Shown here: positions 1 to 64,000 of the stretch, piece by piece
Layout of the letters: each line of letters starts with the position of its first letter
Position numbering within the stretch: position 1 is the stretch's first letter
Assembly: GCA_004570425.1 (NCBI GenBank)
Contig: SPQJ01000009.1
Coordinates: 1-64,000 of the forward strand
DNA from: Bacillus sp. AZ43
Lineage (GTDB): Bacteria > Actinomycetota > Actinomycetes > Mycobacteriales > Geodermatophilaceae
Length of the DNA: 64,000 bases
Reading direction: 5' to 3'
The notes under the pieces: model-generated
Seen by the model: the letters and a program-made list of their open reading frames with translations, nothing else
Database searches by the model: none
Told to the model about the DNA's origin: nothing
Made by a program: the position numbers and the translations under genes

Positions 1-236
1 CCCTGGCCGCCGCCGCGGGTCTGCTCGCCGTCCGGGCGCTGGACGCCGACCCCGTGCCGGCCGGCCTCGCGGCCGCGTTCGGCGGCGGCCTGCTGGGTGC
101 CGCGATCGTGCTGGTCATCGCGCTGGCCGTCATGATGGGGGCGGCACGACGCCCGCTGGCCACGGCGTGGCGGGCGCTGCGTGCGGCGGATCGTCCGGCC
201 CCCGCGCCGGACCGACAGGAGGTGCACGGTGGCTGA
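1..236 (+). CDS. C-terminal end of an integral membrane protein (possibly MurJ-type flippase), 5' truncated by window
   Basis: The frame is open from the window edge to a TGA at 234-236, so about 77 C-terminal residues are visible. They hold two strongly hydrophobic stretches (an Ala/Leu-rich segment, then GLLGAAIVLVIALAVMMGAA) and end in a basic, proline-containing cytosolic tail. No catalytic motif is visible. In related actinobacteria the gene before a glycosyltransferase near pyrG is often a MurJ/MviN-like lipid II flippase; that identity is inferred from context only. The stop overlaps the start of the next gene, which suggests one operon. Confidence 0.5.
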   Translation, partial: LAAAAGLLAVRALDADPVPAGLAAAFGGGLLGAAIVLVIALAVMMGAARRPLATAWRALRAADRPAPAPDRQEVHGG

Positions 237-1385
237 TCGGCCGCCCCTGCAGGGGCGCCGGATCGTCGAGGTGCTCGCGACGAGCGCGGGCGGCGTGGGC
301 AGCCACGTCCGTGCGATCGTCCCGCCCCTGCGCGCCGCCGGCGCCACCGTGCGGGTCTGCGGCGTCCCGGCCACCGAGGAGTTGTTCGGGTTCACCGGCA
401 CGGGCGCCGACTTCCGGCCCGTCGGCATCTCGCTCGGCCTGGACCCGGTCGCCGACGGGCGGGCGGTGCTGCAGCTGCGCCGTGCCGCGGCCGACGCCGA
501 CCTCCTGCACGCCCACGGGCTGCGCGCGGGCCTGGTCGCCGCCGCGGCCCGCCGGCTCTCGGACCGCCGGGACCGCCCGCTCGTGCTCACCCTGCACAAC
601 GCCCTGCAGGAGGGCTCCGGTCCCCGTCACCGGCTGCTGCAGGTGATGGAGGGGACGACGATCCGCGCCGCCGACCTCGTCCTCGCCGTCTCCGGTGACC
701 TCGCCGACAACGCCCGGCGCCTCGGAGCACCGGACGTGCGGGTGGTACCCGCCCTCGCGCCCCCGCTGCCGCCGGCGGCCCGGTCCCGGGACGACGTCCG
801 CGCCGAGCTCGGCCTCGACACCGGCCGCCCCCTGGTGGTCGCCGTCGGCCGGCTGCACCCGCAGAAGGGCTACGACGTCCTGCTCGACGCCGTCGCGCGC
901 TGGGAGGCCGACGGCCGGCTCGATCCCGCCCCGCTCGTCGCGATCGCCGGGGACGGCCCGCTCGAGGCCGAGCTGGCCGCGCGCATCCGGGAGGAGCGGC
1001 TGCCCGTGCTGCTGCTGGGCCGCCGCTCCGACGTGGCCGACCTGCTGGGCGCCGCCGACCTGTGCGTGCTGCCGTCCCGGTGGGAGGGCAGCCCGTTCAC
1101 CGGGCAGGAGGCGCTGCGCGCCGGGATCCCGCTGGTGGCCACCCGCGCCGGGGGGATGCCCGACCTGTTCGGCGACGCCGCCCACCTGGTGCCCGTCGGT
1201 GACGCCGCCGCGCTGGCCGACGCCGTCGTCCGCGTGCTCACCGACCCCGCGCATGCCGCGGCGCTGGCCGAGGCCGGCCCTCGGCGCGCGGCGGGCTGGC
1301 CGGACGAGGAGGCCGCGGGCCGGCAGATCGCCGCGGTCTACCGCGAGCTGCTGGGGGAGGCCGTCGTCGGCGCCGACGGTCGGCC

Positions 1386-1389
<4 letters not shown>
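229..1389 (+). CDS. GT4-type glycosyltransferase
   Basis: A 386-residue GT-B fold glycosyltransferase. The N-terminal half opens with IVEVLATSAGGVGSH, a glycine-rich sugar-acceptor loop. The C-terminal half has GRLHPQKGYDVLLDA, a GDGPLEAEL loop, and an LPSRWEGSPFTGQEAL segment whose WEG...E pattern corresponds to the family 4 EX7E nucleotide-sugar site. I chose GTG at 229 because AGGAGG at 217-222 precedes it by 6 nt; an upstream GTG at 181 has no such site. It overlaps the preceding gene by 8 nt and the next by ATGA. Membrane neighbours suggest envelope glycan work; donor and acceptor cannot be read from the sequence. Confidence 0.85.
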
Positions 1390-5441
<4,052 letters not shown>

Positions 5442-5442
<1 letters not shown>

Positions 5443-6041
5443 TGGCCGACGGCGCGGGGGAGGCGGCGCCGCACGAGTACCGCGTGCTGGGCAGCGAGAC
5501 CGTCTACGACGGGCGGGTCATCTCGCTGCGCCGCGACACCGTGGCCATGCCCGGCGGCGGGGACAGCATGCGGGAGGTCGTCACCCATCCCGGTGCGGTC
5601 GCCGTGGTGGCCGTGGACGACGACGACCGGGTGCTGCTGCTGCGCCAGTACCGGCACCCGGTCGGCGACTACCTCTGGGAGCTGCCGGCCGGGCTGCGCG
5701 ACGCCGACGGCGAGCCCCCGCTGGAGACCGCGAGACGCGAGCTCGCCGAGGAGGCGCTGCTGGCCGCGGACCGCTGGTCGCTGCTGGCCACGGTCTACAA
5801 CTCGCCGGGCTTCAGCGACGAGCTGGTGCAGGTCTACCTGGCCGAGGGGCTGCGCGACGTCGAGCGGCCCGAGGGTTTCGTCGTCGAGCACGAGGAGGCC
5901 GACATGACCCTCGAGCGGGTGCCCCTCGCCGAGGCCGTGCAGCGCGTGTTCGACGGCGACATCCGGAACTCCTCCGCCGTCGTCGGCGTGCTGGCCGCCG
6001 CCCAGGTCCGCGCCGGCACCCCGCGGCTGCGCCAGGCCTAG
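5442..6041 (+). CDS. NUDIX hydrolase, ADP-ribose pyrophosphatase type
   Basis: 199 residues. The NUDIX box runs from [20 protein letters not shown] into EE (about residues 86-107), with the expected REL.EE core. The preceding [21 protein letters not shown] is typical of the ADP-ribose/NDP-sugar pyrophosphatase subgroup. It probably cleaves ADP-ribose to AMP and ribose 5-phosphate; the exact substrate is inferred. The start overlaps the pyrG stop (TGATG), so translation is coupled. Its stop codon overlaps the stop of the convergent gene at 6038 within a CTAG. Confidence 0.88.
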
Positions 6042-6652
6042 AGCGCCGGATCGGGCAGGCGCAGGCCGAGGCGGTCCAGCTCGAGGGCGGCCAGTGCGCG
6101 CACCGCATCCGGATCCCCGGCCTGCCACGCCGCGCCGGTGCCCGGCGGCAGGGCGGCGAGCCGGGGGAGCGGCGCGGTGGCCAGCGCCCGCGCGGCGAGC
6201 AGGTGCAGGTCCGGCGTGCCGCGCACCAGGCGGGTGGCTGCGCCGGCCTCCCGTGCCCAGGCCAGCCGCCACGGCAGCCAGCGCAGCAGCAGCCAGCCCA
6301 CCGGCAGCACCACGAGGACGACGGCGAGCACGGTGGCGAGCGTGCCGACGGCGTCCTGGGCGGCCTGGCCGGCGCCGGTGACCGCACCGCCGGCGTCGGC
6401 GAGCGCCTCGAAGGGCGTCGCCAGCTCGTCGCCGACCACCGGGACGTCCTCGGCCACACCGGCGGCGGACGCCATGTTCCCGGCCACGGAGTCGCCGAGG
6501 TCCTCGACGGCGCGCCCCGGCTCGGCCAGCGCGAGGACCGCACCGTGCACGGTGCGGGCGACCAGCACCCAGATCAGCAACCAGGTGAGCATGCCGAGAT
6601 CGGCGGCCAGTTGACGGGTGCGCTGGGCGGACCGCTGGGCGTAGAGCTGCAT
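6038..6652 (-). CDS. Hypothetical membrane protein with two transmembrane segments
   Basis: 204 residues if read from ATG 6652, which has GGAGG 8 nt upstream; an earlier ATG at 6703 lacks one. Hydrophobic segments lie near residues 17-35 ([24 protein letters not shown]) and 100-122 ([22 protein letters not shown]). Between them is an Ala/Gly/Asp-rich region that is probably outside the membrane. The C-terminus is a soluble Leu/Ala/Arg-rich tail ending LRLPDPAL. No known domain is recognised. It is convergent with the NUDIX gene and divergent from ald. Confidence 0.7.
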
Positions 6653-6725
6653 CGCTGCATCCTCCGGGGCGGGGCAGCAGCCCGCAGGACTCGCCGCCTG
6701 CACGGGCTCCGGTCCCTGCCGTGCC

Positions 6726-6731
6726 TAGACT
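6726..6731 (+). promoter_or_regulatory. -10-like box TAGACT upstream of ald
   Basis: TAGACT matches TANNNT and lies 96 nt before the ald start, which would give a leader of roughly 90 nt. An identical box precedes aroH at 26942. No convincing -35 is visible. Confidence 0.35.
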
Positions 6732-6827
6732 CCGGCCGAGGCCCGCCCCGACCGGGCGGCCCACCACGCGGTGGGGCTCTCCTCGTCACCCTCGGGGGGC
6801 GACCCGCCGAGACCAGGGAGCGGAGCG

Positions 6828-7943
6828 ATGAGGGTCGGGGTTCCCCGAGAGGTGAAGAACCGGGAGTACCGGGTCGCGCTGACCCCCGCCGGTGTCACCG
6901 AGCTGGTGCGCGCCGGGCACGAGGTCCTCGTCGAGCGGGAAGCGGGGGAGGGCTCCTCGATCCCCGACGGCGACTTCACCGCGGCCGGCGCCCGCATCGT
7001 CGCCGACGCCGACGACGTCTGGGCCGACGCCGACCTGCTGCTCAAGGTCAAGGAGCCCGTCGCCGAGGAGTACGGGCGGCTGCGGGCGGGCCAGACGCTG
7101 TTCACCTACCTGCACCTGGCCGCGTCGAAGGAGTGCACCGACGCGCTCGTCGCCTCCGGGACGACGGCCATCGCCTACGAGACCGTGCAGACGGCGGACG
7201 GCGCGCTGCCGCTGCTCGCCCCGATGTCGGAGGTCGCCGGGCGGATGGCCCCGCAGGTGGGCGCCCACAGCCTGGAGCGCGCGCACGGGGGCCGCGGTGT
7301 CCTGCTGGGCGGGGTCTCGGGGGTCTACGCGGCGAAGGTCGTGGTGATCGGCGCCGGCGTCTCGGGGATGAACGCCGCGGCGATCGCGCTGGGCATGCAG
7401 GCGGAGGTCGTCGTCCTCGACCGCGACATCGACAAGCTGCGGGCCGCCGACCGGATCTACCAGGGCCACCTGCAGACCGTGGCCTCGAACGCCTACGAGG
7501 TGGAGCGGGCCGTTCTCGACGCCGACCTCGTCATCGGCGCGGTCCTGGTGCCCGGCGCCAAGGCGCCCACCCTGGTCAGCAACGAGCTGGTGTCGCGGAT
7601 GAAGCCCGGCTCCGTCCTCGTCGACATCGCCGTCGACCAGGGCGGCTGCTTCGAGGACACCCGGCCGACCACCCACGACGATCCGACGTTCCGGGTGCAC
7701 GACACGGTCTTCTACTGCGTGGCGAACATGCCCGGCGCGGTGCCCAACACCTCGACCCACGCGCTGACCAACGTGACGCTGCCCTACGTGATGGAGCTGG
7801 CCAACGAGGGCACGGCGGCGGCGGTCCGCAGCCATGCCGCCCTCGCGCACGGGGTGAACGTGGTCGACGGCCGGGTCGTCCTCCCGGAGGTGGCCGCGGC
7901 CCACGGCATGGCCGCCGTCCCGCTCGAGGAGGTCCTGTCCTGA
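6828..7943 (+). CDS. ald: Alanine dehydrogenase
   Basis: 371 residues; NAD-dependent interconversion of L-alanine and pyruvate plus ammonia. It starts [20 protein letters not shown], whose Arg and Lys residues bind substrate. It carries [15 protein letters not shown] with the catalytic His, the Rossmann segment [14 protein letters not shown], and [11 protein letters not shown]. Length equals the family norm. ATG 6828 is supported by GGGAG-type purines just upstream and by homologous N-termini. The stop codon overlaps the proposed CTG start of xerD. There is no Lrp/AldR-type regulator gene next to it. Confidence 0.96.
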
Positions 7944-8902
7944 CGCTCACCACCGAGACGGCCGCCGGCGCCCCCGCCCTGGAGCGGGTGGTCACCGGCT
8001 ACCTGGACCACCTCACCGTCGAGCGCGGGCTCGCGGCCAACACCATCGCTTCCTACCGCCGCGACCTGCGGCGCTACACCGAGTACCTCGCCGCGGCCGG
8101 CGTGCGCGACCTGCGCGAGGTCGCCGGCTCCGACGTCTCCGGGTTCCTCGCGGCCCTGCGCGAGGGGGACGACGCCCACCCGCCGCTGTCGGCGACGTCG
8201 GCGGCGCGGGCCGTCGTCGCGGTCCGGGGGCTGCACCGCTTCGCGCTGCTCGACGGCCTCGTGCCCGACGACGTCGCGCACGAGGTCCGCCCCCCGGCGC
8301 CCGCGCGCCGGCTGCCCAAGGCGGTGCCGGTGGAGTCGGTCGTCGCCCTGATCGAGGCGGCCGGCTCGGTGGAGGGCCCGCGCGGGCTGCGCGACCGCGC
8401 CCTCCTGGAGCTGCTCTACGGGACCGGGGCCCGCATCTCCGAGGCCGTGGGGCTGGCCGTCGACGACCTCGACCGCGGCCAGTCGGTGGTGCGGCTGGCC
8501 GGCAAGGGTGGCAAGGAACGGGTGGTCCCCGTCGGCAGCTACGCGCTGCGCGCCGTCGAGGACTACCTGGTGCGCGCCCGGCCGGCGCTGGCCGCGAACG
8601 CCCGCGCCGGGGTCCGCGGCGGGCCGCTGTTCCTCAACGTGCGCGGCGGGGCGCTGTCGCGGCAGAGCGCGTGGGCGATCCTCCGCTCGGCCGCCGAGCG
8701 CGCGCACCTCGGCGGGGAGATCTCGCCGCACACGCTGCGGCACTCCTTCGCCACCCACCTGCTCGACGGCGGGGCCGACGTCCGCGTCGTCCAGGAGCTG
8801 CTCGGTCACGCGTCGGTGACGACGACGCAGGTCTACACGCTGGTCACCGTCGACCGGCTCCGCGAGGTCTGGGCGACCAGCCATCCGCGTGCGCTGACCT
8901 GA
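7940..8902 (+). CDS. xerD: Tyrosine recombinase XerD
   Basis: 320 residues; with XerC it resolves chromosome dimers at dif during division. The N-terminal SAM-like domain ([26 protein letters not shown]) is followed by the catalytic domain. Catalytic residues visible are Arg in [12 protein letters not shown], Lys in [12 protein letters not shown], HxxR in [12 protein letters not shown], His in [11 protein letters not shown], and Tyr in QVYTLV. No ATG or GTG is in frame near the expected start. CTG 7940 has GAGGAGG 7 nt upstream and overlaps the ald stop as CTGA; the first in-frame GTG (7988) would trim the N-terminus and lacks that site. A dif-like target lies 50 kb downstream at 58704. Confidence 0.93.
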
Positions 8903-8947
8903 CACCCGCGGGACCGGGCTCTCGGCAACTTTTGGACCCCGTTCGGC

Positions 8948-8976
8948 TTGAGCAGTCACAGGCGTTGTCATTTAGC
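8948..8976 (+). promoter_or_regulatory. Candidate sigma-70-type promoter upstream of parA
   Basis: TTGAGC at 8948-8953 is separated by 17 nt from TTTAGC at 8971-8976, in the 213-bp non-coding gap after xerD. The surrounding bases are less GC-rich than the average here. The -10 match is weak, and the leader to parA would be about 130 nt. Confidence 0.35.
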
Positions 8977-9115
8977 GCCATGTCGACAAGTGGTTCGGCG
9001 TGCCGCCTTGGGAACCTCCACCACCCTTCGTAGCGTCCTCATCACCCGAGCGGACAGGACGGCTGACCGCACCCGGACCACCGGGATCGGGCACGAGGTG
9101 GAGGCAACAAGACCC

Positions 9116-10018
9116 ATGGCTATCCGAGCGGACGCGGCCTCTGCCGTCGCGCGCCCGCACGACAGCGGTCCCGAGATGGGCGCGGCGTCGCGGCAGGACC
9201 CCGCGCGCGCCCGGCAGCGCCCCCTGCCCGAGCCGAAGCCCCTCACGGAGCACGGCCCGGCCCGGATCATCGCGATGTGCAACCAGAAGGGCGGCGTCGG
9301 CAAGACGACGTCGACGATCAACCTGGGCGCCGCCCTGGTCGAGTACGGCCGGCGCGTCCTGCTGATCGACCTCGACCCCCAGGGCGCCCTGTCGGTCGGC
9401 CTGGGGGTGCCGGCGCAGAACATGGACCGGACGATCTACAACGCGCTGATGGAGCGGAAGACCACGCTCGCCGACGTCATCGTGCACACCGACGTCCCCG
9501 GCCTGGACCTGGTCCCGAGCAACATCGACCTGTCCGCGGCCGAGGTGCAGCTGGTCAGCGAGGTCGCCCGCGAGCAGACCCTGCTGCGGGTGCTGGCCGA
9601 CGTCCGCAAGGACTACGACTACATCCTCATCGACTGCCAGCCGTCCCTGGGCCTGCTCACGGTCAACGCCCTGACCGCCGCGCAGGGCGTGATCATCCCG
9701 CTGGAGTGCGAGTTCTTCTCGCTCCGCGGCGTCGCGCTGCTCGTCGACACGATCGACAAGGTCAAGGAGCGGCTCAACCCGGCGCTGGAGATCTCCGGGA
9801 TCCTGGCGACGATGTACGACTCGCGCACCGTGCACTGCCGCGAGGTGTTCAGCCGGGTCGTCGAGGCCTTCGACGACACCGTCTTCCAGACCGTCATCCA
9901 GCGCACCGTGCGGTTCCCGGAGACCACCGTCGCCGGCCAGCCGATCACCACGTGGGCGCCCACGTCGTCGGGCGCCTCGGCGTACCGCGACCTCGCCAAG
10001 GAGGTGCTGGCCCTGTGA
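9116..10018 (+). CDS. ParA/Soj-family chromosome partitioning ATPase
   Basis: 300 residues. A Pro/Arg-rich N-terminal tail of about 45 residues precedes IIAMCNQKGGVGKTTSTINLG, the deviant Walker A with its signature Lys. LLIDLDPQGALS (A') and YILIDCQPSLGLLTVNAL (Walker B/switch) follow. The family forms ATP-dependent dimers on DNA and positions cargo. This is the paralogue found in the ald-xerD-parA-scpAB cluster, not the oriC-linked parAB pair. ATG 9116 was chosen; an in-frame GTG at 9098 is possible. The next gene overlaps by 4 nt and encodes a possible DNA-binding partner. Confidence 0.9.
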   Translation: MAIRADAASAVARPHDSGPEMGAASRQDPARARQRPLPEPKPLTEHGPARIIAMCNQKGGVGKTTSTINLGAALVEYGRRVLLIDLDPQGALSVGLGVPAQNMDRTIYNALMERKTTLADVIVHTDVPGLDLVPSNIDLSAAEVQLVSEVAREQTLLRVLADVRKDYDYILIDCQPSLGLLTVNALTAAQGVIIPLECEFFSLRGVALLVDTIDKVKERLNPALEISGILATMYDSRTVHCREVFSRVVEAFDDTVFQTVIQRTVRFPETTVAGQPITTWAPTSSGASAYRDLAKEVLAL

Positions 10019-10521
10019 CTCGCCGGCCCGTTCTGCCCGGTGCCTCGGAGCTGTTCCGCCGCACCGACTCGGCCCCCTCGGACACCGAGGTCACCGAGCT
10101 GCCCAGCCTGACCACGACCACCAGCTCGCCGGCGCTGCGCAGCGCCGCCGGGCGGCGTGACGAGGGGTCCGAGCAGCCGTCGGCCATGCCGCTCACCCTG
10201 GTCCCCGGCGGCGCCGCGGCCGCGGACGACGAGCTCGCCTCGTTCCGCGCCGCCGCCCCGCCCCTGCTCAAGCCCTCGGTGCCGACGCGCGGCCGTCCCG
10301 CCCGCCGGACCGAGCGCACCAAGCACGACGAGAAGATCACCGTCTACATCTCGGCCGACGAGCTCCTGGCCCTGGAGAGCGCCCGGCTGACCCTGCGCGG
10401 TCAGCACGGCGTGGCCGCCGACCGCGGCCGGATCGTCCGGGAGGCGATCTCGGTCCTGCTCGCCGACCTGGACGAGCGCGGTGACGAATCGATCCTGGTC
10501 CGTCGCCTCACGGGCCAGTGA
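10015..10521 (+). CDS. Putative ribbon-helix-helix-like partner of ParA
   Basis: 168 residues. The first 105 residues are low-complexity and probably disordered. The C-terminal 60 residues read KITVYISADELLALESAR, a gap, then GRIVREAISVLLADL. A short beta strand followed by two helices is the layout of a ribbon-helix-helix (CopG/ParG-like) DNA-binding domain. I infer this from pattern only. GTG 10015 overlaps the parA stop (GTGA), so the two are translationally coupled. In plasmid and some chromosomal systems a small RHH protein is the centromere-binding partner of ParA; such a role fits the context but is untested. No enzyme motif is seen. Confidence 0.65.
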   Translation: MTRRPVLPGASELFRRTDSAPSDTEVTELPSLTTTTSSPALRSAAGRRDEGSEQPSAMPLTLVPGGAAAADDELASFRAAAPPLLKPSVPTRGRPARRTERTKHDEKITVYISADELLALESARLTLRGQHGVAADRGRIVREAISVLLADLDERGDESILVRRLTGQ

Positions 10522-10533
10522 CGGAGAGGCGAA

Positions 10534-10539
10534 TACCCT
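10534..10539 (+). promoter_or_regulatory. -10-like box TACCCT for leaderless scpA
   Basis: TACCCT (TANNNT) ends exactly 7 nt before GTG 10547. The nearest purine-rich stretch, GGAGAGG at 10522-10528, is about 18 nt from the GTG and too far for a ribosome-binding site. Leaderless initiation is the simplest reading. Confidence 0.5.
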
Positions 10540-10546
10540 CGCGTCC

Positions 10547-11416
10547 GTGAGCAGCGAGAACGGCGCGGCACCGGAGGCCCCCCAGGCCGCCGATGCCGCG
10601 CCGTCGCGCTTCACCGTCCGGCTCACCAACTTCGAGGGCCCGTTCGACCTCCTGCTGCAGCTCATCGGCAAGCACAAGCTCGACGTCACCGAGATCGCGC
10701 TGTCGACGGTCACCGACGAGTTCATCGCCCACCTCAAGGCCCTCGGCGACGAGCTCGACCTCGACCAGGCCAGCGAGTTCCTGGTCGTCGCCTCCACCCT
10801 GCTCGACCTCAAGGCCGCCCGGCTCCTGCCGGCCGCCGAGGTGGACGACGAGGAGGACCTCGAGCTGCTCGAGGCGCGCGACCTGCTGTTCGCCCGGCTG
10901 CTGCAGTACAAGGCGTACAAGCAGGCCGCTGCGTTCCTGCGCGAACGCGAGGCGCAGGCGGCCCAGCGGTACGGCCGCTCCGCCGGGCTGGAGCCGCGGT
11001 TCGCCGACCTGGTGCCCGAGGTCTCCCTCGACCTCACCCCGGAGCAGTTCGCCGCCCTGGCCGCCCGCGCGCTGACCCCCAGGGCGCCGGAGGTCGTGAG
11101 CGTCTCGCACCTGCACGCGCCGCCGGTCAGCGTCTCCGAGCAGCTCCTGGCCGTCCGCAACCACCTCATCCGGTCGGGGACGGCGACCTTTCGCGCGCTG
11201 ACCGCCGACTGCGGGCACACCCTCGAGGTGGTGGCCCGGTTCCTGGCCCTGCTCGAGCTGTACCGGCAGCAGCGGGTGGTCTTCGAGCAGCTGACGCCGC
11301 TGGGGGAGCTGCACGTGCGCTGGACCGGCGGCACCGCCCCGGCCGGGCCGCAGGGCGACGACGTGGACGGCCCCGTCGAGGACGCGGCCGCTGATGTGGA
11401 CGAGGAGTACACGTGA
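10547..11416 (+). CDS. scpA: Segregation and condensation protein A (kleisin)
   Basis: 289 residues; kleisin that bridges the SMC head domains. The N-terminal signature FTVRLTNFEGPFDLLLQLIGKHKLDVTEIAL is diagnostic, followed by LDLDQASEFLVVASTLLDLKAARLLP. The C-terminal winged-helix part includes SGTATFRALTADCGHTLEVVARFLALLELYRQQ. The start was set at GTG 10547 from the leaderless promoter geometry. The N-terminal 18 residues are Ala/Pro-rich. The stop overlaps the scpB start by 4 nt (GTGA). It acts with scpB and an SMC encoded elsewhere. Confidence 0.95.
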   Translation: MSSENGAAPEAPQAADAAPSRFTVRLTNFEGPFDLLLQLIGKHKLDVTEIALSTVTDEFIAHLKALGDELDLDQASEFLVVASTLLDLKAARLLPAAEVDDEEDLELLEARDLLFARLLQYKAYKQAAAFLREREAQAAQRYGRSAGLEPRFADLVPEVSLDLTPEQFAALAARALTPRAPEVVSVSHLHAPPVSVSEQLLAVRNHLIRSGTATFRALTADCGHTLEVVARFLALLELYRQQRVVFEQLTPLGELHVRWTGGTAPAGPQGDDVDGPVEDAAADVDEEYT

Positions 11417-12288
11417 CCGAGCGGGGCGACGAGCAGGCGCCGTCGGAGGAGGAGCGCGCGCCCATCTCCTGGGAGGCGCTCGCCGCGGAGCTGGCGGCCA
11501 CCCGCGAGCTCGCCGAGCGGCAGGGCGACGACGACCCCGCCACCTGGGACGCCGTCGCGGCGGAGCTGGCGACACGGGTCGCCGAGACGCCGGTGGAGGC
11601 CCACCCGGAACCCGTCCCCGTGCCACCCACCCCGGACGAGGACGCCGAGCCCGAGGCGCCGCAGGACCCGACCCCGGCCGACGTCCCCGCGGGGGAGCCC
11701 CAGCCGGAGGAGCAGCCGGCCGAGCCGCTGGAGCTGCTCGACCCGGTCGAGCTGCAGGGCGGCCTGGAGGCACTGCTGTTCGTGATGGACGACCCGGTCG
11801 ACGAGCAGACGCTCGCCGGCGCGCTGCGCTGCCCGGTCGACCAGGTGCGGGAGGGCCTGGCCGCCCTCGCCGAGGACTACGACCGGCGCCGGGCCGGCCT
11901 GGTCCTGCGCCGGGTGGGGGAGGGGTGGCGGCTCTACACCCGGGAGGAGCACGCGCCCGTCGTCGAGCGGTACCTGGTCGACGGCCAGAAGAGCCGGCTG
12001 ACCCAGGCGGCGCTGGAGACCCTCGCCGTCATCGCCTACCGGCAACCGGTCACCCGGGCCCGCGTCTCCGCCATCCGCGGCGTCGGGGTGGACGGCGTCA
12101 TGCGCACGCTGATCACCCGCGGCCTGGTGCACGAGGTCGGTACCGACCCCGACAGCGGCGGCGGTCTCTACGCCACCACGCCGCTGTTCCTCGAGCGGCT
12201 CGGCCTGGAGAGCCTGGCGGAGCTGCCCGACCTCGCGCCGTTCCTGCCCGAGACCTCCGCGATGCTCGACGAGCACCCCGACGCCTGA
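11413..12288 (+). CDS. scpB: Segregation and condensation protein B
   Basis: 291 residues, longer than typical ScpB because of an acidic, Pro/Glu-rich N-terminal extension of about 110 residues. The conserved twin winged-helix core begins LQGGLEALLFVMDDPVDEQTLA. It continues through GWRLYTREEHAPVVERYL to LTQAALETLAVIAYRQPVTRARVSAIRGVGVDGVMRTL, a strong ScpB signature. It forms a dimer that binds ScpA. GTG 11413 overlaps the scpA stop. The gene ends directly against a dispersed repeat with a hairpin. Confidence 0.95.
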   Translation: MTERGDEQAPSEEERAPISWEALAAELAATRELAERQGDDDPATWDAVAAELATRVAETPVEAHPEPVPVPPTPDEDAEPEAPQDPTPADVPAGEPQPEEQPAEPLELLDPVELQGGLEALLFVMDDPVDEQTLAGALRCPVDQVREGLAALAEDYDRRRAGLVLRRVGEGWRLYTREEHAPVVERYLVDGQKSRLTQAALETLAVIAYRQPVTRARVSAIRGVGVDGVMRTLITRGLVHEVGTDPDSGGGLYATTPLFLERLGLESLAELPDLAPFLPETSAMLDEHPDA

Positions 12289-12289
12289 A

Positions 12290-12346
12290 GAAGGACCCCG
12301 TTCTCCCCACCCCTCGCAGGCTCGGAGCGGTGCCCTGAACGGGGCC
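12290..12346 (+). repeat. Dispersed intergenic repeat copy 1, with a hairpin after scpB
   Basis: Begins 2 nt after the scpB stop with AAGGACCCCGTTCTCCCC. CCCCGTTC (12296-12303) pairs with GAACGGGG (12337-12344), and a GG/CC pair beyond a bulged A extends the stem, so the element can fold into a long hairpin. The same opening sequence recurs after rluB and, inverted, at 37382 and 50641. It may act as a terminator or mRNA 3' end; there is no T-run. Confidence 0.6.
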
Positions 12347-12383
12347 GGGGTCGTCAGCGGGCGGGGTGGGAGACTGGGCGGCG

Positions 12384-13229
12384 ATGAACACCGCGAACCC
12401 GCACGACGAGAGCTCCACCCCGGCCGGCGAGGGCTGGTCCGAGGACATGGAGCTCGCTCCGGTCCACCCCGGCGACCGGCCGTCGGCCGAACCCGACGAC
12501 GACCGCGGGGGAGAGCGGCTGCAGAAGGTGCTGGCCCGCGCCGGCGTCGGCTCGCGCCGGGTCTGCGAGGACATGATCGAGGCCGGGCGGATCAGCGTGA
12601 ACGGCGCCGTCGTCCGGGTGCAGGGCATGCGGGTGGACCCGTCCCGCGACAAGATCGCCGTCGACGGCGTGCGGATCGAGGTCCGCGACGACCGGGTGAC
12701 CTACGCGATGAACAAGCCGCCCGGCGTGATCACCGCGATGAGCGACGACCGCAACCGGCCGACCGTCGGCGACATGGTCGGCGACCTCGCCAAGGGGCTG
12801 GTCCACGTCGGCCGGCTCGACCAGGACACCGAGGGCCTCCTGCTGCTCACCAACGACGGCGAGCTCGCCCACCGGCTGGCGCACCCCTCCTACGAGGTCC
12901 GCAAGACCTACCTGGCGCAGGTGTCGGGCTCGGTGCCGCGCGACCTGGCCCGGCGGCTGCGCGCCGGCGTCGAGCTCGACGACGGGCCGGTGAAGGTCGA
13001 CTCCTTCCGGGTGGTCGACACCCACGCCGGCCAGTCGGTCGTCGAGGTCGTCCTGCACGAGGGCCGCAAGCACATCGTGCGCCGGCTGCTCGCGCACGTG
13101 GGCCTGCCGGTCTCGCGGCTGACCCGCACCGCCGTCGGCCCGGTCGAGCTGCAACGGATGCGCTCCGGCACGATCCGCAAGCTGTCCAAGGAGGAGCTCG
13201 GCTCCCTCCAGGAGCTCGTGGGCCTCTGA
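12384..13229 (+). CDS. Ribosomal large-subunit pseudouridine synthase (RluB/RsuA family)
   Basis: 281 residues. After an acidic N-terminal tail comes an S4 RNA-binding domain (RLQKVLARAGVGSRRVCEDMIEAGRISVNG). The catalytic domain follows, with VGRLDQDTEGLLLLTNDGELAHRLAHP containing the active-site Asp in GRLDxDTEGL. EVVLHEGRKHIVRRLLAHVG is another family signature. ATG 12384 was preferred over an in-frame GTG at 12366 because GAGACT, a -10-like hexamer, sits 8 nt before it. The position after scpAB is conserved in actinobacteria. It probably modifies 23S rRNA. Confidence 0.92.
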   Translation: MNTANPHDESSTPAGEGWSEDMELAPVHPGDRPSAEPDDDRGGERLQKVLARAGVGSRRVCEDMIEAGRISVNGAVVRVQGMRVDPSRDKIAVDGVRIEVRDDRVTYAMNKPPGVITAMSDDRNRPTVGDMVGDLAKGLVHVGRLDQDTEGLLLLTNDGELAHRLAHPSYEVRKTYLAQVSGSVPRDLARRLRAGVELDDGPVKVDSFRVVDTHAGQSVVEVVLHEGRKHIVRRLLAHVGLPVSRLTRTAVGPVELQRMRSGTIRKLSKEELGSLQELVGL

Positions 13230-13272
13230 AAGGACCCCGTCCTCCCCACCCTTCGCAGGCTCAGGGTGGGCC
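13229..13272 (+). terminator. Dispersed repeat copy 2, hairpin between rluB and lacI
   Basis: Begins against the rluB stop with AAAGGACCCCGTCCTCCCC. CCCACCCT (13245-13252) and AGGGTGGG (13263-13270) form a perfect 8-bp stem with a 10-nt loop. It lies between two convergent genes, where a bidirectional terminator would be expected. There is no T-run, which is common in GC-rich actinobacteria. Confidence 0.55.
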
Positions 13273-13285
13273 CCGGGCCGCCCGG

Positions 13286-14338
13286 TCAGGTCGCCCGGGG
13301 AGGAGCGGTCGACGCCCGCACGACGACCGACGTCTCCTGGGTCCGGTGGGGATCGGGGACGTCCTCGCCGGAGATGAGCGCGAGCAGCATCGCCGCCGCC
13401 TCCTCGCCCATCCGCCGGATCGGCTGCTGGACGGTGGTCAGCGGGGGGTCGGCGAGCGCGGACTCCGGGATGTTGTCGAAGCCGACCACGGACAGCCGGC
13501 CCGGTACGTCCATCCCCAGCTCGGCGGCCACCTCGAGGGTCACCATGGCCGAGAGGTCGTTGGCCGCGAAGACCGCGGTGGGCGGCTCGGGGAGCGAGAG
13601 CAGCTGGCGGGCGGCCTCGCGCGCCGGCTCGGTGTCGAAGTCACCGCGCCGCACCAGCGTCTCGTCCACGCGGATCCCCGCCGCGCCGAGCGCCTCGCGG
13701 TAGCCCTGCTCGCGCTGCTGGGCGGACAGCAGGTCCGGCCGGCCGGTGATCATGCCGATCCGGGTGTGGCCGAGGGCCAGCAGGTGCTCGACGCCGAGCC
13801 GCGCGCCCTGCAGGTTGTCCGCCGCCACCGAGGGGAGGCCCGAGGGCCCGGTGTGCGGGTCGACGGCCACCACCGGCCCGTCGGCCTGCACGTCGGTGAC
13901 GGTGGGCGTCACCAGGACGGCGCCGTCGACGAGCGAGCCCATCAGCCGGGACAGCGAGCGGCGCTCCCATCCGACGTGCGCCTCGACGTGCCCGCCGGCG
14001 GAGTAGGCGATCAGCTCGTAGCCGGAGCCGTGGATGGCGTCCGCGACCCCCTTGAGGACCTCGGTGCTGAAGGGCTCGAAGTCCATGACCAGCACGCCGA
14101 TGACGTTGGTCCGGCGGTTGCGCAGGCTCCGGGCGACGAGGCTGGCCTCGTACCCGAGCCGGTCGACGACCCGGGTGACGTGGTCGACGGTGTCGGCGGA
14201 CACGCCGTACCGGCCGTTGAGGACCTTCGAGACGGTGGAGATGGAGACGCCGGCCTCCTCCGCCACCTGCTGCATCGTCACCCGGCCACGCAGGGGCGAC
14301 GCGACGACGACGTCGTCGCGCGAGGAGTCGAGCGTCAT
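13286..14338 (-). CDS. LacI-family transcriptional regulator of the xylo-oligosaccharide locus
   Basis: 350 residues. The N-terminal helix-turn-helix (VTMQQVAEEAGVSISTVSKVLNGRYGVS, about residues 20-47) and hinge (LVARSLRNRRTNVIGVLV) are typical. A periplasmic-binding-protein-like effector domain follows, with AFAANDLSAM-type and VVGFDNIPES motifs. ATG 14338 has GAGAGG 7 nt upstream. It is the last gene in the minus-strand run after the importer genes, with a 117-bp gap. The LacI-type palindrome at 17686-17705 between the divergent transport and hydrolase operons is the likely target; the effector would be a xylo-oligosaccharide. Both are inferences from position. Confidence 0.92.
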   Translation of the reverse strand: MTLDSSRDDVVVASPLRGRVTMQQVAEEAGVSISTVSKVLNGRYGVSADTVDHVTRVVDRLGYEASLVARSLRNRRTNVIGVLVMDFEPFSTEVLKGVADAIHGSGYELIAYSAGGHVEAHVGWERRSLSRLMGSLVDGAVLVTPTVTDVQADGPVVAVDPHTGPSGLPSVAADNLQGARLGVEHLLALGHTRIGMITGRPDLLSAQQREQGYREALGAAGIRVDETLVRRGDFDTEPAREAARQLLSLPEPPTAVFAANDLSAMVTLEVAAELGMDVPGRLSVVGFDNIPESALADPPLTTVQQPIRRMGEEAAAMLLALISGEDVPDPHRTQETSVVVRASTAPPRAT

Positions 14339-14394
14339 GACGGAACCTCTCGGTGGAAGGCGGACCTCCGCCCGGACTGAACCACACCCGCGGC

Positions 14395-14408
14395 CGGCCC
14401 GCGGGCCG
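14395..14408. repeat. 14-bp GC palindrome between lacI and the permease gene
   Basis: CGGCCCGCGGGCCG is a perfect palindrome 47 nt beyond the permease stop and 56 nt before the lacI start. It could be a hairpin that lowers read-through from the importer operon into lacI, or a chance GC palindrome. Confidence 0.3.
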
Positions 14409-14455
14409 CCCTCCAGGTCATCGGCGTCCCCGGCCGGTTGCTGGAGCCCCCCGGC

Positions 14456-15292
14456 TCAGCCCTTCACCGCACCCTGGAGCCCGCTCACGATCCGCCGCTG
14501 CATGGCCAGGAACAGCATGAGCGCCGGGATCATCGCGATGGTGGTGAAGGCCAGCACCCCGGCCGTGTCGGCCGAGTACTCGGTCGAGTAGTCCGCCACG
14601 CCCAGCGGCAGCGTCCGCATGTCCCCCTGGAGCAGGAGGAGCGGCAGCAGGTAGGCGTTCCACGACGCGACGAACGCCAGGACGCCGACCGTGACCAGCC
14701 CGGGCATCGACAGGGGCAGGGCGATCCGCCAGAAGATGCCGACGCGCGACGCGCCGTCGAGCAGCGCGGCCTCCTCGAGCTCCCGGGGCAGCGCCATCAG
14801 GAACGGCCGGAGGATCACCACGGTGGTCGGCAGGGCGAACGCCGCCTGCGGCAGCGCGACGCCCCACCACGTGTTGCCCAGCTCCAGGTTGCGCGTCACC
14901 AGGATGAACAGCGGGATGATCGCCACGGCGGCGGGGAAGAGCAGCCCCAGCACGAAGACCAGGAACAGCGGTTCCCGGAGCTTGAACTGGTAGCGGGCCA
15001 GCGGGTAGGCGGCCATCACCCCGGCGAGGACCGCGACCGCCGTCGTGATCACCGCGATCACCGTCGAGTTGAACGCGTACGTCCAGAAGTCGGGATTGGT
15101 GAAGACCCGGGTGTAGTTGCTCACCACCCACGGGTCGGGCAGCGCCGCGGGGTCGCGGGCCAGCTGCTCGTTGGTGCGGAAGCCGCCGAGAGCGCCGTAG
15201 AGCACCGGTCCGAGCGTCACCGCCACGACGGCCAGGGCCGCCAGGTACACGAACGGACCGGCCTGCCCGGACTTCCTGGACCGCCGTGCCAT
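14456..15292 (-). CDS. CUT1 sugar ABC transporter permease (MalG-like)
   Basis: 278 residues with six predicted membrane segments. The EAA loop EEAALLDGASRVGIFWRIALPLSMPGL (about residues 185-211) contacts the ATPase. Short basic N-terminus and length fit the MalG/LacG type. ATG 15292 has GGGAG 10 nt upstream. It follows the first permease with a 29-nt gap. With the binding protein and first permease it imports an oligosaccharide. The matching ATPase lies at the end of the divergent hydrolase operon. Confidence 0.93.
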   Translation of the reverse strand: MARRSRKSGQAGPFVYLAALAVVAVTLGPVLYGALGGFRTNEQLARDPAALPDPWVVSNYTRVFTNPDFWTYAFNSTVIAVITTAVAVLAGVMAAYPLARYQFKLREPLFLVFVLGLLFPAAVAIIPLFILVTRNLELGNTWWGVALPQAAFALPTTVVILRPFLMALPRELEEAALLDGASRVGIFWRIALPLSMPGLVTVGVLAFVASWNAYLLPLLLLQGDMRTLPLGVADYSTEYSADTAGVLAFTTIAMIPALMLFLAMQRRIVSGLQGAVKG

Positions 15293-15321
15293 CAGCGCCG
15301 ATCTCCCTCGGGTCGTCGGAT

Positions 15322-16305
15322 TCACCGGTCGGCCTGGCTGTCGCGGCGCAGCACCAGCAGCTGGTAGGCCAGCGCCATGGCGAAGCCGATGAGGAACAGC
15401 ACGACCGAGGCCGCGCCGGCGATGCCGTAGTTGCCGCGCTGCGAGCCCTGGCTGATCAGGTACGTGGCCATCGTCGTCGTGGCGTTCGCCGGACCGCCGC
15501 CGGTGAGGATCCAGACCATGTCGAACAGCTGCAGGGAGCCGATCATCGACAGGAAGCACCAGGTCCGGATGGTCGGCGCCAGCAGCGGGATGGCGATGCT
15601 CCGCTGGATCTGCCACCAGCTGGCGCCGTCGAGCTGCGCGGCCTCGGAGAGCTCGTCGGGGACACCCTGCAGGCCGGCGAGGAAGAGCAGGACCGCCAGG
15701 CCCAGGTACTTCCAGGTGAGGACCACGAACACCGTGGTGAGCGCGAGGTCCGGGGTGCCGAGGAAGCCCTGCTCGGGGACCGGGATGCCGAACGACGACA
15801 GCGCGTTCTCGAGCAGGCCGCTGCGCGGCTGCAGGAGCTGGAACCACACGACGCCGGCGATCACCTCGGCCAGGACGTAGGGCACGAAGATGATCGTCCG
15901 CAGCAGGCCGCGGCCCCGCATGCGCCGGTTGAGCAGCAGCGCGAGCGCCAGCCCCAGGGGGAGCTGCACGAGGATCGACGCGAAGACGATGACGAAGTTG
16001 TGCACGACGGCGTCGGTGAAGACGTCGTCGGACAGGACGCGGGTGTAGTTCTGCAGCCCGACGAAGTCCACCATCGGGCCGAAGCCCTTCCAGCGGTAGA
16101 GCGACATCCGGGCCGCCGAGACGACCGGGTAGACGACGAAGACCGCCATCAGCAGCAGGGCCGGCGCCACGAAGAAGAGGATCTCCAGGCGTTGGCGGCG
16201 CTTCCCACCACCGGGGCGGCCGGTCACCCGGCGCGCGTCCGCGCGCCGGGTGACCGCTGCGCCGGGGTCCGTCGCCCGCGGCGCAGCGGTCACCGGGGAG
16301 GTCAT
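15322..16305 (-). CDS. CUT1 sugar ABC transporter permease (MalF-like)
   Basis: 327 residues. After a basic cytoplasmic N-terminus come six membrane segments, the first being LEILFFVAPALLLMAVFVVYPVVSA. The EAA loop is SEAAQLDGASWWQIQRSIAIPLLAPTI. WILTGGGPANATTTMATYLI is typical of the MalF/LacF/UgpA type. The chosen ATG at 16305 lies 8 nt before the end of the binding-protein gene region, so spacing is tight; an upstream in-frame start would overlap that gene more. Confidence 0.92.
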   Translation of the reverse strand: MTSPVTAAPRATDPGAAVTRRADARRVTGRPGGGKRRQRLEILFFVAPALLLMAVFVVYPVVSAARMSLYRWKGFGPMVDFVGLQNYTRVLSDDVFTDAVVHNFVIVFASILVQLPLGLALALLLNRRMRGRGLLRTIIFVPYVLAEVIAGVVWFQLLQPRSGLLENALSSFGIPVPEQGFLGTPDLALTTVFVVLTWKYLGLAVLLFLAGLQGVPDELSEAAQLDGASWWQIQRSIAIPLLAPTIRTWCFLSMIGSLQLFDMVWILTGGGPANATTTMATYLISQGSQRGNYGIAGAASVVLFLIGFAMALAYQLLVLRRDSQADR

Positions 16306-16312
16306 CGACGGA

Positions 16313-17605
16313 TCACTTCTCCTGGTCCGCTGCCTCTTGGGTGGCGTCGACGATGTCCTGCGGCGTCGCCTCACCGGCGAACAGCAGGGCGATCGCGTCG
16401 TTCATCGCCCCACCGATCGACGCGCCGAACGCGGTGTCGAAGTAGAGCTGGATGAACGGGGCGGCGTCGCGGACCTCGAGCAGCTGCGCCAGCGCCGGGT
16501 CGTTGACCGACCCCGTCGCGGCGGGGTTCGTCGGGAGGCCCATGTCGTTCTCCGCGAAGCCCTGCTGCACCTCGTCGGAGAGCAGGTACTTCACCAGGTC
16601 CACCGCGGCGTCGGGGGCCTCCTGGGAAACCGCCCACGCGTCGCCGCCGCCGAGCTGCGCCTCGGGGTCGCCCTGGCCGCCCTCGATCGCCGGGAAGGGG
16701 AACCAGCCGGTGCGGTCGCCCAGGCCCTCGCCGTCCTCGGTGAGGCCCTGCATCACGCCCGGCTCCCAGTGGCCGGCGAGCTCCATCGCGACCTGGTCGG
16801 TCGCGAGCAGGCCGGACGCCGAGGTGGCACCCTCCTGCGCCGGCGTGGTGAGGAAGCCGGGGTTGAACGGCTCGGTCTCGATGATGGCCTGGACCGCCTC
16901 GCCCGCCTCGACGAAGCAGGGGTCGGAGAAGTCGAGGCTCGTGGTGGAGTCCTGGAGCACGTCCTGGGAGCAGCTCCGCAGCACGGCGTAGTACCAGTAG
17001 TGGGCCGCCGGCCACTTGTCGCCCGCGCCCACCGAGATGGGCGTGATGCCCGCGCCCTTGAGAGTGCCGATGGCCGCCGTCAGCTCCTCCATGGTGGTCG
17101 GAGGCGTGGTGATCCCCGCCTGCGAGAAGAGCTCGGTGTTGTACCAGAAGCCCACGACGCCCACCGAGAACGGCAGGGCGTAGGTCTTGTCGTCGACCTG
17201 CCAGCCGGCCAGCGTGCCCGGCTCGATCGTGCCGATCTCCTCCGAGGCGTCCTCGCTGAGGTCGCGGACCAGGCCGGCCTCCACGTGGTCGGCCAGCTCG
17301 CCGCCGCCGCGCTCCATGTAGACGTCGGGCAGGTCGCCGCTCTGGAACGCCGCCTCGAGCCGGTCGACCATGTCCTCGTGGGCCATGGCCTCGATCTCGA
17401 CGTTCACGCCCGGGTTGTCCGCCTCGAAGTCCTCGGCGACCTGCTCGTAGTAGCCCCTCCCGGGCTCGTTGTTGGAGTTGTGCCACCAGGTGATCGTGTT
17501 GGCGTCGTCCTCGGAACCGCCGCCGTCACCACCACACGCCGCTACTCCCAGCACCACAGCACTGCTGCACAGCACCGAGAGAGCTGCTCGCCCCGACCGC
17601 CGCAT
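16313..17605 (-). CDS. Extracellular sugar-binding lipoprotein of a CUT1 ABC importer
   Basis: 430 residues. The N-terminus has a lipoprotein signal peptide with lipobox GVAAC (Cys24). The mature part resembles family 1 solute-binding proteins: ITWWHNSNNEPGRGYYEQVAEDFE, LPDVYMERGGGELADHVEAGLV and PFSVGVVGFWYNTELF. Many aromatic residues suggest an oligosaccharide ligand. The hydrolases transcribed divergently point to xylo-oligosaccharides, possibly acetylated; this is inference. ATG 17605 has AGGGG about 6 nt upstream. First gene of the importer operon, under a TTGACA-N17-GAACGT promoter read on the minus strand. Confidence 0.93.
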   Translation of the reverse strand: MRRSGRAALSVLCSSAVVLGVAACGGDGGGSEDDANTITWWHNSNNEPGRGYYEQVAEDFEADNPGVNVEIEAMAHEDMVDRLEAAFQSGDLPDVYMERGGGELADHVEAGLVRDLSEDASEEIGTIEPGTLAGWQVDDKTYALPFSVGVVGFWYNTELFSQAGITTPPTTMEELTAAIGTLKGAGITPISVGAGDKWPAAHYWYYAVLRSCSQDVLQDSTTSLDFSDPCFVEAGEAVQAIIETEPFNPGFLTTPAQEGATSASGLLATDQVAMELAGHWEPGVMQGLTEDGEGLGDRTGWFPFPAIEGGQGDPEAQLGGGDAWAVSQEAPDAAVDLVKYLLSDEVQQGFAENDMGLPTNPAATGSVNDPALAQLLEVRDAAPFIQLYFDTAFGASIGGAMNDAIALLFAGEATPQDIVDATQEAADQEK

Positions 17606-17647
17606 GATTGACCCCTTCGTCTCTCCGCACGCCGCGTGGCGTGGGTC

Positions 17648-17662
17648 ACGTTCCGAGAACGT
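17648..17662. promoter_or_regulatory. 15-bp inverted repeat over the -10 of the importer promoter
   Basis: ACGTTC (17648-17653), CGA, GAACGT (17657-17662) is a perfect 6-3-6 inverted repeat. The heptamer ACGTTCC also occurs twice in direct orientation 11 bp apart (17648 and 17659). GAACGT on the minus strand is the proposed -10 of the importer operon. It could bind a second regulator; none is identified. Confidence 0.35.
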
Positions 17663-17687
17663 TCCAGGCGGGGGCTTGCGCTGTCAA
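17657..17687 (-). promoter_or_regulatory. Promoter of the importer operon
   Basis: On the minus strand TTGACA (17687-17682) is a perfect -35, followed after exactly 17 nt by GAACGT (17662-17657). The operator at 17686-17705 overlaps the -35. Confidence 0.5.
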
Positions 17688-17705
17688 TCGTTGTCGATAA
17701 CGATT
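17686..17705. promoter_or_regulatory. LacI-type operator between the divergent importer and hydrolase operons
   Basis: AATCGTTGTCGATAACGATT is a 20-bp palindrome with a single mismatch pair, of the ATCGTT...AACGAT type bound by LacI-family proteins. It overlaps the -35 of the minus-strand importer promoter. It also covers GATAAC (17696-17701), the proposed -10 of the plus-strand hydrolase operon, which has TTGCGC at 17676-17681 upstream. One bound repressor could therefore silence both operons. Confidence 0.75.
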
Positions 17706-17712
17706 TCGCGCC

Positions 17713-18972
17713 ATGACCCCAGCCGCCGCCGTCGATGCCGCGCGGCGGTCGGAGGTCGTGCTGACCGTGCGCCGTCCCGACGGCTCGCCCTGCTCCGACA
17801 CCGACGTGGTCGTGCGGCAGGACCGGCACGAGCTCGCCTTCGGCAACATCGGGTTCGACTTCGTGGCGCCACCCGACGACGGGTCCGGCGACGTGTTCGG
17901 CGGAGCGGGGCGGGAGGCCGCCGAGCTGCTCGAGGACCTGTGGCTCGACCTGTTCAACACCGCCACCCTGCCGTTCTACTGGGCCGGCTTCGAGCCGGTC
18001 GAGGGGCGGCCCGACACCCGGCGCCTGCAGGCCGCGGCGGCGTGGTTCCGCGACCGGGGCGTGGCGGTCAAGGGGCATCCGCTGGTCTGGCACACGCTCG
18101 CCCCGGACTGGCTCCGCGCGCACTCCGACGACGAGGTCGAGGAGTCGGTGCGGGCCCGGATCCGCCGGGAGGTCACGTCCTTCGCGGGCCTCGTCGACAC
18201 GTGGGACGCGATCAACGAGGTCGTCATCATGCCGGTCTTCGCGAACGAGGAGCGGCCGAACGCGATCACCCGGCTGTGCCGCCGCCTCGGCCGCATCCCC
18301 ACCGTCCGCCTCGCGTTCGAGGAGGCGCGCGGCGCGAACCCCGCCGCCACCCTGGTGCTCAACGACTTCGACCTGTCGACCGCCTACGAGTGCCTCGTCG
18401 AGGGCGTCCTCGAGGCCGGCGTACGGGTGGACGCCATCGGGCTGCAGAGCCACATGCACCAGGGCTACTGGGGCGAGGAGCGGACCCAGGAGATCCTCGA
18501 GCGCTTCGCGCGCTACGGCCTCCCGCTGCACTGGACCGAGACGACACTGGTCTCCGGGGAGCTGATGCCGCCGGAGATCGAGGACCTCAACGACCACCAG
18601 GTCGACGAGTGGCCCTCCACGCCCGAGGGCGAGGAGCGGCAGGCCGACGACGTCGTCCGCCACTACCGGACGCTGCTGGCCCACCCGTCGGTGGCGGCCG
18701 TGACCTACTGGGGGATCACCGACCGCGGCGCCTGGCTCGGCGCCCCGGCGGGGCTGGTGCGCTCCGACGGCAGCCGCAAACCGGCATACGACGCCCTGCG
18801 TGGCCTCATCAAGGGCGACTGGTGGCTGGCGCCGACGCGGATGCGGACCGACCGCGAGGGCCGCGTGCGCGTGCGCGGCTGGGCCGGCGACTACTCGGTG
18901 TCGGCCGGCGGCGGTTCCGCGGCCTGGCGCCTCCGGCCGGACGTGGCCGGGACCGAGGTCACCCTCGCGTGA
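17713..18972 (+). CDS. GH10 endo-1,4-beta-xylanase, cytoplasmic
   Basis: 419 residues with no signal peptide, so it probably acts on imported xylo-oligosaccharides. The GH10 barrel shows KGHPLVWHTLAPDWL, the acid/base Glu169 in TWDAINEV, NDFDL, GLQSHMHQGYW, and the nucleophile Glu276 in LHWTETTLV. TYWGITDRGAWLG is the conserved C-terminal strand. An N-terminal 40 residues and a C-terminal beta-rich tail of about 50 flank the barrel. ATG 17713 lies 7 nt after the operator, with no Shine-Dalgarno, so the mRNA leader would be very short. The stop overlaps the GH3 start as GTGA. Confidence 0.92.
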   Translation: MTPAAAVDAARRSEVVLTVRRPDGSPCSDTDVVVRQDRHELAFGNIGFDFVAPPDDGSGDVFGGAGREAAELLEDLWLDLFNTATLPFYWAGFEPVEGRPDTRRLQAAAAWFRDRGVAVKGHPLVWHTLAPDWLRAHSDDEVEESVRARIRREVTSFAGLVDTWDAINEVVIMPVFANEERPNAITRLCRRLGRIPTVRLAFEEARGANPAATLVLNDFDLSTAYECLVEGVLEAGVRVDAIGLQSHMHQGYWGEERTQEILERFARYGLPLHWTETTLVSGELMPPEIEDLNDHQVDEWPSTPEGEERQADDVVRHYRTLLAHPSVAAVTYWGITDRGAWLGAPAGLVRSDGSRKPAYDALRGLIKGDWWLAPTRMRTDREGRVRVRGWAGDYSVSAGGGSAAWRLRPDVAGTEVTLA

Positions 18973-21365
18973 CCGGCACCGACGCACCAGCAACCACGAC
19001 AGGACGGACTTCCCAGGGCATGGTCACCAACGCCGACGCAGGCTCCGAGATCTGGCGCGACCCGCACGCCCCCACCGAGGAGAGGGTGGCGGACCTGATC
19101 GGCCGCATGACCCTCGAGGAGAAGGTGGCCCAGCTCTACGGCGTGTGGGTGGGCATCGACGCCACCGAGGGCGAGGTGGCCCCGCACCAGCACGACATGG
19201 CCGCGGCGCCGGTGGACTGGGACGGGCTGATCTCCACCGGCCTGGGGCAGCTGACCCGGCCCTTCGGGACCGCGCCCGTGGACCCGCTGCTCGGTGCCAA
19301 GGGGCTGGCCGAGAGCCAGCGGCAGATCATGGCGGCCGGCCGCTTCGGCATCCCGGCCCAGGTGCACGAGGAGTGCCTGACCGGGCTCGCGGCGTGGACG
19401 GCCACGGCCTTCCCCTCGCCGCTGTGCTGGGGGGCCAGCTTCGACCCCGAGCTCGTCGAGCGCATGGCCGCGCTCATCGGGCAGGCCATGCGGCGTCTCG
19501 GGGTCCACCAGGGACTGGCCCCCGTCCTCGACGTCGCCCGGGACATGCGCTGGGGCCGGGTCGAGGAGACGATCGGCGAGGACCCGTACCTGGTGGGCAC
19601 GATCGGCAGCGCCTACGTGCGCGGCCTGGAGTCCAGCGGCGTCGTCGTCACCCTGAAGCACTTCGTCGGCTACGCCGCGTCCCGGGCCGGGCGCAACCTC
19701 GCGCCGGTGTCGGCCGGCCCGCGGGAGATCGCCGACGTCTTCCTCCCGCCCTTCGAGATGGCGCTGCGCGCCGGTGCCCGCTCGGTCATGAACTCCTACA
19801 CCGACACCGACGGGGTGCCCGCCGCCGCCGACCCGTCGCTCCTCACCGGCCTGCTGCGGGAGACCTACGGCTTCACCGGCACGGTCGTGGCCGACTACTT
19901 CTCCGTCGCGTTCCTGCAGACCCTGCACGGCGTCGCCGGGTCACCGGCCGAGGCGGCCGGTCTCGCGCTGCAGGCGGGCATCGACGTCGAGCTGCCCACC
20001 GTGGCCTGCTACGGCGAGCCGCTGGTCGACGCGGTCCGGAGCGGCGCGGTCGAGGAGGCGCTGGTGGACCGGGCGCTGCACCGGGTGCTCCTGCAGAAGT
20101 GCGAGCTCGGCCTGCTCGACCCCGGCTGGTCACCGGACTCGCCGGCGGTCCTCGAGGGCACGGTCACCCTGGACCCGGACGAGTCCCGGGCCGTCGCCGG
20201 GCAGCTCGCCCGCCGCTCGGTGGTCATGCTCGCCAACGACGGGACGCTGCCCCTGCGCGCCGGCCTGCGCCTCGCGGTGGTGGGACCCCGCGCGGACACC
20301 GCCCAGGCGATGCTCGGCTGCTACTCGTTCCCCATGCACGTGGGGGTGCACCACCCGGAGGTGGCGGTCGGGGTCGACATCCCGACGCTCGCCGACGCGC
20401 TGAAGGCGGCGCCCGAGGCCTACGACGTCGCCGTCGCGCAGGGCTGCCCGGTGCTGGGGGGTGACGACGACGGGATCGCCGCCGCGGCGCGCGCCGCGGC
20501 GGACGCCGACGTGTGCGTCGCCGTCCTCGGCGACCAGGCGGGGCTGTTCGGCAACGGCACCTCGGGGGAGGGCTGCGACGCCGTGGACCTCCGGCTGCCG
20601 GGCCGCCAGGAGGAGCTCCTGGAGGCCCTGCTCGCCACGGGGACACCGGTCGTGCTCGTCCTGCTGTCCGGCCGCCCCTACGAACTGTCCCGGCAGGTCG
20701 ACCGGCTCGCCGCGGTGCTGTGCGGCTTCTTCCCCGGCGAGGAGGGCGGTCCCGCGATCGCCGACGTCCTCAGCGGACGGGTGTCCCCGTCGGGGCGGCT
20801 CCCGGTGAGCTTCCCGCGCGAGGGCAGCAGCCAGCCCGCGACCTACCTCGCGGCACCGCTGGGCCGGCGCACCGACGTCAGCACGGTGGACCCGACCCCG
20901 CTGTTCCCCTTCGGGCACGGGCTGGGCTACGGCTCGGCGACCTGGGCCGACGTCCGGGCGACGTCCGGCCCGGAGTGGAGCACCGACGGCGCATGCCAGG
21001 TCGAGGTGTCGCTCCGCAACGACACCGACCGCGAGGTCACCGAAGTGGTGCAGGTCTACCTGCACGACCCGGTCGCCGAGGTGGTCCGGCCGGTGCAGGC
21101 CCTGCTCGCCGCCCGGCGGGTGGACCTCCCCGTGGGGTGCGCCGCGACCGTGCGGTTCACCGTGCACGCCGATCTCACCTCCTTCACCGGGCGGGACGGT
21201 GCGCGGATCGTCGAGCCCGGAGAGGTGGAGCTCCGGGTGGGCGCCTCCAGCGCCGACGTGCGCGAGGCGCTGCGGTTCACGCTCACCGGCCCCCGCCGGG
21301 CCGTCGGCCCGGACCGCCGGCTGCACCCGGAGACCGTGGTCGAGCACCGGACGAGCGCCGGCTGA
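18969..21365 (+). CDS. GH3 beta-xylosidase/beta-glucosidase, cytoplasmic
   Basis: 798 residues. Domains in order: N-terminal TIM barrel with LKHFVGYAASRAGRNLAPVS and the nucleophile Asp309 in GTVVADYFS; an alpha/beta sandwich with LGDQAGLFGNGTSGEGCD holding the likely acid/base Glu534; and a C-terminal fibronectin-III-like domain. The GTSGEG loop resembles GH3 beta-xylosidases. No signal peptide. GTG 18969 overlaps the xylanase stop; ATG 19020 is an alternative that would remove 17 weakly conserved residues. It likely splits xylobiose and short xylo-oligomers to xylose. The esterase follows with a 1-nt overlap. Confidence 0.9.
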   Translation: MTGTDAPATTTGRTSQGMVTNADAGSEIWRDPHAPTEERVADLIGRMTLEEKVAQLYGVWVGIDATEGEVAPHQHDMAAAPVDWDGLISTGLGQLTRPFGTAPVDPLLGAKGLAESQRQIMAAGRFGIPAQVHEECLTGLAAWTATAFPSPLCWGASFDPELVERMAALIGQAMRRLGVHQGLAPVLDVARDMRWGRVEETIGEDPYLVGTIGSAYVRGLESSGVVVTLKHFVGYAASRAGRNLAPVSAGPREIADVFLPPFEMALRAGARSVMNSYTDTDGVPAAADPSLLTGLLRETYGFTGTVVADYFSVAFLQTLHGVAGSPAEAAGLALQAGIDVELPTVACYGEPLVDAVRSGAVEEALVDRALHRVLLQKCELGLLDPGWSPDSPAVLEGTVTLDPDESRAVAGQLARRSVVMLANDGTLPLRAGLRLAVVGPRADTAQAMLGCYSFPMHVGVHHPEVAVGVDIPTLADALKAAPEAYDVAVAQGCPVLGGDDDGIAAAARAAADADVCVAVLGDQAGLFGNGTSGEGCDAVDLRLPGRQEELLEALLATGTPVVLVLLSGRPYELSRQVDRLAAVLCGFFPGEEGGPAIADVLSGRVSPSGRLPVSFPREGSSQPATYLAAPLGRRTDVSTVDPTPLFPFGHGLGYGSATWADVRATSGPEWSTDGACQVEVSLRNDTDREVTEVVQVYLHDPVAEVVRPVQALLAARRVDLPVGCAATVRFTVHADLTSFTGRDGARIVEPGEVELRVGASSADVREALRFTLTGPRRAVGPDRRLHPETVVEHRTSAG

Positions 21366-22348
21366 TGCCCCAGACCGACCTCCCGCTGGAGGAGCTGTGG
21401 CGCTACACCCCTGAACTACCGGCGCCCGACGACCTCCAGGAGTTCTGGACCGAGACCCTCGGCGAGGCGGGGGAGCGCCCGCTGGACGTGACAAGCACGC
21501 ACGTGGACTCCGGGCTGGTGACCGTCGAGACGCACGACGTGATGTTCGCCGGCTTCGGGGGCGACCCGGTCCGGGCGTGGCTGCACCTGCCGGCCGGCGT
21601 CCTGCGGGGAGACGGTGCGCTGCCCGGGGTCGTCCAGTTCCAGGGCTACAACGGCGGCCGGGGCCTGCCGCACGAGCACGTCTTCTGGGCGTCGGCCGGG
21701 TTCGCCCACCTCGTGGTCGACACGCGCGGGCAGGGCAGCGGCTGGGCCGTGGGCGACACCGGCGACCCGGCGGGGTCCCCGGCCGCGCAGCCCGGGTTCC
21801 TCACCCGGGGCGTGCTCGCGCCGCGCGACTACTACTACCGGCGGGTCTACACCGACGCCGTGCGGGCGCTGGAGGTCCTGCGCGGCCGGCCGGAGGTCGA
21901 CGGCGACCGGGTCGCGGTGACGGGGATCAGCCAGGGCGGCGGCGTCGCGCTGGCCGTCTCGGCGCTGGCGCCGGGCGTGCGCGCGGTGATGGCCGACGTG
22001 CCGTTCCTCTGCGACTTCCCGCGGGCCGTGCGGATCGCCGCCGGCGACCCGTACGCCGAGATCGTGCGCTACCTGCGGGCCCACCGGGACCTCGCGGACA
22101 GCGTCTTCCGGACGCTGAGCTACGTCGACGCCGCGGTCCTCTGCCGTGCGTCGTCGGCGCCGGCGCTGTTCTCCGTCGCCCTCATGGACCAGACCTGCCC
22201 GCCGTCGACGGTCTTCGCGGCCTACCACGCCTACGGCGGCCCGAAGGAGATCGCGGTCTACCCGTACTCCGACCACGAAGGCGGCGAGGCCCACCAGCAA
22301 CGCCACCAGCTCGGCTGGCTGCGCAGCCGGCTCGGCCTCTCCGCCTGA
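21365..22348 (+). CDS. CE7 acetyl xylan esterase / cephalosporin-C deacetylase
   Basis: 327 residues, normal for the CE7 alpha/beta hydrolases. It has RGQGSGW, a CE7 signature, the nucleophile Ser189 in GISQGGG, Asp275 in MDQTCPPST and His304 in YSDHEGGE. These enzymes remove acetyl groups from short xylo-oligosaccharides in the cytosol. The ATG overlaps the GH3 stop as TGATG. With GH10 and GH3 upstream it completes a set for acetylated xylo-oligosaccharides. Confidence 0.93.
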   Translation: MPQTDLPLEELWRYTPELPAPDDLQEFWTETLGEAGERPLDVTSTHVDSGLVTVETHDVMFAGFGGDPVRAWLHLPAGVLRGDGALPGVVQFQGYNGGRGLPHEHVFWASAGFAHLVVDTRGQGSGWAVGDTGDPAGSPAAQPGFLTRGVLAPRDYYYRRVYTDAVRALEVLRGRPEVDGDRVAVTGISQGGGVALAVSALAPGVRAVMADVPFLCDFPRAVRIAAGDPYAEIVRYLRAHRDLADSVFRTLSYVDAAVLCRASSAPALFSVALMDQTCPPSTVFAAYHAYGGPKEIAVYPYSDHEGGEAHQQRHQLGWLRSRLGLSA

Positions 22349-22408
22349 CCGCACCACCCACCGACAGCCCCCACCCGGCAGCGTCGCCGGAGCAGACAGG
22401 AGCACGAC

Positions 22409-23485
<1,077 letters not shown>

Positions 23486-23617
23486 CCCGGGGACCAGCGT
23501 TCCCGGGGCGGATCCGGGAACGGACGGGAATGCCGCCCCGTGCGGTCGGGAAGGCGGTGCCGCGAGCGTGGTGGCCGCACCGGGAGAGCCCCGGTGGGTC
23601 CGACCTCGGAGGTCCTC

Positions 23618-24214
23618 GTGTCCCGCTCGCCGTCCGCCCCGCTGGCCCTCGCCGGCGGCCTCCTCCTCGCCTCGCTGGTGCCGGCGGTGTCGTTCTTCAC
23701 CGACTCGCGTCCCTTCAGCGAGATCGCTGGGGGAGGGGTGCACCTGGCGCTCTACTCGCTCACGCTGGCCGCCGTCCTGGCCCTGCTGGTCGCCGTCCCG
23801 CGGCTCGGCGCCCTCCGCGCCGCCGACGGCCGGCGGCTGCCCGAGCCCGTGCTGGCCGCGGCCCTCGTCGCCACGGCCCTGTACGGGGCGACCCAGTACG
23901 TCCAGGTGTTCGTCGCGACGTTCCTGTCGGAGACCGCGCCGGCCGCGCTCGACGTCTCCGGCGGGATGCTGATGGCCGGCATGGTCGGGTCGTGGGTCGT
24001 CTTCCTGGTCGCCTGGGTGGTGCTGGGCGCGGTGGCGCTGGTGCGCCGCGTCCTCCCCAGGCCGACGGCGATCCTGCTCATCGCCGGCGCCGTGGCCCAG
24101 CCGGTCGTGGGGCCGCTGGCGGCCCTGCCCCTCGGGATGGCTCTCGTGCTGGCCGCCCGGTCGGCCGCCACCGCGCGGCGGGACGAGCCGTCGGGTGAAC
24201 TCGTCGCCGCCTGA
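23618..24214 (+). CDS. Hypothetical four- or five-helix membrane protein
   Basis: 198 residues. Hydrophobic segments lie near residues 9-25, 40-60, 80-100, 115-140 and 150-175. No conserved motif was recognised. GTG 23618 is supported by GGAGG 5 nt upstream. The short gap to the sensor kinase gene suggests a possible functional link, but the kinase has its own promoter-like box. The preceding 132 bp after the ABC ATPase holds nothing recognisable. Confidence 0.6.
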   Translation: MSRSPSAPLALAGGLLLASLVPAVSFFTDSRPFSEIAGGGVHLALYSLTLAAVLALLVAVPRLGALRAADGRRLPEPVLAAALVATALYGATQYVQVFVATFLSETAPAALDVSGGMLMAGMVGSWVVFLVAWVVLGAVALVRRVLPRPTAILLIAGAVAQPVVGPLAALPLGMALVLAARSAATARRDEPSGELVAA

Positions 24215-24228
24215 CCGCGGGGCCCCCG

Positions 24229-24270
24229 CCGCGTGGCCTACGGTGCCCGACGAAACCGCAGGCCACGCGG
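24229..24270. promoter_or_regulatory. Long inverted repeat flanking the -10 box of the two-component operon
   Basis: CCGCGTGGCC (24229-24238) and GGCCACGCGG (24261-24270) are perfect 10-bp inverted arms, 32 bp apart centre to centre. TACGGT at 24239-24244, a TANNNT -10, directly abuts the left arm. A regulator binding both arms, perhaps the encoded NarL-type regulator, would control its own operon. Confidence 0.5.
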
Positions 24271-24296
24271 TCGGTGCGGCGCCGGGAGGAGGGCAC

Positions 24297-26291
24297 GTGG
24301 TCGGTCAGGTCACCGGGACGTCGTCGCGGTCGGGAGCTCGCCCGGCGGCGGCGCTCCTGGCGCTCGCGGTCGTCGCCGCGCTGGGCGGTCTGACCGCGGT
24401 GCTCCTGCTGCCCACGGCGCGCGCCGGCAGCGGCGCGGACCGGGTCACGGTCGTCCTCTTCCTCGCGGGCATGACGCTGCTCGCCGTCGTCGGGTGGGTG
24501 GTGACCCGGCGCCGCCCGGACCAGGCCCGCGTCGGCCTCCTGCTGGCCACCGTCGGTGCGCTGGGCGCCGTCGGACGCGCGGTGATCGGGCTGGCCCTGG
24601 CGCTGCCGGACCCGGCCCCCGCGCCGCTGGCCTGGGCCACCAACTGGATCTGGATCCCGGGGACGGCGGCCGTCCTGGTGCTGCTGCTGCGCTTCCCGAC
24701 CGGCACCCTCCCGGCGGCCGGCTGGCGGTGGGCGGAGCGGCTCGCCCTGGGCTGGGGCGCGGTGGCGATCGGGGTGACCGCCCTGGTGCCCGGCCCGCTG
24801 GCGGTCACCCCGCTGGACCGGGACAACCCCGTCGGCGTCGCGGCCGCCGACTGGCTCGAGGCGACGCTGGCCCCGCTGTTCGCGGTCCTGCCCCTGCTCG
24901 TCCTCACCGCCACGGCGGCGCTGGTGGTCCGCTACCGGGGGGCGGCTGCGGAGGAGCGGCAGCAGCTGCGCTGGGTGGTCGCCGCCGTGGGCCTGCTCGC
25001 CCTCGCGTCGCCGCTCGCGACGCTGGGTGACGACGGCGCCGCCCTGCTCGAGGGCGCGGCGTACCTGGTGCTGCCCGCCGCCGTGGTGGTGGCCGTGCTG
25101 CGCCACCGGCTCTGGGACCTCGGGCTCGTCGTCCGCCGCGGGGTGGCCTACGCGGTGGCCTCCGGCGCGCTGCTCGCCGCCTACGTGCTCACCGTGACCG
25201 CCACCCAGGACCTGCTGCGCGGGCGGGTGCCGGACGCCCTGGCCACGGCCGTCGTGGCGGTCCTCGCCGTGCCGGTCCTCACCGCGGTGCAGCGCGGCCT
25301 GGAGCGCCTGCTCTACGGCGACCGCCGGGAGCCCGACCGGGTGGTGGCGCAGCTCGCCGAGCGGCTGGCGGCGACGCCGGAGGCGCTGCTCCCGCAGGTG
25401 GCCGAGCAGGTCGCCACCTCCCTGCGGCTGCCGTACGTCGCCGTCCAGCTGCCCGACGGCACCCCGGCGGCCGCCGCCGGCGCCCCGACCGGCACCGAGC
25501 TGCGGCTCCCTCTCCGGCACGGCGGCCGCACCGTGGGCTGGCTCCTGGCCGGCCGCCGGACACCCGCCGAGCCGCTCGACGGGCACTCCCGCCAGCTGCT
25601 CGAGCGGGTCGCGGCCCACGCGGGGCTCGCGGTGCACAGCGCGCTGCTGACGGCCGAGCTGCAGCAGGCCACCGACCGGCTGCGGGTGGCGCGCGTGGAG
25701 GAGCGGGCACGGCTGCGCGGGGACCTGCACGACGAGCTCGGTCCGGCCCTGGGCGCCATCTCCCTGCGGGCGGAGGCCGCCCGCAACCTGCTGGCGACCG
25801 GCGACGTCGCGCGGATCGACGCGGTGCTCTCCGGCATCGAGCAGGCCGCGGAGGCCGCCGTCGGCGAGGTCCGGCGGATCCTCGCCGACCTGCAGCCGCG
25901 GGTGCTCGAGGAGGACGGGCTGCACGCCGCACTGCGCCAGGTCGCGGCAGGTGTGCCCGAGGACGTCCGCGTGGAGCTCGACCTGCCCGCCCCCGTCGCG
26001 CTGCCGCCGCGGGTGGAGCTGGCGGCGTACCGCGTGGCGGCCGAGGCGCTGCGCAACGCCGTCCGCCACGCGGCGGCCGATGTCGTGAGGCTGGCGGTGC
26101 GGACCGAGGGCGACGCCCTGGAGCTCGTCGTCGCCGACGACGGCGTGGGCCTGGCGCCCGGCGCGGTGCCCGGGGTCGGGCTCGAGTCGATGCGCCAGCG
26201 GGCGCGAGAGCTGGGCGGCACGCTCGACCTCGCGTCGGGAGCCGGGCGCGGCACCACGGTGCGGCTGCGCCTCCCCCTGGAGGCGGCATGA
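24297..26291 (+). CDS. Membrane sensor histidine kinase, NarL/DesK type
   Basis: 664 residues. About eight hydrophobic segments occupy residues 18-310, then a GAF-like linker (about 345-440). The HisKA_3 phosphoacceptor is His478 in RGDLHDELGPALG, and a HATPase_c domain has NAVRHA and VADDGVGLAPGAVPGVGLESM. GTG 24297 was chosen because GGAGG lies 7 nt upstream; an in-frame ATG at 24195 falls before the promoter box. The response regulator overlaps the stop (ATGA). The signal is unknown; the many membrane helices suggest sensing at or in the membrane. Confidence 0.92.
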   Translation: MVGQVTGTSSRSGARPAAALLALAVVAALGGLTAVLLLPTARAGSGADRVTVVLFLAGMTLLAVVGWVVTRRRPDQARVGLLLATVGALGAVGRAVIGLALALPDPAPAPLAWATNWIWIPGTAAVLVLLLRFPTGTLPAAGWRWAERLALGWGAVAIGVTALVPGPLAVTPLDRDNPVGVAAADWLEATLAPLFAVLPLLVLTATAALVVRYRGAAAEERQQLRWVVAAVGLLALASPLATLGDDGAALLEGAAYLVLPAAVVVAVLRHRLWDLGLVVRRGVAYAVASGALLAAYVLTVTATQDLLRGRVPDALATAVVAVLAVPVLTAVQRGLERLLYGDRREPDRVVAQLAERLAATPEALLPQVAEQVATSLRLPYVAVQLPDGTPAAAAGAPTGTELRLPLRHGGRTVGWLLAGRRTPAEPLDGHSRQLLERVAAHAGLAVHSALLTAELQQATDRLRVARVEERARLRGDLHDELGPALGAISLRAEAARNLLATGDVARIDAVLSGIEQAAEAAVGEVRRILADLQPRVLEEDGLHAALRQVAAGVPEDVRVELDLPAPVALPPRVELAAYRVAAEALRNAVRHAAADVVRLAVRTEGDALELVVADDGVGLAPGAVPGVGLESMRQRARELGGTLDLASGAGRGTTVRLRLPLEAA

Positions 26292-26908
26292 GCATCCGGG
26301 TGCTCCTGGCCGACGACCACCCGCTGTTCCTCGACGGCCTGCGGCTGCTGCTGGAGACCGCCGGGCTGACCGTCGTGGGGGCCGCCGGCACGGGTGCCGA
26401 GCTGCTGGCCCTGGCGGCGGAGCACGAGGCCGACGTCGCGGTCGTCGACGTCGACATGCCCGCCGTGGACGGCGTCACGGCGGTGGCCGAGCTCCGCCGG
26501 CGGCACCCGCGGATCGGCGTGCTGATGCTGACCATGCACGACGACGCCGCGTCGGTGCGTCGCGCACTGGACGCCGGTGCCCTCGGGTACGTGCTCAAGG
26601 GGGCGGGCCACGGTGCCGTGGTGCGGGCGGTCCAGGCGGTGGCCGAGGGCGACACGGTGCTCTCCGGGGGCGTCGGCCCGGCGCTCCTCGGCGGCGGGGA
26701 CCCCTATCCGCTGCCGCAGCTCACCGCGCGCGAGCGGGAGGTGCTGGAACGGGTCGCCCGCGGGGAGGGCAACGCGGTGATCGCGCGTGCTCTCCACGTG
26801 TCGCTGAAGACCGTGCAGAACAACGTGAGCAGCATCTTCGGGAAGCTCGGGGTGAGCACCCGGGCGGAGGCCGTGGCGCGGGCGCGGGACGCCGGGATCG
26901 GCGGCTGA
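26288..26908 (+). CDS. NarL/FixJ-family response regulator
   Basis: 206 residues. The receiver domain has acidic residues in LLADDHP, phospho-acceptor Asp54 in VAVVDVDMPAVDG, and Lys in YVLKGAG. The C-terminal LuxR-type helix-turn-helix runs LTAREREVLERVARGEGNAVIARALHVSLKTVQNNVSSIFGKLGV. Start overlaps the kinase stop by 4 nt, so the pair is co-translated. The target may include the inverted repeat at 24229-24270 (inference). Confidence 0.94.
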   Translation: MSIRVLLADDHPLFLDGLRLLLETAGLTVVGAAGTGAELLALAAEHEADVAVVDVDMPAVDGVTAVAELRRRHPRIGVLMLTMHDDAASVRRALDAGALGYVLKGAGHGAVVRAVQAVAEGDTVLSGGVGPALLGGGDPYPLPQLTAREREVLERVARGEGNAVIARALHVSLKTVQNNVSSIFGKLGVSTRAEAVARARDAGIGG

Positions 26909-26941
26909 CCCGGACGGGGGAGGCCGGTGGCGGAGGCTCCC

Positions 26942-26947
26942 TAGACT
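26942..26947 (+). promoter_or_regulatory. -10-like box TAGACT upstream of aroH
   Basis: TAGACT (TANNNT) lies 51 nt before the aroH ATG and follows the end of the response regulator gene. It is identical to the box upstream of ald. Confidence 0.4.
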
Positions 26948-26998
26948 CGTCCGAGGTGCCCGGCGATCCGGGCGCTGCGATTCGAACGAGGAGAGTGC

Positions 26999-27361
26999 AT
27001 GGCCGTCCGAGCCATCCGGGGCGCGACGCAGGTCGACGCCGACGACCGGGAGCAGGTGCTCGAGGCCACCCGCGAGCTGGTCAGCACGGTCATGGAGCGC
27101 AACCAGCTCGACCGTGACGACGTGATCAGCATCCTGTTCACCGCCACCCCCGACCTGGTGTCGGAGTTCCCCGCGCTGGCCGCCCGCGAGCTCGGCTTCG
27201 GCGACGTGCCGCTGATGTGCGCCAGCGAGATCGACGTGGCCCACGCGCTGCCGCGGGTGCTGCGGCTCATGGCGCACGTCGAGACCGACAAGCCGCGCAG
27301 CGAGATCCAGCACGTGTACCTGCGCGGTGCCGTCGCCCTCCGACGGGACATCGCCCAGTGA
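26999..27361 (+). CDS. aroH: Monofunctional chorismate mutase, AroH class
   Basis: 120 residues. The AroH fold signature [16 protein letters not shown] begins the protein and carries the conserved active-site Arg. [22 protein letters not shown] and [14 protein letters not shown] complete the site. It converts chorismate to prephenate for Phe/Tyr synthesis. ATG 26999 has GAGGAG about 5 nt upstream. The stop overlaps the cmk start by 4 nt (GTGA); the aroH-cmk-der order is common in actinobacteria. Confidence 0.93.
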
Positions 27362-28053
27362 GCGCCGGCTTCCGGGGGCAGATCACCCTCGACGGCCCGT
27401 CGGGCACCGGCAAGTCCACCGTCGCCCGGGGCGTCGCGGCCCGTCTGGGCGCGGCCTACCTCGACACCGGGGCCATGTACCGGGCCGCGACGGTCGCCGT
27501 CCTCGACGCCGCCGTCGACCCCGAGGACGCCGACGCCGTCGCCCGCACGGTCGCCGCGGCGCGCATCGAGGTCGGCACGGAGGCCCGCACCGAGGTCGTC
27601 CGCGTGGACGGCGTCGACGTCGCCGAGCGCATCCGCGGCGCCGAGGTGACCCGCGCCGTCTCGGCCGTCTCGGCCGTGCCCGCCGTGCGCCGCCAGCTGG
27701 TCGACCAGCAGCGCGCCCTGGTCGCGTCCGCCGACGCCGTCGTCGTCGAGGGCCGGGACATCGGCACCGTCGTCCTGCCCGACGCGACGCTGAAGGTCTA
27801 CCTGACCGCCGCGCCCGAGGTCCGGGCCCAGCGCCGGGCCGGGCAGCTGGGTCTCAGCACTCCCGAGGAGATCGCCGAGCTGGCCGCCGACCTCCGCCGG
27901 CGCGACCAGTACGACAGCAGCCGCGCCGACAGCCCGCTGCGCCCGGCGGACGACGCCGTCGTCGTGGACAGCACGGACCTCGACCGGCAGGGCGTGATCG
28001 ACCGCATCGTCGAGCTCGCGGAGACGACCGTCGGGGCGGGGGAGAGGGCATGA
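27358..28053 (+). CDS. cmk: Cytidylate kinase
   Basis: 231 residues; phosphorylates CMP/dCMP with ATP. The P-loop is [14 protein letters not shown], and [15 protein letters not shown] is the CMP-binding signature. [24 protein letters not shown] and [27 protein letters not shown] complete the family pattern. GTG 27358 is set by overlap with the aroH stop. The der start overlaps its stop (ATGA). Confidence 0.96.
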
Positions 28054-29396
28054 CCGAGCAGCAGGGCGGGCCGCTGCCCGTCGTCGCCATCGTCGGCCGG
28101 CCCAACGTGGGCAAGTCGACGCTGGTCAACCGCATCCTCGGCCGGCGGGCCGCCGTCGTGCAGGACACCCCCGGGGTGACCCGCGACCGCATCGCCTACG
28201 AGGCGCTGTGGAACGGCAAGAAGTTCACCGTCGTCGACACCGGCGGCTGGGACCCGAAGGCGGCCGGGCTGGGCGCCTCGATCACCCGGCAGGCCGAGTA
28301 CGCGATGCAGACCGCCGACGTCATCGTCTTCGTCGTCGACAGCCAGGTCGGCGCCACCGACACCGACCTCGCCGCCGCCCGCATCCTGCGGCGCAGCGAC
28401 CGCCCGGTGATCCTGGTGGCCAACAAGGTCGACGACGAGCGGAGCGAGGCCAACGCCGCCGAGCTGTGGTCCCTCGGCATGGGCGAGCCGCACCCGGTCA
28501 GCGCCCTGCACGGCCGGGCCAGCGGCGACCTGCTCGACCTGATCCTCGACGCGATGCCCGAGGCGCCGCGCGAGCAGCTCGAGGAGGGCGGTCCGCGACG
28601 GGTGGCGCTGGTCGGCCGGCCCAACGTCGGGAAGTCCAGCCTGATCAACCGGCTGGCCAAGGAGGAGCGCTCCGTCGTCGACTCCGTGGCGGGTACGACG
28701 GTCGACCCGGTCGACTCGATCGTGACCCTCGGCGGCGAGGAGTGGCGGTTCGTCGACACCGCGGGGCTGCGCCGCAAGGTCAACACCGCCAGCGGGATGG
28801 AGTACTACGCCAGCCTGCGCACCGAGGCCGCGATCCAGGCCGCGGAGGTCGCCGTCGTCCTGCTGGCCGCCGACGAGGTCATCAGCGAGCAGGACCAGCG
28901 GGTCATCAGCCAGGTCGTCGAGGCCGGCCGGGCGCTGGTCATCGCGATCAACAAGTGGGACACGCTCGACGAGGACCGCCACTACCAGCTGGAGAAGGAG
29001 ATCGAGCGCGAGCTCGCCCGGGTGCGGTGGGCCTCGCGGATCAACATCTCCGCCCAGTCCGGTCGCGGCGTCACCAAACTGGCCGACCACCTCCGGGCCG
29101 CGCTGGCCTCGTGGGAGTCGCGGGTGCCGACGTCGGAGCTGAACAGCTTCGTGCGCGCGCTGGTCCAGGAGACCCCGCCGCCGGCGCGCGGCGGCCGGGC
29201 GCCGAAGATCAAATACGTCACGCAGGCCGACATCCGGCCGCCGCGGTTCGTGGTCTTCTCCACCGGCTTCCTCGAGGCCGGCTACCGGCGGTTCCTGGAG
29301 CGCAAGATCCGCGAGCGCTGGGGGTTCGAGGGCACGCCGATCGAGGTGTCGGTCAAGGTCCGCGAGGGCCGGGGGAGCGACCGCGGGAAGAGCTGA
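28050..29396 (+). CDS. der: GTPase Der (EngA), ribosome assembly
   Basis: 448 residues with two tandem GTPase domains. The first has G1 [14 protein letters not shown]3 DTGGW and G4 NKVD. The second has G1 [14 protein letters not shown]3 DTAGLRRK and G4 NKWD. A C-terminal KH-like domain follows ([21 protein letters not shown]). It acts in 50S subunit maturation. Translation is coupled to cmk by ATGA. Its end is 10 nt from the convergent MMPL gene. Confidence 0.97.
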
Positions 29397-29405
29397 CGCC
29401 GGGCG

Positions 29406-31547
29406 CTACGGGGCGGCGTGCCGCGGCACGTCGTCCGTGGCCCGGGGGACGGGCAGCTGCACGTCGCCGGCCGACGACTCCGGCTCGTCGCGGCGCTGCG
29501 CGAGCCTGCTCGGCCACCACATCCAGCGCCCGACGTCGAGCGTCAGCGACGTGACCAGGACCGACCGCACGACGACCGTGTCGAGCAGCACCCCCAGGGC
29601 GACGGCGATGCCCAGCTGGGTGAGGAAGGTCAGCGGCAGCGTGCCCAGGACGGCGAACGTGGCGGCGAGCACCAGGCCCGCCGAGGTGATCACGCCGCCG
29701 GTGGCCGACAGCCCGATCAGGGCCGCCCGCCGGGTGCCGTGGTCGTGCGCCTCCTCCCGCACGCGGGTCATCAGGAAGATGTTGTAGTCGATCCCCAGCG
29801 CGACGAGGAACACGAAGACGAACAGCGGGAAGGCGCTGTCGGTCGTGCTGACGTCGATCGTCCAGTCGAAGATCAGCGCGCTGATCCCCAGCGCGGCACC
29901 GTAGGACAGCACCACCGTGGCCACGAGGACCAGCGGGGCCACCAGCGCCCTCAGCAGGACGCCGAGGACGAGCAGCACCACCAGCATGACCAGCGGGATG
30001 ATCACCCGGTTGTCCCGCTGCGAGGCGGTCTGGACGTCGAGGTTGATGGCGGTGTTGCCGCCGACCAGCGCCTCGCCGTCACCCACGCCGTCCAGTTCGG
30101 CCCGGAGGCCGCGGACGGTGTCGTAGGCGGCGTCGCTGTCGGCCGGGTCGGCCAGCGTCGCCTCGATCAGCGCGGTGTCGCCGACGATCTGCGGCTCGGC
30201 GACGTCGCTGACGCCGTCGTTCGCGGCCACCGCCCGCGCCACCTCGTCCGCCGCCGCGGCGGTGGTGAGGACGTGGAGGGGGTTGCCCGCGGCGCCGGGG
30301 AAGTGCTCGGCGGCCACCCGGTCGCCGGCGACCGACTCCGGGGTGCCGCGGAACGAGTCGGCCTGCGTGAGGCCCTTCGCGTTCAGGCTGAAGAGGCCCA
30401 GGCAGGCGACGAGAAGCAGCGCCGTCGTGCCGATCCACACCGCGCGGGGCCGCGGCTGGATCCGCGCACCGACGCGCGCCCAGATCCCGGTCGCGCTGGG
30501 CTCGGCGCTGCCGAGGGTGGGGCGCACCGGCCAGAACACCCAGCGCCCGCAGATGACCAGCAGGGCGGGGAGCAGCGTCATCAGCACCGCGAGGGTGACC
30601 GCGACACCGATCGCGGCGACCGGCCCCAGCCCGCGCGTGGAGTTCATGTCGGCGGCGAGCAGGCAGAGCATCCCGAGGACCACCGTGCCGCCGCTGGCCA
30701 GCACCGCGGGGCCCGCGCGGTGGACGGCCTCGGTCATCGCCTCGTGCCGGTCGGCGTGCAGCCGGAGCTCCTCGCGGTAGCGGGCGACGAGCAGCAGCGC
30801 GTAGTCGGTCCCGGCGCCCACGACGAGGACGGTGAGGATGCTCGCGCTCTGGGCGTTGACGGTGAGGTCGGCGTACCGGGCGAGCAGGTAGATGAGCGCC
30901 TGCGAGCAGTACAGCGCGATGACGGCCGAGAAGATGGGCAGGATCCACAGGACCGGGCTGCGGTAGGTGAACAGCAGGATCAGGATCACGACACCCAGCG
31001 CGGCGAACAGCAGCGTCGTGTCGAGGCCGGAGAAGGCCTCGGAGGAGTCGGCCGCCTGGCCGGCCGGTCCGGCGACCCAGACGCCGAGGCCGTCCGGCGC
31101 GTCCGACGCCTCGTCCCGCAGGTCCTCGGCCAGCGGCGCGATGCCCTCCCAGCCCTCCGGTCCGGCGTCGAGCGGGACGATCAGCTGCGCCGCCTGCCCG
31201 TCCTCCGACGGGATCGGGCCCACGACCTCGCCGCCGAGCCCCTCGCTCCGGGCGAACGCCTGCGCGTCCTGCGCGATGGCCTCACGGTCGGCGGCGGTGA
31301 GCCCCTCGGCGCGCTCGTAGACGACGACGGCGGGGACGACGTCCGGGTCGGACCCGAGCGCGATCTGCTCCTCGAGCGCGACCGTCGACTCCGCGTCGCC
31401 GGGCAGCCACGACGAGATCTCGTTGTCCTGCTGGTCCATCAGGCCGGCGGCCAGGGGAGCGGCCGCCGCGGCCAGCACCAGCCAGAGGACCAGCACGACC
31501 CACTTCAGCCGCGGCGAGCTGACCCGGGATGCGAACGACCTGCCCAT
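29406..31547 (-). CDS. MMPL/RND-family membrane transporter
   Basis: 713 residues with two repeats of membrane helices, each preceded by a large extracytoplasmic loop. The first transmembrane segment is residues 16-36. Family signatures are GAGTDYALLLVARYREEL in the first repeat and VALGIDYNIFLMTRVREE in the second, carrying the proton-relay Asp. Such proteins export lipids, siderophores or drugs. ATG 31547 has GGAGG 7 nt upstream. No lipid-synthesis genes are nearby, so the cargo is unknown. Confidence 0.93.
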   Translation of the reverse strand: MGRSFASRVSSPRLKWVVLVLWLVLAAAAAPLAAGLMDQQDNEISSWLPGDAESTVALEEQIALGSDPDVVPAVVVYERAEGLTAADREAIAQDAQAFARSEGLGGEVVGPIPSEDGQAAQLIVPLDAGPEGWEGIAPLAEDLRDEASDAPDGLGVWVAGPAGQAADSSEAFSGLDTTLLFAALGVVILILLFTYRSPVLWILPIFSAVIALYCSQALIYLLARYADLTVNAQSASILTVLVVGAGTDYALLLVARYREELRLHADRHEAMTEAVHRAGPAVLASGGTVVLGMLCLLAADMNSTRGLGPVAAIGVAVTLAVLMTLLPALLVICGRWVFWPVRPTLGSAEPSATGIWARVGARIQPRPRAVWIGTTALLLVACLGLFSLNAKGLTQADSFRGTPESVAGDRVAAEHFPGAAGNPLHVLTTAAAADEVARAVAANDGVSDVAEPQIVGDTALIEATLADPADSDAAYDTVRGLRAELDGVGDGEALVGGNTAINLDVQTASQRDNRVIIPLVMLVVLLVLGVLLRALVAPLVLVATVVLSYGAALGISALIFDWTIDVSTTDSAFPLFVFVFLVALGIDYNIFLMTRVREEAHDHGTRRAALIGLSATGGVITSAGLVLAATFAVLGTLPLTFLTQLGIAVALGVLLDTVVVRSVLVTSLTLDVGRWMWWPSRLAQRRDEPESSAGDVQLPVPRATDDVPRHAAP

Positions 31548-31608
31548 GACGGGACCTCCGGCACGTGCGGTGCCTGTGCTCGACTGCTCCGAGCCCCCGT
31601 GGGGCGGC

Positions 31609-31637
31609 ACGCTAGCGACGATCCCGGGCAGCGTCAC
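31609..31637 (-). promoter_or_regulatory. Promoter of the MMPL gene
   Basis: Read on the minus strand, GTGACG (31637-31632) and TAGCGT (31614-31609) are spaced 17 nt apart. The leader to ATG 31547 would be about 55 nt and includes the strong ribosome-binding site. Confidence 0.45.
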
Positions 31638-31758
31638 CGCCTTTGCGAGCGGTGCGGCGCCGTTCCAGGGGGCGGCGGGCGGCCGGCGGCCGTGCGGTAA
31701 CCTGCTCAAGCGGTCGTCGAGACGCGCCGGGTCTCCCGGGGAGCGTCGCGGAGGCACG

Positions 31759-31832
<74 letters not shown>

Positions 31833-31849
31833 CACGCGGAAGCGCAGCG

Positions 31850-31883
31850 GAGGGGCCGTTCCCGATGACGGGAACGGCCCCTC
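31850..31883 (+). terminator. Strong hairpin terminator after tRNA-Pro
   Basis: GAGGGGCCGTTCCC (31850-31863) pairs perfectly with GGGAACGGCCCCTC (31870-31883) around the loop GATGAC. A short TCTCGTCC pyrimidine stretch follows. The position 18 nt past the tRNA end fits an intrinsic terminator. Confidence 0.85.
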
Positions 31884-31973
31884 TCTCGTCCTGCCACGAC
31901 GCGGTGCGTGATTGCGCTCGGTGATCGCCTCCTCACGGTTAGCCTCTGGCGGTTCGTCGACGAGGAGGTTCCG

Positions 31974-32906
31974 GTGACGGTGTGGGAGTGGGGCGCGTCG
32001 GTCGTGGCCCTCGGGGTGACGGTCATGGCGTCGCTGAAGCTGCTGGCCACGGTCATGGCCATCCGGTGGGCGGGCAGGCATGCCGCCGCCTACAGCACGG
32101 CCTTCGCCGAACGCCGCCCCGACGACCTGCGCTCGGGCATCGCGCTCCTGCACGAGTTCGGCTCCTGGTTCTTCCCGTTCGGCATCAAGGACTACTGGCT
32201 GCGGGAGCACAAGGAGCGCTGCGCGACCGACGGGGTGTTCCGCCGGGAGCTGCGGCGCTGCGGCCGCGGGTTCGCGTCGGTCTTCCGCGCGAAGTGGCTG
32301 GTCCTGGGCTCCACCGTGGTCTGCGTCGCCGTGGGCCTCACGCTCGACGGTGGGCAATGGCCGGTCGTGGTGCTGTCGTCCGTGGCGGCACTGCTCAGCA
32401 CCGCGCTGGTGGTCGAGTCACTGCTCTGGTACATCGCGGCCGGCGGGTACGCCGAGCCCTTCCACCTGGTGCACGTCGCGAAGGGCAGCCGACCGGGCGC
32501 GGGCGACCGGACGAACGAGGCCACGACCTTCCTGCGGCTCGGAGTGTTCGCCGGCGTCACCAGCATCGTCGCCGTCTGGACCCTCCACCGTCAGTACGGC
32601 GGCTTCGGCGCGGTGGACGCCGGGCAGGGCGTCGGAGCCGAACTCGGCCGGCTGGGCGAGTTCGCGTACTTCGTGCTGAGCAACCTGTCCACGACCGGCG
32701 GGTCGGTCGTCCAGCCGGAGAGCGGGTGGGCCAACGCCCTCGGCTCGCTGATCCACGTCCAGACGCTGCTCATCGTCACGTTCGCGCTGGCCATCTTCGT
32801 GAACCTGTTCCGCGGCGCGGGACGCGAGGAGCCGGCGGCGCGCGGCGCCGTCCCCGCGCCGCGCGGCGCCGCCGACGACGCGGTGGAGTTCGTCGACGCC
32901 CGCTGA
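31974..32906 (+). CDS. Membrane protein with a potassium-channel-like pore-loop motif
   Basis: 310 residues. Hydrophobic segments occur near residues 7-27, 104-122, 125-148 and 190-205. A C-terminal segment reads FAYFVLSNLSTTGGSVVQP, followed by SLIHVQTLLIVTFALAIFVNLF. This resembles the pore helix, filter and last helix of two-helix K+ channels, but TTGGS replaces the usual TVGYG filter. Function is therefore open. GTG 31974 was chosen because GAGGAGG lies 5 nt upstream; TAGCCT at 31940-31945 is a likely -10. It ends in an Ala/Pro/Arg-rich soluble tail. Confidence 0.65.
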   Translation: MTVWEWGASVVALGVTVMASLKLLATVMAIRWAGRHAAAYSTAFAERRPDDLRSGIALLHEFGSWFFPFGIKDYWLREHKERCATDGVFRRELRRCGRGFASVFRAKWLVLGSTVVCVAVGLTLDGGQWPVVVLSSVAALLSTALVVESLLWYIAAGGYAEPFHLVHVAKGSRPGAGDRTNEATTFLRLGVFAGVTSIVAVWTLHRQYGGFGAVDAGQGVGAELGRLGEFAYFVLSNLSTTGGSVVQPESGWANALGSLIHVQTLLIVTFALAIFVNLFRGAGREEPAARGAVPAPRGAADDAVEFVDAR

Positions 32907-32928
32907 CCGCCCGACGGCGCGGCGGGTG

Positions 32929-33129
32929 TCAGGTCCCGGTGAGGCGACGGCACTCCGGGCAGGGGTCGGCGGAGCCGAGGCCCCGGGGGCCGTCCCACTT
33001 GCCCTGGACGACGCCGACCGAGGCGCCGCAGATCGCCGCCCACGGCGCCGGCAGGTCCGCGGTGCTGGCGAGGACGGCGTGCGCCCGCCCGGTCTCCTGG
33101 TCGCGGCCGGCCGCGTGGTCGCTGCTCAT
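32929..33129 (-). CDS. Small protein with paired cysteines, unknown function
   Basis: 66 residues from ATG 33129. The middle has HAVLASTADLPAPWAAICGASV and the end CPECRRLTGT, so one Cys near residue 34 and a CxxC near the C-terminus could bind a metal. The pattern resembles small actinobacterial proteins with a His/Cys metal site, but I cannot name the family. It lies between two plus-strand genes on the opposite strand. Confidence 0.5.
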   Translation of the reverse strand: MSSDHAAGRDQETGRAHAVLASTADLPAPWAAICGASVGVVQGKWDGPRGLGSADPCPECRRLTGT

Positions 33130-33246
33130 GGGTCCAGCATGCGCGGGCGCGTGCGCGAGTCCGCGAGAGGGGCCACGGGGGAGCCGGTCGTGCCAGGGTG
33201 TGCGGCGGTGTCGGCGCACGGGCGCCGTCCGATCCGGGAGGTCAGC

Positions 33247-33456
33247 GTGAGCAACCACGTGTACCGGCTCAGCGAGATCGTCGGGAGCAGCCCGACCAGC
33301 GTCGACGACGCGATCAGGACGGGGATCGCCAAGGCCGCGCAGACGGTGCGCAACATCGAGTGGTTCCAGACCGAGGAGATCCGCGGTCAGGTCGTCGACG
33401 GCGGGGTGGCCCACTTCCAGGTGCGCATGAAGATCGGCTTCCGGGTCGACGACTGA
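33247..33456 (+). CDS. Dodecin-family flavin-binding protein
   Basis: 69 residues. It begins SNHVYRLSEIVGSSPTSVDDAI and continues AAQTVRNIEWFQTEEIRGQV, where the Trp is the flavin-stacking residue of dodecins, ending HFQVRMKIGFRVDD. Dodecins assemble into 12-mers that store or buffer flavins in the cytosol. GTG 33247 has GGGAGG about 5 nt upstream. A stand-alone gene. Confidence 0.93.
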   Translation: MSNHVYRLSEIVGSSPTSVDDAIRTGIAKAAQTVRNIEWFQTEEIRGQVVDGGVAHFQVRMKIGFRVDD

Positions 33457-33488
33457 GTGGCGCCGGCCGGACGGGGTAGCCGCCCGGC

Positions 33489-34007
33489 ATGACCGGCAAT
33501 GACGCGATCCCGCACCGACGCCTGCCCTCGCGTGCGTCGGGACTGCTCCACGGCATCGGCCTCGGGGGCTTCGTCGACGGGATCGTGCTGCACCAGATCC
33601 TGCAGTGGCACCACATGGTCAGTGCGGTCGAGTCGCCGGGCACGCTGGCCGGCCTGGAGCTGAACACGGTGGCCGACGGGTTCTTCCACCTCGCCACGTG
33701 GGTGGCGACGATCGCCGGCATGGTCACCGCGCTCGTCGCGTGGCGGCAGGGGCGCATCGCGCCGAGCTGGAGCTTCCACCTCGGTCTCGTGCTGGCCGGC
33801 TGGGGCCTGTTCAACCTCGTCGAGGGCCTGATCGACCACCAGATCCTCGGCGTCCACCACGTCCGCGACGACCTCGGCGCCCCGCTGAGCTGGGACCTCG
33901 CCTTCCTCGCCTCCGGGGTGCTCCTCGTCGCCGCCGGCTGGTTGCTGCACCGCCGCGGCGTCCGCGGCCTCGCCGGAACACGCTCGCCGGCTCCCGGGAG
34001 CCCGTGA
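33489..34007 (+). CDS. DUF2243 membrane protein
   Basis: 172 residues with four membrane helices. The helices carry conserved His: SGLLHGIGLGGFVDGIVLHQ, ILQWHHM, DGFFHLATW, SFHLGLVLAGWGLFNLVEGLIDHQILGVHHV. This is the DUF2243 signature. The ordered His suggest metal or haem binding in the membrane; function is not established. ATG 33489 is 32 nt after the dodecin stop. Confidence 0.85.
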   Translation: MTGNDAIPHRRLPSRASGLLHGIGLGGFVDGIVLHQILQWHHMVSAVESPGTLAGLELNTVADGFFHLATWVATIAGMVTALVAWRQGRIAPSWSFHLGLVLAGWGLFNLVEGLIDHQILGVHHVRDDLGAPLSWDLAFLASGVLLVAAGWLLHRRGVRGLAGTRSPAPGSP

Positions 34008-34020
34008 TCGGATCGGCGGC

Positions 34021-34887
34021 ATGGAGCACCGGATCCGCATCGACGCCGAGACCGAGCTGTGGGCCGAGGAGCGGGGCGACCCGACGGCGTCCCCGCTGCT
34101 GCTCGTCATGGGCGCGAACGCGAGCGGCGTCGCCTGGCCCGAGGCGCTGGTGGACCGGCTGGCGCGGCAGCACCGGGTGATCCGCTACGACCACCGCGAC
34201 ACCGGCCGCTCCACGTGGGCCTTCGACAGCCGGCCGTACGCGATCCGCGACCTCGCCGAGGACGCCGTCGCCGTCCTCGACGCCCTGGGCGCCGAGCGGG
34301 CGCACGTCGTCGGCATGTCCATGGGCGGCGTCCTGGTCCAGCTCCTCCTGCTCGACCACCCCGACCGGCTGCTGACCGCCACGGTGTTCGCCACCGCCGC
34401 GCTCGGCGTCGGGCTGGCCGGCCCCGGCGGCGGCCCGGCCGAGCTGCCCGGCCCCGACCCCGACCTCCTCGAGTACTGGGGGTCCATGGGCGAGGAGCGC
34501 GACGCCGAGGCGGAGCTGGCCTGGCGGGTCGAGCACTGGCGGCGGCTCAACGGCGCCGCCCTGCCGTTCGACCCGGCCGAGTTCCGCGCGCTGGAGGAGG
34601 CCGTGGTGGCGCACACGGGCCATGCGCGCGCTCCCGTCGCCCACGCCCTCGCCGACCAGTCGGGGCTCGAGCGCGGACCGGAGCTCGCGGGCAACCGGGT
34701 GCCGACGCTCGTCGTCGAGGCGCCCGAGGACCCGATCAACCCTCCGCCGCATGCCGCGAACCTGGCCGCAACCATCGGCAGCGCCCGCCTGGTGACGATC
34801 CCGGGCATGGGGCACGCCCTCCCGGCCCGGGTGCTGGGCCCGCTCGCCGACGCGATCCTGCAGCACACCGCGGCCGCGGACGGCTGA
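34021..34887 (+). CDS. Alpha/beta hydrolase
   Basis: 288 residues. The oxyanion region is LLLVMGANASGVAWPEALV. The nucleophile elbow is VGMSMGGVL (Ser near residue 101), the acid is probably the Asp in EAPEDPINPP, and the His lies in IPGMGHALP. The fold matches small-molecule hydrolases related to the RdmC/esterase group, but no substrate can be assigned. ATG 34021 lies 13 nt after the DUF2243 stop. Confidence 0.85.
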   Translation: MEHRIRIDAETELWAEERGDPTASPLLLVMGANASGVAWPEALVDRLARQHRVIRYDHRDTGRSTWAFDSRPYAIRDLAEDAVAVLDALGAERAHVVGMSMGGVLVQLLLLDHPDRLLTATVFATAALGVGLAGPGGGPAELPGPDPDLLEYWGSMGEERDAEAELAWRVEHWRRLNGAALPFDPAEFRALEEAVVAHTGHARAPVAHALADQSGLERGPELAGNRVPTLVVEAPEDPINPPPHAANLAATIGSARLVTIPGMGHALPARVLGPLADAILQHTAAADG

Positions 34888-34970
34888 CCGCTCGGAGGCC
34901 CCTTGATCGGTCCCCCCGACCGGGGCAGGCTGTGATGCGCACCACAGCCGAGCCACCGCCGGGAGTCGCC

Positions 34971-35171
34971 GTGGAAGCTCATGTCGGGGACCGCATCGTC
35001 GTGCGCTCCACCCACCAGGGGGAGCCGGACCGGGTCGGCGAGGTGATCGGGTGCTCCGAGCCGGGCGGCGGACCGCCGTACCGGGTGCGCTGGGAGCCCG
35101 ACGGGCACACCGGGCTCTTCTACCCGGCCGGCACCGCCTCGGTGGTCCGTGCCGAGACCGCGCACGGCTGA
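34971..35171 (+). CDS. DUF1918 small beta-barrel protein
   Basis: 66 residues: VEAHVGDRIVVRSTHQGEPDRVGEVIGC, then PPYRVRWEPDGHTGLFYPAGTASVV, the DUF1918 pattern of a small SH3-like barrel. GTG 34971 was chosen because GGGAG lies 5 nt upstream and family members begin just before A.VGDR; ATG 34935 is in frame but lacks a ribosome-binding site. Function unknown. Confidence 0.85.
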   Translation: MEAHVGDRIVVRSTHQGEPDRVGEVIGCSEPGGGPPYRVRWEPDGHTGLFYPAGTASVVRAETAHG

Positions 35172-35182
35172 GCGCCCGGCCG

Positions 35183-37249
35183 ATGGCGAAGGACACCGGG
35201 ACGGCGCCGGCCCCGCGGCCGACCGCGAACGTGCGCAACGTGGCTCTCGTCGGCCACGCAGGGGCGGGGAAGACCACGCTCGCCGAGGCGCTCCTCGTCG
35301 CCACCGGCGCCCTGCCGCGGGCGGGCCGGGTGGAGGACGGCACCACCGCCCTCGACACCGAGGAGGTGGAGATCCGGCAGCAGCGCTCGGTGTCGCTCGG
35401 CGTCGCCACCGTCGAGCACGCCGGACACCGGATCACCCTGCTCGACACCCCCGGCTCGCCCGACTTCGTCGGCGAGCTGCGTGCCGGGCTCCGCGCCGCG
35501 GACGCCGCGCTGTTCGTCGTGTCGGCGGTCAACGGCGTCGACGCGGCGACCGTCCAGCTCTGGGAGGAGTGCGCCGCCGTCGGCATGCCGCGGGCCGTCG
35601 TCATCACCCAGCTCGACCGCGCGCGGGCCGACGTCGACGACGCGGTCCGGCTCTGCCAGATGCTGCTGGGGGAGGGGGTCTACCCGGTCCACCTCGTCGA
35701 CCGGGGTCCGGACGGCGCGGTGCGCGGGCTGGTCAACCTGCTCGACCCCGAGGTCGGGGCCCCGGACGCCGACCGCCTCCGGTCGGAGCTGATCGAGGGC
35801 ATCATCGGCGAGAGCGAGGACGAGGCGCTGATGGAGCGCTACCTCGCCGGCGACCAACTGGTGCAGGACGACCTCATCGCCGACCTCGAGACCGCCGTGG
35901 CGCGGGCCCACTTCCACCCGGTCCTCTGCGCCGCCCCGCTGGCCGGCGTGGGCGTCCGCGAGCTGCTGGACCTGCTCGTCAGCGGCTTCCCCTGCCCGAT
36001 GGAGCACGGCTGCCCACCGGTCACCCGGCCCGACGGCTCGCCGGCGCCACCGCTGGCGTGCGACCCCGAGGGGCCCCTGGTCGCCGAGGTCGTGAAGACG
36101 ACGACCGACCCGTACGTCGGCCGGGTCAGCCTGGTTCGGGTCTTCTCGGGCACCCTGCGGCCCGACGTCGCCGTGCACGTGTCCGGGCACGGCATGGCCG
36201 AGCGCGGCCATCCCGACCACGACGCCGACGAGCGCATCGGCGCACTCACCTCGCCCCTGGGCGCGACGCTCCGCCCCGTGGCCGCCTGCCCGGCGGGGGA
36301 CATCTGCGCCGTCGCCCGCCTGGCCACCGCCGAGACGGGCGACACGCTGTCCTCGCCGGACGACCCGCGTCTCGTCCCCCCGTGGGAGCTGCCCACCCCG
36401 CAGCTGCCGGTGGCGCTGGAGGCCGCCTCCCGGTCCGACGAGGACCGGTTGGCGACGGCCCTCGCCCGCCTCGTGGCCGAGGACCCCACCGTCCGCCTGG
36501 AACGGCGGGCCGACACCGGGCAGCTGCTGCTCTGGTGCGTCGGCGAGGCGCACGCCGAGGTCCTGCTCGAGCGGCTGCGCACGCGGCACGGCGTCGCCGT
36601 CACGACCGTCCCGGTGCGCGTGCCGATGGTCGAGACGCTGGCCGGCCCCGCGCAGGTGACCGGGCGGCACGTCAAGCAGTCCGGCGGCCACGGGCAGTAC
36701 GCCGTCGTGGTGATCGAGGGCGAGCCGGGCCCGCCGGGGTCGGGCATCGTCTTCGAGCAGCGCATCGTCGGGGGGACGGTGCCCAGCCAGTTCCACGGCA
36801 GCGTGGAGAAGGGCATCCGCGCCCAGGCGCAGCGCGGCATCAGCGGCGACCGGCCGCTCGTCGACGTCCACCTCACGCTGGTCGACGGCAAGGCGCACTC
36901 GGTCGACTCCTCCGACGCCGCCTTCCAGGCCGCCGGTGCGCTGGCGCTGCGTGAGCTGGCCGCCGCGGCCGGTACGCGGGTGCTCGAGCCGTGGTGCGAG
37001 GTGGAGGTGGTGGTCCCCGGGGAGTACGTCGGCGCGGTCATGAGCGACCTGTCCGGCCGCCGTGCCCGCGTGACCGGGAGCGAGGCCGACGCCGTCCGCG
37101 ACCGGACGACGGTGCGCGCGGAGATCCCCGAGGTGGAGCTGCTGACCTACCCGGGGGTGCTGCGGTCGGTCACCCACGGCACAGGGAGCTTCTCCCGCCG
37201 CGCGCTCGGCTACGAGCCGGCACCGGCGAACCTGGCCGTACCCGCCTAG
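35183..37249 (+). CDS. Elongation factor G-like protein (EF-G2, FusA2 type)
   Basis: 688 residues with all EF-G domains. G1 is GHAGAGKTTLAEAL and G3 is DTPGSPDF. G4 departs from consensus (TQLDRA for NKxD). Domain IV has HVKQSGGHGQYAVV and GGTVPSQFHGSVEKG; domain V ends near LTYPGVLRSVTHGTGSFSRR. The atypical G4 and sequence place it with the actinobacterial EF-G2 paralogues. Those have ribosome-linked roles distinct from translocation, still poorly defined. ATG 35183 sits 11 nt after the DUF1918 stop. Confidence 0.9.
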   Translation: MAKDTGTAPAPRPTANVRNVALVGHAGAGKTTLAEALLVATGALPRAGRVEDGTTALDTEEVEIRQQRSVSLGVATVEHAGHRITLLDTPGSPDFVGELRAGLRAADAALFVVSAVNGVDAATVQLWEECAAVGMPRAVVITQLDRARADVDDAVRLCQMLLGEGVYPVHLVDRGPDGAVRGLVNLLDPEVGAPDADRLRSELIEGIIGESEDEALMERYLAGDQLVQDDLIADLETAVARAHFHPVLCAAPLAGVGVRELLDLLVSGFPCPMEHGCPPVTRPDGSPAPPLACDPEGPLVAEVVKTTTDPYVGRVSLVRVFSGTLRPDVAVHVSGHGMAERGHPDHDADERIGALTSPLGATLRPVAACPAGDICAVARLATAETGDTLSSPDDPRLVPPWELPTPQLPVALEAASRSDEDRLATALARLVAEDPTVRLERRADTGQLLLWCVGEAHAEVLLERLRTRHGVAVTTVPVRVPMVETLAGPAQVTGRHVKQSGGHGQYAVVVIEGEPGPPGSGIVFEQRIVGGTVPSQFHGSVEKGIRAQAQRGISGDRPLVDVHLTLVDGKAHSVDSSDAAFQAAGALALRELAAAAGTRVLEPWCEVEVVVPGEYVGAVMSDLSGRRARVTGSEADAVRDRTTVRAEIPEVELLTYPGVLRSVTHGTGSFSRRALGYEPAPANLAVPA

Positions 37250-37280
37250 CCCCCGGGGAGCGGCTCCCGGTCAGAGCCTC

Positions 37281-37408
37281 GCCGCGAGCAGGCGACGTCC
37301 TGGAGCGGCCCCCTGCAGGGACCCGCCGCGAGCAGGTGACGTCCTGGAGCGGCCCCCTGCAGGGACCCGCCGCGAGTATGCGAGTGGTGGGGGGCAGGGG
37401 GTCCTTCT
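37281..37408. repeat. Tandem 44-bp repeat plus dispersed repeat copy 3 upstream of pgsA
   Basis: A 44-bp unit starting GCCGCGAGCAGG occurs at 37281 and 37325, differing by one base, and a third truncated copy starts at 37369. Each full unit holds the palindrome CCCTGCAGGG and the segment CCCGCCGCGAG. It ends in GTGGTGGGGGGCAGGGGG plus TCCTTC (to 37408), the inverse of the element found after scpB and rluB. TAGCCT at 37411-37416, a likely -10 for pgsA, follows directly. Confidence 0.75.
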
Positions 37409-37410
37409 AC

Positions 37411-37416
37411 TAGCCT
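37411..37416 (+). promoter_or_regulatory. -10-like box TAGCCT upstream of the pgsA cassette
   Basis: TAGCCT fits TANNNT and lies 41 nt before the GTG start of the CDP-alcohol phosphatidyltransferase, directly after the repeat cluster, which would occupy the -35 region. TAGCCT also precedes the gene at 31974. Confidence 0.45.
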
Positions 37417-37457
37417 CGTGGGCAGCAGCGTCCGCTGCCGGGAGGGCTGGAGGAGCA

Positions 37458-38123
37458 GTGACGACGTCGGGCGGGAAGGTCGGCCCCACCGTCCCGTCGG
37501 CGGGGCACGGCTCCCCGCCGGTCGCCGACCGCGAGGTGCTGCCCGACCGCATCTGGACCGTGCCCAACGCGCTGTCGGTGCTCCGGCTGCTGGGCGTCCC
37601 GCTGTTCCTGTGGCTGCTGCTGGGGCCTCAGGAGGACGGCTGGGCGGTCGGCGTCCTCATGGTCTCCGGCTTCACCGACTGGCTCGACGGCAAGCTGGCC
37701 CGCTGGCTGGACCAGGGCAGCAAGCTCGGTGCGCTGCTGGACCCCGCGGCCGACCGGCTGTACATCGTCAGCACCCTCGTCGCCCTCGCCCTGCGCGACG
37801 TCGTGCCCGTCTGGGTGGTCGCCGTCCTGCTCGGCCGTGAGGTGGTCCTGGCCGTGATGCTGCTGGTCCTCCGCCTCTACGGCTATCCGCCGCTGCAGGT
37901 GCACTACCTGGGCAAGGCGGCCACGCTGCTGCTGCTGTACGCCTTCCCGCTGCTGCTGCTCACCGACGGGGACGGCTGGCTCGCCGCCGCCGCCGCCCCG
38001 TTCGCCTGGGCCTTCACGATCTGGGGGACGGCGCTCTACGTCCTCGCCGGCCTCTTCTACGTGGTGCAGGTGATCGGCATCGTGCGCGCCGAACGGGCCG
38101 TCGCGGCTCGGGCGGTTCGGTGA
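37458..38123 (+). CDS. CDP-alcohol phosphatidyltransferase (PgsA-like)
   Basis: 221 residues with about six membrane helices. The catalytic motif DGKLARWLDQGSKLGALLD plus PAAD fits D(x)2DG(x)2AR(x)8G(x)3D(x)3D exactly (about residues 77-99). It transfers a phosphatidyl group from CDP-diacylglycerol to an alcohol acceptor; which acceptor is not readable. GTG 37458 has GGAGGAG 2-4 nt upstream. First gene of a cassette that in mycobacteria runs pgsA2-DUF881-sbp-DUF881-gcvH-garA. The stop overlaps the next start. Confidence 0.88.
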   Translation: MTTSGGKVGPTVPSAGHGSPPVADREVLPDRIWTVPNALSVLRLLGVPLFLWLLLGPQEDGWAVGVLMVSGFTDWLDGKLARWLDQGSKLGALLDPAADRLYIVSTLVALALRDVVPVWVVAVLLGREVVLAVMLLVLRLYGYPPLQVHYLGKAATLLLLYAFPLLLLTDGDGWLAAAAAPFAWAFTIWGTALYVLAGLFYVVQVIGIVRAERAVAARAVR

Positions 38124-39025
38124 CCGGAGTCCCTCGGGGCGGGGGCGCGCGTTCGCTGGGCGCGTCGCTGCTCGACGACGTGCTCGCCGAGACCGTCGAC
38201 CCCGCGTACGCGCAAGCCGCCGCCGCCCGGGCATCGGGTGCGCCCCGCCGCACGGGCCGGGGCCGCGTGCTGGTGGCCCTGACGATGGTCGTCGCCGGCC
38301 TGCTGCTGGCGGTCACCTACGAGCAGGCGGCCGCGACCGTCCAGGGGCGGCAGCAGATCCGCGCCGCGCTCGTCGACGACGTGCAGCGGGAGTCGTCCGT
38401 CACCGACGAGCTCGCCGCACAGCTCGAGTCCTTGCGCGCGGAGGTCGCCAGCACCCGCGACGAGCTGCTCGACGCGAGCGCTGCCGGTCAGCGGGCCGGC
38501 GAGGCGCTCGACGAGGCGGAGGAGGGGGCGGGCGCGGTGCCGGTCACGGGCCCCGGCCTGCTGGTCACGCTGGCGAACGCCGACCCCTCGGCGGACGAGG
38601 ACCCGGTCGGCGGCGAGACGGACGACGACGACCCCCGCACGAAGGTCCGGGACGGCTACCTGCAGGTCGTGGTGAACGCCCTGTGGGCGGCGGGCGCCGA
38701 GGCGGTGAGCGTCAACGGCCAGCGGCTCGGCCCCGCGACCGCCATCCGGTTCGCCGGCGACGCCGTCCTGGTGGACTTCCGCCCGGTGACCAACCCGTAC
38801 CAGGTGCGGGCCATCGGCGACCCCGACACGCTCTCCACGCGGTTCATCGCCGACCCCGACGTCGTCGCCCTCGCGGGCATCTCCGAGGTCTTCGGCCTGC
38901 GGTTCGACTTCTCCCGCGAGGACGAGCTCTCGCTCCCCGCGGGCACCATCCCCGAGCTCCGCCATGCCCGCCCGGAGGGCGAGGAACCGGCGGAGTCCAC
39001 CCCCGACCCCACGCCTGGAGGCTGA
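38120..39025 (+). CDS. DUF881 membrane-anchored protein
   Basis: 301 residues. One membrane helix near residues 50-70 (VLVALTMVVAGLLLAVTYEQA) is followed by an extracytoplasmic coiled coil (VTDELAAQLESLRAEVASTRDEL). The DUF881 domain follows with GPGLLVTLANAD, VVNALWAAGAEAVSVNGQRL and IRFAGDAVLVD. These proteins occur in pairs around sbp in Gram-positive bacteria; a link to envelope assembly or division is suggested but not proven. GTG 38120 overlaps the pgsA stop. Confidence 0.87.
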   Translation: MTGVPRGGGARSLGASLLDDVLAETVDPAYAQAAAARASGAPRRTGRGRVLVALTMVVAGLLLAVTYEQAAATVQGRQQIRAALVDDVQRESSVTDELAAQLESLRAEVASTRDELLDASAAGQRAGEALDEAEEGAGAVPVTGPGLLVTLANADPSADEDPVGGETDDDDPRTKVRDGYLQVVVNALWAAGAEAVSVNGQRLGPATAIRFAGDAVLVDFRPVTNPYQVRAIGDPDTLSTRFIADPDVVALAGISEVFGLRFDFSREDELSLPAGTIPELRHARPEGEEPAESTPDPTPGG

Positions 39026-39028
39026 CCC

Positions 39029-39361
39029 GTGATCCCGATCCTCGGACTCGCGGCGGGTGTCCTCCTCGGACTGTTCTTCGACCCGACCGTGCCGCTGTGG
39101 TTGCAGCCCTACCTGCCCATCGCGGTCGTCGCCGCGCTGGACGCGGTGTTCGGCGGGTTCCGGGCACGGCTCGACGGCATCTTCGACGCGAAGGTCTTCG
39201 TGATCTCGTTCGTCTCCAACGTCGTCGTCGCCGCGCTCATCGTCTTCCTCGGCGACCAGCTCGGCGTCGGCGCCCAGCTGTCGACGGCGGTCGTGGTCGT
39301 GCTCGGGATCCGCATCTTCGGCAACGCCGCGGCCATCCGCCGGCACGTGTTCCGGGCATGA
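39029..39361 (+). CDS. sbp: Small basic protein (Sbp, DUF1290)
   Basis: 110 residues with three membrane helices: IPILGLAAGVLLGLFF, YLPIAVVAALDAVFGGFRA and VSNVVVAALIVFLGDQLGVG, then VLGIRIFGNAAAIRRHVF. The DAVFGGFRA and RIFGNAAAIRR motifs are diagnostic of DUF1290. GTG 39029 has GGAGG 7 nt upstream and lies 3 nt after the first DUF881 gene. The DUF881-sbp-DUF881 trio is probably a membrane complex. Confidence 0.9.
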   Translation: MIPILGLAAGVLLGLFFDPTVPLWLQPYLPIAVVAALDAVFGGFRARLDGIFDAKVFVISFVSNVVVAALIVFLGDQLGVGAQLSTAVVVVLGIRIFGNAAAIRRHVFRA

Positions 39362-40359
39362 GCGAGCAGCAGCGGCCCGGGCAGGATCCCCGGGAGCCGG
39401 CGGACGACGACGTGGTGGTGCCGCACCCGTTCGGCCCCGGCGCGCGGGACGAACCGCCGGCAGAGGCGGTGGCCGAAGGTCCCGCGCCGGACGAGCCGGA
39501 GCCCGAGGAGGCGGAGGAGGCGGAGGCCGAGGAGCCGGAGACGGAGGCGGAGGAGGCGGAGGCCGAGGAGTCCGAGCCGGAGGAGCCCGAGACCGAGCTC
39601 GAGCCGGAGGAGCCCGAGACCGAGCTCGAGGCGGGGGAGCCCGAGCCCGAGGACGAGGGGCAGCCGGCGCGGCGCCGACCCCGTGATCCGCTGGCCGCCG
39701 CGCTGATCGGCGTCCTCACGGTCCTGCTCGGGTTCGCCATCGCCGTCCAGGTGCGGACGGTGGGGGAGGACGAGGCGTACGCGGGCGCCCGCGAGGAGGA
39801 CCTCGTGCGCATCCTCGACGACCTCAACGCCCGCGAGGAGCGGCTGCGCGACCAGATCGCCGACCAGCGCAGCGCCCTCGAGCAGCTGTCGAGCTCCGAC
39901 AGCCGGTCGGCCGCGGCCCTGGAGGAGGCGCGGGCGCGCGCCGAGGCCATCGGGATCCTCAACGGCACCATCCCGGCCCAGGGCCCGGGCCTGGTCATGA
40001 CGATCCGCGACCCCGACGACGAGGTCCGCGTCAGCGACATCGTCGACGCGATCCAGGAGCTGCGCGGCGCCGGCGCGGAGACCATGCAGATCGACGACGT
40101 CCGGGTGGGCGTCTCGACCGCCGTCACCGGCACGCCCGGCAATCTCATGGTCGACGGCCGGCCGATCACCGCGCCCTACGAGTTCGTCGTCATCGGCTCG
40201 CCGCAGGACATGCAGACCGCGCTCAACATCCCCGGCGGCGTCGCCCAGGACCTGACCCGGCAGGGCGCCACGGTCACCATCGAGCCCTCCGAGCAGGTGG
40301 TGGTCGACGCGTTGCGACCGCTCGACACGCCTCAATACGCTTCGCCCGACACGGACTAG
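39358..40359 (+). CDS. DUF881 protein with a long acidic repeat region
   Basis: 333 residues. The cytoplasmic N-terminus (about residues 35-100) is a Glu/Pro/Ala repeat tract. A single helix [19 protein letters not shown] follows, then a coiled coil ([25 protein letters not shown]) and the DUF881 domain ([36 protein letters not shown]). The acidic tract is far longer than in the first copy. Start overlaps the sbp stop (ATGA). Topology: acidic tail inside, DUF881 outside. Confidence 0.87.
39511..39627 (+). repeat. In-frame tandem DNA repeats coding the acidic tract
   Basis: A 27-bp unit coding EPEEPETEL occurs twice, identically and back to back, at 39574-39600 and 39601-39627. Just upstream a 24-bp block starting GCGGAGGAGGCGGAGG is repeated at 39511 and 39547 (36-bp spacing). 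Unit lengths are multiples of three, so copy number could change without frameshift. Confidence 0.8.
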
Positions 40360-40396
40360 ACAGACCTCCCTCACCCCACCAGGAGACGATCGCCGC

Positions 40397-40801
40397 ATGG
40401 CCACCCCAGACGACCGCCGCTACACCGACCAGCACGAGTGGGCGCTGGTGCAGGGCACCGACGGGACGTCGACCGTCGTCCGGGTCGGCATCACCGACCA
40501 CGCGCAGGACGCACTGGGCGACATCGTCTTCGTGCAGCTGCCCGCCGTGGGCGACGAGGTGACGCCGGGCACCCCGATCGGCGAGGTGGAGTCGACCAAG
40601 AGCGTCTCCGACGTCTACGCGCCGGTCGCCGGTGTCGTGGCCGCCGTCAACGAGGCGCTCGCCGACGCGCCGGAGACCATCAACGCCGACCCGTACGGCG
40701 CCGGCTGGCTCGTGGAGATCAGCGTCCCCGGCGAGGGCGGCGACCCGATCGGGGCGCTGCTGGACGCCGACGCCTACCAGGCGCTGGTGAACGCGTCCTG
40801 A
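40397..40801 (+). CDS. gcvH: Glycine cleavage system H protein
   Basis: 134 residues, the lipoyl carrier of the glycine cleavage system. The lipoylated residue is Lys68 in [26 protein letters not shown] at the N-terminus and [20 protein letters not shown] are family signatures. ATG 40397 follows an AGGAGA about 10 nt upstream. It shuttles the aminomethyl group between GcvP (43799, same window), GcvT and lipoamide dehydrogenase; the last two are not here. Confidence 0.96.
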
Positions 40802-40831
40802 CGGCCCCGCCGCCGGGCTGCGGCGGCACAC

Positions 40832-40846
40832 CGATCACTATGATCG
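40832..40846. promoter_or_regulatory. Palindrome overlapping a TATGAT -10 box, gcvH-garA gap
   Basis: CGATCA (40832-40837), CTA, TGATCG (40841-40846) is a perfect 6-3-6 palindrome. It overlaps TATGAT (40839-40844), the best -10 hexamer seen in this gap. It lies about 220 nt before garA in a 263-bp non-coding gap. A second candidate is TTGACC at 40911 with TTGCAT 18 nt later. Confidence 0.4.
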
Positions 40847-41064
40847 CGGAGGGCGCCGCTCCCGGGCGGTGACCAGCACGGAACCCCGGTTCCACACCCT
40901 GGACCTCCGGTTGACCCTCGGGCCGACCGGCTGGTTGCATGACCCACGGCCCGCCGCCCCCGCGGCGGCCGACCACGGTGGGCCGCCCGGCCCGTCGTCC
41001 GCCGGCCGCTCGCGGCCCGTTCCGAGGGCAGCGGCGAGGCCCCTCGGCACAGGAGGAGACAGAC

Positions 41065-41580
41065 GTGCACTGCACTCGTTGTGGCCACGAGAACCCCGAG
41101 GGCAGTCGCTTCTGCGCGCAGTGCGGCTCGCAGCTCTCCCAGGAGCGGGTCGGGGAGTCGACCAGCGTGATCCCCAAGGTCGGCGGGGAGGAGACCGGCG
41201 AGGCCGCGGAGGTCGGCGAGGCCGCCGACGCCCACGCGGGCGCCGTGGAGTCCCTCCCGGCGGGCTCGGCCCTGCTGGTGGTGAAGCGCGGCCCGAACGC
41301 CGGCAGCCGCTTCCTGCTCGACCAGGACGTCACGACCGCGGGTCGCCACCCCGACAGCGACATCTTCCTCGACGACGTCACGGTCAGCCGCCGGCACGTC
41401 GAGTTCCACCGCGAGGGCGGCGGTTTCTCGGTGCACGACGTCGGCAGCCTGAACGGCACCTACGTCAACCGGGAGCCGGTCGACGTCGCCACCCTCGCCG
41501 GAGGTGACGAGGTGCAGATCGGCAAGTTCCGCCTCGTCTACCTCACCGGTCCCCGCACCGGCGAGCCGGCCGCTCGCTAG
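41065..41580 (+). CDS. garA: GarA-like FHA protein with an N-terminal zinc ribbon
   Basis: 171 residues. It opens with two CxxC pairs, CTRCGHENPEGSRFCAQCG, a zinc ribbon. A short phosphorylatable stretch, ESTSVIPKVG, is where GarA has ETTSVF. The C-terminal FHA domain has AGRHPDSDIFLDDVTVSRRH and DVGSLNGTYVN. GarA inhibits 2-oxoglutarate metabolism when unphosphorylated and is a target of PknB/PknG in mycobacteria. GTG 41065 has AGGAGG 8 nt upstream; an in-frame ATG at 40939 would add a Pro/Arg-rich tail without ribosome-binding support. Confidence 0.88.
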   Translation: MHCTRCGHENPEGSRFCAQCGSQLSQERVGESTSVIPKVGGEETGEAAEVGEAADAHAGAVESLPAGSALLVVKRGPNAGSRFLLDQDVTTAGRHPDSDIFLDDVTVSRRHVEFHREGGGFSVHDVGSLNGTYVNREPVDVATLAGGDEVQIGKFRLVYLTGPRTGEPAAR

Positions 41581-42323
41581 TGGGCGTGCCCGAGCGCGAG
41601 AGCGCGCTCGGGGACGCCGCCGACCAGCGCACGCCTCGCCTGACCATCGGCGAGGTGCTGGCTGTTCTTCGCGACGACTTCCCCGACGTGACGATCAGCA
41701 AGATCCGGTACCTCGAGTCCGAGGACCTCGTGCACCCCCAGCGGACGCCGTCGGGGTACCGGAAGTTCTCGCGGGCGGACGTCAGCCGCCTGCGGTACGT
41801 CCTGGCCGCCCAGCGCGACCAGTACCTGCCGCTGCGGGTCATCAAGGAGCACCTCGAGGCGCTCGACCGCGGCGAGCCGCTGCCCGGTGCGACGGGCGCC
41901 GGGGGACCGGTGCCGCCGCCCCCGGCGGTCGACGGCGACGCCGAGTCCGGGGTGCCGCCGCTGACCCCGGAGCAGTTCGCCCGCGCGGCGGGGCTGGAGC
42001 CGGGGCAGCTCGCCGACTGCGTGCAGTTCGGCCTGCTCGCCACGGACGCCGACGGGCGCCACCCGGCGTCCGACCTCCCGATCGCCCGGGCGGCGGCCGG
42101 CCTGGCCCGGCACGGGATCGAGCCGCGCCACCTGCGGGTCTACCGCACCGGCGTGGAGCGCGAGGCCGGGTTGGTCGAGCAGCTGGTGGCCCCCGTCCTG
42201 CGCGCCCGCTCCGAGGAGGCGCGGACCCGGGCCACCGAGAAGCTCCGGGAGCTGGCGACACTGTCCGCGCAGCTCCACACGGCGCTCCTGGAGGCGCGCC
42301 TCCGGGACCTGCTGCGCCCCTGA
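41580..42323 (+). CDS. ftsR: MerR-family regulator, FtsR-like
   Basis: 247 residues. The winged helix is LTIGEVLAVLRDDFPDVTISKIRYLESEDLVHPQRTPSGYRKFSRADVSRLRYVL, the long variant seen in actinobacterial FtsR. The rest is a Pro-rich linker and a helical C-terminal domain ending LLEARLRDLLRP. Its location directly after the FHA gene matches the conserved cluster; the corynebacterial homologue controls ftsZ. GTG 41580 shares a base with the garA stop. Gene name is by synteny. Confidence 0.85.
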   Translation: MGVPERESALGDAADQRTPRLTIGEVLAVLRDDFPDVTISKIRYLESEDLVHPQRTPSGYRKFSRADVSRLRYVLAAQRDQYLPLRVIKEHLEALDRGEPLPGATGAGGPVPPPPAVDGDAESGVPPLTPEQFARAAGLEPGQLADCVQFGLLATDADGRHPASDLPIARAAAGLARHGIEPRHLRVYRTGVEREAGLVEQLVAPVLRARSEEARTRATEKLRELATLSAQLHTALLEARLRDLLRP

Positions 42324-42418
42324 CTCCGGCGTACCGTGGACGCCGTCGCGAGCGTCCGCCAGTCGCCCGACGAGACCGACCGCCCGCTACCCCCGGGCCG
42401 CATGAGGGAGCCGCAACC

Positions 42419-42907
42419 GTGCAGGAGCTTCGAGTCGTCGGTGTCCGGGTGGAGCTGCCCGGGAACCAGCCGATCCTGCTGCTCAAGGAGACGCAGGGCG
42501 AGCGGTACCTGCCCATCTGGATCGGCGCCGTCGAGGCGGCCGCGATCGCTTTCGAGCAGCAGGGCGTCCGTCCCGCCCGGCCCATGACCCACGACCTGCT
42601 GCGCGAGGTGGTCCGCGCCCTCGGCGCCACCCTCGAGGCGGTCAACATCACCGAGATGCGCGACGGCATCTACATCGCCGAGCTGGTGTTCGGCGACGAG
42701 CGCGTCGTCAGCGCCCGCCCCTCCGACGCGGTGGCGCTCGCCGTCCGGACCGGCGCCCCCATCTACGGCGCCGACGACCTGCTCGACGAGGTCGGGATCG
42801 AGATCCCCGACGAGCAGGAGGACGAGGTCGAGAAGTTCCGCGAGTTCCTCGACCAGATCTCGCCGGAGGACTTCGGCGCGGGGTCGGGCTCGGGCGGCAC
42901 CCCCTAG
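42419..42907 (+). CDS. Bifunctional nuclease (BFN, DUF151) family protein
   Basis: 162 residues. VQELRVVGVRVELPGNQPILLLKE and RYLPIWIGAVEAAAIAFEQQG lead into RPMTHDLLREVVRALGATLEAV and VSARPSDAVALAVRTGAPIY, the DUF151 signature. An acidic C-terminus ends in a Gly/Ser tail. Plant and bacterial members have nuclease activity, but the role in actinobacteria is unsettled. GTG 42419 has GGGAG 8 nt upstream; TACCGT at 42331-42336 could be a -10. Confidence 0.88.
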   Translation: MQELRVVGVRVELPGNQPILLLKETQGERYLPIWIGAVEAAAIAFEQQGVRPARPMTHDLLREVVRALGATLEAVNITEMRDGIYIAELVFGDERVVSARPSDAVALAVRTGAPIYGADDLLDEVGIEIPDEQEDEVEKFREFLDQISPEDFGAGSGSGGTP

Positions 42908-42993
42908 CGCGGAGGGCCATCTGTGCTTATCGGCCGGCGGGGTGCCCGACTCCACCCGAAATGATGAGCGAGGCGACACGCCGCCCCGCTCAG

Positions 42994-43022
42994 TTGACCC
43001 ACCCCCTGGCCCGGCTTACGGT
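42994..43022 (+). promoter_or_regulatory. Promoter of the second MerR-type gene
   Basis: TTGACC (42994-42999) and TACGGT (43017-43022) are spaced exactly 17 nt, the best-formed sigma-70-type promoter in the window. A leader of about 120 nt follows. It contains TGAC...GTCA half-sites at 43041-43055, which could be an autoregulatory site. Confidence 0.6.
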
Positions 43023-43147
43023 CGGCGAACAACAACGGTGTGACATCTGAGGTCAGTGGGTGCAACGCCCACCGCGACACGGCCTCCGGTGCGTGACCGT
43101 CGACCCGGTCCGCGACAGCGGTACGGGACCGAAGGAGGACGCTGGAC

Positions 43148-43723
43148 GTGAGCGACCAGAGGGACGGCTCCCAGGGTCAGCTGTTCAGCGATGCCGCGGT
43201 CGGGGCCCCGCCGTACGACGAGGTCGACACCGACCTCGTCGGCTACCGCGGCCCGACGGCGTGTGCCGCTGCAGGGATCACCTACCGCCAGCTGGACTAC
43301 TGGGCCCGCACGGGTCTGGTCGCGCCGTCGGTGCGCAGCGCCACCGGCTCGGGCACGCAGCGGCTGTACTCGTTCCGCGACATCCTGGTCCTGAAGGTCG
43401 TCAAGCGGCTGCTCGACACCGGGGTGTCCCTGCAGAACATCCGCAAGGCCGTGGACCACCTGCGCACCCGCGGCATCAAGGACCTCGCGAACGTCACCCT
43501 CTTCTCCGACGGCGCCACCGTCTACGAGTGCACCTCCGCCGAGGAGGTCGTGGACCTGCTCGCCGGAGGCCAGGGGGTCTTCGGCATCGCGGTCTCCGGC
43601 GCGCTGCGCGAGCTCTCCGGTGAGCTCGCCGAGCTGCCGGCCGAGCGGCTCGACGGCGGGCCGGCGCACGCCGCCGACGACGAGCTCGCCATGCGCCGCC
43701 GCCGCCGCGCCCAGACCGCGTAG
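43148..43723 (+). CDS. MerR-family regulator (Rv1830/ResR-like)
   Basis: 191 residues. The DNA-binding domain reads GYRGPTACAAAGITYRQLDYWARTGLVAPSVRSATGSGTQRLYSFRDILVLKVVKRLLDTGVSLQNIRKAVDHL. The C-terminal domain (FSDGATVYECTSAEEVVDLLAGGQGVFGIAV) is characteristic of the actinobacterial homologue linked to growth and division timing. GTG 43148 has AAGGAGG 9-10 nt upstream. Own promoter at 42994. Confidence 0.9.
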   Translation: MSDQRDGSQGQLFSDAAVGAPPYDEVDTDLVGYRGPTACAAAGITYRQLDYWARTGLVAPSVRSATGSGTQRLYSFRDILVLKVVKRLLDTGVSLQNIRKAVDHLRTRGIKDLANVTLFSDGATVYECTSAEEVVDLLAGGQGVFGIAVSGALRELSGELAELPAERLDGGPAHAADDELAMRRRRRAQTA

Positions 43724-43785
43724 ACAGGCCGTCGACCACACTGCTGCGTGGTCGGGCGATCCGCGGTCCCGTGGCGCCCCGCTGG

Positions 43786-43791
43786 TAGCGT
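43786..43791 (+). promoter_or_regulatory. -10-like box TAGCGT for leaderless gcvP
   Basis: TAGCGT ends 7 nt before GTG 43799, and no Shine-Dalgarno is present. The same hexamer stands before the genes at 51369 and 61093. Confidence 0.5.
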
Positions 43792-43798
43792 TCGGCCA

Positions 43799-46807
<3,009 letters not shown>

Positions 46808-46832
46808 CGGCGTCGGGTGGCAGGGTGTCGGC

Positions 46833-47414
46833 ATGGACCAGAAGGCCGACCTCCGGCGCTACCTGCAGGCCGCCCGCGACGCCGTGCTCTGGAAGCTCGA
46901 CGGGCTCTCGGAGTACGACGCGCGCCGGCCGATGACCCCGACCGGCACCAACCTGCTGGGCCTCGTGAAGCACCTGGCGTATGTCGAGCTCGGCTACTTC
47001 GGCGTGACCTTCGGGCGGCCGGTGGAGGAGGCGCGTGCCTGGGTCGAGGACGACGGCGCGATCCCGAACTGGGACATGTGGGCCACCGCCGAGGAGAGCC
47101 GGGACGACGTCGTCGCCGGCTACCGCCGGGCCTGGGAGCACGCCGACGCGACCGTCGCGACGCTGCCCCTGGATGCCGTCGGGAGCGTCCCGTGGTGGCG
47201 GCCCGGGAGCCGCGAGGTGACGCTCCACCAGGTCCTCGTGCACGTCATCGCCGAGACCGACCGGCATGCCGGTCACGCGGACGTCGTGCGGGAGCTGATC
47301 GACGGGTCGGCCGGGGTGCGGGCGGGCGGGAGCAACCTGCCCGACGTCGAGCCGGGCTGGTGGGCCGGCTACCGCGACCGCCTGGAGCAGGTGGCCGGCC
47401 GGTTCCGCGGCTAG
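46833..47414 (+). CDS. DinB-family (DUF664) metal-dependent protein
   Basis: 193 residues forming a four-helix bundle. Possible metal ligands are His in LGLVKHLAYVELGYFG and the two His in LHQVLVHVIAETDRHAGHADVVRELIDG. In related bundles these bind Zn or Ni, and some members use mycothiol or bacillithiol. ATG 46833 follows a CAGGGT box by 6 nt, a relaxed leaderless arrangement. The stop overlaps the stop of the convergent small gene by 4 nt. Confidence 0.85.
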   Translation: MDQKADLRRYLQAARDAVLWKLDGLSEYDARRPMTPTGTNLLGLVKHLAYVELGYFGVTFGRPVEEARAWVEDDGAIPNWDMWATAEESRDDVVAGYRRAWEHADATVATLPLDAVGSVPWWRPGSREVTLHQVLVHVIAETDRHAGHADVVRELIDGSAGVRAGGSNLPDVEPGWWAGYRDRLEQVAGRFRG

Positions 47415-47614
47415 GCCTGGACGAGCTCGGGGGCCAGCCAGACGTGGTGGTCGCGGACGGCGCTGCCGTCGGGGAGCAGCTCGCCGTCGTCGTCGAACAG
47501 GACGACGCCGTTGCACAGCAGGCTCCAGCCCTGCTCGGGGTGGCTGCTGACCACGGCGGCGAGGTCGCGGGCCTCGCTGGTGGCGTCGGGGCAGGGAGTG
47601 GCGTGGTGGCACAT
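47411..47614 (-). CDS. DUF5999 small protein
   Basis: 67 residues: MCHHATPCPDATSEARD, then HPEQGWSLLCNGVVLFDDDGELLPDG. This matches the DUF5999 pattern of small actinobacterial proteins. The N-terminal CHH...C and later Cys could bind a metal. ATG 47614 has GAGGA 7 nt upstream. Function unknown. Confidence 0.85.
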   Translation of the reverse strand: MCHHATPCPDATSEARDLAAVVSSHPEQGWSLLCNGVVLFDDDGELLPDGSAVRDHHVWLAPELVQA

Positions 47615-47721
47615 GGCAGGTCCTCTGGTCCGTGAGCAAGGAGCGCCGGTCCGGGGTTACGTACCGTGCTCGTCTGATCACTCAGTTCGGCAAGTCTGCG
47701 CGTCCACTGAAGGACCGGGGA

Positions 47722-47743
47722 GTGATCTGGATCACCAGATCAC
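47722..47743. promoter_or_regulatory. Perfect inverted repeat with a nested Crp-like site, between DUF5999 and coaA
   Basis: GTGATCTGG (47722-47730), ATCA, CCAGATCAC (47735-47743) is a 9-4-9 perfect inverted repeat. Nested in it, GTGATCTGGATCAC fits the Crp/GlxR pattern GTGA-N6-TCAC. It sits about 110 nt upstream of the DUF5999 start and 76 nt past the coaA stop, so it could be an operator or a bidirectional terminator hairpin. Confidence 0.5.
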
Positions 47744-47818
47744 CCGAAGGAGTCGGCACTTCCTGCCATGGCCGGGCGCCGTCCGGCGTGTGCGCCCAGG
47801 TGGGCGCGGCGTGTCGCG

Positions 47819-48781
47819 TCAGAGCTTGCGGAGCAGCACCCGGCGCACCGAGTGGTCGGCCGCCTTCTGCAGCACCAGCCGCGCCCGCGACCGGGTCGGG
47901 GCGATGTTCTGCCGCAGGTTCGGGCCGTTGACCGCCGACCAGATGCCCATCGCCGTCTCCTGCGCCTGGTCGTCGGTCAGGTCGGCGAACCGGTGGAAGT
48001 AGGCGGTGGTGTCCTGGAAGGCGGTGCGGCGCAGGGCCAGGAACCGCTCGACGTACCACCGCTGGATGTCGCCCTCGGCGGCGTCGACGTAGACGGAGAA
48101 GTCGAAGAAGTCCGACAGGAAGACCTCGGGCGTCGTGCCGTCGCTGCGGCTGCCGGCCTGCAGGACGTTGAGCCCCTCCAGCACCAGGATGTCGGGGCGG
48201 TCCACGGCCTGCCGGGCGCCGGGGACGATGTCGTAGCTCTGGTGGTCGTACACCGGGGCGAACACCTCCTCGCGGCCGGACTTCACGTCGGCGAGGAAAC
48301 GCACCAGGGCCCGCCGGTCGTAGCTCTCCGGGAAGCCCTTGCGCCCCATCAGCCCCCGGGCCTCGAGGACGGCGTTCGGCAGCAGGAACCCGTCGGTGGT
48401 CACCAGGTCCACCCGGGGCGAGCCGGGGGCGGCCGCGAGCAGCCGCTGCAGCAGCCGGGACGTCGTGCTCTTCCCGACGGCGACGCTGCCGGCCACCGCG
48501 ATGACGAACGGCACCTTGGCCGTGGTGTCGCCGAGGAACTCGCTCTGCGCGGCCCACAGGCGCCGGCTGGCCGCCACGTGCAGGTCCAGCAGCTCGGCCA
48601 GCGGGAGGTAGACGCTGGCCACCTCGTCGAGGTCGATCCGGTCGCCGAGCGTGGCCAGCTCGCGCAGCTCGGCCTCGTCGAGCGGCAGCCGCGAGCCCGC
48701 CGCGAGCGCACGCCACGAGGCGCGGTCGAACACCGCGTAGGGCGAGATGGAGGTGCGCGTACCGGACGTCACGGCGACCAT
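47819..48781 (-). CDS. coaA: Pantothenate kinase type I
   Basis: 320 residues; first step of coenzyme A synthesis, ATP plus pantothenate. The P-loop is [38 protein letters not shown] and HQSYDIVPG mark type I (CoaA), and VLEGLNVLQ and [10 protein letters not shown] complete the pattern. ATG 48781 was preferred over GTG 48820 because its N-terminus ([20 protein letters not shown]) matches the family start; neither has a clear Shine-Dalgarno. Confidence 0.95.
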
Positions 48782-48860
48782 CGTGCCGTCCGCCGGGTGC
48801 GGGCACTCCCTCCGGGTCACCCGGGCGGGTGGGGGAGGGGTCCTCGGCCCCGCACGCGTC

Positions 48861-48866
48861 TAGGGT
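48861..48866 (+). promoter_or_regulatory. -10-like box TAGGGT for a leaderless GNAT gene
   Basis: TAGGGT ends 6 nt before GTG 48873 with no ribosome-binding site. The identical box precedes the lipoprotein gene at 59157 with the same 6-nt spacing. Confidence 0.5.
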
Positions 48867-48872
48867 CGGCGT

Positions 48873-49685
48873 GTGCCGACCCGTCCGGGGCTGCTCGAGT
48901 GCATCGAGCGCTATCACGCCGCCGCCCCGCTGCCGGACGCCCCGGTCACCGCGGTGGGCGCCCTCGACGTCCCGATCGGCGACCCGGCCTGGCCCTACCC
49001 GGCGCGGCCCCGGACCGGCGCCGGCCGCGTGACGACCGACGACGTCCGCGCCGCCGTCGCGCTCCAGCAGGAGGCCGGCCTCCCCGCCGCCCTGGAGTGG
49101 GTCCCCGAGTGCTCGCCGGGGACCGCCACCGCCGCCCGCGCCGCCGGTCTCACGGTGGAGGAGCTGCCGCTGCTGGTCGCCGTCGACCCGGTGGAGCTGC
49201 TGCTCCCGGCCGGCGTGCGGCTCTACGTCGTCGGTGCCGACGACCCCGAGCTGCCCCGCTACCAGCGGGTGGCCGCCACCGCCTTCGCCCACCCGGGCGG
49301 CCCGGCCGACGTCCACGACGTCCCGCTCGACACCTCACCGGAGGCCCGGGCCCGGACCGCCGCGCTCCGGGAGCGGATCGCGTCGGGGCGCACCGTGATG
49401 ATGGTCGCCGTGGAGGACGGGCGGCCGGTCGCCGTCGGCTCGCACCAGCCGGTCGACATCGGTGGCGCGGAGGTCAGCGAGGTCGTGGGCGTCGCCACGC
49501 TGCCCCGGCTGCGCGGCCGCGGGCTCGGCGCCGGCATCGCCTCGGCGCTGGCCGCCCACGCCACCGAGACCGCCGACATGGTGTTCCTCGCGGCGGGGGA
49601 CGACGACGTCGCCCGGGTGTACGAGCGGGTCGGGTTCGCCCGCCTCGCCACGACGGCGGTCGCCGACCTGCGCCCGGTCGACTGA
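48873..49685 (+). CDS. GNAT-family acetyltransferase
   Basis: 270 residues. The C-terminal half carries the GNAT acetyl-CoA site EVVGVATLPRLRGRGLGAGIASALAAHA (motif A, R-x-x-G-x-G/A) and VARVYERVGFARLAT. The N-terminal half resembles a degenerate second GNAT domain without a CoA loop. The acceptor is unknown. Leaderless start with TAGGGT 6 nt upstream. It is convergent with the next gene (6-nt gap). Confidence 0.85.
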   Translation: MPTRPGLLECIERYHAAAPLPDAPVTAVGALDVPIGDPAWPYPARPRTGAGRVTTDDVRAAVALQQEAGLPAALEWVPECSPGTATAARAAGLTVEELPLLVAVDPVELLLPAGVRLYVVGADDPELPRYQRVAATAFAHPGGPADVHDVPLDTSPEARARTAALRERIASGRTVMMVAVEDGRPVAVGSHQPVDIGGAEVSEVVGVATLPRLRGRGLGAGIASALAAHATETADMVFLAAGDDDVARVYERVGFARLATTAVADLRPVD

Positions 49686-49691
49686 CCCTCC

Positions 49692-50594
49692 TCAGTGCGG
49701 GGGCGGCGGCGGGAGGGCCGCGGCCGCCGCGGTGAGCGCCGCCCGGGCCTGCTCGTAGCCGACCGCCCGCGGCACCTCGCTGAGCAGGACGACGACGCGG
49801 CGACCCACCACGCCCACCGAGTGCAGGTGCCGGGCCCCGTCGACGCAGCACATCCAGCCCTGCTTGACCGCCGTCCGCGGGGGAGCGGTGCCGAACAGCC
49901 CGAACCGCTGGTCGAACCCGTCGGCGGCGACGCCGTCGGCCGACCGCATCCAGCCCAGCAGCGTCGCGGCGTCGTCGGGGTGCGCGGCCACGGGCAGCAG
50001 GGAGAGGAACCGGGCGAGGTCCCGCGCCGTGGTCACCGTCTGGCCCCACTGACCGGGCACGACCGGGGGAGCGGTGCCGGTCAGCCCGTACCGGCGGGCC
50101 ACGTCGGTCACCATCCGGCCACCGCCGTGGCGGACCCACAGCGCGGAGGCGGCCGGGTCGTCCGACCGGCGGATCATGGCCTCGAGCAGGGCCGGGTCGT
50201 CGGGCCGCAGCGCGAGCACCCCCGCGCGGGCGCGCCGCAGGACGTCCTCGGCCACGAAGAGCTTGACCATCGAGGCGGCCGGGAACGCCCGGTCGGCCGC
50301 CGCGTTGCCCGCCGTCGCGCGGGCGAGCCGCGCGCTGCGCGCCTCGGCGGCGCGGATCGAGGCCGCGACGACGTCCTGCTGCCGGGCGACCGCGACGGCG
50401 AGCGTGCCCACCGGCGGGTACGCCGAGGCCGCGGCCGCGAGCAGCTCGGCCGGCGGCGGGCCGCCCGCGGCGGCCCGCCGGTCCGGAGCGAGGAGCACCT
50501 CGGCCAGCAGCAGGGCGAACAGGGTCAGGGGGAGGAGCACCCGCCGGGGGCCGGGAGGGCCGTGCCGGCGGCGGGGCGCGGCCACCGTCGCCAT
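49692..50594 (-). CDS. Class A beta-lactamase-like serine hydrolase, membrane-anchored
   Basis: 300 residues. An N-terminal signal-anchor covers residues 18-36. The serine hydrolase motifs are S108-M-V-K111 in AASMVKLFV, SDD (144-146) in place of SDN, and KQG (244-246) in place of KTG. The omega-loop Glu of true class A beta-lactamases is not evident. It may be a cell-wall D,D-peptidase-like or lipoprotein hydrolase, not a resistance enzyme. ATG 50594 has no Shine-Dalgarno. The repeat at 50622 lies just upstream. Confidence 0.8.
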   Translation of the reverse strand: MATVAAPRRRHGPPGPRRVLLPLTLFALLLAEVLLAPDRRAAAGGPPPAELLAAAASAYPPVGTLAVAVARQQDVVAASIRAAEARSARLARATAGNAAADRAFPAASMVKLFVAEDVLRRARAGVLALRPDDPALLEAMIRRSDDPAASALWVRHGGGRMVTDVARRYGLTGTAPPVVPGQWGQTVTTARDLARFLSLLPVAAHPDDAATLLGWMRSADGVAADGFDQRFGLFGTAPPRTAVKQGWMCCVDGARHLHSVGVVGRRVVVLLSEVPRAVGYEQARAALTAAAAALPPPPPH

Positions 50595-50621
50595 GCGGCC
50601 ATGGTCCCCCCGGCCCGGCCG

Positions 50622-50668
50622 CCCTGCAGGGGCCCGCCGCGAGTGGTGGGGGGCAGCGGGTCCTCCCT
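50622..50668 (-). repeat. Dispersed intergenic repeat copy 4, against the PEBP stop codon
   Basis: On the plus strand CCCTGCAGGG, CCCGCCGCGAG, then GTGGTGGGGGGCAGCGGG and TCCTCC run to the PEBP stop codon at 50668. CCCTGCAGGG and CCCGCCGCGAG also occur in the 44-bp units at 37281. Read on the minus strand it begins directly at the stop codon, as copies 1 and 2 do. Confidence 0.7.
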
Positions 50669-51213
50669 CAGTCCTCCTCGTAGGTGACGACCAGGGTGGC
50701 GCGGGCCAGGGTGTGGAAGAAGAGGTTGAAGCCGAGCACGGCCGGCGTGGTGTCCGCGGTGACGTCGAGGGACTCGGTGTCGACGGCGTGCACCACGACG
50801 AAGTAGCGGTGCGGCCCGTGCCCCGACGGGGGAGCCGCGCCGACGTAGCCGGCGAAGCCGCCGTCGTTGCGCAGCTGCACGGCGCCCGGGGGCAGCTGGG
50901 GGGCGTCCTTGTCGCCGGCGCCGGAGGGCAGCTCGGTCACCGACGCCGGGATGTTGGCCACCGCCCAGTGCCAGAAGCCGCTGGCCGTGGGGGCGTCCGG
51001 GTCGTAGACGGTCACCGCGAAGCTCTTCGTCCCCTCGGGGAAGCCCGACCACGACAGCTGCGGGGAGCGGTCCTCGCCGCCGGCGCCCATGACGCCGCTG
51101 ACGTGCGGCATCGGCAGCACCTCGCCGTCGGCGACGTCGGTGCTGGTGACGGTGAAGCTCGGCACCTGCGGCAGGTGCTCGTAGGGGTCGTAGGACAGCG
51201 GCCGGTCGGCCAT
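50668..51213 (-). CDS. YbhB/YbcL-family phosphatidylethanolamine-binding-like protein
   Basis: 181 residues. The PEBP fold is shown by [40 protein letters not shown], with the ligand pocket DPDAP and [26 protein letters not shown] is the second signature (GPHRY). Bacterial members are cytosolic with unclear roles. ATG 51213 has AGGAG 9 nt upstream; the GTG at 51222 overlaps that site and is less likely. Confidence 0.92.
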
Positions 51214-51356
51214 CGCGGGCACTCCTCGTCTCGGACGGGCACGGGCGGGAGCGCGGCGGCCCCCGCGCCGACCCTAGGCAGGGCCGGTGCGGGCCGCCCG
51301 TCGGTCGCGACACACGACCGCAGCGCGCTCGACACGTGCGGGCGGCTTTCCGCCGG

Positions 51357-51362
51357 TAGCGT
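51357..51362 (+). promoter_or_regulatory. -10-like box TAGCGT for the leaderless HAD gene
   Basis: TAGCGT ends 6 nt before GTG 51369, with no ribosome-binding site between. It would drive the HAD-GH65 operon. Confidence 0.5.
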
Positions 51363-51368
51363 CGGTCC

Positions 51369-52115
51369 GTGTCAGCACCCGGCCCGCTGGGCCTCCCGGA
51401 CTCCGTGCGCGCGTGCCTGTTCGACCTCGACGGCGTCCTGACCCGGACGGCGACCGTGCACTTCGCCGCCTGGAAGCGGACCTTCGACGAGTTCCTGCAG
51501 CGGTTCGACCCGCAGCAACCCGAGTTCGGCCAGGCCGACTACAACCGGTACGTCGACGGCAAGCACCGCGCCGACGGGGTGCGCGGGTTCCTCGCCAGCC
51601 GCGGCATCACGCTGCCCGAGGGCGGGCCGGACGACGCGCCCGACGCCGCCACGGTCGCCGCGATCGCGACGCGCAAGAACGAGATGGTGCTGCGCGAGCT
51701 CGACGAGCACGGCGTGGAGGTCTACCCCGGATCGGTCGACTACCTGCGCGCGGTCAAGGAGGCGGGCCTGGCGACGGCCGTCGTCACGGCCTCGGCCAAC
51801 GGCGAGAAGGTCATGGCGGCCGGCGGATTCGCCGATCTCATCGACGTGCGCATCGACGGTGTGGTGGCGGCCCGGGACGGGCTGCGCGGGAAGCCCGAGC
51901 CCGACACGTTCCTGGCGGGGGCCCGCGCGCTGGGGGCGGCGCCCGCGGAGGCCGTCGTCTACGAGGACGCGCTGTCCGGGGTCGCGGCCGGCCGGGCCGG
52001 GGGCTTCGGGTACGTCGTGGGCGTCGACCGCGTCGGGCAGGCCGACGCCCTGGCGGCCGCCGGTGCCGACGTCGTCGTCCAGGACCTGTCGGAGCTCCTG
52101 GGGGAGCGGGCATGA
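51369..52115 (+). CDS. HAD-family beta-phosphoglucomutase-like phosphatase/mutase
   Basis: 248 residues. Motif I is ACLFDLDGVLTRTA with the nucleophile Asp. A helical cap follows (AAWKRTFDEFLQRF, YVDGKHRADGVRGFL). Motif II is VVTASANGEK, Lys of motif III is in RGKPEPDTFL, and motif IV is VVYEDALSGV. The cap resembles beta-phosphoglucomutase. Coupled by ATGA to a GH65 gene, it would turn beta-glucose 1-phosphate into glucose 6-phosphate. A similar pair exists in mycobacteria (Rv3400-Rv3401). Confidence 0.88.
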   Translation: MSAPGPLGLPDSVRACLFDLDGVLTRTATVHFAAWKRTFDEFLQRFDPQQPEFGQADYNRYVDGKHRADGVRGFLASRGITLPEGGPDDAPDAATVAAIATRKNEMVLRELDEHGVEVYPGSVDYLRAVKEAGLATAVVTASANGEKVMAAGGFADLIDVRIDGVVAARDGLRGKPEPDTFLAGARALGAAPAEAVVYEDALSGVAAGRAGGFGYVVGVDRVGQADALAAAGADVVVQDLSELLGERA

Positions 52116-54520
52116 CCGAGGGCCGCGCGACCTTCCCCATCGAGCCGTGGTCCCTGACCGAGATCGGGCTGGACCACGAGTCGCTCGGCGTGCACGAGTC
52201 GGTGTTCGCGCTGGCCAACGGCCACATCGGCATGCGCGGGTCGTTCGAGGAGGGGGAGCCGGTCGTCGTTCCCGGCACCTACCTCAACGGCTTCTTCGAG
52301 GAGCGGCCGCTGCCCTACGCCGAGGCCGGGTACGGCTTCCCCGAGCAGGGCCAGACGATGGTGAACGTCACCGACGGCAAGCTCATCCGGCTGCTGGTGA
52401 AGGACTCACCGCTGGACCTCAACTACGGCGAGATCATCGACCACCGGCGGACGCTCGACCTGCGCGCCGGCGTGCTGCGCCGGTCGACGGAGTGGCGGTC
52501 GCCGGGTGGCCGCACGGTGCGGGTCACCAGCACCCGGCTGGTGTCGCTGGCCCGGCGGTCGATCGCGGCCATCGAGTACAACGTCGAGGTCACCGACGAC
52601 CTGGGCGACCTCTACGTCGCGCTGCAGTCGGACCTCCTGGCCAACGAGGACGTCGACACCGACGAGGGCGACCCGCGCGCGGCGGCGCTCCTGGCCCGGC
52701 CGCTGCAGTCGGAGCTGGCTGTAGGCCGCGGCCGGCGCGCGGTGCTGGTGCACCGGACCCGCCGCAGCCACCTGCGGCTGGCCGCCGGCATGGACCACGT
52801 CATCGAGATTCCCGACAGCAGCACGGAGGACATCGAGGCCAGCGGTGACCTGGCCCGCTACACGCTGGCCGCCCGCATCCCGCCGGGCGGGTCGCTGAAG
52901 CTGGTCAAGTTCCTGGCCTACGGCTGGTCCTCCCGCCGGTCGAGCCCGGCGCTGCGCGACCAGGTGGAGGCGGCGCTGGCCACGGCCAAGCTGGCCGGGT
53001 GGGAGCGGCTGCTGCGCGAGCAGCGCGAGCTGCTCGACCAGCACTGGGACGAGGCCGACGTCGAGATCGAGGGCGACGACGAGCTGCAGCAGGCCGTCCG
53101 GGTGGGGATGTTCCACGTCCTGCAGGCCGGGCTGCGCGGCGAGCGCCAGCCGATCCCGGCCAAGGGCCTGACCGGGCCCGGGTACGACGGGCACACCTTC
53201 TGGGACACCGAGGCCTACGTCCTGCCGGTGCTCACCTACACCGCGCCGCACGCCGTCCGCGACGCGCTGCGGTGGCGGCACTCGACCCTGGAGATGGCGC
53301 GCGAGCGGGCGCGGGTGCTGGGCCGCCGGGGCGCGGCGTTCCCGTGGCGGACCATCCGCGGCGAGGAGACGTCGGGCTACTGGCCGGCGGGAACGGCGGC
53401 CTTCCACATCAACGCCGACATCGCCGACGCCGTCGTCCGCTACTGGAACGCGACCCTCGACGACGACTTCGACCGGGACTTCGGCGCGGAGCTGCTCATC
53501 GAGACCGCGCGCCTCTGGGCGTCGCTGGGGCACTTCGACGCCGAGCACGGGTTCCGCATCGACGGCGTCACCGGGCCGGACGAGTACACCGCCGTCGTCG
53601 ACAACAACGTCTTCACCAACCTCATGGCGCAGCGCAACCTGCGCGAGGCGGCCGAGGCGGTCAAGCGGCAGCCCGACGTCGCCGGCCGGCTCGACGTCTC
53701 CGCCGACGAGGTGGAGACCTGGCTGCGGGCCGCGGCGCTGATGGCCGTGCCGTACGACACCCAGCGCGGCGTGCACATGCAGTCCGACGCGTTCACCCAC
53801 CACGAGGAGTGGGACTTCGCGAACACGCCCCAGGACAGCTACCCGCTGCTGCTGCACTACCCGTACTTCGAGATCTACCGCAAGCAGGTGATCAAGCAGG
53901 CCGACCTGGTGATGGCCCTGCACCTGCGCGGCGACGCCTTCACGCTCGAGGAGAAGATCGCCAACTTCGCGTACTACGAGGCGCGGACCACCCGCGACTC
54001 GTCGCTGTCGGCCAGCCAGCAGGCGGTCGTGGCGGCCGAGACCGGGCACCTGCAGCTGGCCTACGACTACTGGGCCGAGGCGGCGCTCACCGACCTGCAG
54101 AACCTGCACCACAACTCCGGCCACGGGCTGCACATCGCCTCGCTGGCGGGCGGCTGGACGGTGGCGGTGGCCGGCTTCGGCGGGCTGCGCGACCACAACG
54201 GCGAGCTGACCTTCGGCCCGCGGCTGCCGGAGCGGATCACCCGCATGCGCTTCCGCGTCGTCTACCGCGGCCGCAAGCTGACCGTGACCGTCACGCACGA
54301 GTGCGCCACCTACCGGCTGGTGGAGGGGGAGCCGCTCGACATCCGCCACCACGGTCGCCAGGTCACCGTCGACCACGAGGACCTGGTGCTCGACATCCCG
54401 CCGGCGCCGCAGGTGGAGCCGGTCCGCCAGCCGGTCGGCTGCGAGCCGCGGCGGCGGACCCGTCCGGGCACACCCCCGCAGGAGCACCGGACGGCGAAGG
54501 ACTCCGAACGGCTCAGGTGA
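52112..54520 (+). CDS. GH65 alpha-glucoside phosphorylase or hydrolase (maltose/trehalose type)
   Basis: 802 residues. The N-terminal beta-sandwich (FALANGHIGMRGSFEEG) leads to the (alpha/alpha)6 barrel. Barrel motifs are GPGYDGHTFWDTEAYVLPVL, GAAFPWRTIRGEETSGYWPAG and the catalytic Glu491 in VTGPDEYTAVVDNNVFTN. DSSLSASQQAVVAAETGH and HHNSGHGLHIASLAGGW are in the region that binds phosphate in phosphorylases. Start overlaps the HAD stop. The C-terminal 30 residues are Arg/Pro-rich. The HAD partner favours a phosphorylase; which disaccharide is open. The 3' end overlaps the convergent M50 gene by 8 nt. Confidence 0.9.
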   Translation: MTEGRATFPIEPWSLTEIGLDHESLGVHESVFALANGHIGMRGSFEEGEPVVVPGTYLNGFFEERPLPYAEAGYGFPEQGQTMVNVTDGKLIRLLVKDSPLDLNYGEIIDHRRTLDLRAGVLRRSTEWRSPGGRTVRVTSTRLVSLARRSIAAIEYNVEVTDDLGDLYVALQSDLLANEDVDTDEGDPRAAALLARPLQSELAVGRGRRAVLVHRTRRSHLRLAAGMDHVIEIPDSSTEDIEASGDLARYTLAARIPPGGSLKLVKFLAYGWSSRRSSPALRDQVEAALATAKLAGWERLLREQRELLDQHWDEADVEIEGDDELQQAVRVGMFHVLQAGLRGERQPIPAKGLTGPGYDGHTFWDTEAYVLPVLTYTAPHAVRDALRWRHSTLEMARERARVLGRRGAAFPWRTIRGEETSGYWPAGTAAFHINADIADAVVRYWNATLDDDFDRDFGAELLIETARLWASLGHFDAEHGFRIDGVTGPDEYTAVVDNNVFTNLMAQRNLREAAEAVKRQPDVAGRLDVSADEVETWLRAAALMAVPYDTQRGVHMQSDAFTHHEEWDFANTPQDSYPLLLHYPYFEIYRKQVIKQADLVMALHLRGDAFTLEEKIANFAYYEARTTRDSSLSASQQAVVAAETGHLQLAYDYWAEAALTDLQNLHHNSGHGLHIASLAGGWTVAVAGFGGLRDHNGELTFGPRLPERITRMRFRVVYRGRKLTVTVTHECATYRLVEGEPLDIRHHGRQVTVDHEDLVLDIPPAPQVEPVRQPVGCEPRRRTRPGTPPQEHRTAKDSERLR

Positions 54521-55217
54521 GCAGCCAGCGGGCGCCGAGCACCAGCGCCCCGACGTCGACGACGAGGAACACCCCGACCCAGAACAGCGCCGGGAACGGC
54601 GTGAGCCGGGCCAGCTGGTCGGCGTCGGAGTCCGGTGCGCGCCGGGCGCGCCGCGAGCGCTGCAGCTCCAGCACCGTCCGGGGCGCGGCCAGGAGCAGGA
54701 ACCAGGTCGCGACGGCGGCGAACACGGCCTGCCCCTGCGGCGGCAGCCACCACGTCGCGGCGAACACGATCGCGCCGGTGACCAGCACCGACCACAGGCC
54801 GTACCAGTTGCGGATCTGCACGAGCAGCAGCGCGAGCAGGGCCAGCAGCGCCCACAGCAGGCCGATCGCGTGCCCGGCGGACAGCAGCGCCGCCGCGCCG
54901 AGCCCGAAGAGCGCCGGGCCGGTGTAGCCCGCGGCGCAGGTGAGCACCATGCCCAGGCCCGTGGGCCTCCCGGCCGACACGGTCAGGCCCGACGTGTCGG
55001 AGTGCAGCCGGATGCCCGACAGCCGGCGTCCGGCGGCGAGGGCGACCAGCCCGTGCGCCCCCTCGTGGGCGATCGTCACCGCGTGCCGGGCCGGCCGCCA
55101 CAGCGCGGGGGAGAGGACGAGGACCGCCGCCGCGAGGGCGCTGGCGAGGAGCAGCTCCAGCGGCAGGTCCGGGTGGGTGGCGGTGACCCGTGCCCAGAAC
55201 CGGCCGACGACCTCCAC
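54513..55217 (-). CDS. M50B-like membrane metallopeptidase
   Basis: 234 residues with about six membrane helices. The zinc motif HEGAH (HExxH) sits in AVTIAHEGAHGLVALAAGRRLSGIRLH near residue 52. Other helices carry AAGYTGPALFGLGAAALL and IRNWYGLWSVLVTGAIVF. The family cleaves substrates in or near the membrane; its target is unknown. GTG 55217 lacks a Shine-Dalgarno; TTGACT lies 7 nt upstream on the minus strand, a relaxed leaderless box. The gene overlaps the GH65 stop. Confidence 0.85.
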   Translation of the reverse strand: MEVVGRFWARVTATHPDLPLELLLASALAAAVLVLSPALWRPARHAVTIAHEGAHGLVALAAGRRLSGIRLHSDTSGLTVSAGRPTGLGMVLTCAAGYTGPALFGLGAAALLSAGHAIGLLWALLALLALLLVQIRNWYGLWSVLVTGAIVFAATWWLPPQGQAVFAAVATWFLLLAAPRTVLELQRSRRARRAPDSDADQLARLTPFPALFWVGVFLVVDVGALVLGARWLLT

Positions 55218-55266
55218 GCCCGCGAGTCAACCCCACGGACCCGGCAGCGCCCCGCAGCCGCGGCCG

Positions 55267-56058
55267 TCAGCGGTTCGTGCGGCGGCGGTAGGCCCAGGCG
55301 GCGAACGCGGTGCTGGCGACGAGCAGTCCCGTGCACCAGGCGGTGGCCAGCCAGCCGTTCGACCCGAGCGGGGCCCCGGTGAGCAGTCCGCGCACCGCCT
55401 CGATGATGGGCGTGATCGGCTGGTGCTCCGAGATGGTCCGCAGCACGGTGGGCATCGTGTCGGTCGGCACGAAGGCGCTGCTCAGATACGGCACGAACAG
55501 CATGAAGAAGGTCAGCCCGTTGGCCGACTGCACGCTCGAGGCCAGCGCCCCGAGCCCGGCGGAGAGCCAGGAGAGCGCCAGCACGTACAGCACGATCAGG
55601 CCGATGGCCGCCGCCCACTCGAGCGGGCCGGCGCTCGGGCGGAACCCCAGGGCGATCGCCGCGACGATGACGATGGCCGTCGCGAGGGCGTTGCGGGCCA
55701 GGCTGCCGACCACGTGGCCGGTGAGCACGGCGGCGCCGGCGATCGGCATGGAGCGCAGCCGGTCGACCATGCCGCTGGTCATGTCCGCGGCCACCGTGGG
55801 AGCGGTCGTGGCGGCGCCGAAGCCGACGCAGAGCAGCACGATGCCCGGGACGACGTAGTCGAGGTAGGGCCCGCCGGTGACGATCGCGCCACCGAAGACG
55901 TGCACGAACAGGAGCATCATCAGCAGCGGGAGCGCGATCGCCATGAGCAGGCTCTCGACGTCCCGGCGGGCGAGCCGGATGCTGCGCCCGATCAGGGTCA
56001 GGGTCTCGCCGAGGGCCGCGCCGGCGGGGCGGGCGGCCGGGGGAGCGGTGGTCGTCAT
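55267..56058 (-). CDS. ABC-2 type permease (DrrB-like exporter)
   Basis: 263 residues with six membrane helices. The N-terminal cytosolic part has LTLIGRSIRLARRDVESLLMAIALPLLMMLLFVHVFGG, the DrrB pattern. GFGAATTAPTVAADMTSGMVDRLRSMPIAGAAVLTGHVV is the conserved ABC-2 loop. ATG 56058 has GGAGG 7 nt upstream. It lies 22 nt after the ATPase gene; together they form a drug or lipid exporter. The ATPase partner may be 5'-truncated. Confidence 0.92.
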   Translation of the reverse strand: MTTTAPPAARPAGAALGETLTLIGRSIRLARRDVESLLMAIALPLLMMLLFVHVFGGAIVTGGPYLDYVVPGIVLLCVGFGAATTAPTVAADMTSGMVDRLRSMPIAGAAVLTGHVVGSLARNALATAIVIVAAIALGFRPSAGPLEWAAAIGLIVLYVLALSWLSAGLGALASSVQSANGLTFFMLFVPYLSSAFVPTDTMPTVLRTISEHQPITPIIEAVRGLLTGAPLGSNGWLATAWCTGLLVASTAFAAWAYRRRTNR

Positions 56059-56079
56059 CGCGGGTCCTCCGGGGGTCGA

Positions 56080-56997
56080 TCAGGCGGGAACGGGCTCGGC
56101 GGCCGGGCGGGCGCCGGTGAGCTCGACGAAGACGTCGTCGAGCGTGGGCCGGACGGCGCCGACCCGGGCCACGGGGATCCCGGCCAGGTGCAGCTCGTCG
56201 AGCACCCGCCGGACGTGGTCGGCGCCGCCGTCGGAGGGCAGGGCGAGCGCGAGCGCGCCGTCGGGCCGGGCGCCGTCGCGAGCCAGCCGGTCGAGCGCGG
56301 CCGCCTGCGCGGCGGTGTCGGCGAACCGCAGGACGAGGCGTTCGCCGCCGACGCGGGCCTTGAGCTCGTCGGTCGTCCCCTCGGCGACCACCCGGCCGCG
56401 GGCCAGCAGCACGACCCGGTCGGCGAGGCGGTCGGCCTCATCCAGGTACTGGGTGGTGAGCAGCAGCGTCGTCCCGTCGCGGACCAGGTCGCCGATCGCG
56501 GTCCACATGGTCGCGCGGCTCACCGGGTCCAGGCCGGTGGTCGGTTCGTCGAGCACGAGCAGGCGGGGCGCCACGACGAGGCTCATGGCCAGGTCCAGCC
56601 GGCGGCGCATGCCGCCGGACCAGGTGCCGACGCGGCGGTCGGCGGCGTCGGTCAGGTCGAACCGCTCGAGCAGCTCGTCGGCGCGCCGGGCGGCACCGGC
56701 GCGGCCGAGGTGACGGAGCCGCCCGATCATCGCCAGGTTCTCCCGCCCGGTCTGCTGGTCGTCGACCGCGGCGAACTGGCCGGTGAGGCTCAGCGAGCTG
56801 CGGACGGCCACCGGCTCGCCCACGACGTCGTGCCCGCCGACCCGGGCGCTGCCGCCGTCGGGCCGGGTCAGGGTGGCCAGGATGCGGACGGTGGTCGTCT
56901 TGCCGGCCCCGTTCGGCCCGAGGAGGGCGAGCACGGTCCCCTCGGCCGCCCCGAGGGTGACGCCGTCGAGGACGCGGCGGTCCCCGTAGGTCTTCAC
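56080..56997 (-). CDS. ABC exporter ATPase (DrrA-like), apparently missing its N-terminal strand
   Basis: 305 residues from the only plausible start, GTG 56997. Walker A is LLGPNGAGKTTTVRIL, signature WSGGMRRRLDLAMSL, Walker B LLVLDEPTTGLDP, H-loop TTQYLDEADRL; the DrrA C-terminal domain ends near TLDDVFVELTGA. DrrA proteins start about 12-15 residues before the GLVKTYG seen here, including the first beta strand. No ATG/GTG supplies them: homology stops at about 57003, where the divergent TetR homology begins. It may be a deletion, making expression or folding doubtful. Confidence 0.75.
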   Translation of the reverse strand: MKTYGDRRVLDGVTLGAAEGTVLALLGPNGAGKTTTVRILATLTRPDGGSARVGGHDVVGEPVAVRSSLSLTGQFAAVDDQQTGRENLAMIGRLRHLGRAGAARRADELLERFDLTDAADRRVGTWSGGMRRRLDLAMSLVVAPRLLVLDEPTTGLDPVSRATMWTAIGDLVRDGTTLLLTTQYLDEADRLADRVVLLARGRVVAEGTTDELKARVGGERLVLRFADTAAQAAALDRLARDGARPDGALALALPSDGGADHVRRVLDELHLAGIPVARVGAVRPTLDDVFVELTGARPAAEPVPA

Positions 56998-57009
56998 CAG
57001 GCCGCCGCG

Positions 57010-57675
57010 GTGCGGGTCGCCGACGCCGAGGGGCTGGCCGCGGTGTCGATGGCCCGGGTCGCCGCGGAGCTCGGCTGCGCCACCATGGCGCTCTACCGGC
57101 ACGTCCGCAGCAAGGACGAGCTGCTGCTGCTCATGGCAGACGCGGCGTTCGAGCAACCGCCGGCCGAGCCGGTGGAGGGGGACTGGCGGGCCCGGCTCAC
57201 CGCCTGGGCTGCCGGCCTCCTCGGCATGTTCCGGCGGCACCCCTGGTTCCGGGAGATCACGATCAGCGGTCCCCCCATGGGCCCAGGCAACCTCGCCTGG
57301 CTGGATCGCGCGCTGGCGGCCTTCGACGACACGGGGCTGGACGAGGGGACCAAGCTCGCCGTCGTCATGGGCCTGCTGCCCCTGGTGCACGGGCAGGCGC
57401 GGCTGACCATCGACCTCGAGCGCGGATACGCGGCCGACCCGGAGGGCTACGACCGCGGGTACGGCGCGACCCTGGGCTCGCTCATCGACCCGGTCCGCTT
57501 CCCGGCGCTGAGCCGCGCGGTCGCCTCCGGCCTGTTCGACGGGCCGGCGTCGGGTGGTCCGGACGGGCTGGGGGAGGAGCTCGACGAGAGCTTCCTGTTC
57601 TCGCTGAACTGCTACCTCGACGGTGTCGCGGCGTTCGTCGAGGCAATGCGCTCGACCGGGGAGCCCGCGGACTGA
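57010..57675 (+). CDS. TetR-family regulator with a C-terminal TetR domain, apparently 5'-truncated
   Basis: 221 residues from GTG 57010. The HTH is RVADAEGLAAVSMARVAAELGCATMALYRHVRSKDELLLLMAD, typical of the TetR class, and the C-terminal ligand domain follows (GLLGMFRRHPWFREITISG, LPLVHGQARLTIDLERGY). The usual first half of helix 1, about 6-20 residues, is missing and no upstream start or ribosome-binding site exists. Only 12 nt separate it from the divergent ATPase start, leaving no room for a promoter. It would normally repress the exporter. Confidence 0.75.
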   Translation: MRVADAEGLAAVSMARVAAELGCATMALYRHVRSKDELLLLMADAAFEQPPAEPVEGDWRARLTAWAAGLLGMFRRHPWFREITISGPPMGPGNLAWLDRALAAFDDTGLDEGTKLAVVMGLLPLVHGQARLTIDLERGYAADPEGYDRGYGATLGSLIDPVRFPALSRAVASGLFDGPASGGPDGLGEELDESFLFSLNCYLDGVAAFVEAMRSTGEPAD

Positions 57676-57688
57676 CACGATCCCGGCC

Positions 57689-58327
57689 GTGGAGCTCGCG
57701 GTCTCGTTGCCGGCCTTCCTGCTGGCCGTCCTGCTGATCGCCGCGTCGCCCGGACCGGCGATGGCGCTCATCCTCCGGCGGGCCGCGCTCCGGGGGCTGC
57801 CCGCCGCCGTCCCGACGGTGCTGGGCCTGGAGGCGGGCCTGTACGCGTGGGCGCTGTTCGCCGGCGCCGGCTTCGCGGCGCTCGTGGCGGCGTCCGAGGT
57901 GGCCTACCTCGTCCTGCGGGTCGTCGGCGCAGCCGTGCTGCTGTACCTGGGTGGACGGGCGCTGTGGGCCGCCTGGCGGGACGGCGGGGAGCCGGTCGAG
58001 CCGGTGCCCGCGGCTCCCCGGCGCCGCAGCTGGTGGCGGGCGTTCGCCGAGGGCCTGGTCGTGCAGCTGGCCAACCCGAAGGCCGCCGTCTTCATGATCG
58101 CGTTCTATCCGCAGTTCGTCCCTGCCGACGGGCCTGTCTTCGCGACCACCGCGCTGCTGGGGCTGCTGCAGGTCACGCTCGAGACCGGGCTCTACCTGGC
58201 GCTGGCCGCCGGCGTGGCCCGGGCGGGCGCCTGGTTCCGCCGGCCGCGGATCCGGCGCCGCCTCGAGGCGGTGAGCGGGACCGTGCTCGTCGGGCTCGGC
58301 CTGCGCGTGGCGGCGACCAGCCGGTGA
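57689..58327 (+). CDS. LysE/RhtB-family amino acid exporter
   Basis: 212 residues with six membrane helices. LLAVLLIAASPGPAMALILRRAALRG is the LysE signature (SPGP), and the second half has FAEGLVVQLANPKAAVFMIAFYPQFV (NPK). It exports amino acids or small metabolites. GTG 57689 follows CACGAT by 7 nt, a relaxed leaderless box, and lies 13 nt after the TetR stop. Confidence 0.9.
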   Translation: MELAVSLPAFLLAVLLIAASPGPAMALILRRAALRGLPAAVPTVLGLEAGLYAWALFAGAGFAALVAASEVAYLVLRVVGAAVLLYLGGRALWAAWRDGGEPVEPVPAAPRRRSWWRAFAEGLVVQLANPKAAVFMIAFYPQFVPADGPVFATTALLGLLQVTLETGLYLALAAGVARAGAWFRRPRIRRRLEAVSGTVLVGLGLRVAATSR

Positions 58328-58328
58328 C

Positions 58329-58517
58329 TCAGTTCCCGGGCTTCACGGCCTTGCCGCGCTCCCGGTCGGCGTCGTCGGCGTCGTAGGCGCCCGGTACGGC
58401 CTTCGCCCTGCCGTCGTCGCCGGGGGCGAGGGGACGGTCGGTCAGGTCGTCCGGCCCGGGGGAGGGCGTGCCGCCGGGCTCGTTCTTCTCGTCGGTGTCG
58501 GGGCGCTGCTCGGTCAT
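58329..58517 (-). CDS. Small hydrophilic protein, probably disordered
   Basis: 62 residues, rich in Asp, Glu, Pro and Gly (starting MTEQRPDTDEKNEPGG), without hydrophobic core or Cys. TAGCGG lies 6 nt before ATG 58517 on the minus strand, close to the leaderless pattern. Function unknown. Its stop is 1 nt from the LysE stop. It is the last gene before the dif region. Confidence 0.5.
   Translation of the reverse strand: MTEQRPDTDEKNEPGGTPSPGPDDLTDRPLAPGDDGRAKAVPGAYDADDADRERGKAVKPGN
58458..58464 (+). other. Last plus-strand GGGGGAG left of dif
   Basis: GGGGGAG pointing toward dif, 240 bp away, inside a gene read on the minus strand. The next copy, at 58953, is on the minus strand. Confidence 0.6.
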
Positions 58518-58703
58518 GAGGTGCCGCTACCCGGGACGCCACCGGCGAACGCCTCGCGTCGCACCAGTCCGGACCCAGCGGTCGACGACTCACCGTTATC
58601 CCCAACAGCGCACCACCCGGTCGGGTTGCGCGGCCGGTCCACGGACGACGGTTGCGGAGCGGAGGAGGCGTTCCGGTTGCCGAAGAGGCCACGGGCGACG
58701 ATG

Positions 58704-58731
58704 AGTTGACATAATGTCGATTATCGGCGCG
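58704..58731 (-). other. dif: dif site, XerCD chromosome dimer resolution site
   Basis: Read on the minus strand: XerC-side arm CGCGCCGATAA, centre TCGACA, XerD-side arm TTATGTCAACT. The 11-6-11 layout matches dif sites. The XerD arm differs from the E. coli TTATGTTAAAT at only two positions, and CCGATAAT...ACATTATGTCAA is the form I recall for actinobacterial dif sites. It lies in non-coding DNA, is AT-rich against a very GC-rich background, and sits where strand-biased GGGGGAG motifs flip. Confidence 0.88.
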
Positions 58732-58952
58732 AGCACCGGGGCGTCGAGAGGAGCTGCATCCGGCCCCGATCGCCGACGTGGCGGCCGCACCTGCGGGGGA
58801 CCCCGGGCGTCGGGTTCGTGGCGTTGCGGCCGACTGCGCGGTCGACCGCGCACGTCGCTGCGACACCGCGCGTTCGGGCACGTCCGCCGCGACTCGGTGG
58901 CGATCGCCGGCGTCCGGATGCTCCACCGCTGAACCCCCGTCCTCGTCACCGA

Positions 58953-58959
58953 CTCCCCC
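58953..58959 (-). other. First minus-strand GGGGGAG right of dif
   Basis: CTCCCCC on the plus strand, so GGGGGAG on the minus strand, pointing back toward dif 220 bp away. Further copies of the same orientation lie near 59050, 59746, 60229 and 60911. Confidence 0.6.
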
Positions 58960-59075
58960 ATGAGTTGATCTTGTTCCGTGTCGATCGAGATACGGGCTCG
59001 TCGCGTCGCCACTGGACCCGCCAGGCGCCCCGGATGGTGGTCGGCGCCGCTCCCCCTGGTCCGCCTACCCCTCGT

Positions 59076-59100
59076 TCATTACGTCACGGTGACGTAATGA
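59076..59100. promoter_or_regulatory. 25-bp perfect inverted repeat upstream of the lipoprotein gene
   Basis: TCATTACGTCA (59076-59086), CGG, TGACGTAATGA (59090-59100): 11-bp perfect arms. The AT-rich TTACGTCA core is typical of TetR- or MarR-type operators. It is centred 57 bp upstream of the TAGGGT -10 box of the lipoprotein gene, so an activator-like position is also possible. No T-run follows, so a terminator is less likely. Confidence 0.6.
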
Positions 59101-59144
59101 CGGTGATGTCGGTGGCTCGACGGGCGCCGACGGCTGGGCCTTCG

Positions 59145-59150
59145 TAGGGT
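59145..59150 (+). promoter_or_regulatory. -10-like box TAGGGT for the leaderless lipoprotein gene
   Basis: TAGGGT ends 6 nt before ATG 59157. The identical hexamer and spacing occur before the GNAT gene at 48873. Confidence 0.5.
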
Positions 59151-59156
59151 CGGGAC

Positions 59157-59396
59157 ATGCAGATCCGACGTCCGATCGCCGCACTGTTCACCGCTCTGGC
59201 GCTGTTCGGGGGCGGTGCCACCCTGACCGCGTGCGGCGACCCGACGACGCCGAACGAGGGAACCACGGACGACAGCGAGAACACCGGGGGCAGCGACGTG
59301 GACGAGGAGGAATCGGACCGCGAGAACCTGCCGGACAACAGCAACCAGGAGCCGAACGACGAGGACGACAGCGACGACCAGCAGGACCCGGACTGA
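59157..59396 (+). CDS. Small acidic lipoprotein
   Basis: 79 residues. Signal peptide MQIRRPIAALFTALALFGGG with lipobox LTAC (Cys26), then a short acidic, Asp/Glu/Asn-rich tail with no fold. After processing about 54 residues would be tethered outside the membrane. Function unknown. Leaderless start; a 25-bp inverted repeat lies upstream. Confidence 0.7.
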   Translation: MQIRRPIAALFTALALFGGGATLTACGDPTTPNEGTTDDSENTGGSDVDEEESDRENLPDNSNQEPNDEDDSDDQQDPD

Positions 59397-59402
59397 TCCG
59401 GC

Positions 59403-59813
59403 TCAGCCCGCGCTGCGCTCGTTGACCCACAGGCGGTCGAGCCGGCCGGCGGACCGCACGAGCTCGGCGACCTGGCGCTCCAGTTCGGCCTTGGTCGGCT
59501 TCTCCGTCAGCAGCGTCTGGGCGTCCTCCAGGGCGCAGCGCAGCTGGTACAGCCGGTCCTGCAGACCGTCGAGCTCGTTGCGCGACACCAGGACGACGTC
59601 ACCGGGCAGGCCGGCCTTCGCGGTGGCCGACCGCTGCTCGTAGGCCCGCTGCCGGCAGGCCTGCCCGCAGTAGAGCCGGGGCCGCCCCACCGAGCCCGCC
59701 GACGGGAGGACACGGCGGCACCAGCCGCACCGCCGCTGCTCGTCGCTCCCCCGGTTGGGGACCGGCGCGACGGGGGTCTGCGTCGCGGTGCCCGCTGCGT
59801 GTCGTTCTGCCAC
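59403..59813 (-). CDS. Zinc-finger protein of the RxYCxxxCRQRAYE type
   Basis: 136 residues. A zinc knuckle CGWCRRVLPSAGSVGRPR followed by LYCGQACRQRAYEQR gives four Cys in CxxC...CxxxC. A coiled-coil-like C-terminus (LQDRLYQLRCALEDAQTLL) follows. The CRQRAYE signature is common in actinobacterial small proteins of unknown role. GTG 59813 follows TACCGT (59827-59822, minus strand) by 8 nt, a leaderless start. Confidence 0.75.
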   Translation of the reverse strand: MAERHAAGTATQTPVAPVPNRGSDEQRRCGWCRRVLPSAGSVGRPRLYCGQACRQRAYEQRSATAKAGLPGDVVLVSRNELDGLQDRLYQLRCALEDAQTLLTEKPTKAELERQVAELVRSAGRLDRLWVNERSAG

Positions 59814-59888
59814 GTCTCGGCACGGTAGACGTCCGGGGCGACAGCTTTCGGGGACACGCCACAACGGGAGCAGCGAGGAAGGCCTCAC

Positions 59889-61082
59889 ATGACCGATCCG
59901 GGGACGGACGACCAGCCGCTCGGCTTCGACGCGCTGTCCGAGGACTCGCTGCGCGCGTCGGGCAGTCTCAAGTGGACCCGCTACGGGCCCGCGATCGGCG
60001 CGTTCGTCGCGGAGATGGACTTCGGCACCGCACCGGTGGTCACCGCGGCCCTCCACGGGGCCGTCGACCGCGGCCGCCTCGGCTACCTGACCACGCAGGA
60101 CGCCGACGACATGGCGCGGGCCTGCGCCGACTGGCAGGCGCGCCGCTACGGCTGGCGGGTGCCCGCGCACTGGATCACGCCCCTCGCCGACGTGGTCGCC
60201 GGACTGCAGGTGGCCATCGAGCGGTTCACTCCCCCGGGCAGCCCCGTCGTCCTTCCCACGCCGGCCTACATGCCGTTCCTGAAGGTCCCCGGGGCGCTCG
60301 GGCGCGAGCTGATCGAGGTGCCGGTCGTCGAGGAGGGCGGCCGGGTGACCTACGACCTCGACGGCATCGCGCGAGCCTTCGCGGCCGGGGCGCGGCTCCT
60401 GGTGCACGTCAACCCGCACAACCCGCTGGGCCGGGTCTTCAGCGTCGAGGAGCAGCTGGCCCTCGCTGGGGTCGTCGAGGCCGCCGGCGCGCGCGTGTTC
60501 GCCGACGAGATCCACGCCCCGCTGGTCCACCCCGGCGCGGTCCACCGGCCGTACGCGTCGCTGTCCGAGTCCACCGCCCGGCACACCGTCACGGCGACGT
60601 CGGCGTCCAAGGCGTGGAACCTGCCCGGCCTCAAGGCCGCCCAGCTGATCCTCAGCAACGACGTCGACGCCGCCGTGTGGGAGCAGGTCGGTCACCTCTA
60701 CACGCACGGTGCGTCCACGCCCGGCGTCCTCGCCAGCACCGCCGCCTACGACGCCGGGGAGTCCTGGCTGGACGGCGTCCTCGGTTACCTGGACGGCAAC
60801 CGGCGGCTGCTGGGCAAGCTCCTGGCGGAGCGGCTCCCCGACGTCCGCTGGACGCCGCCGGAGGGGACCTACCTCGCGTGGCTCGACTGCCGGGACCTGG
60901 GACTGCCGGTCTCCCCCGGCGAGTTCTTCCTCGAGCGGGCCGGTGTCGCCCTGGTCGACGGGCCCGAGTGCGGCGCCCCGGGCGCGGGTCACGTGCGGCT
61001 GAACTTCGCCACGCCGCGGCCGGTGCTCACCGCGCTGGTCGACCGCATGGCCGACGCAGTCCGCCGTTCCGGCTCCCACTAG
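59889..61082 (+). CDS. PLP-dependent C-S lyase / aminotransferase (MalY/PatB type)
   Basis: 397 residues, fold type I. The start pattern LRASGSLKWTRYGPAIGAFVAEMDF is typical of MalY/PatB cystathionine beta-lyases. VNPHNPLGRVF binds the cofactor, ADEIHAPLVHPG holds the Asp, and PLP Lys241 is in SASKAWNLPGLK. It probably cleaves cystathionine or cysteine conjugates to pyruvate, ammonia and a thiol. ATG 59889 has GAGGAAGG about 6 nt upstream. Its TAG stop forms part of the promoter of the next gene. Confidence 0.9.
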   Translation: MTDPGTDDQPLGFDALSEDSLRASGSLKWTRYGPAIGAFVAEMDFGTAPVVTAALHGAVDRGRLGYLTTQDADDMARACADWQARRYGWRVPAHWITPLADVVAGLQVAIERFTPPGSPVVLPTPAYMPFLKVPGALGRELIEVPVVEEGGRVTYDLDGIARAFAAGARLLVHVNPHNPLGRVFSVEEQLALAGVVEAAGARVFADEIHAPLVHPGAVHRPYASLSESTARHTVTATSASKAWNLPGLKAAQLILSNDVDAAVWEQVGHLYTHGASTPGVLASTAAYDAGESWLDGVLGYLDGNRRLLGKLLAERLPDVRWTPPEGTYLAWLDCRDLGLPVSPGEFFLERAGVALVDGPECGAPGAGHVRLNFATPRPVLTALVDRMADAVRRSGSH

Positions 61083-61085
61083 CGT
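61080..61085 (+). promoter_or_regulatory. -10-like box TAGCGT sharing the stop codon of the upstream gene
   Basis: TAGCGT ends 7 nt before GTG 61093. Its first three bases are the TAG stop of the C-S lyase gene. Confidence 0.5.
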
Positions 61086-61092
61086 GGACGGC

Positions 61093-61860
61093 GTGCACTA
61101 CGCCTTCCTCGACGGGCCGACCCCGTTGGCGATGGCGCACCGGGGCGGCGCGATCGAGCACCTCGAGAACACGATGCCGGCCTTCCAGGCCTGCGTGGAC
61201 CTCGGGTACCGGTACCTGGAGACCGACGTCCAGGTGACGGCGGACGGCGTCCTCGTGGCCTTCCACGACCCGACGCTGGAGCGGGTCACCGACCGCACCG
61301 GTCGGCTGGACTCCCTCCCCTGGTCGGAGGTCGCCGGCGCCCGGATCGGCGGGCGGGAGCCGATCGTGAAGCTCGAGGACCTGCTGGGCGCGTGGCCGGA
61401 CGTGCGGTTCAACCTCGACATCAAGGCCGCCGGGGTGCTGGCGCCGCTGGTGCGCACCGTGCACCGGCTCAAGGTGGCCGACCGGATCTGCCTCGGGTCC
61501 TTCTCCGACGCCCGGATCGCCGCGGCCCGGAGGCTCTTCGGCCCGTCGGTCTGCACCTCGCTGGGCCCGCGGGGAGTCGCCGCCCTCCGGCTGTCCTCGT
61601 ACTCCCCGCGCGCGGCCGGGCTGGTGCGGATCCAGGCCGGCTGCGCGCAGGTGCCGCTGCAGCTGGGCGGCCGCGCGCTGGTCGACGAGCGGTTCCTCGC
61701 CGCCGCGCACGCGCGCGGCCTGCAGGTCCACGTCTGGACCGTCGACAGCGAGGCCGAGGCCACCCGCATGCTCGACCTGGGCGTCGACGGGATCATGACC
61801 GACCGCCCCGGCATGCTCCGCGAGCTGCTCGAGAAGCGCGGACAGTGGTTCCCGCGGTGA
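61093..61860 (+). CDS. Glycerophosphodiester phosphodiesterase
   Basis: 255 residues. GDPD catalytic residues: His16-Arg17 in AHRGG, Glu43 and Asp45 in YLETDVQVTADG, His58 in AFHDPTLERVTDRTG. VWTVDSEAEATRMLDLGVDGIMTDRPG is the C-terminal barrel signature. No signal peptide, so cytosolic. It yields sn-glycerol 3-phosphate from glycerophosphodiesters. GTG 61093 fits the TAGCGT box; GTG 61084 lies inside that box. The acyltransferase follows with a 4-nt overlap, linking lipid turnover and synthesis. Confidence 0.92.
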   Translation: MHYAFLDGPTPLAMAHRGGAIEHLENTMPAFQACVDLGYRYLETDVQVTADGVLVAFHDPTLERVTDRTGRLDSLPWSEVAGARIGGREPIVKLEDLLGAWPDVRFNLDIKAAGVLAPLVRTVHRLKVADRICLGSFSDARIAAARRLFGPSVCTSLGPRGVAALRLSSYSPRAAGLVRIQAGCAQVPLQLGGRALVDERFLAAAHARGLQVHVWTVDSEAEATRMLDLGVDGIMTDRPGMLRELLEKRGQWFPR

Positions 61861-62747
61861 CCCTGGTCGACCGCATCCGCACCTGGCACCCCCGCCCGCC
61901 GGAGCTCCCCGAGGACCTGGCCCGTCTGGTCACCCCCGACGACCCGGAGTGGTTCGCCCGGGAGATGGCGATCGCCGCGGCGCCCCCGTGGTGGTTCTGG
62001 CGGTTCCTGCTCCGCCGCTTCTCCTGGCTGGTGAGCGTCTTCGGTCGCGTCGAGGTCACCGGCAGCATCCCCGAGGAGCTGCGGAAGGGCCCCCTGCTGC
62101 TGGCCGCCAACCACATCGGCGACTTCGACCCGTTCGTCGTCGCGGTCGCGCTGCACCGGGTGGGCGTCGTGCCGCGCATCATGGCGACCGGCGGGATCGT
62201 CTCCGCGCCGGTCGCCGGGCCGCTGCTCGAGCGCACCGGCGCCATCCGGGTCGAGCGCGGCACCGAGCTGGCCCGTCACGCGGTCCGGGTCACCGAGGTC
62301 GCGCTGGTCTCGGGCGGTCACGTCGTCGCCTACCCCGAGGGCCGGATCGGCCTCACCCCGGACGCCTGGCCCGAGCGCGGGCGCACCGGCATGGCGCGCC
62401 TCGCCCTCGGGCTGGGCGTGCCGGTGATCCCGGTCAGCCAGTGGGGCGCGCACGAGGTGCTGCAGTACGGCAACGACTGGGGCAAGCTCCGCACCGCCCT
62501 GCGCGCGATCGTGCGGCGGCCCGCGCTCAAGGTGCACGTCGGCCCGCCGGTGAAGCTCGACGACCTGCGGATGGGCCGCGTGGGCGACGCCAACCGGGCC
62601 CGCTACCGGATCGCCGCCGCCATCACCCGCGGCCTGGTCCCGCTGCGGGCCGACGAGCCCGACCGGCCGGCGTTCGTCGATCCCACCCGGCCGACGACGG
62701 CGGTGGCCGCGTACCCCGGCGGCGTGGTTCCCGAGGACATCCCGTGA
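61857..62747 (+). CDS. 1-acylglycerol-3-phosphate acyltransferase (PlsC family)
   Basis: 296 residues. The catalytic HX4D is in LLLAANHIGDFDPFVVAVAL, and VVAYPEGRIGLTP is the acceptor-binding EGR motif. One membrane-associated segment lies near residues 45-60 (WWFWRFLLRRFSWLVSVFG). It transfers an acyl chain to lysophospholipid or a related acceptor. GTG 61857 overlaps the GDPD stop. Confidence 0.92.
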   Translation: MTLVDRIRTWHPRPPELPEDLARLVTPDDPEWFAREMAIAAAPPWWFWRFLLRRFSWLVSVFGRVEVTGSIPEELRKGPLLLAANHIGDFDPFVVAVALHRVGVVPRIMATGGIVSAPVAGPLLERTGAIRVERGTELARHAVRVTEVALVSGGHVVAYPEGRIGLTPDAWPERGRTGMARLALGLGVPVIPVSQWGAHEVLQYGNDWGKLRTALRAIVRRPALKVHVGPPVKLDDLRMGRVGDANRARYRIAAAITRGLVPLRADEPDRPAFVDPTRPTTAVAAYPGGVVPEDIP

Positions 62748-62799
62748 CGACGACGGGCCGGTGCTGGACCGGCGCTGCAGCGGCTGGAACCCTGCGCCC

Positions 62800-64000
62800 G
62801 TGACCACCGCGCCGCCCTCCACCGGAGCCGGACCCGCCGATCCCCCCGTCGACGCCGCCCTGAAGCGGGAGCGCTTCGGCTGGTACTCCTACGACTGGGC
62901 CATGTCGGTCTTCAACACCTCGGTGACGACCGTCTTCCTCGGCCCGTACCTGACCGCCATCGCGCGGGACGCCGCGGGCCCCGACGAGCGGCTGTCGTTC
63001 CTCGGGCTGTCGGTCGCGGCAGGCAGCTGGTTCTCCTACGTCCTCTCGGCGTCGGTGGTCCTGCAGGTCCTGGTGCTCCCTCTGACCGGCGCCGTCGCCG
63101 ACCGCACCGGGCGCAAGCGGGAGCTGCTGGCCGGTTTCGCGATCCTGGGGGCGCTGGCCACCACGGCGCTGTTCTTCGCCGGTGACGGCCGGTGGCTGAT
63201 GGCGGCCGTGCTGTTCGTCGTGGCCAACATCAGCTTCGGCGCGGCCACCGTCGTCTACTACTCGTGGTTGCCCGACCTGTCCGGGCCCGACGAGCGCGAC
63301 GCGGTGTCCAGCCGCGGCTGGGCGTTCGGCTACGTCGGTGGCGCGCTGCTGCTCGCCGTCCACCTGGGGCTCGTGCTCAGCGCCGAGTCGCTGGGCCTCT
63401 CCACCGGCGAGGCGGTGCGGATCTGCCTGGCCACGGCGGGGCTCTGGTGGGGCGCGTTCACGCTCTTCTCGGTGTCGCGGCTGCGCAACCGGCCGGTCAC
63501 CGCCGCCGCGGCGCACTCGCGCAGCAGCTTCCGGCAGCTGGCGACGACGTTCCGCGAGATGCGCGCCTTCCCGCTCACCCTGTGGTTCCTGGGCGCCTAC
63601 CTGCTGTTCAACGACGGCGTCCAGACGGTCATCTCGCTGTCGGCGACCTACGCCACCGAGGAGCTCGACCTCGCCCAGGACGTGCTCACCGGCGCGATCC
63701 TCATGGTCCAGGTGGTGGCGATCTTGGGCGCCCTGGGCCTGGGGCGGCTCGCCGGCAGGTACGGGGCCAAGCGGGTGGTCCTGGGCGCCCTGGTGGCCTG
63801 GATCGGCGTCCTGTTCGCGGCGTTCTTCCTGCAGGCCGGCGCGGTGGCGCAGTTCTACGCGCTGGCCGCGGTCATCGGCCTCGTGCAGGGCGGCACGCAG
63901 GCGCTGTCCCGGTCGCTGTTCAGCCAGCTCATCCCGGCGGGCAAGGAGGCCGAGTACTACGGCTTCTACGAGATCAGCGACCGCGGGACCAGCTGGCTGG
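62800..64000 (+). CDS. UMF1/Atg22-like MFS transporter, truncated by the window
   Basis: 400 residues visible, running off the right edge. Opening FGWYSYDWAMSVFNTSVTTVFLGPYL is typical of the UMF1 family. About ten membrane helices are seen; the loop VADRTGRKRELLAG is the MFS motif A, and LVQGGTQALSRSLFSQLIP with EYYGFYEISDRGTSWL is the late signature. Substrate unknown. GTG 62800 follows AACCCT by 6 nt, a relaxed leaderless arrangement. Confidence 0.9.
   Translation, partial: MTTAPPSTGAGPADPPVDAALKRERFGWYSYDWAMSVFNTSVTTVFLGPYLTAIARDAAGPDERLSFLGLSVAAGSWFSYVLSASVVLQVLVLPLTGAVADRTGRKRELLAGFAILGALATTALFFAGDGRWLMAAVLFVVANISFGAATVVYYSWLPDLSGPDERDAVSSRGWAFGYVGGALLLAVHLGLVLSAESLGLSTGEAVRICLATAGLWWGAFTLFSVSRLRNRPVTAAAAHSRSSFRQLATTFREMRAFPLTLWFLGAYLLFNDGVQTVISLSATYATEELDLAQDVLTGAILMVQVVAILGALGLGRLAGRYGAKRVVLGALVAWIGVLFAAFFLQAGAVAQFYALAAVIGLVQGGTQALSRSLFSQLIPAGKEAEYYGFYEISDRGTSWL

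Follow-up and report, generated by a model that had tools for sequence, protein, structure and literature searches.

A palindrome beside the dif site in Geodermatophilaceae and other Actinobacteria

A short palindrome accompanies the chromosomal dif site in Geodermatophilaceae and in several other groups of Actinobacteria, mainly on the flank next to the XerC arm. The association is sound at the sequence level and apparently undescribed; its mechanism is proposed here and would involve a dimeric protein. We found it in a window of 64,000 nucleotides (the whole stretch of DNA that was analysed, positions 1-64000 of the 107,402-base contig C78), which belongs to a genome of 4,064,414 bases (4.06 Mb) in 78 contigs. 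The 28-bp sequence at 58704-58731 is almost certainly the chromosomal dif site of this genome, at which FtsK and XerCD would convert chromosome dimers into monomers. That is, the dif site itself is ordinary, a new example of a known element. For the palindrome beside it, we found no description in PMC, outside of which most subscription journals lie, and one may be in print. Likewise, judged by title, none of the PMC papers listed for dif sites and palindromes in mycobacteria deals with such an element, and none that combines XerC, accessory sequences and PepA in Mycobacterium was found there.

The dif site and its setting

The site had been called dif in a first-pass annotation, based on an 11-6-11 XerC/XerD layout around a TCGACA centre on the minus strand and on its position in the longest non-coding gap. 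The window sequence confirms the layout (Table 1). The stretch of the window that goes longest with no codon-phase GC signal (58770-59220) adjoins dif and agrees with the claimed gap, as judged by a composition proxy with a threshold that we set and not by annotation. When up to 3 of its 28 bases may differ, the complete 28-mer has a single match in the whole genome, i.e. no better dif match exists elsewhere in the genome at this threshold. Its 21-bp core CGATAANNNNNATTATGTCAA, again with up to 3 mismatches, matched once in the window (versus 0 of 100 shuffles) and at three places in the genome; uniqueness therefore requires the full 28 bp.

Table 1. Features of the dif locus and of chromosome-segregation genes in the window
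Feature	Position	Strand	Details
xerD	8000..8893	+	TIGR02225, 330.7 bits (cut-off 329.6)
scpA	10481-11416	+	scpA-scpB span 10481..12288
scpB	11413-12288	+	scpA-scpB span 10481..12288
Short ORF	58329..58517	-	62 aa, XerD side of dif
Nearest GGGGGAG, XerD side	58458..58464	+	last plus-strand copy, points to dif
dif site	58704..58731	-	CGCGCCGATAATCGACATTATGTCAACT; 11-6-11 layout (window sequence)
XerD arm of dif	58704-58714	-	TTATGTCAACT, 11 bp
dif centre	58715-58720	-	TCGACA, 6 bp
XerC arm of dif	58721-58731	-	CGCGCCGATAA, 11 bp
Family-conserved block	58951..58973	-	CAAGATCAACTCATGGGGGAGTC; in dif-palindrome spacer
Nearest GGGGGAG, XerC side	58953..58959	-	first minus-strand copy, points to dif
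dif-linked palindrome	59077..59099		CATTACGTCACGGTGACGTAATG; ~370 bp from dif centre to centre, XerC side
Palindrome core	59082-59094		CGTCACnGTGACG; within 59077..59099
Small lipoprotein-like gene	59157..59396	+	79 aa; starts 57 bp beyond palindrome

Among 112 genomes of the family (Geodermatophilaceae), 108 contain the dif core (≤2 mismatches), mostly in a single copy, while a backward control pattern was found in none of the 112. In the other four genomes (G037, G072, G073 and G081), no dif was detected even when 3 mismatches were allowed in a somewhat longer core; G072 and G073, both of genus g7 and 98% and 92% complete, contain neither a recognisable dif nor the palindrome. Positions 3-11 of dif are invariant across 30 family loci, our own included, although only positions 3-5 of these played no part in selecting the loci, and conservation drops at the edges of the 28 bp. 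Since our own assembly comprises 78 contigs, we turned to relatives for the ori-ter distance and for skew along the whole chromosome. In all 12 single-contig relatives dif is located opposite the origin, with a dnaA-dif distance of 0.46-0.54 (0.464-0.535) of the chromosome, eight of the chromosome lengths being rounded to 100 kb. This agrees with the proposed position of the terminus. In one genome, the dnaA match (G031:C1:3231009-3231493) came in two overlapping pieces, perhaps due to a sequencing error.

Alignment to an actinobacterial dif gave a similar picture. Our site and the dif predicted for Frankia alni (Kono et al. 2011, PMC3025954) agree at 24 of 28 positions and differ at positions 2, 13, 14 and 27, and both are alike in the 28-bp 11-6-11 format with one copy per chromosome. 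According to that paper, actinobacterial dif sites were then without any experimental confirmation. The native Xer system of M. smegmatis excises dif-flanked cassettes (PMC4789726), as do those of other mycobacteria (PMC5364183).

A strand-biased heptamer had also been claimed to turn near dif, with no motif letters given. GGGGGAG, identified by fit, meets this description: a 495-bp gap around dif is free of copies, and on our 107-kb contig 67 copies point toward dif versus 1 away from it, with the best switch interval at 58458-58953. The same polarity was observed in G022, a 3.70 Mb genome in one contig that was sampled in 38 stretches of 20 kb (248 toward versus 23 away; best switch -877 to +240 bp from dif, 148/161 agreeing), and also in 80 named loci (349:6) and the 30 family loci (108:6). 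In G022 the motif becomes denser toward dif, with 24 copies in 120 kb at distances above 1.3 Mb versus 80 copies in 200 kb at distances up to 100 kb. The polarity is not an effect of gene strand, because copies in genes read against replication still point to dif (13/14 in our genome and 44/47 in G022, with the coding strand inferred from codon-phase GC). TCAAGGA was rejected as a second polar motif: all 16 copies on C78 point toward dif, but they track coding direction (15/16 on C78 and 48/49 of the G022 copies with a called strand follow the coding strand).

The octamer (T/C)GGGGGAG is described as an actinobacterial architecture imparting sequence with leading-strand bias, and it served to find dif in C. 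aurimucosum (PMC2830990). A C. ulcerans paper, too, locates dif by this motif (PMC3164646), and both Corynebacterium papers credit it to Hendrickson and Lawrence 2006. Compared with the architecture imparting sequences of the former paper (PMC2830990), the G-rich motif is the same, but here its switch is narrowed to 495 bp and a coding effect is excluded. Like KOPS, GGGGGAG is a strand-biased motif that turns at dif.

The check by GC skew gave a mixed result. In G022 the sign changes around dif, with positive skew in 13 of the 19 stretches to its left and negative skew in 16 of the 19 to its right. However, the lasting shift lies off dif: from ~60 kb past it onward, all but one of the sampled stretches are negative.

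The presence of xerD, parA, scpA and scpB in the same ~51 kb had been taken as a further argument for the terminus. The genes are indeed there, a ParA-type ATPase gene within ~51 kb of dif included, but as evidence for a terminus they are weak, because the distance between the best xerD match and dif is loose (46-553 kb in 13 family genomes, our own included). The genome further encodes an FtsK_gamma domain (87 bits) and an xerC candidate, the sole protein scanned with the XerC model, whose 297 bits are under the curated cut-off of 335.15. XerD, FtsK-gamma and, as a below-cut-off candidate, XerC are thus present together, as expected for a dif system. In E. coli FtsK, residues R1300, E1303 and E1306 contribute to KOPS recognition (PMC2680272); the corresponding positions of our FtsK, according to our own mapping on the alignment, are R, D and E. 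We infer that this FtsK reads GGGGGAG. It would load on copies pointing to dif from both arms and pump terminus DNA to dif, where its gamma domain would activate XerD and then XerC, if the order of events is that of E. coli. A crossover by XerCD bound at dif would then turn the dimeric chromosome into two monomers.

Uniqueness, family-wide conservation, a mid-chromosome position in complete relatives and the switch of motif polarity all uphold the initial call of dif. The same observations, in particular the single-copy sites at mid-chromosome in 12 relatives, argue against the alternative that the 28 bp are a chance or mobile-element Xer site other than dif, which is hardly credible and in favour of which we found nothing.

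Position and sequence of the palindrome

The palindrome has the consensus WTnCGTCACnGTGACGnAW, which was matched (≤1 mismatch) in 97 of the 108 family genomes. At least one copy is located within 4 kb of dif in 51 of the 52 family genomes with listed places; these 52 contain 67 copies near dif and 8 far from it, and of the near copies, the XerC side has 51 and the XerD side 16. Of the 16 genomes of the genus, 9 contain the palindrome (≤3 mismatches), each at a single place on the XerC side, ~370-680 bp away from dif.

For a comparison of the two sides of dif, we used 66 named loci which were chosen by dif alone and required 500 bp on both sides. Allowing one mismatch, the core occurs within 500 bp in 33 loci on the XerC side and in none on the XerD side, versus 5 of 1,320 block-shuffled XerC flanks. 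The exact core gave 18, 0 and 0 of 1,320, respectively. When 12 loci fetched by means of the palindrome were added, the counts were 44/78 on the XerC side, 0/78 on the XerD side and 8/1,560 in shuffles. As the loci are mutually related, none of these counts represents independent events. Density in the named loci falls off in the same manner: with C/G tolerated at one position, the core has 35 occurrences in the first 500 bp on the XerC side (38.3 kb in all), none on the XerD side (38.6 kb) and one in ~396 kb beyond 1.5 kb, while one mismatch gave 44 (XerC side, 0-500 bp), 1 (XerD side) and 14 (beyond 1.5 kb).

The bare core is less specific. In 13 genomes it has 1-7 copies each, and in 11 of the 13 one lies within ~1 kb of dif; in G047 the exact core is absent that near dif and a one-mismatch copy is found ~440 bp off. 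Away from dif the exact core occurs at 32 places in the 13 genomes, versus 1 for the backward control, so it is not a terminus-only sequence. The two classes differ at the core centre, with A/T in 11 of 14 near-dif copies versus 2 of 32 far copies, and the C/G-centred far copies may reflect common codon strings.

In a logo of 109 XerC-side palindromes, the core reaches 1.1-2 bits per base apart from its centre, a conservation that is fixed by the selection of the sites. At a distance of 8-9 bases from the centre, the T/A positions have 0.7-1.4 bits; these played no part in the selection, save in loci fetched with the 19-mer. Complementarity beyond the core exceeds that of shuffles at 8-14 bases from the centre. 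The case for a hairpin or RNA is nevertheless weak, given that the aligned sequences are related to one another, the core sequence is fixed and no T-run comes after the palindrome in the window. An Rfam search of the dif locus returned one match, with an E value of 0.7 and 22.9 bits versus a gathering score of 50.

The spacer between dif and the palindrome contains a further conserved block. Its CAAGATC motif, often followed by GGGGGAG, was detected at -500..-10 (XerC side) in 28 of the 30 family loci, near -255; in the other stretches scanned (+30..+500, and 900-1480 bp away to both sides) it occurs in none of the 30. The block CAAGATCAAC (58951-58973 of the window, minus strand, near -255) is repeated at 15-bp spacing in loci L029 and L026, and its TCAACTCAT part resembles the end of the XerD arm plus flank. 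ORFs related to the 79-aa lipoprotein-like gene, which starts beyond the palindrome in the window, stand beside dif in other family loci, too; Pfam returned no match for this protein or for the 62-aa ORF. Convergent with the lipoprotein gene, a conserved cysteine-rich protein (CGWC..YCGQACRQRAYEQR) is encoded at 59403-59750 on the minus strand beside dif in the family, with no Pfam match above cut-off.

Occurrence in Actinobacteria and on plasmids

To follow the palindrome across Actinobacteria, 83 named loci were searched up to 1 kb on the XerC side; each of them had been selected for an exact match to the dif core with TCGACA at the centre. It is present in 42 of the 49 loci from 11 genera: Modestobacter (15/16), Blastococcus, Klenkia, Goekera, Actinokineospora (4/4), Mycolicibacter, Nocardia (6/9), Rhodococcus (7/8), Rhodococcoides, Aldersonia and Antrihabitans (1/3). 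The same search gave no palindrome in 3 Pseudonocardia-type loci and 31 other named loci (Frankia, Arthrobacter, Sinomonas and similar), and it was absent from the Frankia and Micrococcus-type loci seen. A match on the XerD side was found in 3 of the 83. In Actinokineospora the palindrome is located just 61-71 bp from dif in all four loci; in two of them (L050 and L066, palindrome 61 bp from dif) an ORF that by eye resembles a tyrosine recombinase adjoins dif.

In a reverse approach, the palindrome was sought genome-wide in 37 genomes at the order and class level and dif was looked for afterwards. In a second family of the same GTDB order (f2), the distance between palindrome and dif is 89-540 bp in 15 of 17 genomes, all 15 with the palindrome on the XerC side; the other two (G309 and G314) contain the palindrome with no dif-like site in the surrounding 20 kb. 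Six of the remaining 20 genomes had a palindrome match, and none of the six fetched loci had a dif within 1.5 kb. A palindrome near dif was found in neither of the two f3 genomes, and genera g5, g6 and g7 of the family itself (4, 1 and 4 genomes) gave no palindrome match in 9 genomes.

Palindromes are also carried by two plasmid-like mycobacterial contigs, G145:C2 and G398:C1. Here, fits of origin and terminus are exploratory and easily over-read, as both ends were free and the points few. On G145:C2, all 30 copies of GGGGGAG fit two arms with a terminus at 80.7-108.3 kb, which GGGGGA (67/75) narrows to ~102.6-108.3 kb, and palindromes at 106.8 and 107.7 kb stand beside a weak (13/17) dif-like site. 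On G398:C1, one palindrome lies ~50 bp from a 15/17 dif-like site at 28.6 kb and two more are near a GGGGGAG switch at 125-130 kb (28/30); the best switch of GGGGGA at 182-185 kb (56/75) runs counter to a terminus at 125-130 kb. On both contigs (L229-L230, G398:C1 124.5-125.5 kb; L233, G145:C2 106.8-107.7 kb), palindromes flank toxin-antitoxin-like gene pairs.

A plasmid recombinase was found on 60 plasmids. Among 10 named plasmids with this recombinase, the palindrome occurs within 4 kb in two (one with the exact core, one with two one-mismatch copies), neither with a dif-like site in that stretch; a link between recombinase and palindrome was thus rejected as a general rule. Directly downstream of a plasmid recombinase gene in locus L261 of M. 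rufum (~5040) lies a dif-like site whose XerD core is perfect.

Possible roles of the palindrome

The palindrome looks like the site of a dimeric protein. We tentatively favour that it is a partner element of dif, the docking site of a terminus protein that could be a MatP/matS counterpart in function or could regulate either FtsK-XerCD or the unloading of SMC at dif. The palindrome at 59077-59099 belongs to the dif locus and would be the place where such a dimer acts at the terminus, and the element would extend to Geodermatophilaceae, Nocardia, Rhodococcus, mycobacteria and Actinokineospora, usually with one or two copies and mainly on the XerC side. The bare-core copies away from dif, being in excess of the backward control, reduce the odds of a terminus protein, but it is still the leading reading. 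In Enterobacteria, the matS site of the MatP/matS system, GTGACRNYGTCAC, is repeated over the Ter region. Our element is similar as a terminus-linked palindrome of GTCAC/GTGAC half-sites. However, its half-sites face the other way, and where matS is spread over Ter in many copies, our element has one or two near dif. No occurrence of the matS motif was found in C78 or in the G022 samples. To our knowledge, no Ter-specific protein is known in the group that includes Rhodococcus, Nocardia and mycobacteria. A palindrome on a mainly fixed side of dif would provide a direct handle for finding one, and it makes terminus organisation testable in bacteria in whose samples (C78 and G022) no matS was found. 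A large mycobacterial plasmid may have copies at its terminus, too; if true, this would extend the partner element to other replicons.

The main rival explains the palindrome as an operator or activator site of the ordinary kind, which serves the promoter of the lipoprotein gene and is near dif just by inherited gene order; we consider this doubtful. In many Geodermatophilaceae loci the palindrome indeed stands shortly before this gene (57 bp in our own), CCTACGAAC from the stretch between palindrome and gene in our sequence recurs near dif in 21 of the 30 family loci, and the 32 bare-core copies away from dif in 13 genomes would suit an operator as well. But where gene and dif are apart, the palindrome stays with dif: it is still ~320 bp from dif in Modestobacter RYN_176, whose gene is 3.2 kb away, and likewise in Klenkia, where the gene is ~870 bp away. 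In addition, the loci inspected in Rhodococcus, Nocardia, Mycolicibacter and Actinokineospora have unrelated neighbours, and the adjacent gene on the palindrome side in R. wratislaviensis ends toward dif. That is, as far as sequence can tell, the palindrome follows dif and not a gene.

The plasmid Xer sites cer and psi have accessory DNA on the XerC side. Our palindrome shares this position (33 of 66 loci versus none on the XerD side within 500 bp), and its distance of 61-71 bp in the four Actinokineospora loci and of ~50 bp from the 15/17 dif-like site on G398:C1 would be in line with an accessory sequence of Xer recombination that imposes product selectivity. We nevertheless regard this role as unlikely. 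In contrast to cer and psi, the palindrome is chromosomal and mostly 200-400 bp away from dif, sometimes more than 1 kb, and within the family the XerD side accounts for 16 of the 67 near copies. Furthermore, the 10 named plasmids with an XerC-like recombinase have no palindrome beside a dif-like site. The dif cassettes of M. smegmatis recombine off the terminus (PMC4789726), their exact flanks being unchecked.

Compared to the terminus-protein reading that we favour, it is very improbable that the palindromes are the ends of inserted gene cassettes which landed near dif: many loci have one near copy and no cassette, and the core is far more conserved than its flanks, even though palindrome pairs flank a toxin-antitoxin pair on each of the two plasmid-like contigs and, in some loci of Nocardia and Mycolicibacter, single genes in the vicinity of dif. 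A similar toxin-antitoxin-like pair was observed near dif in G362.
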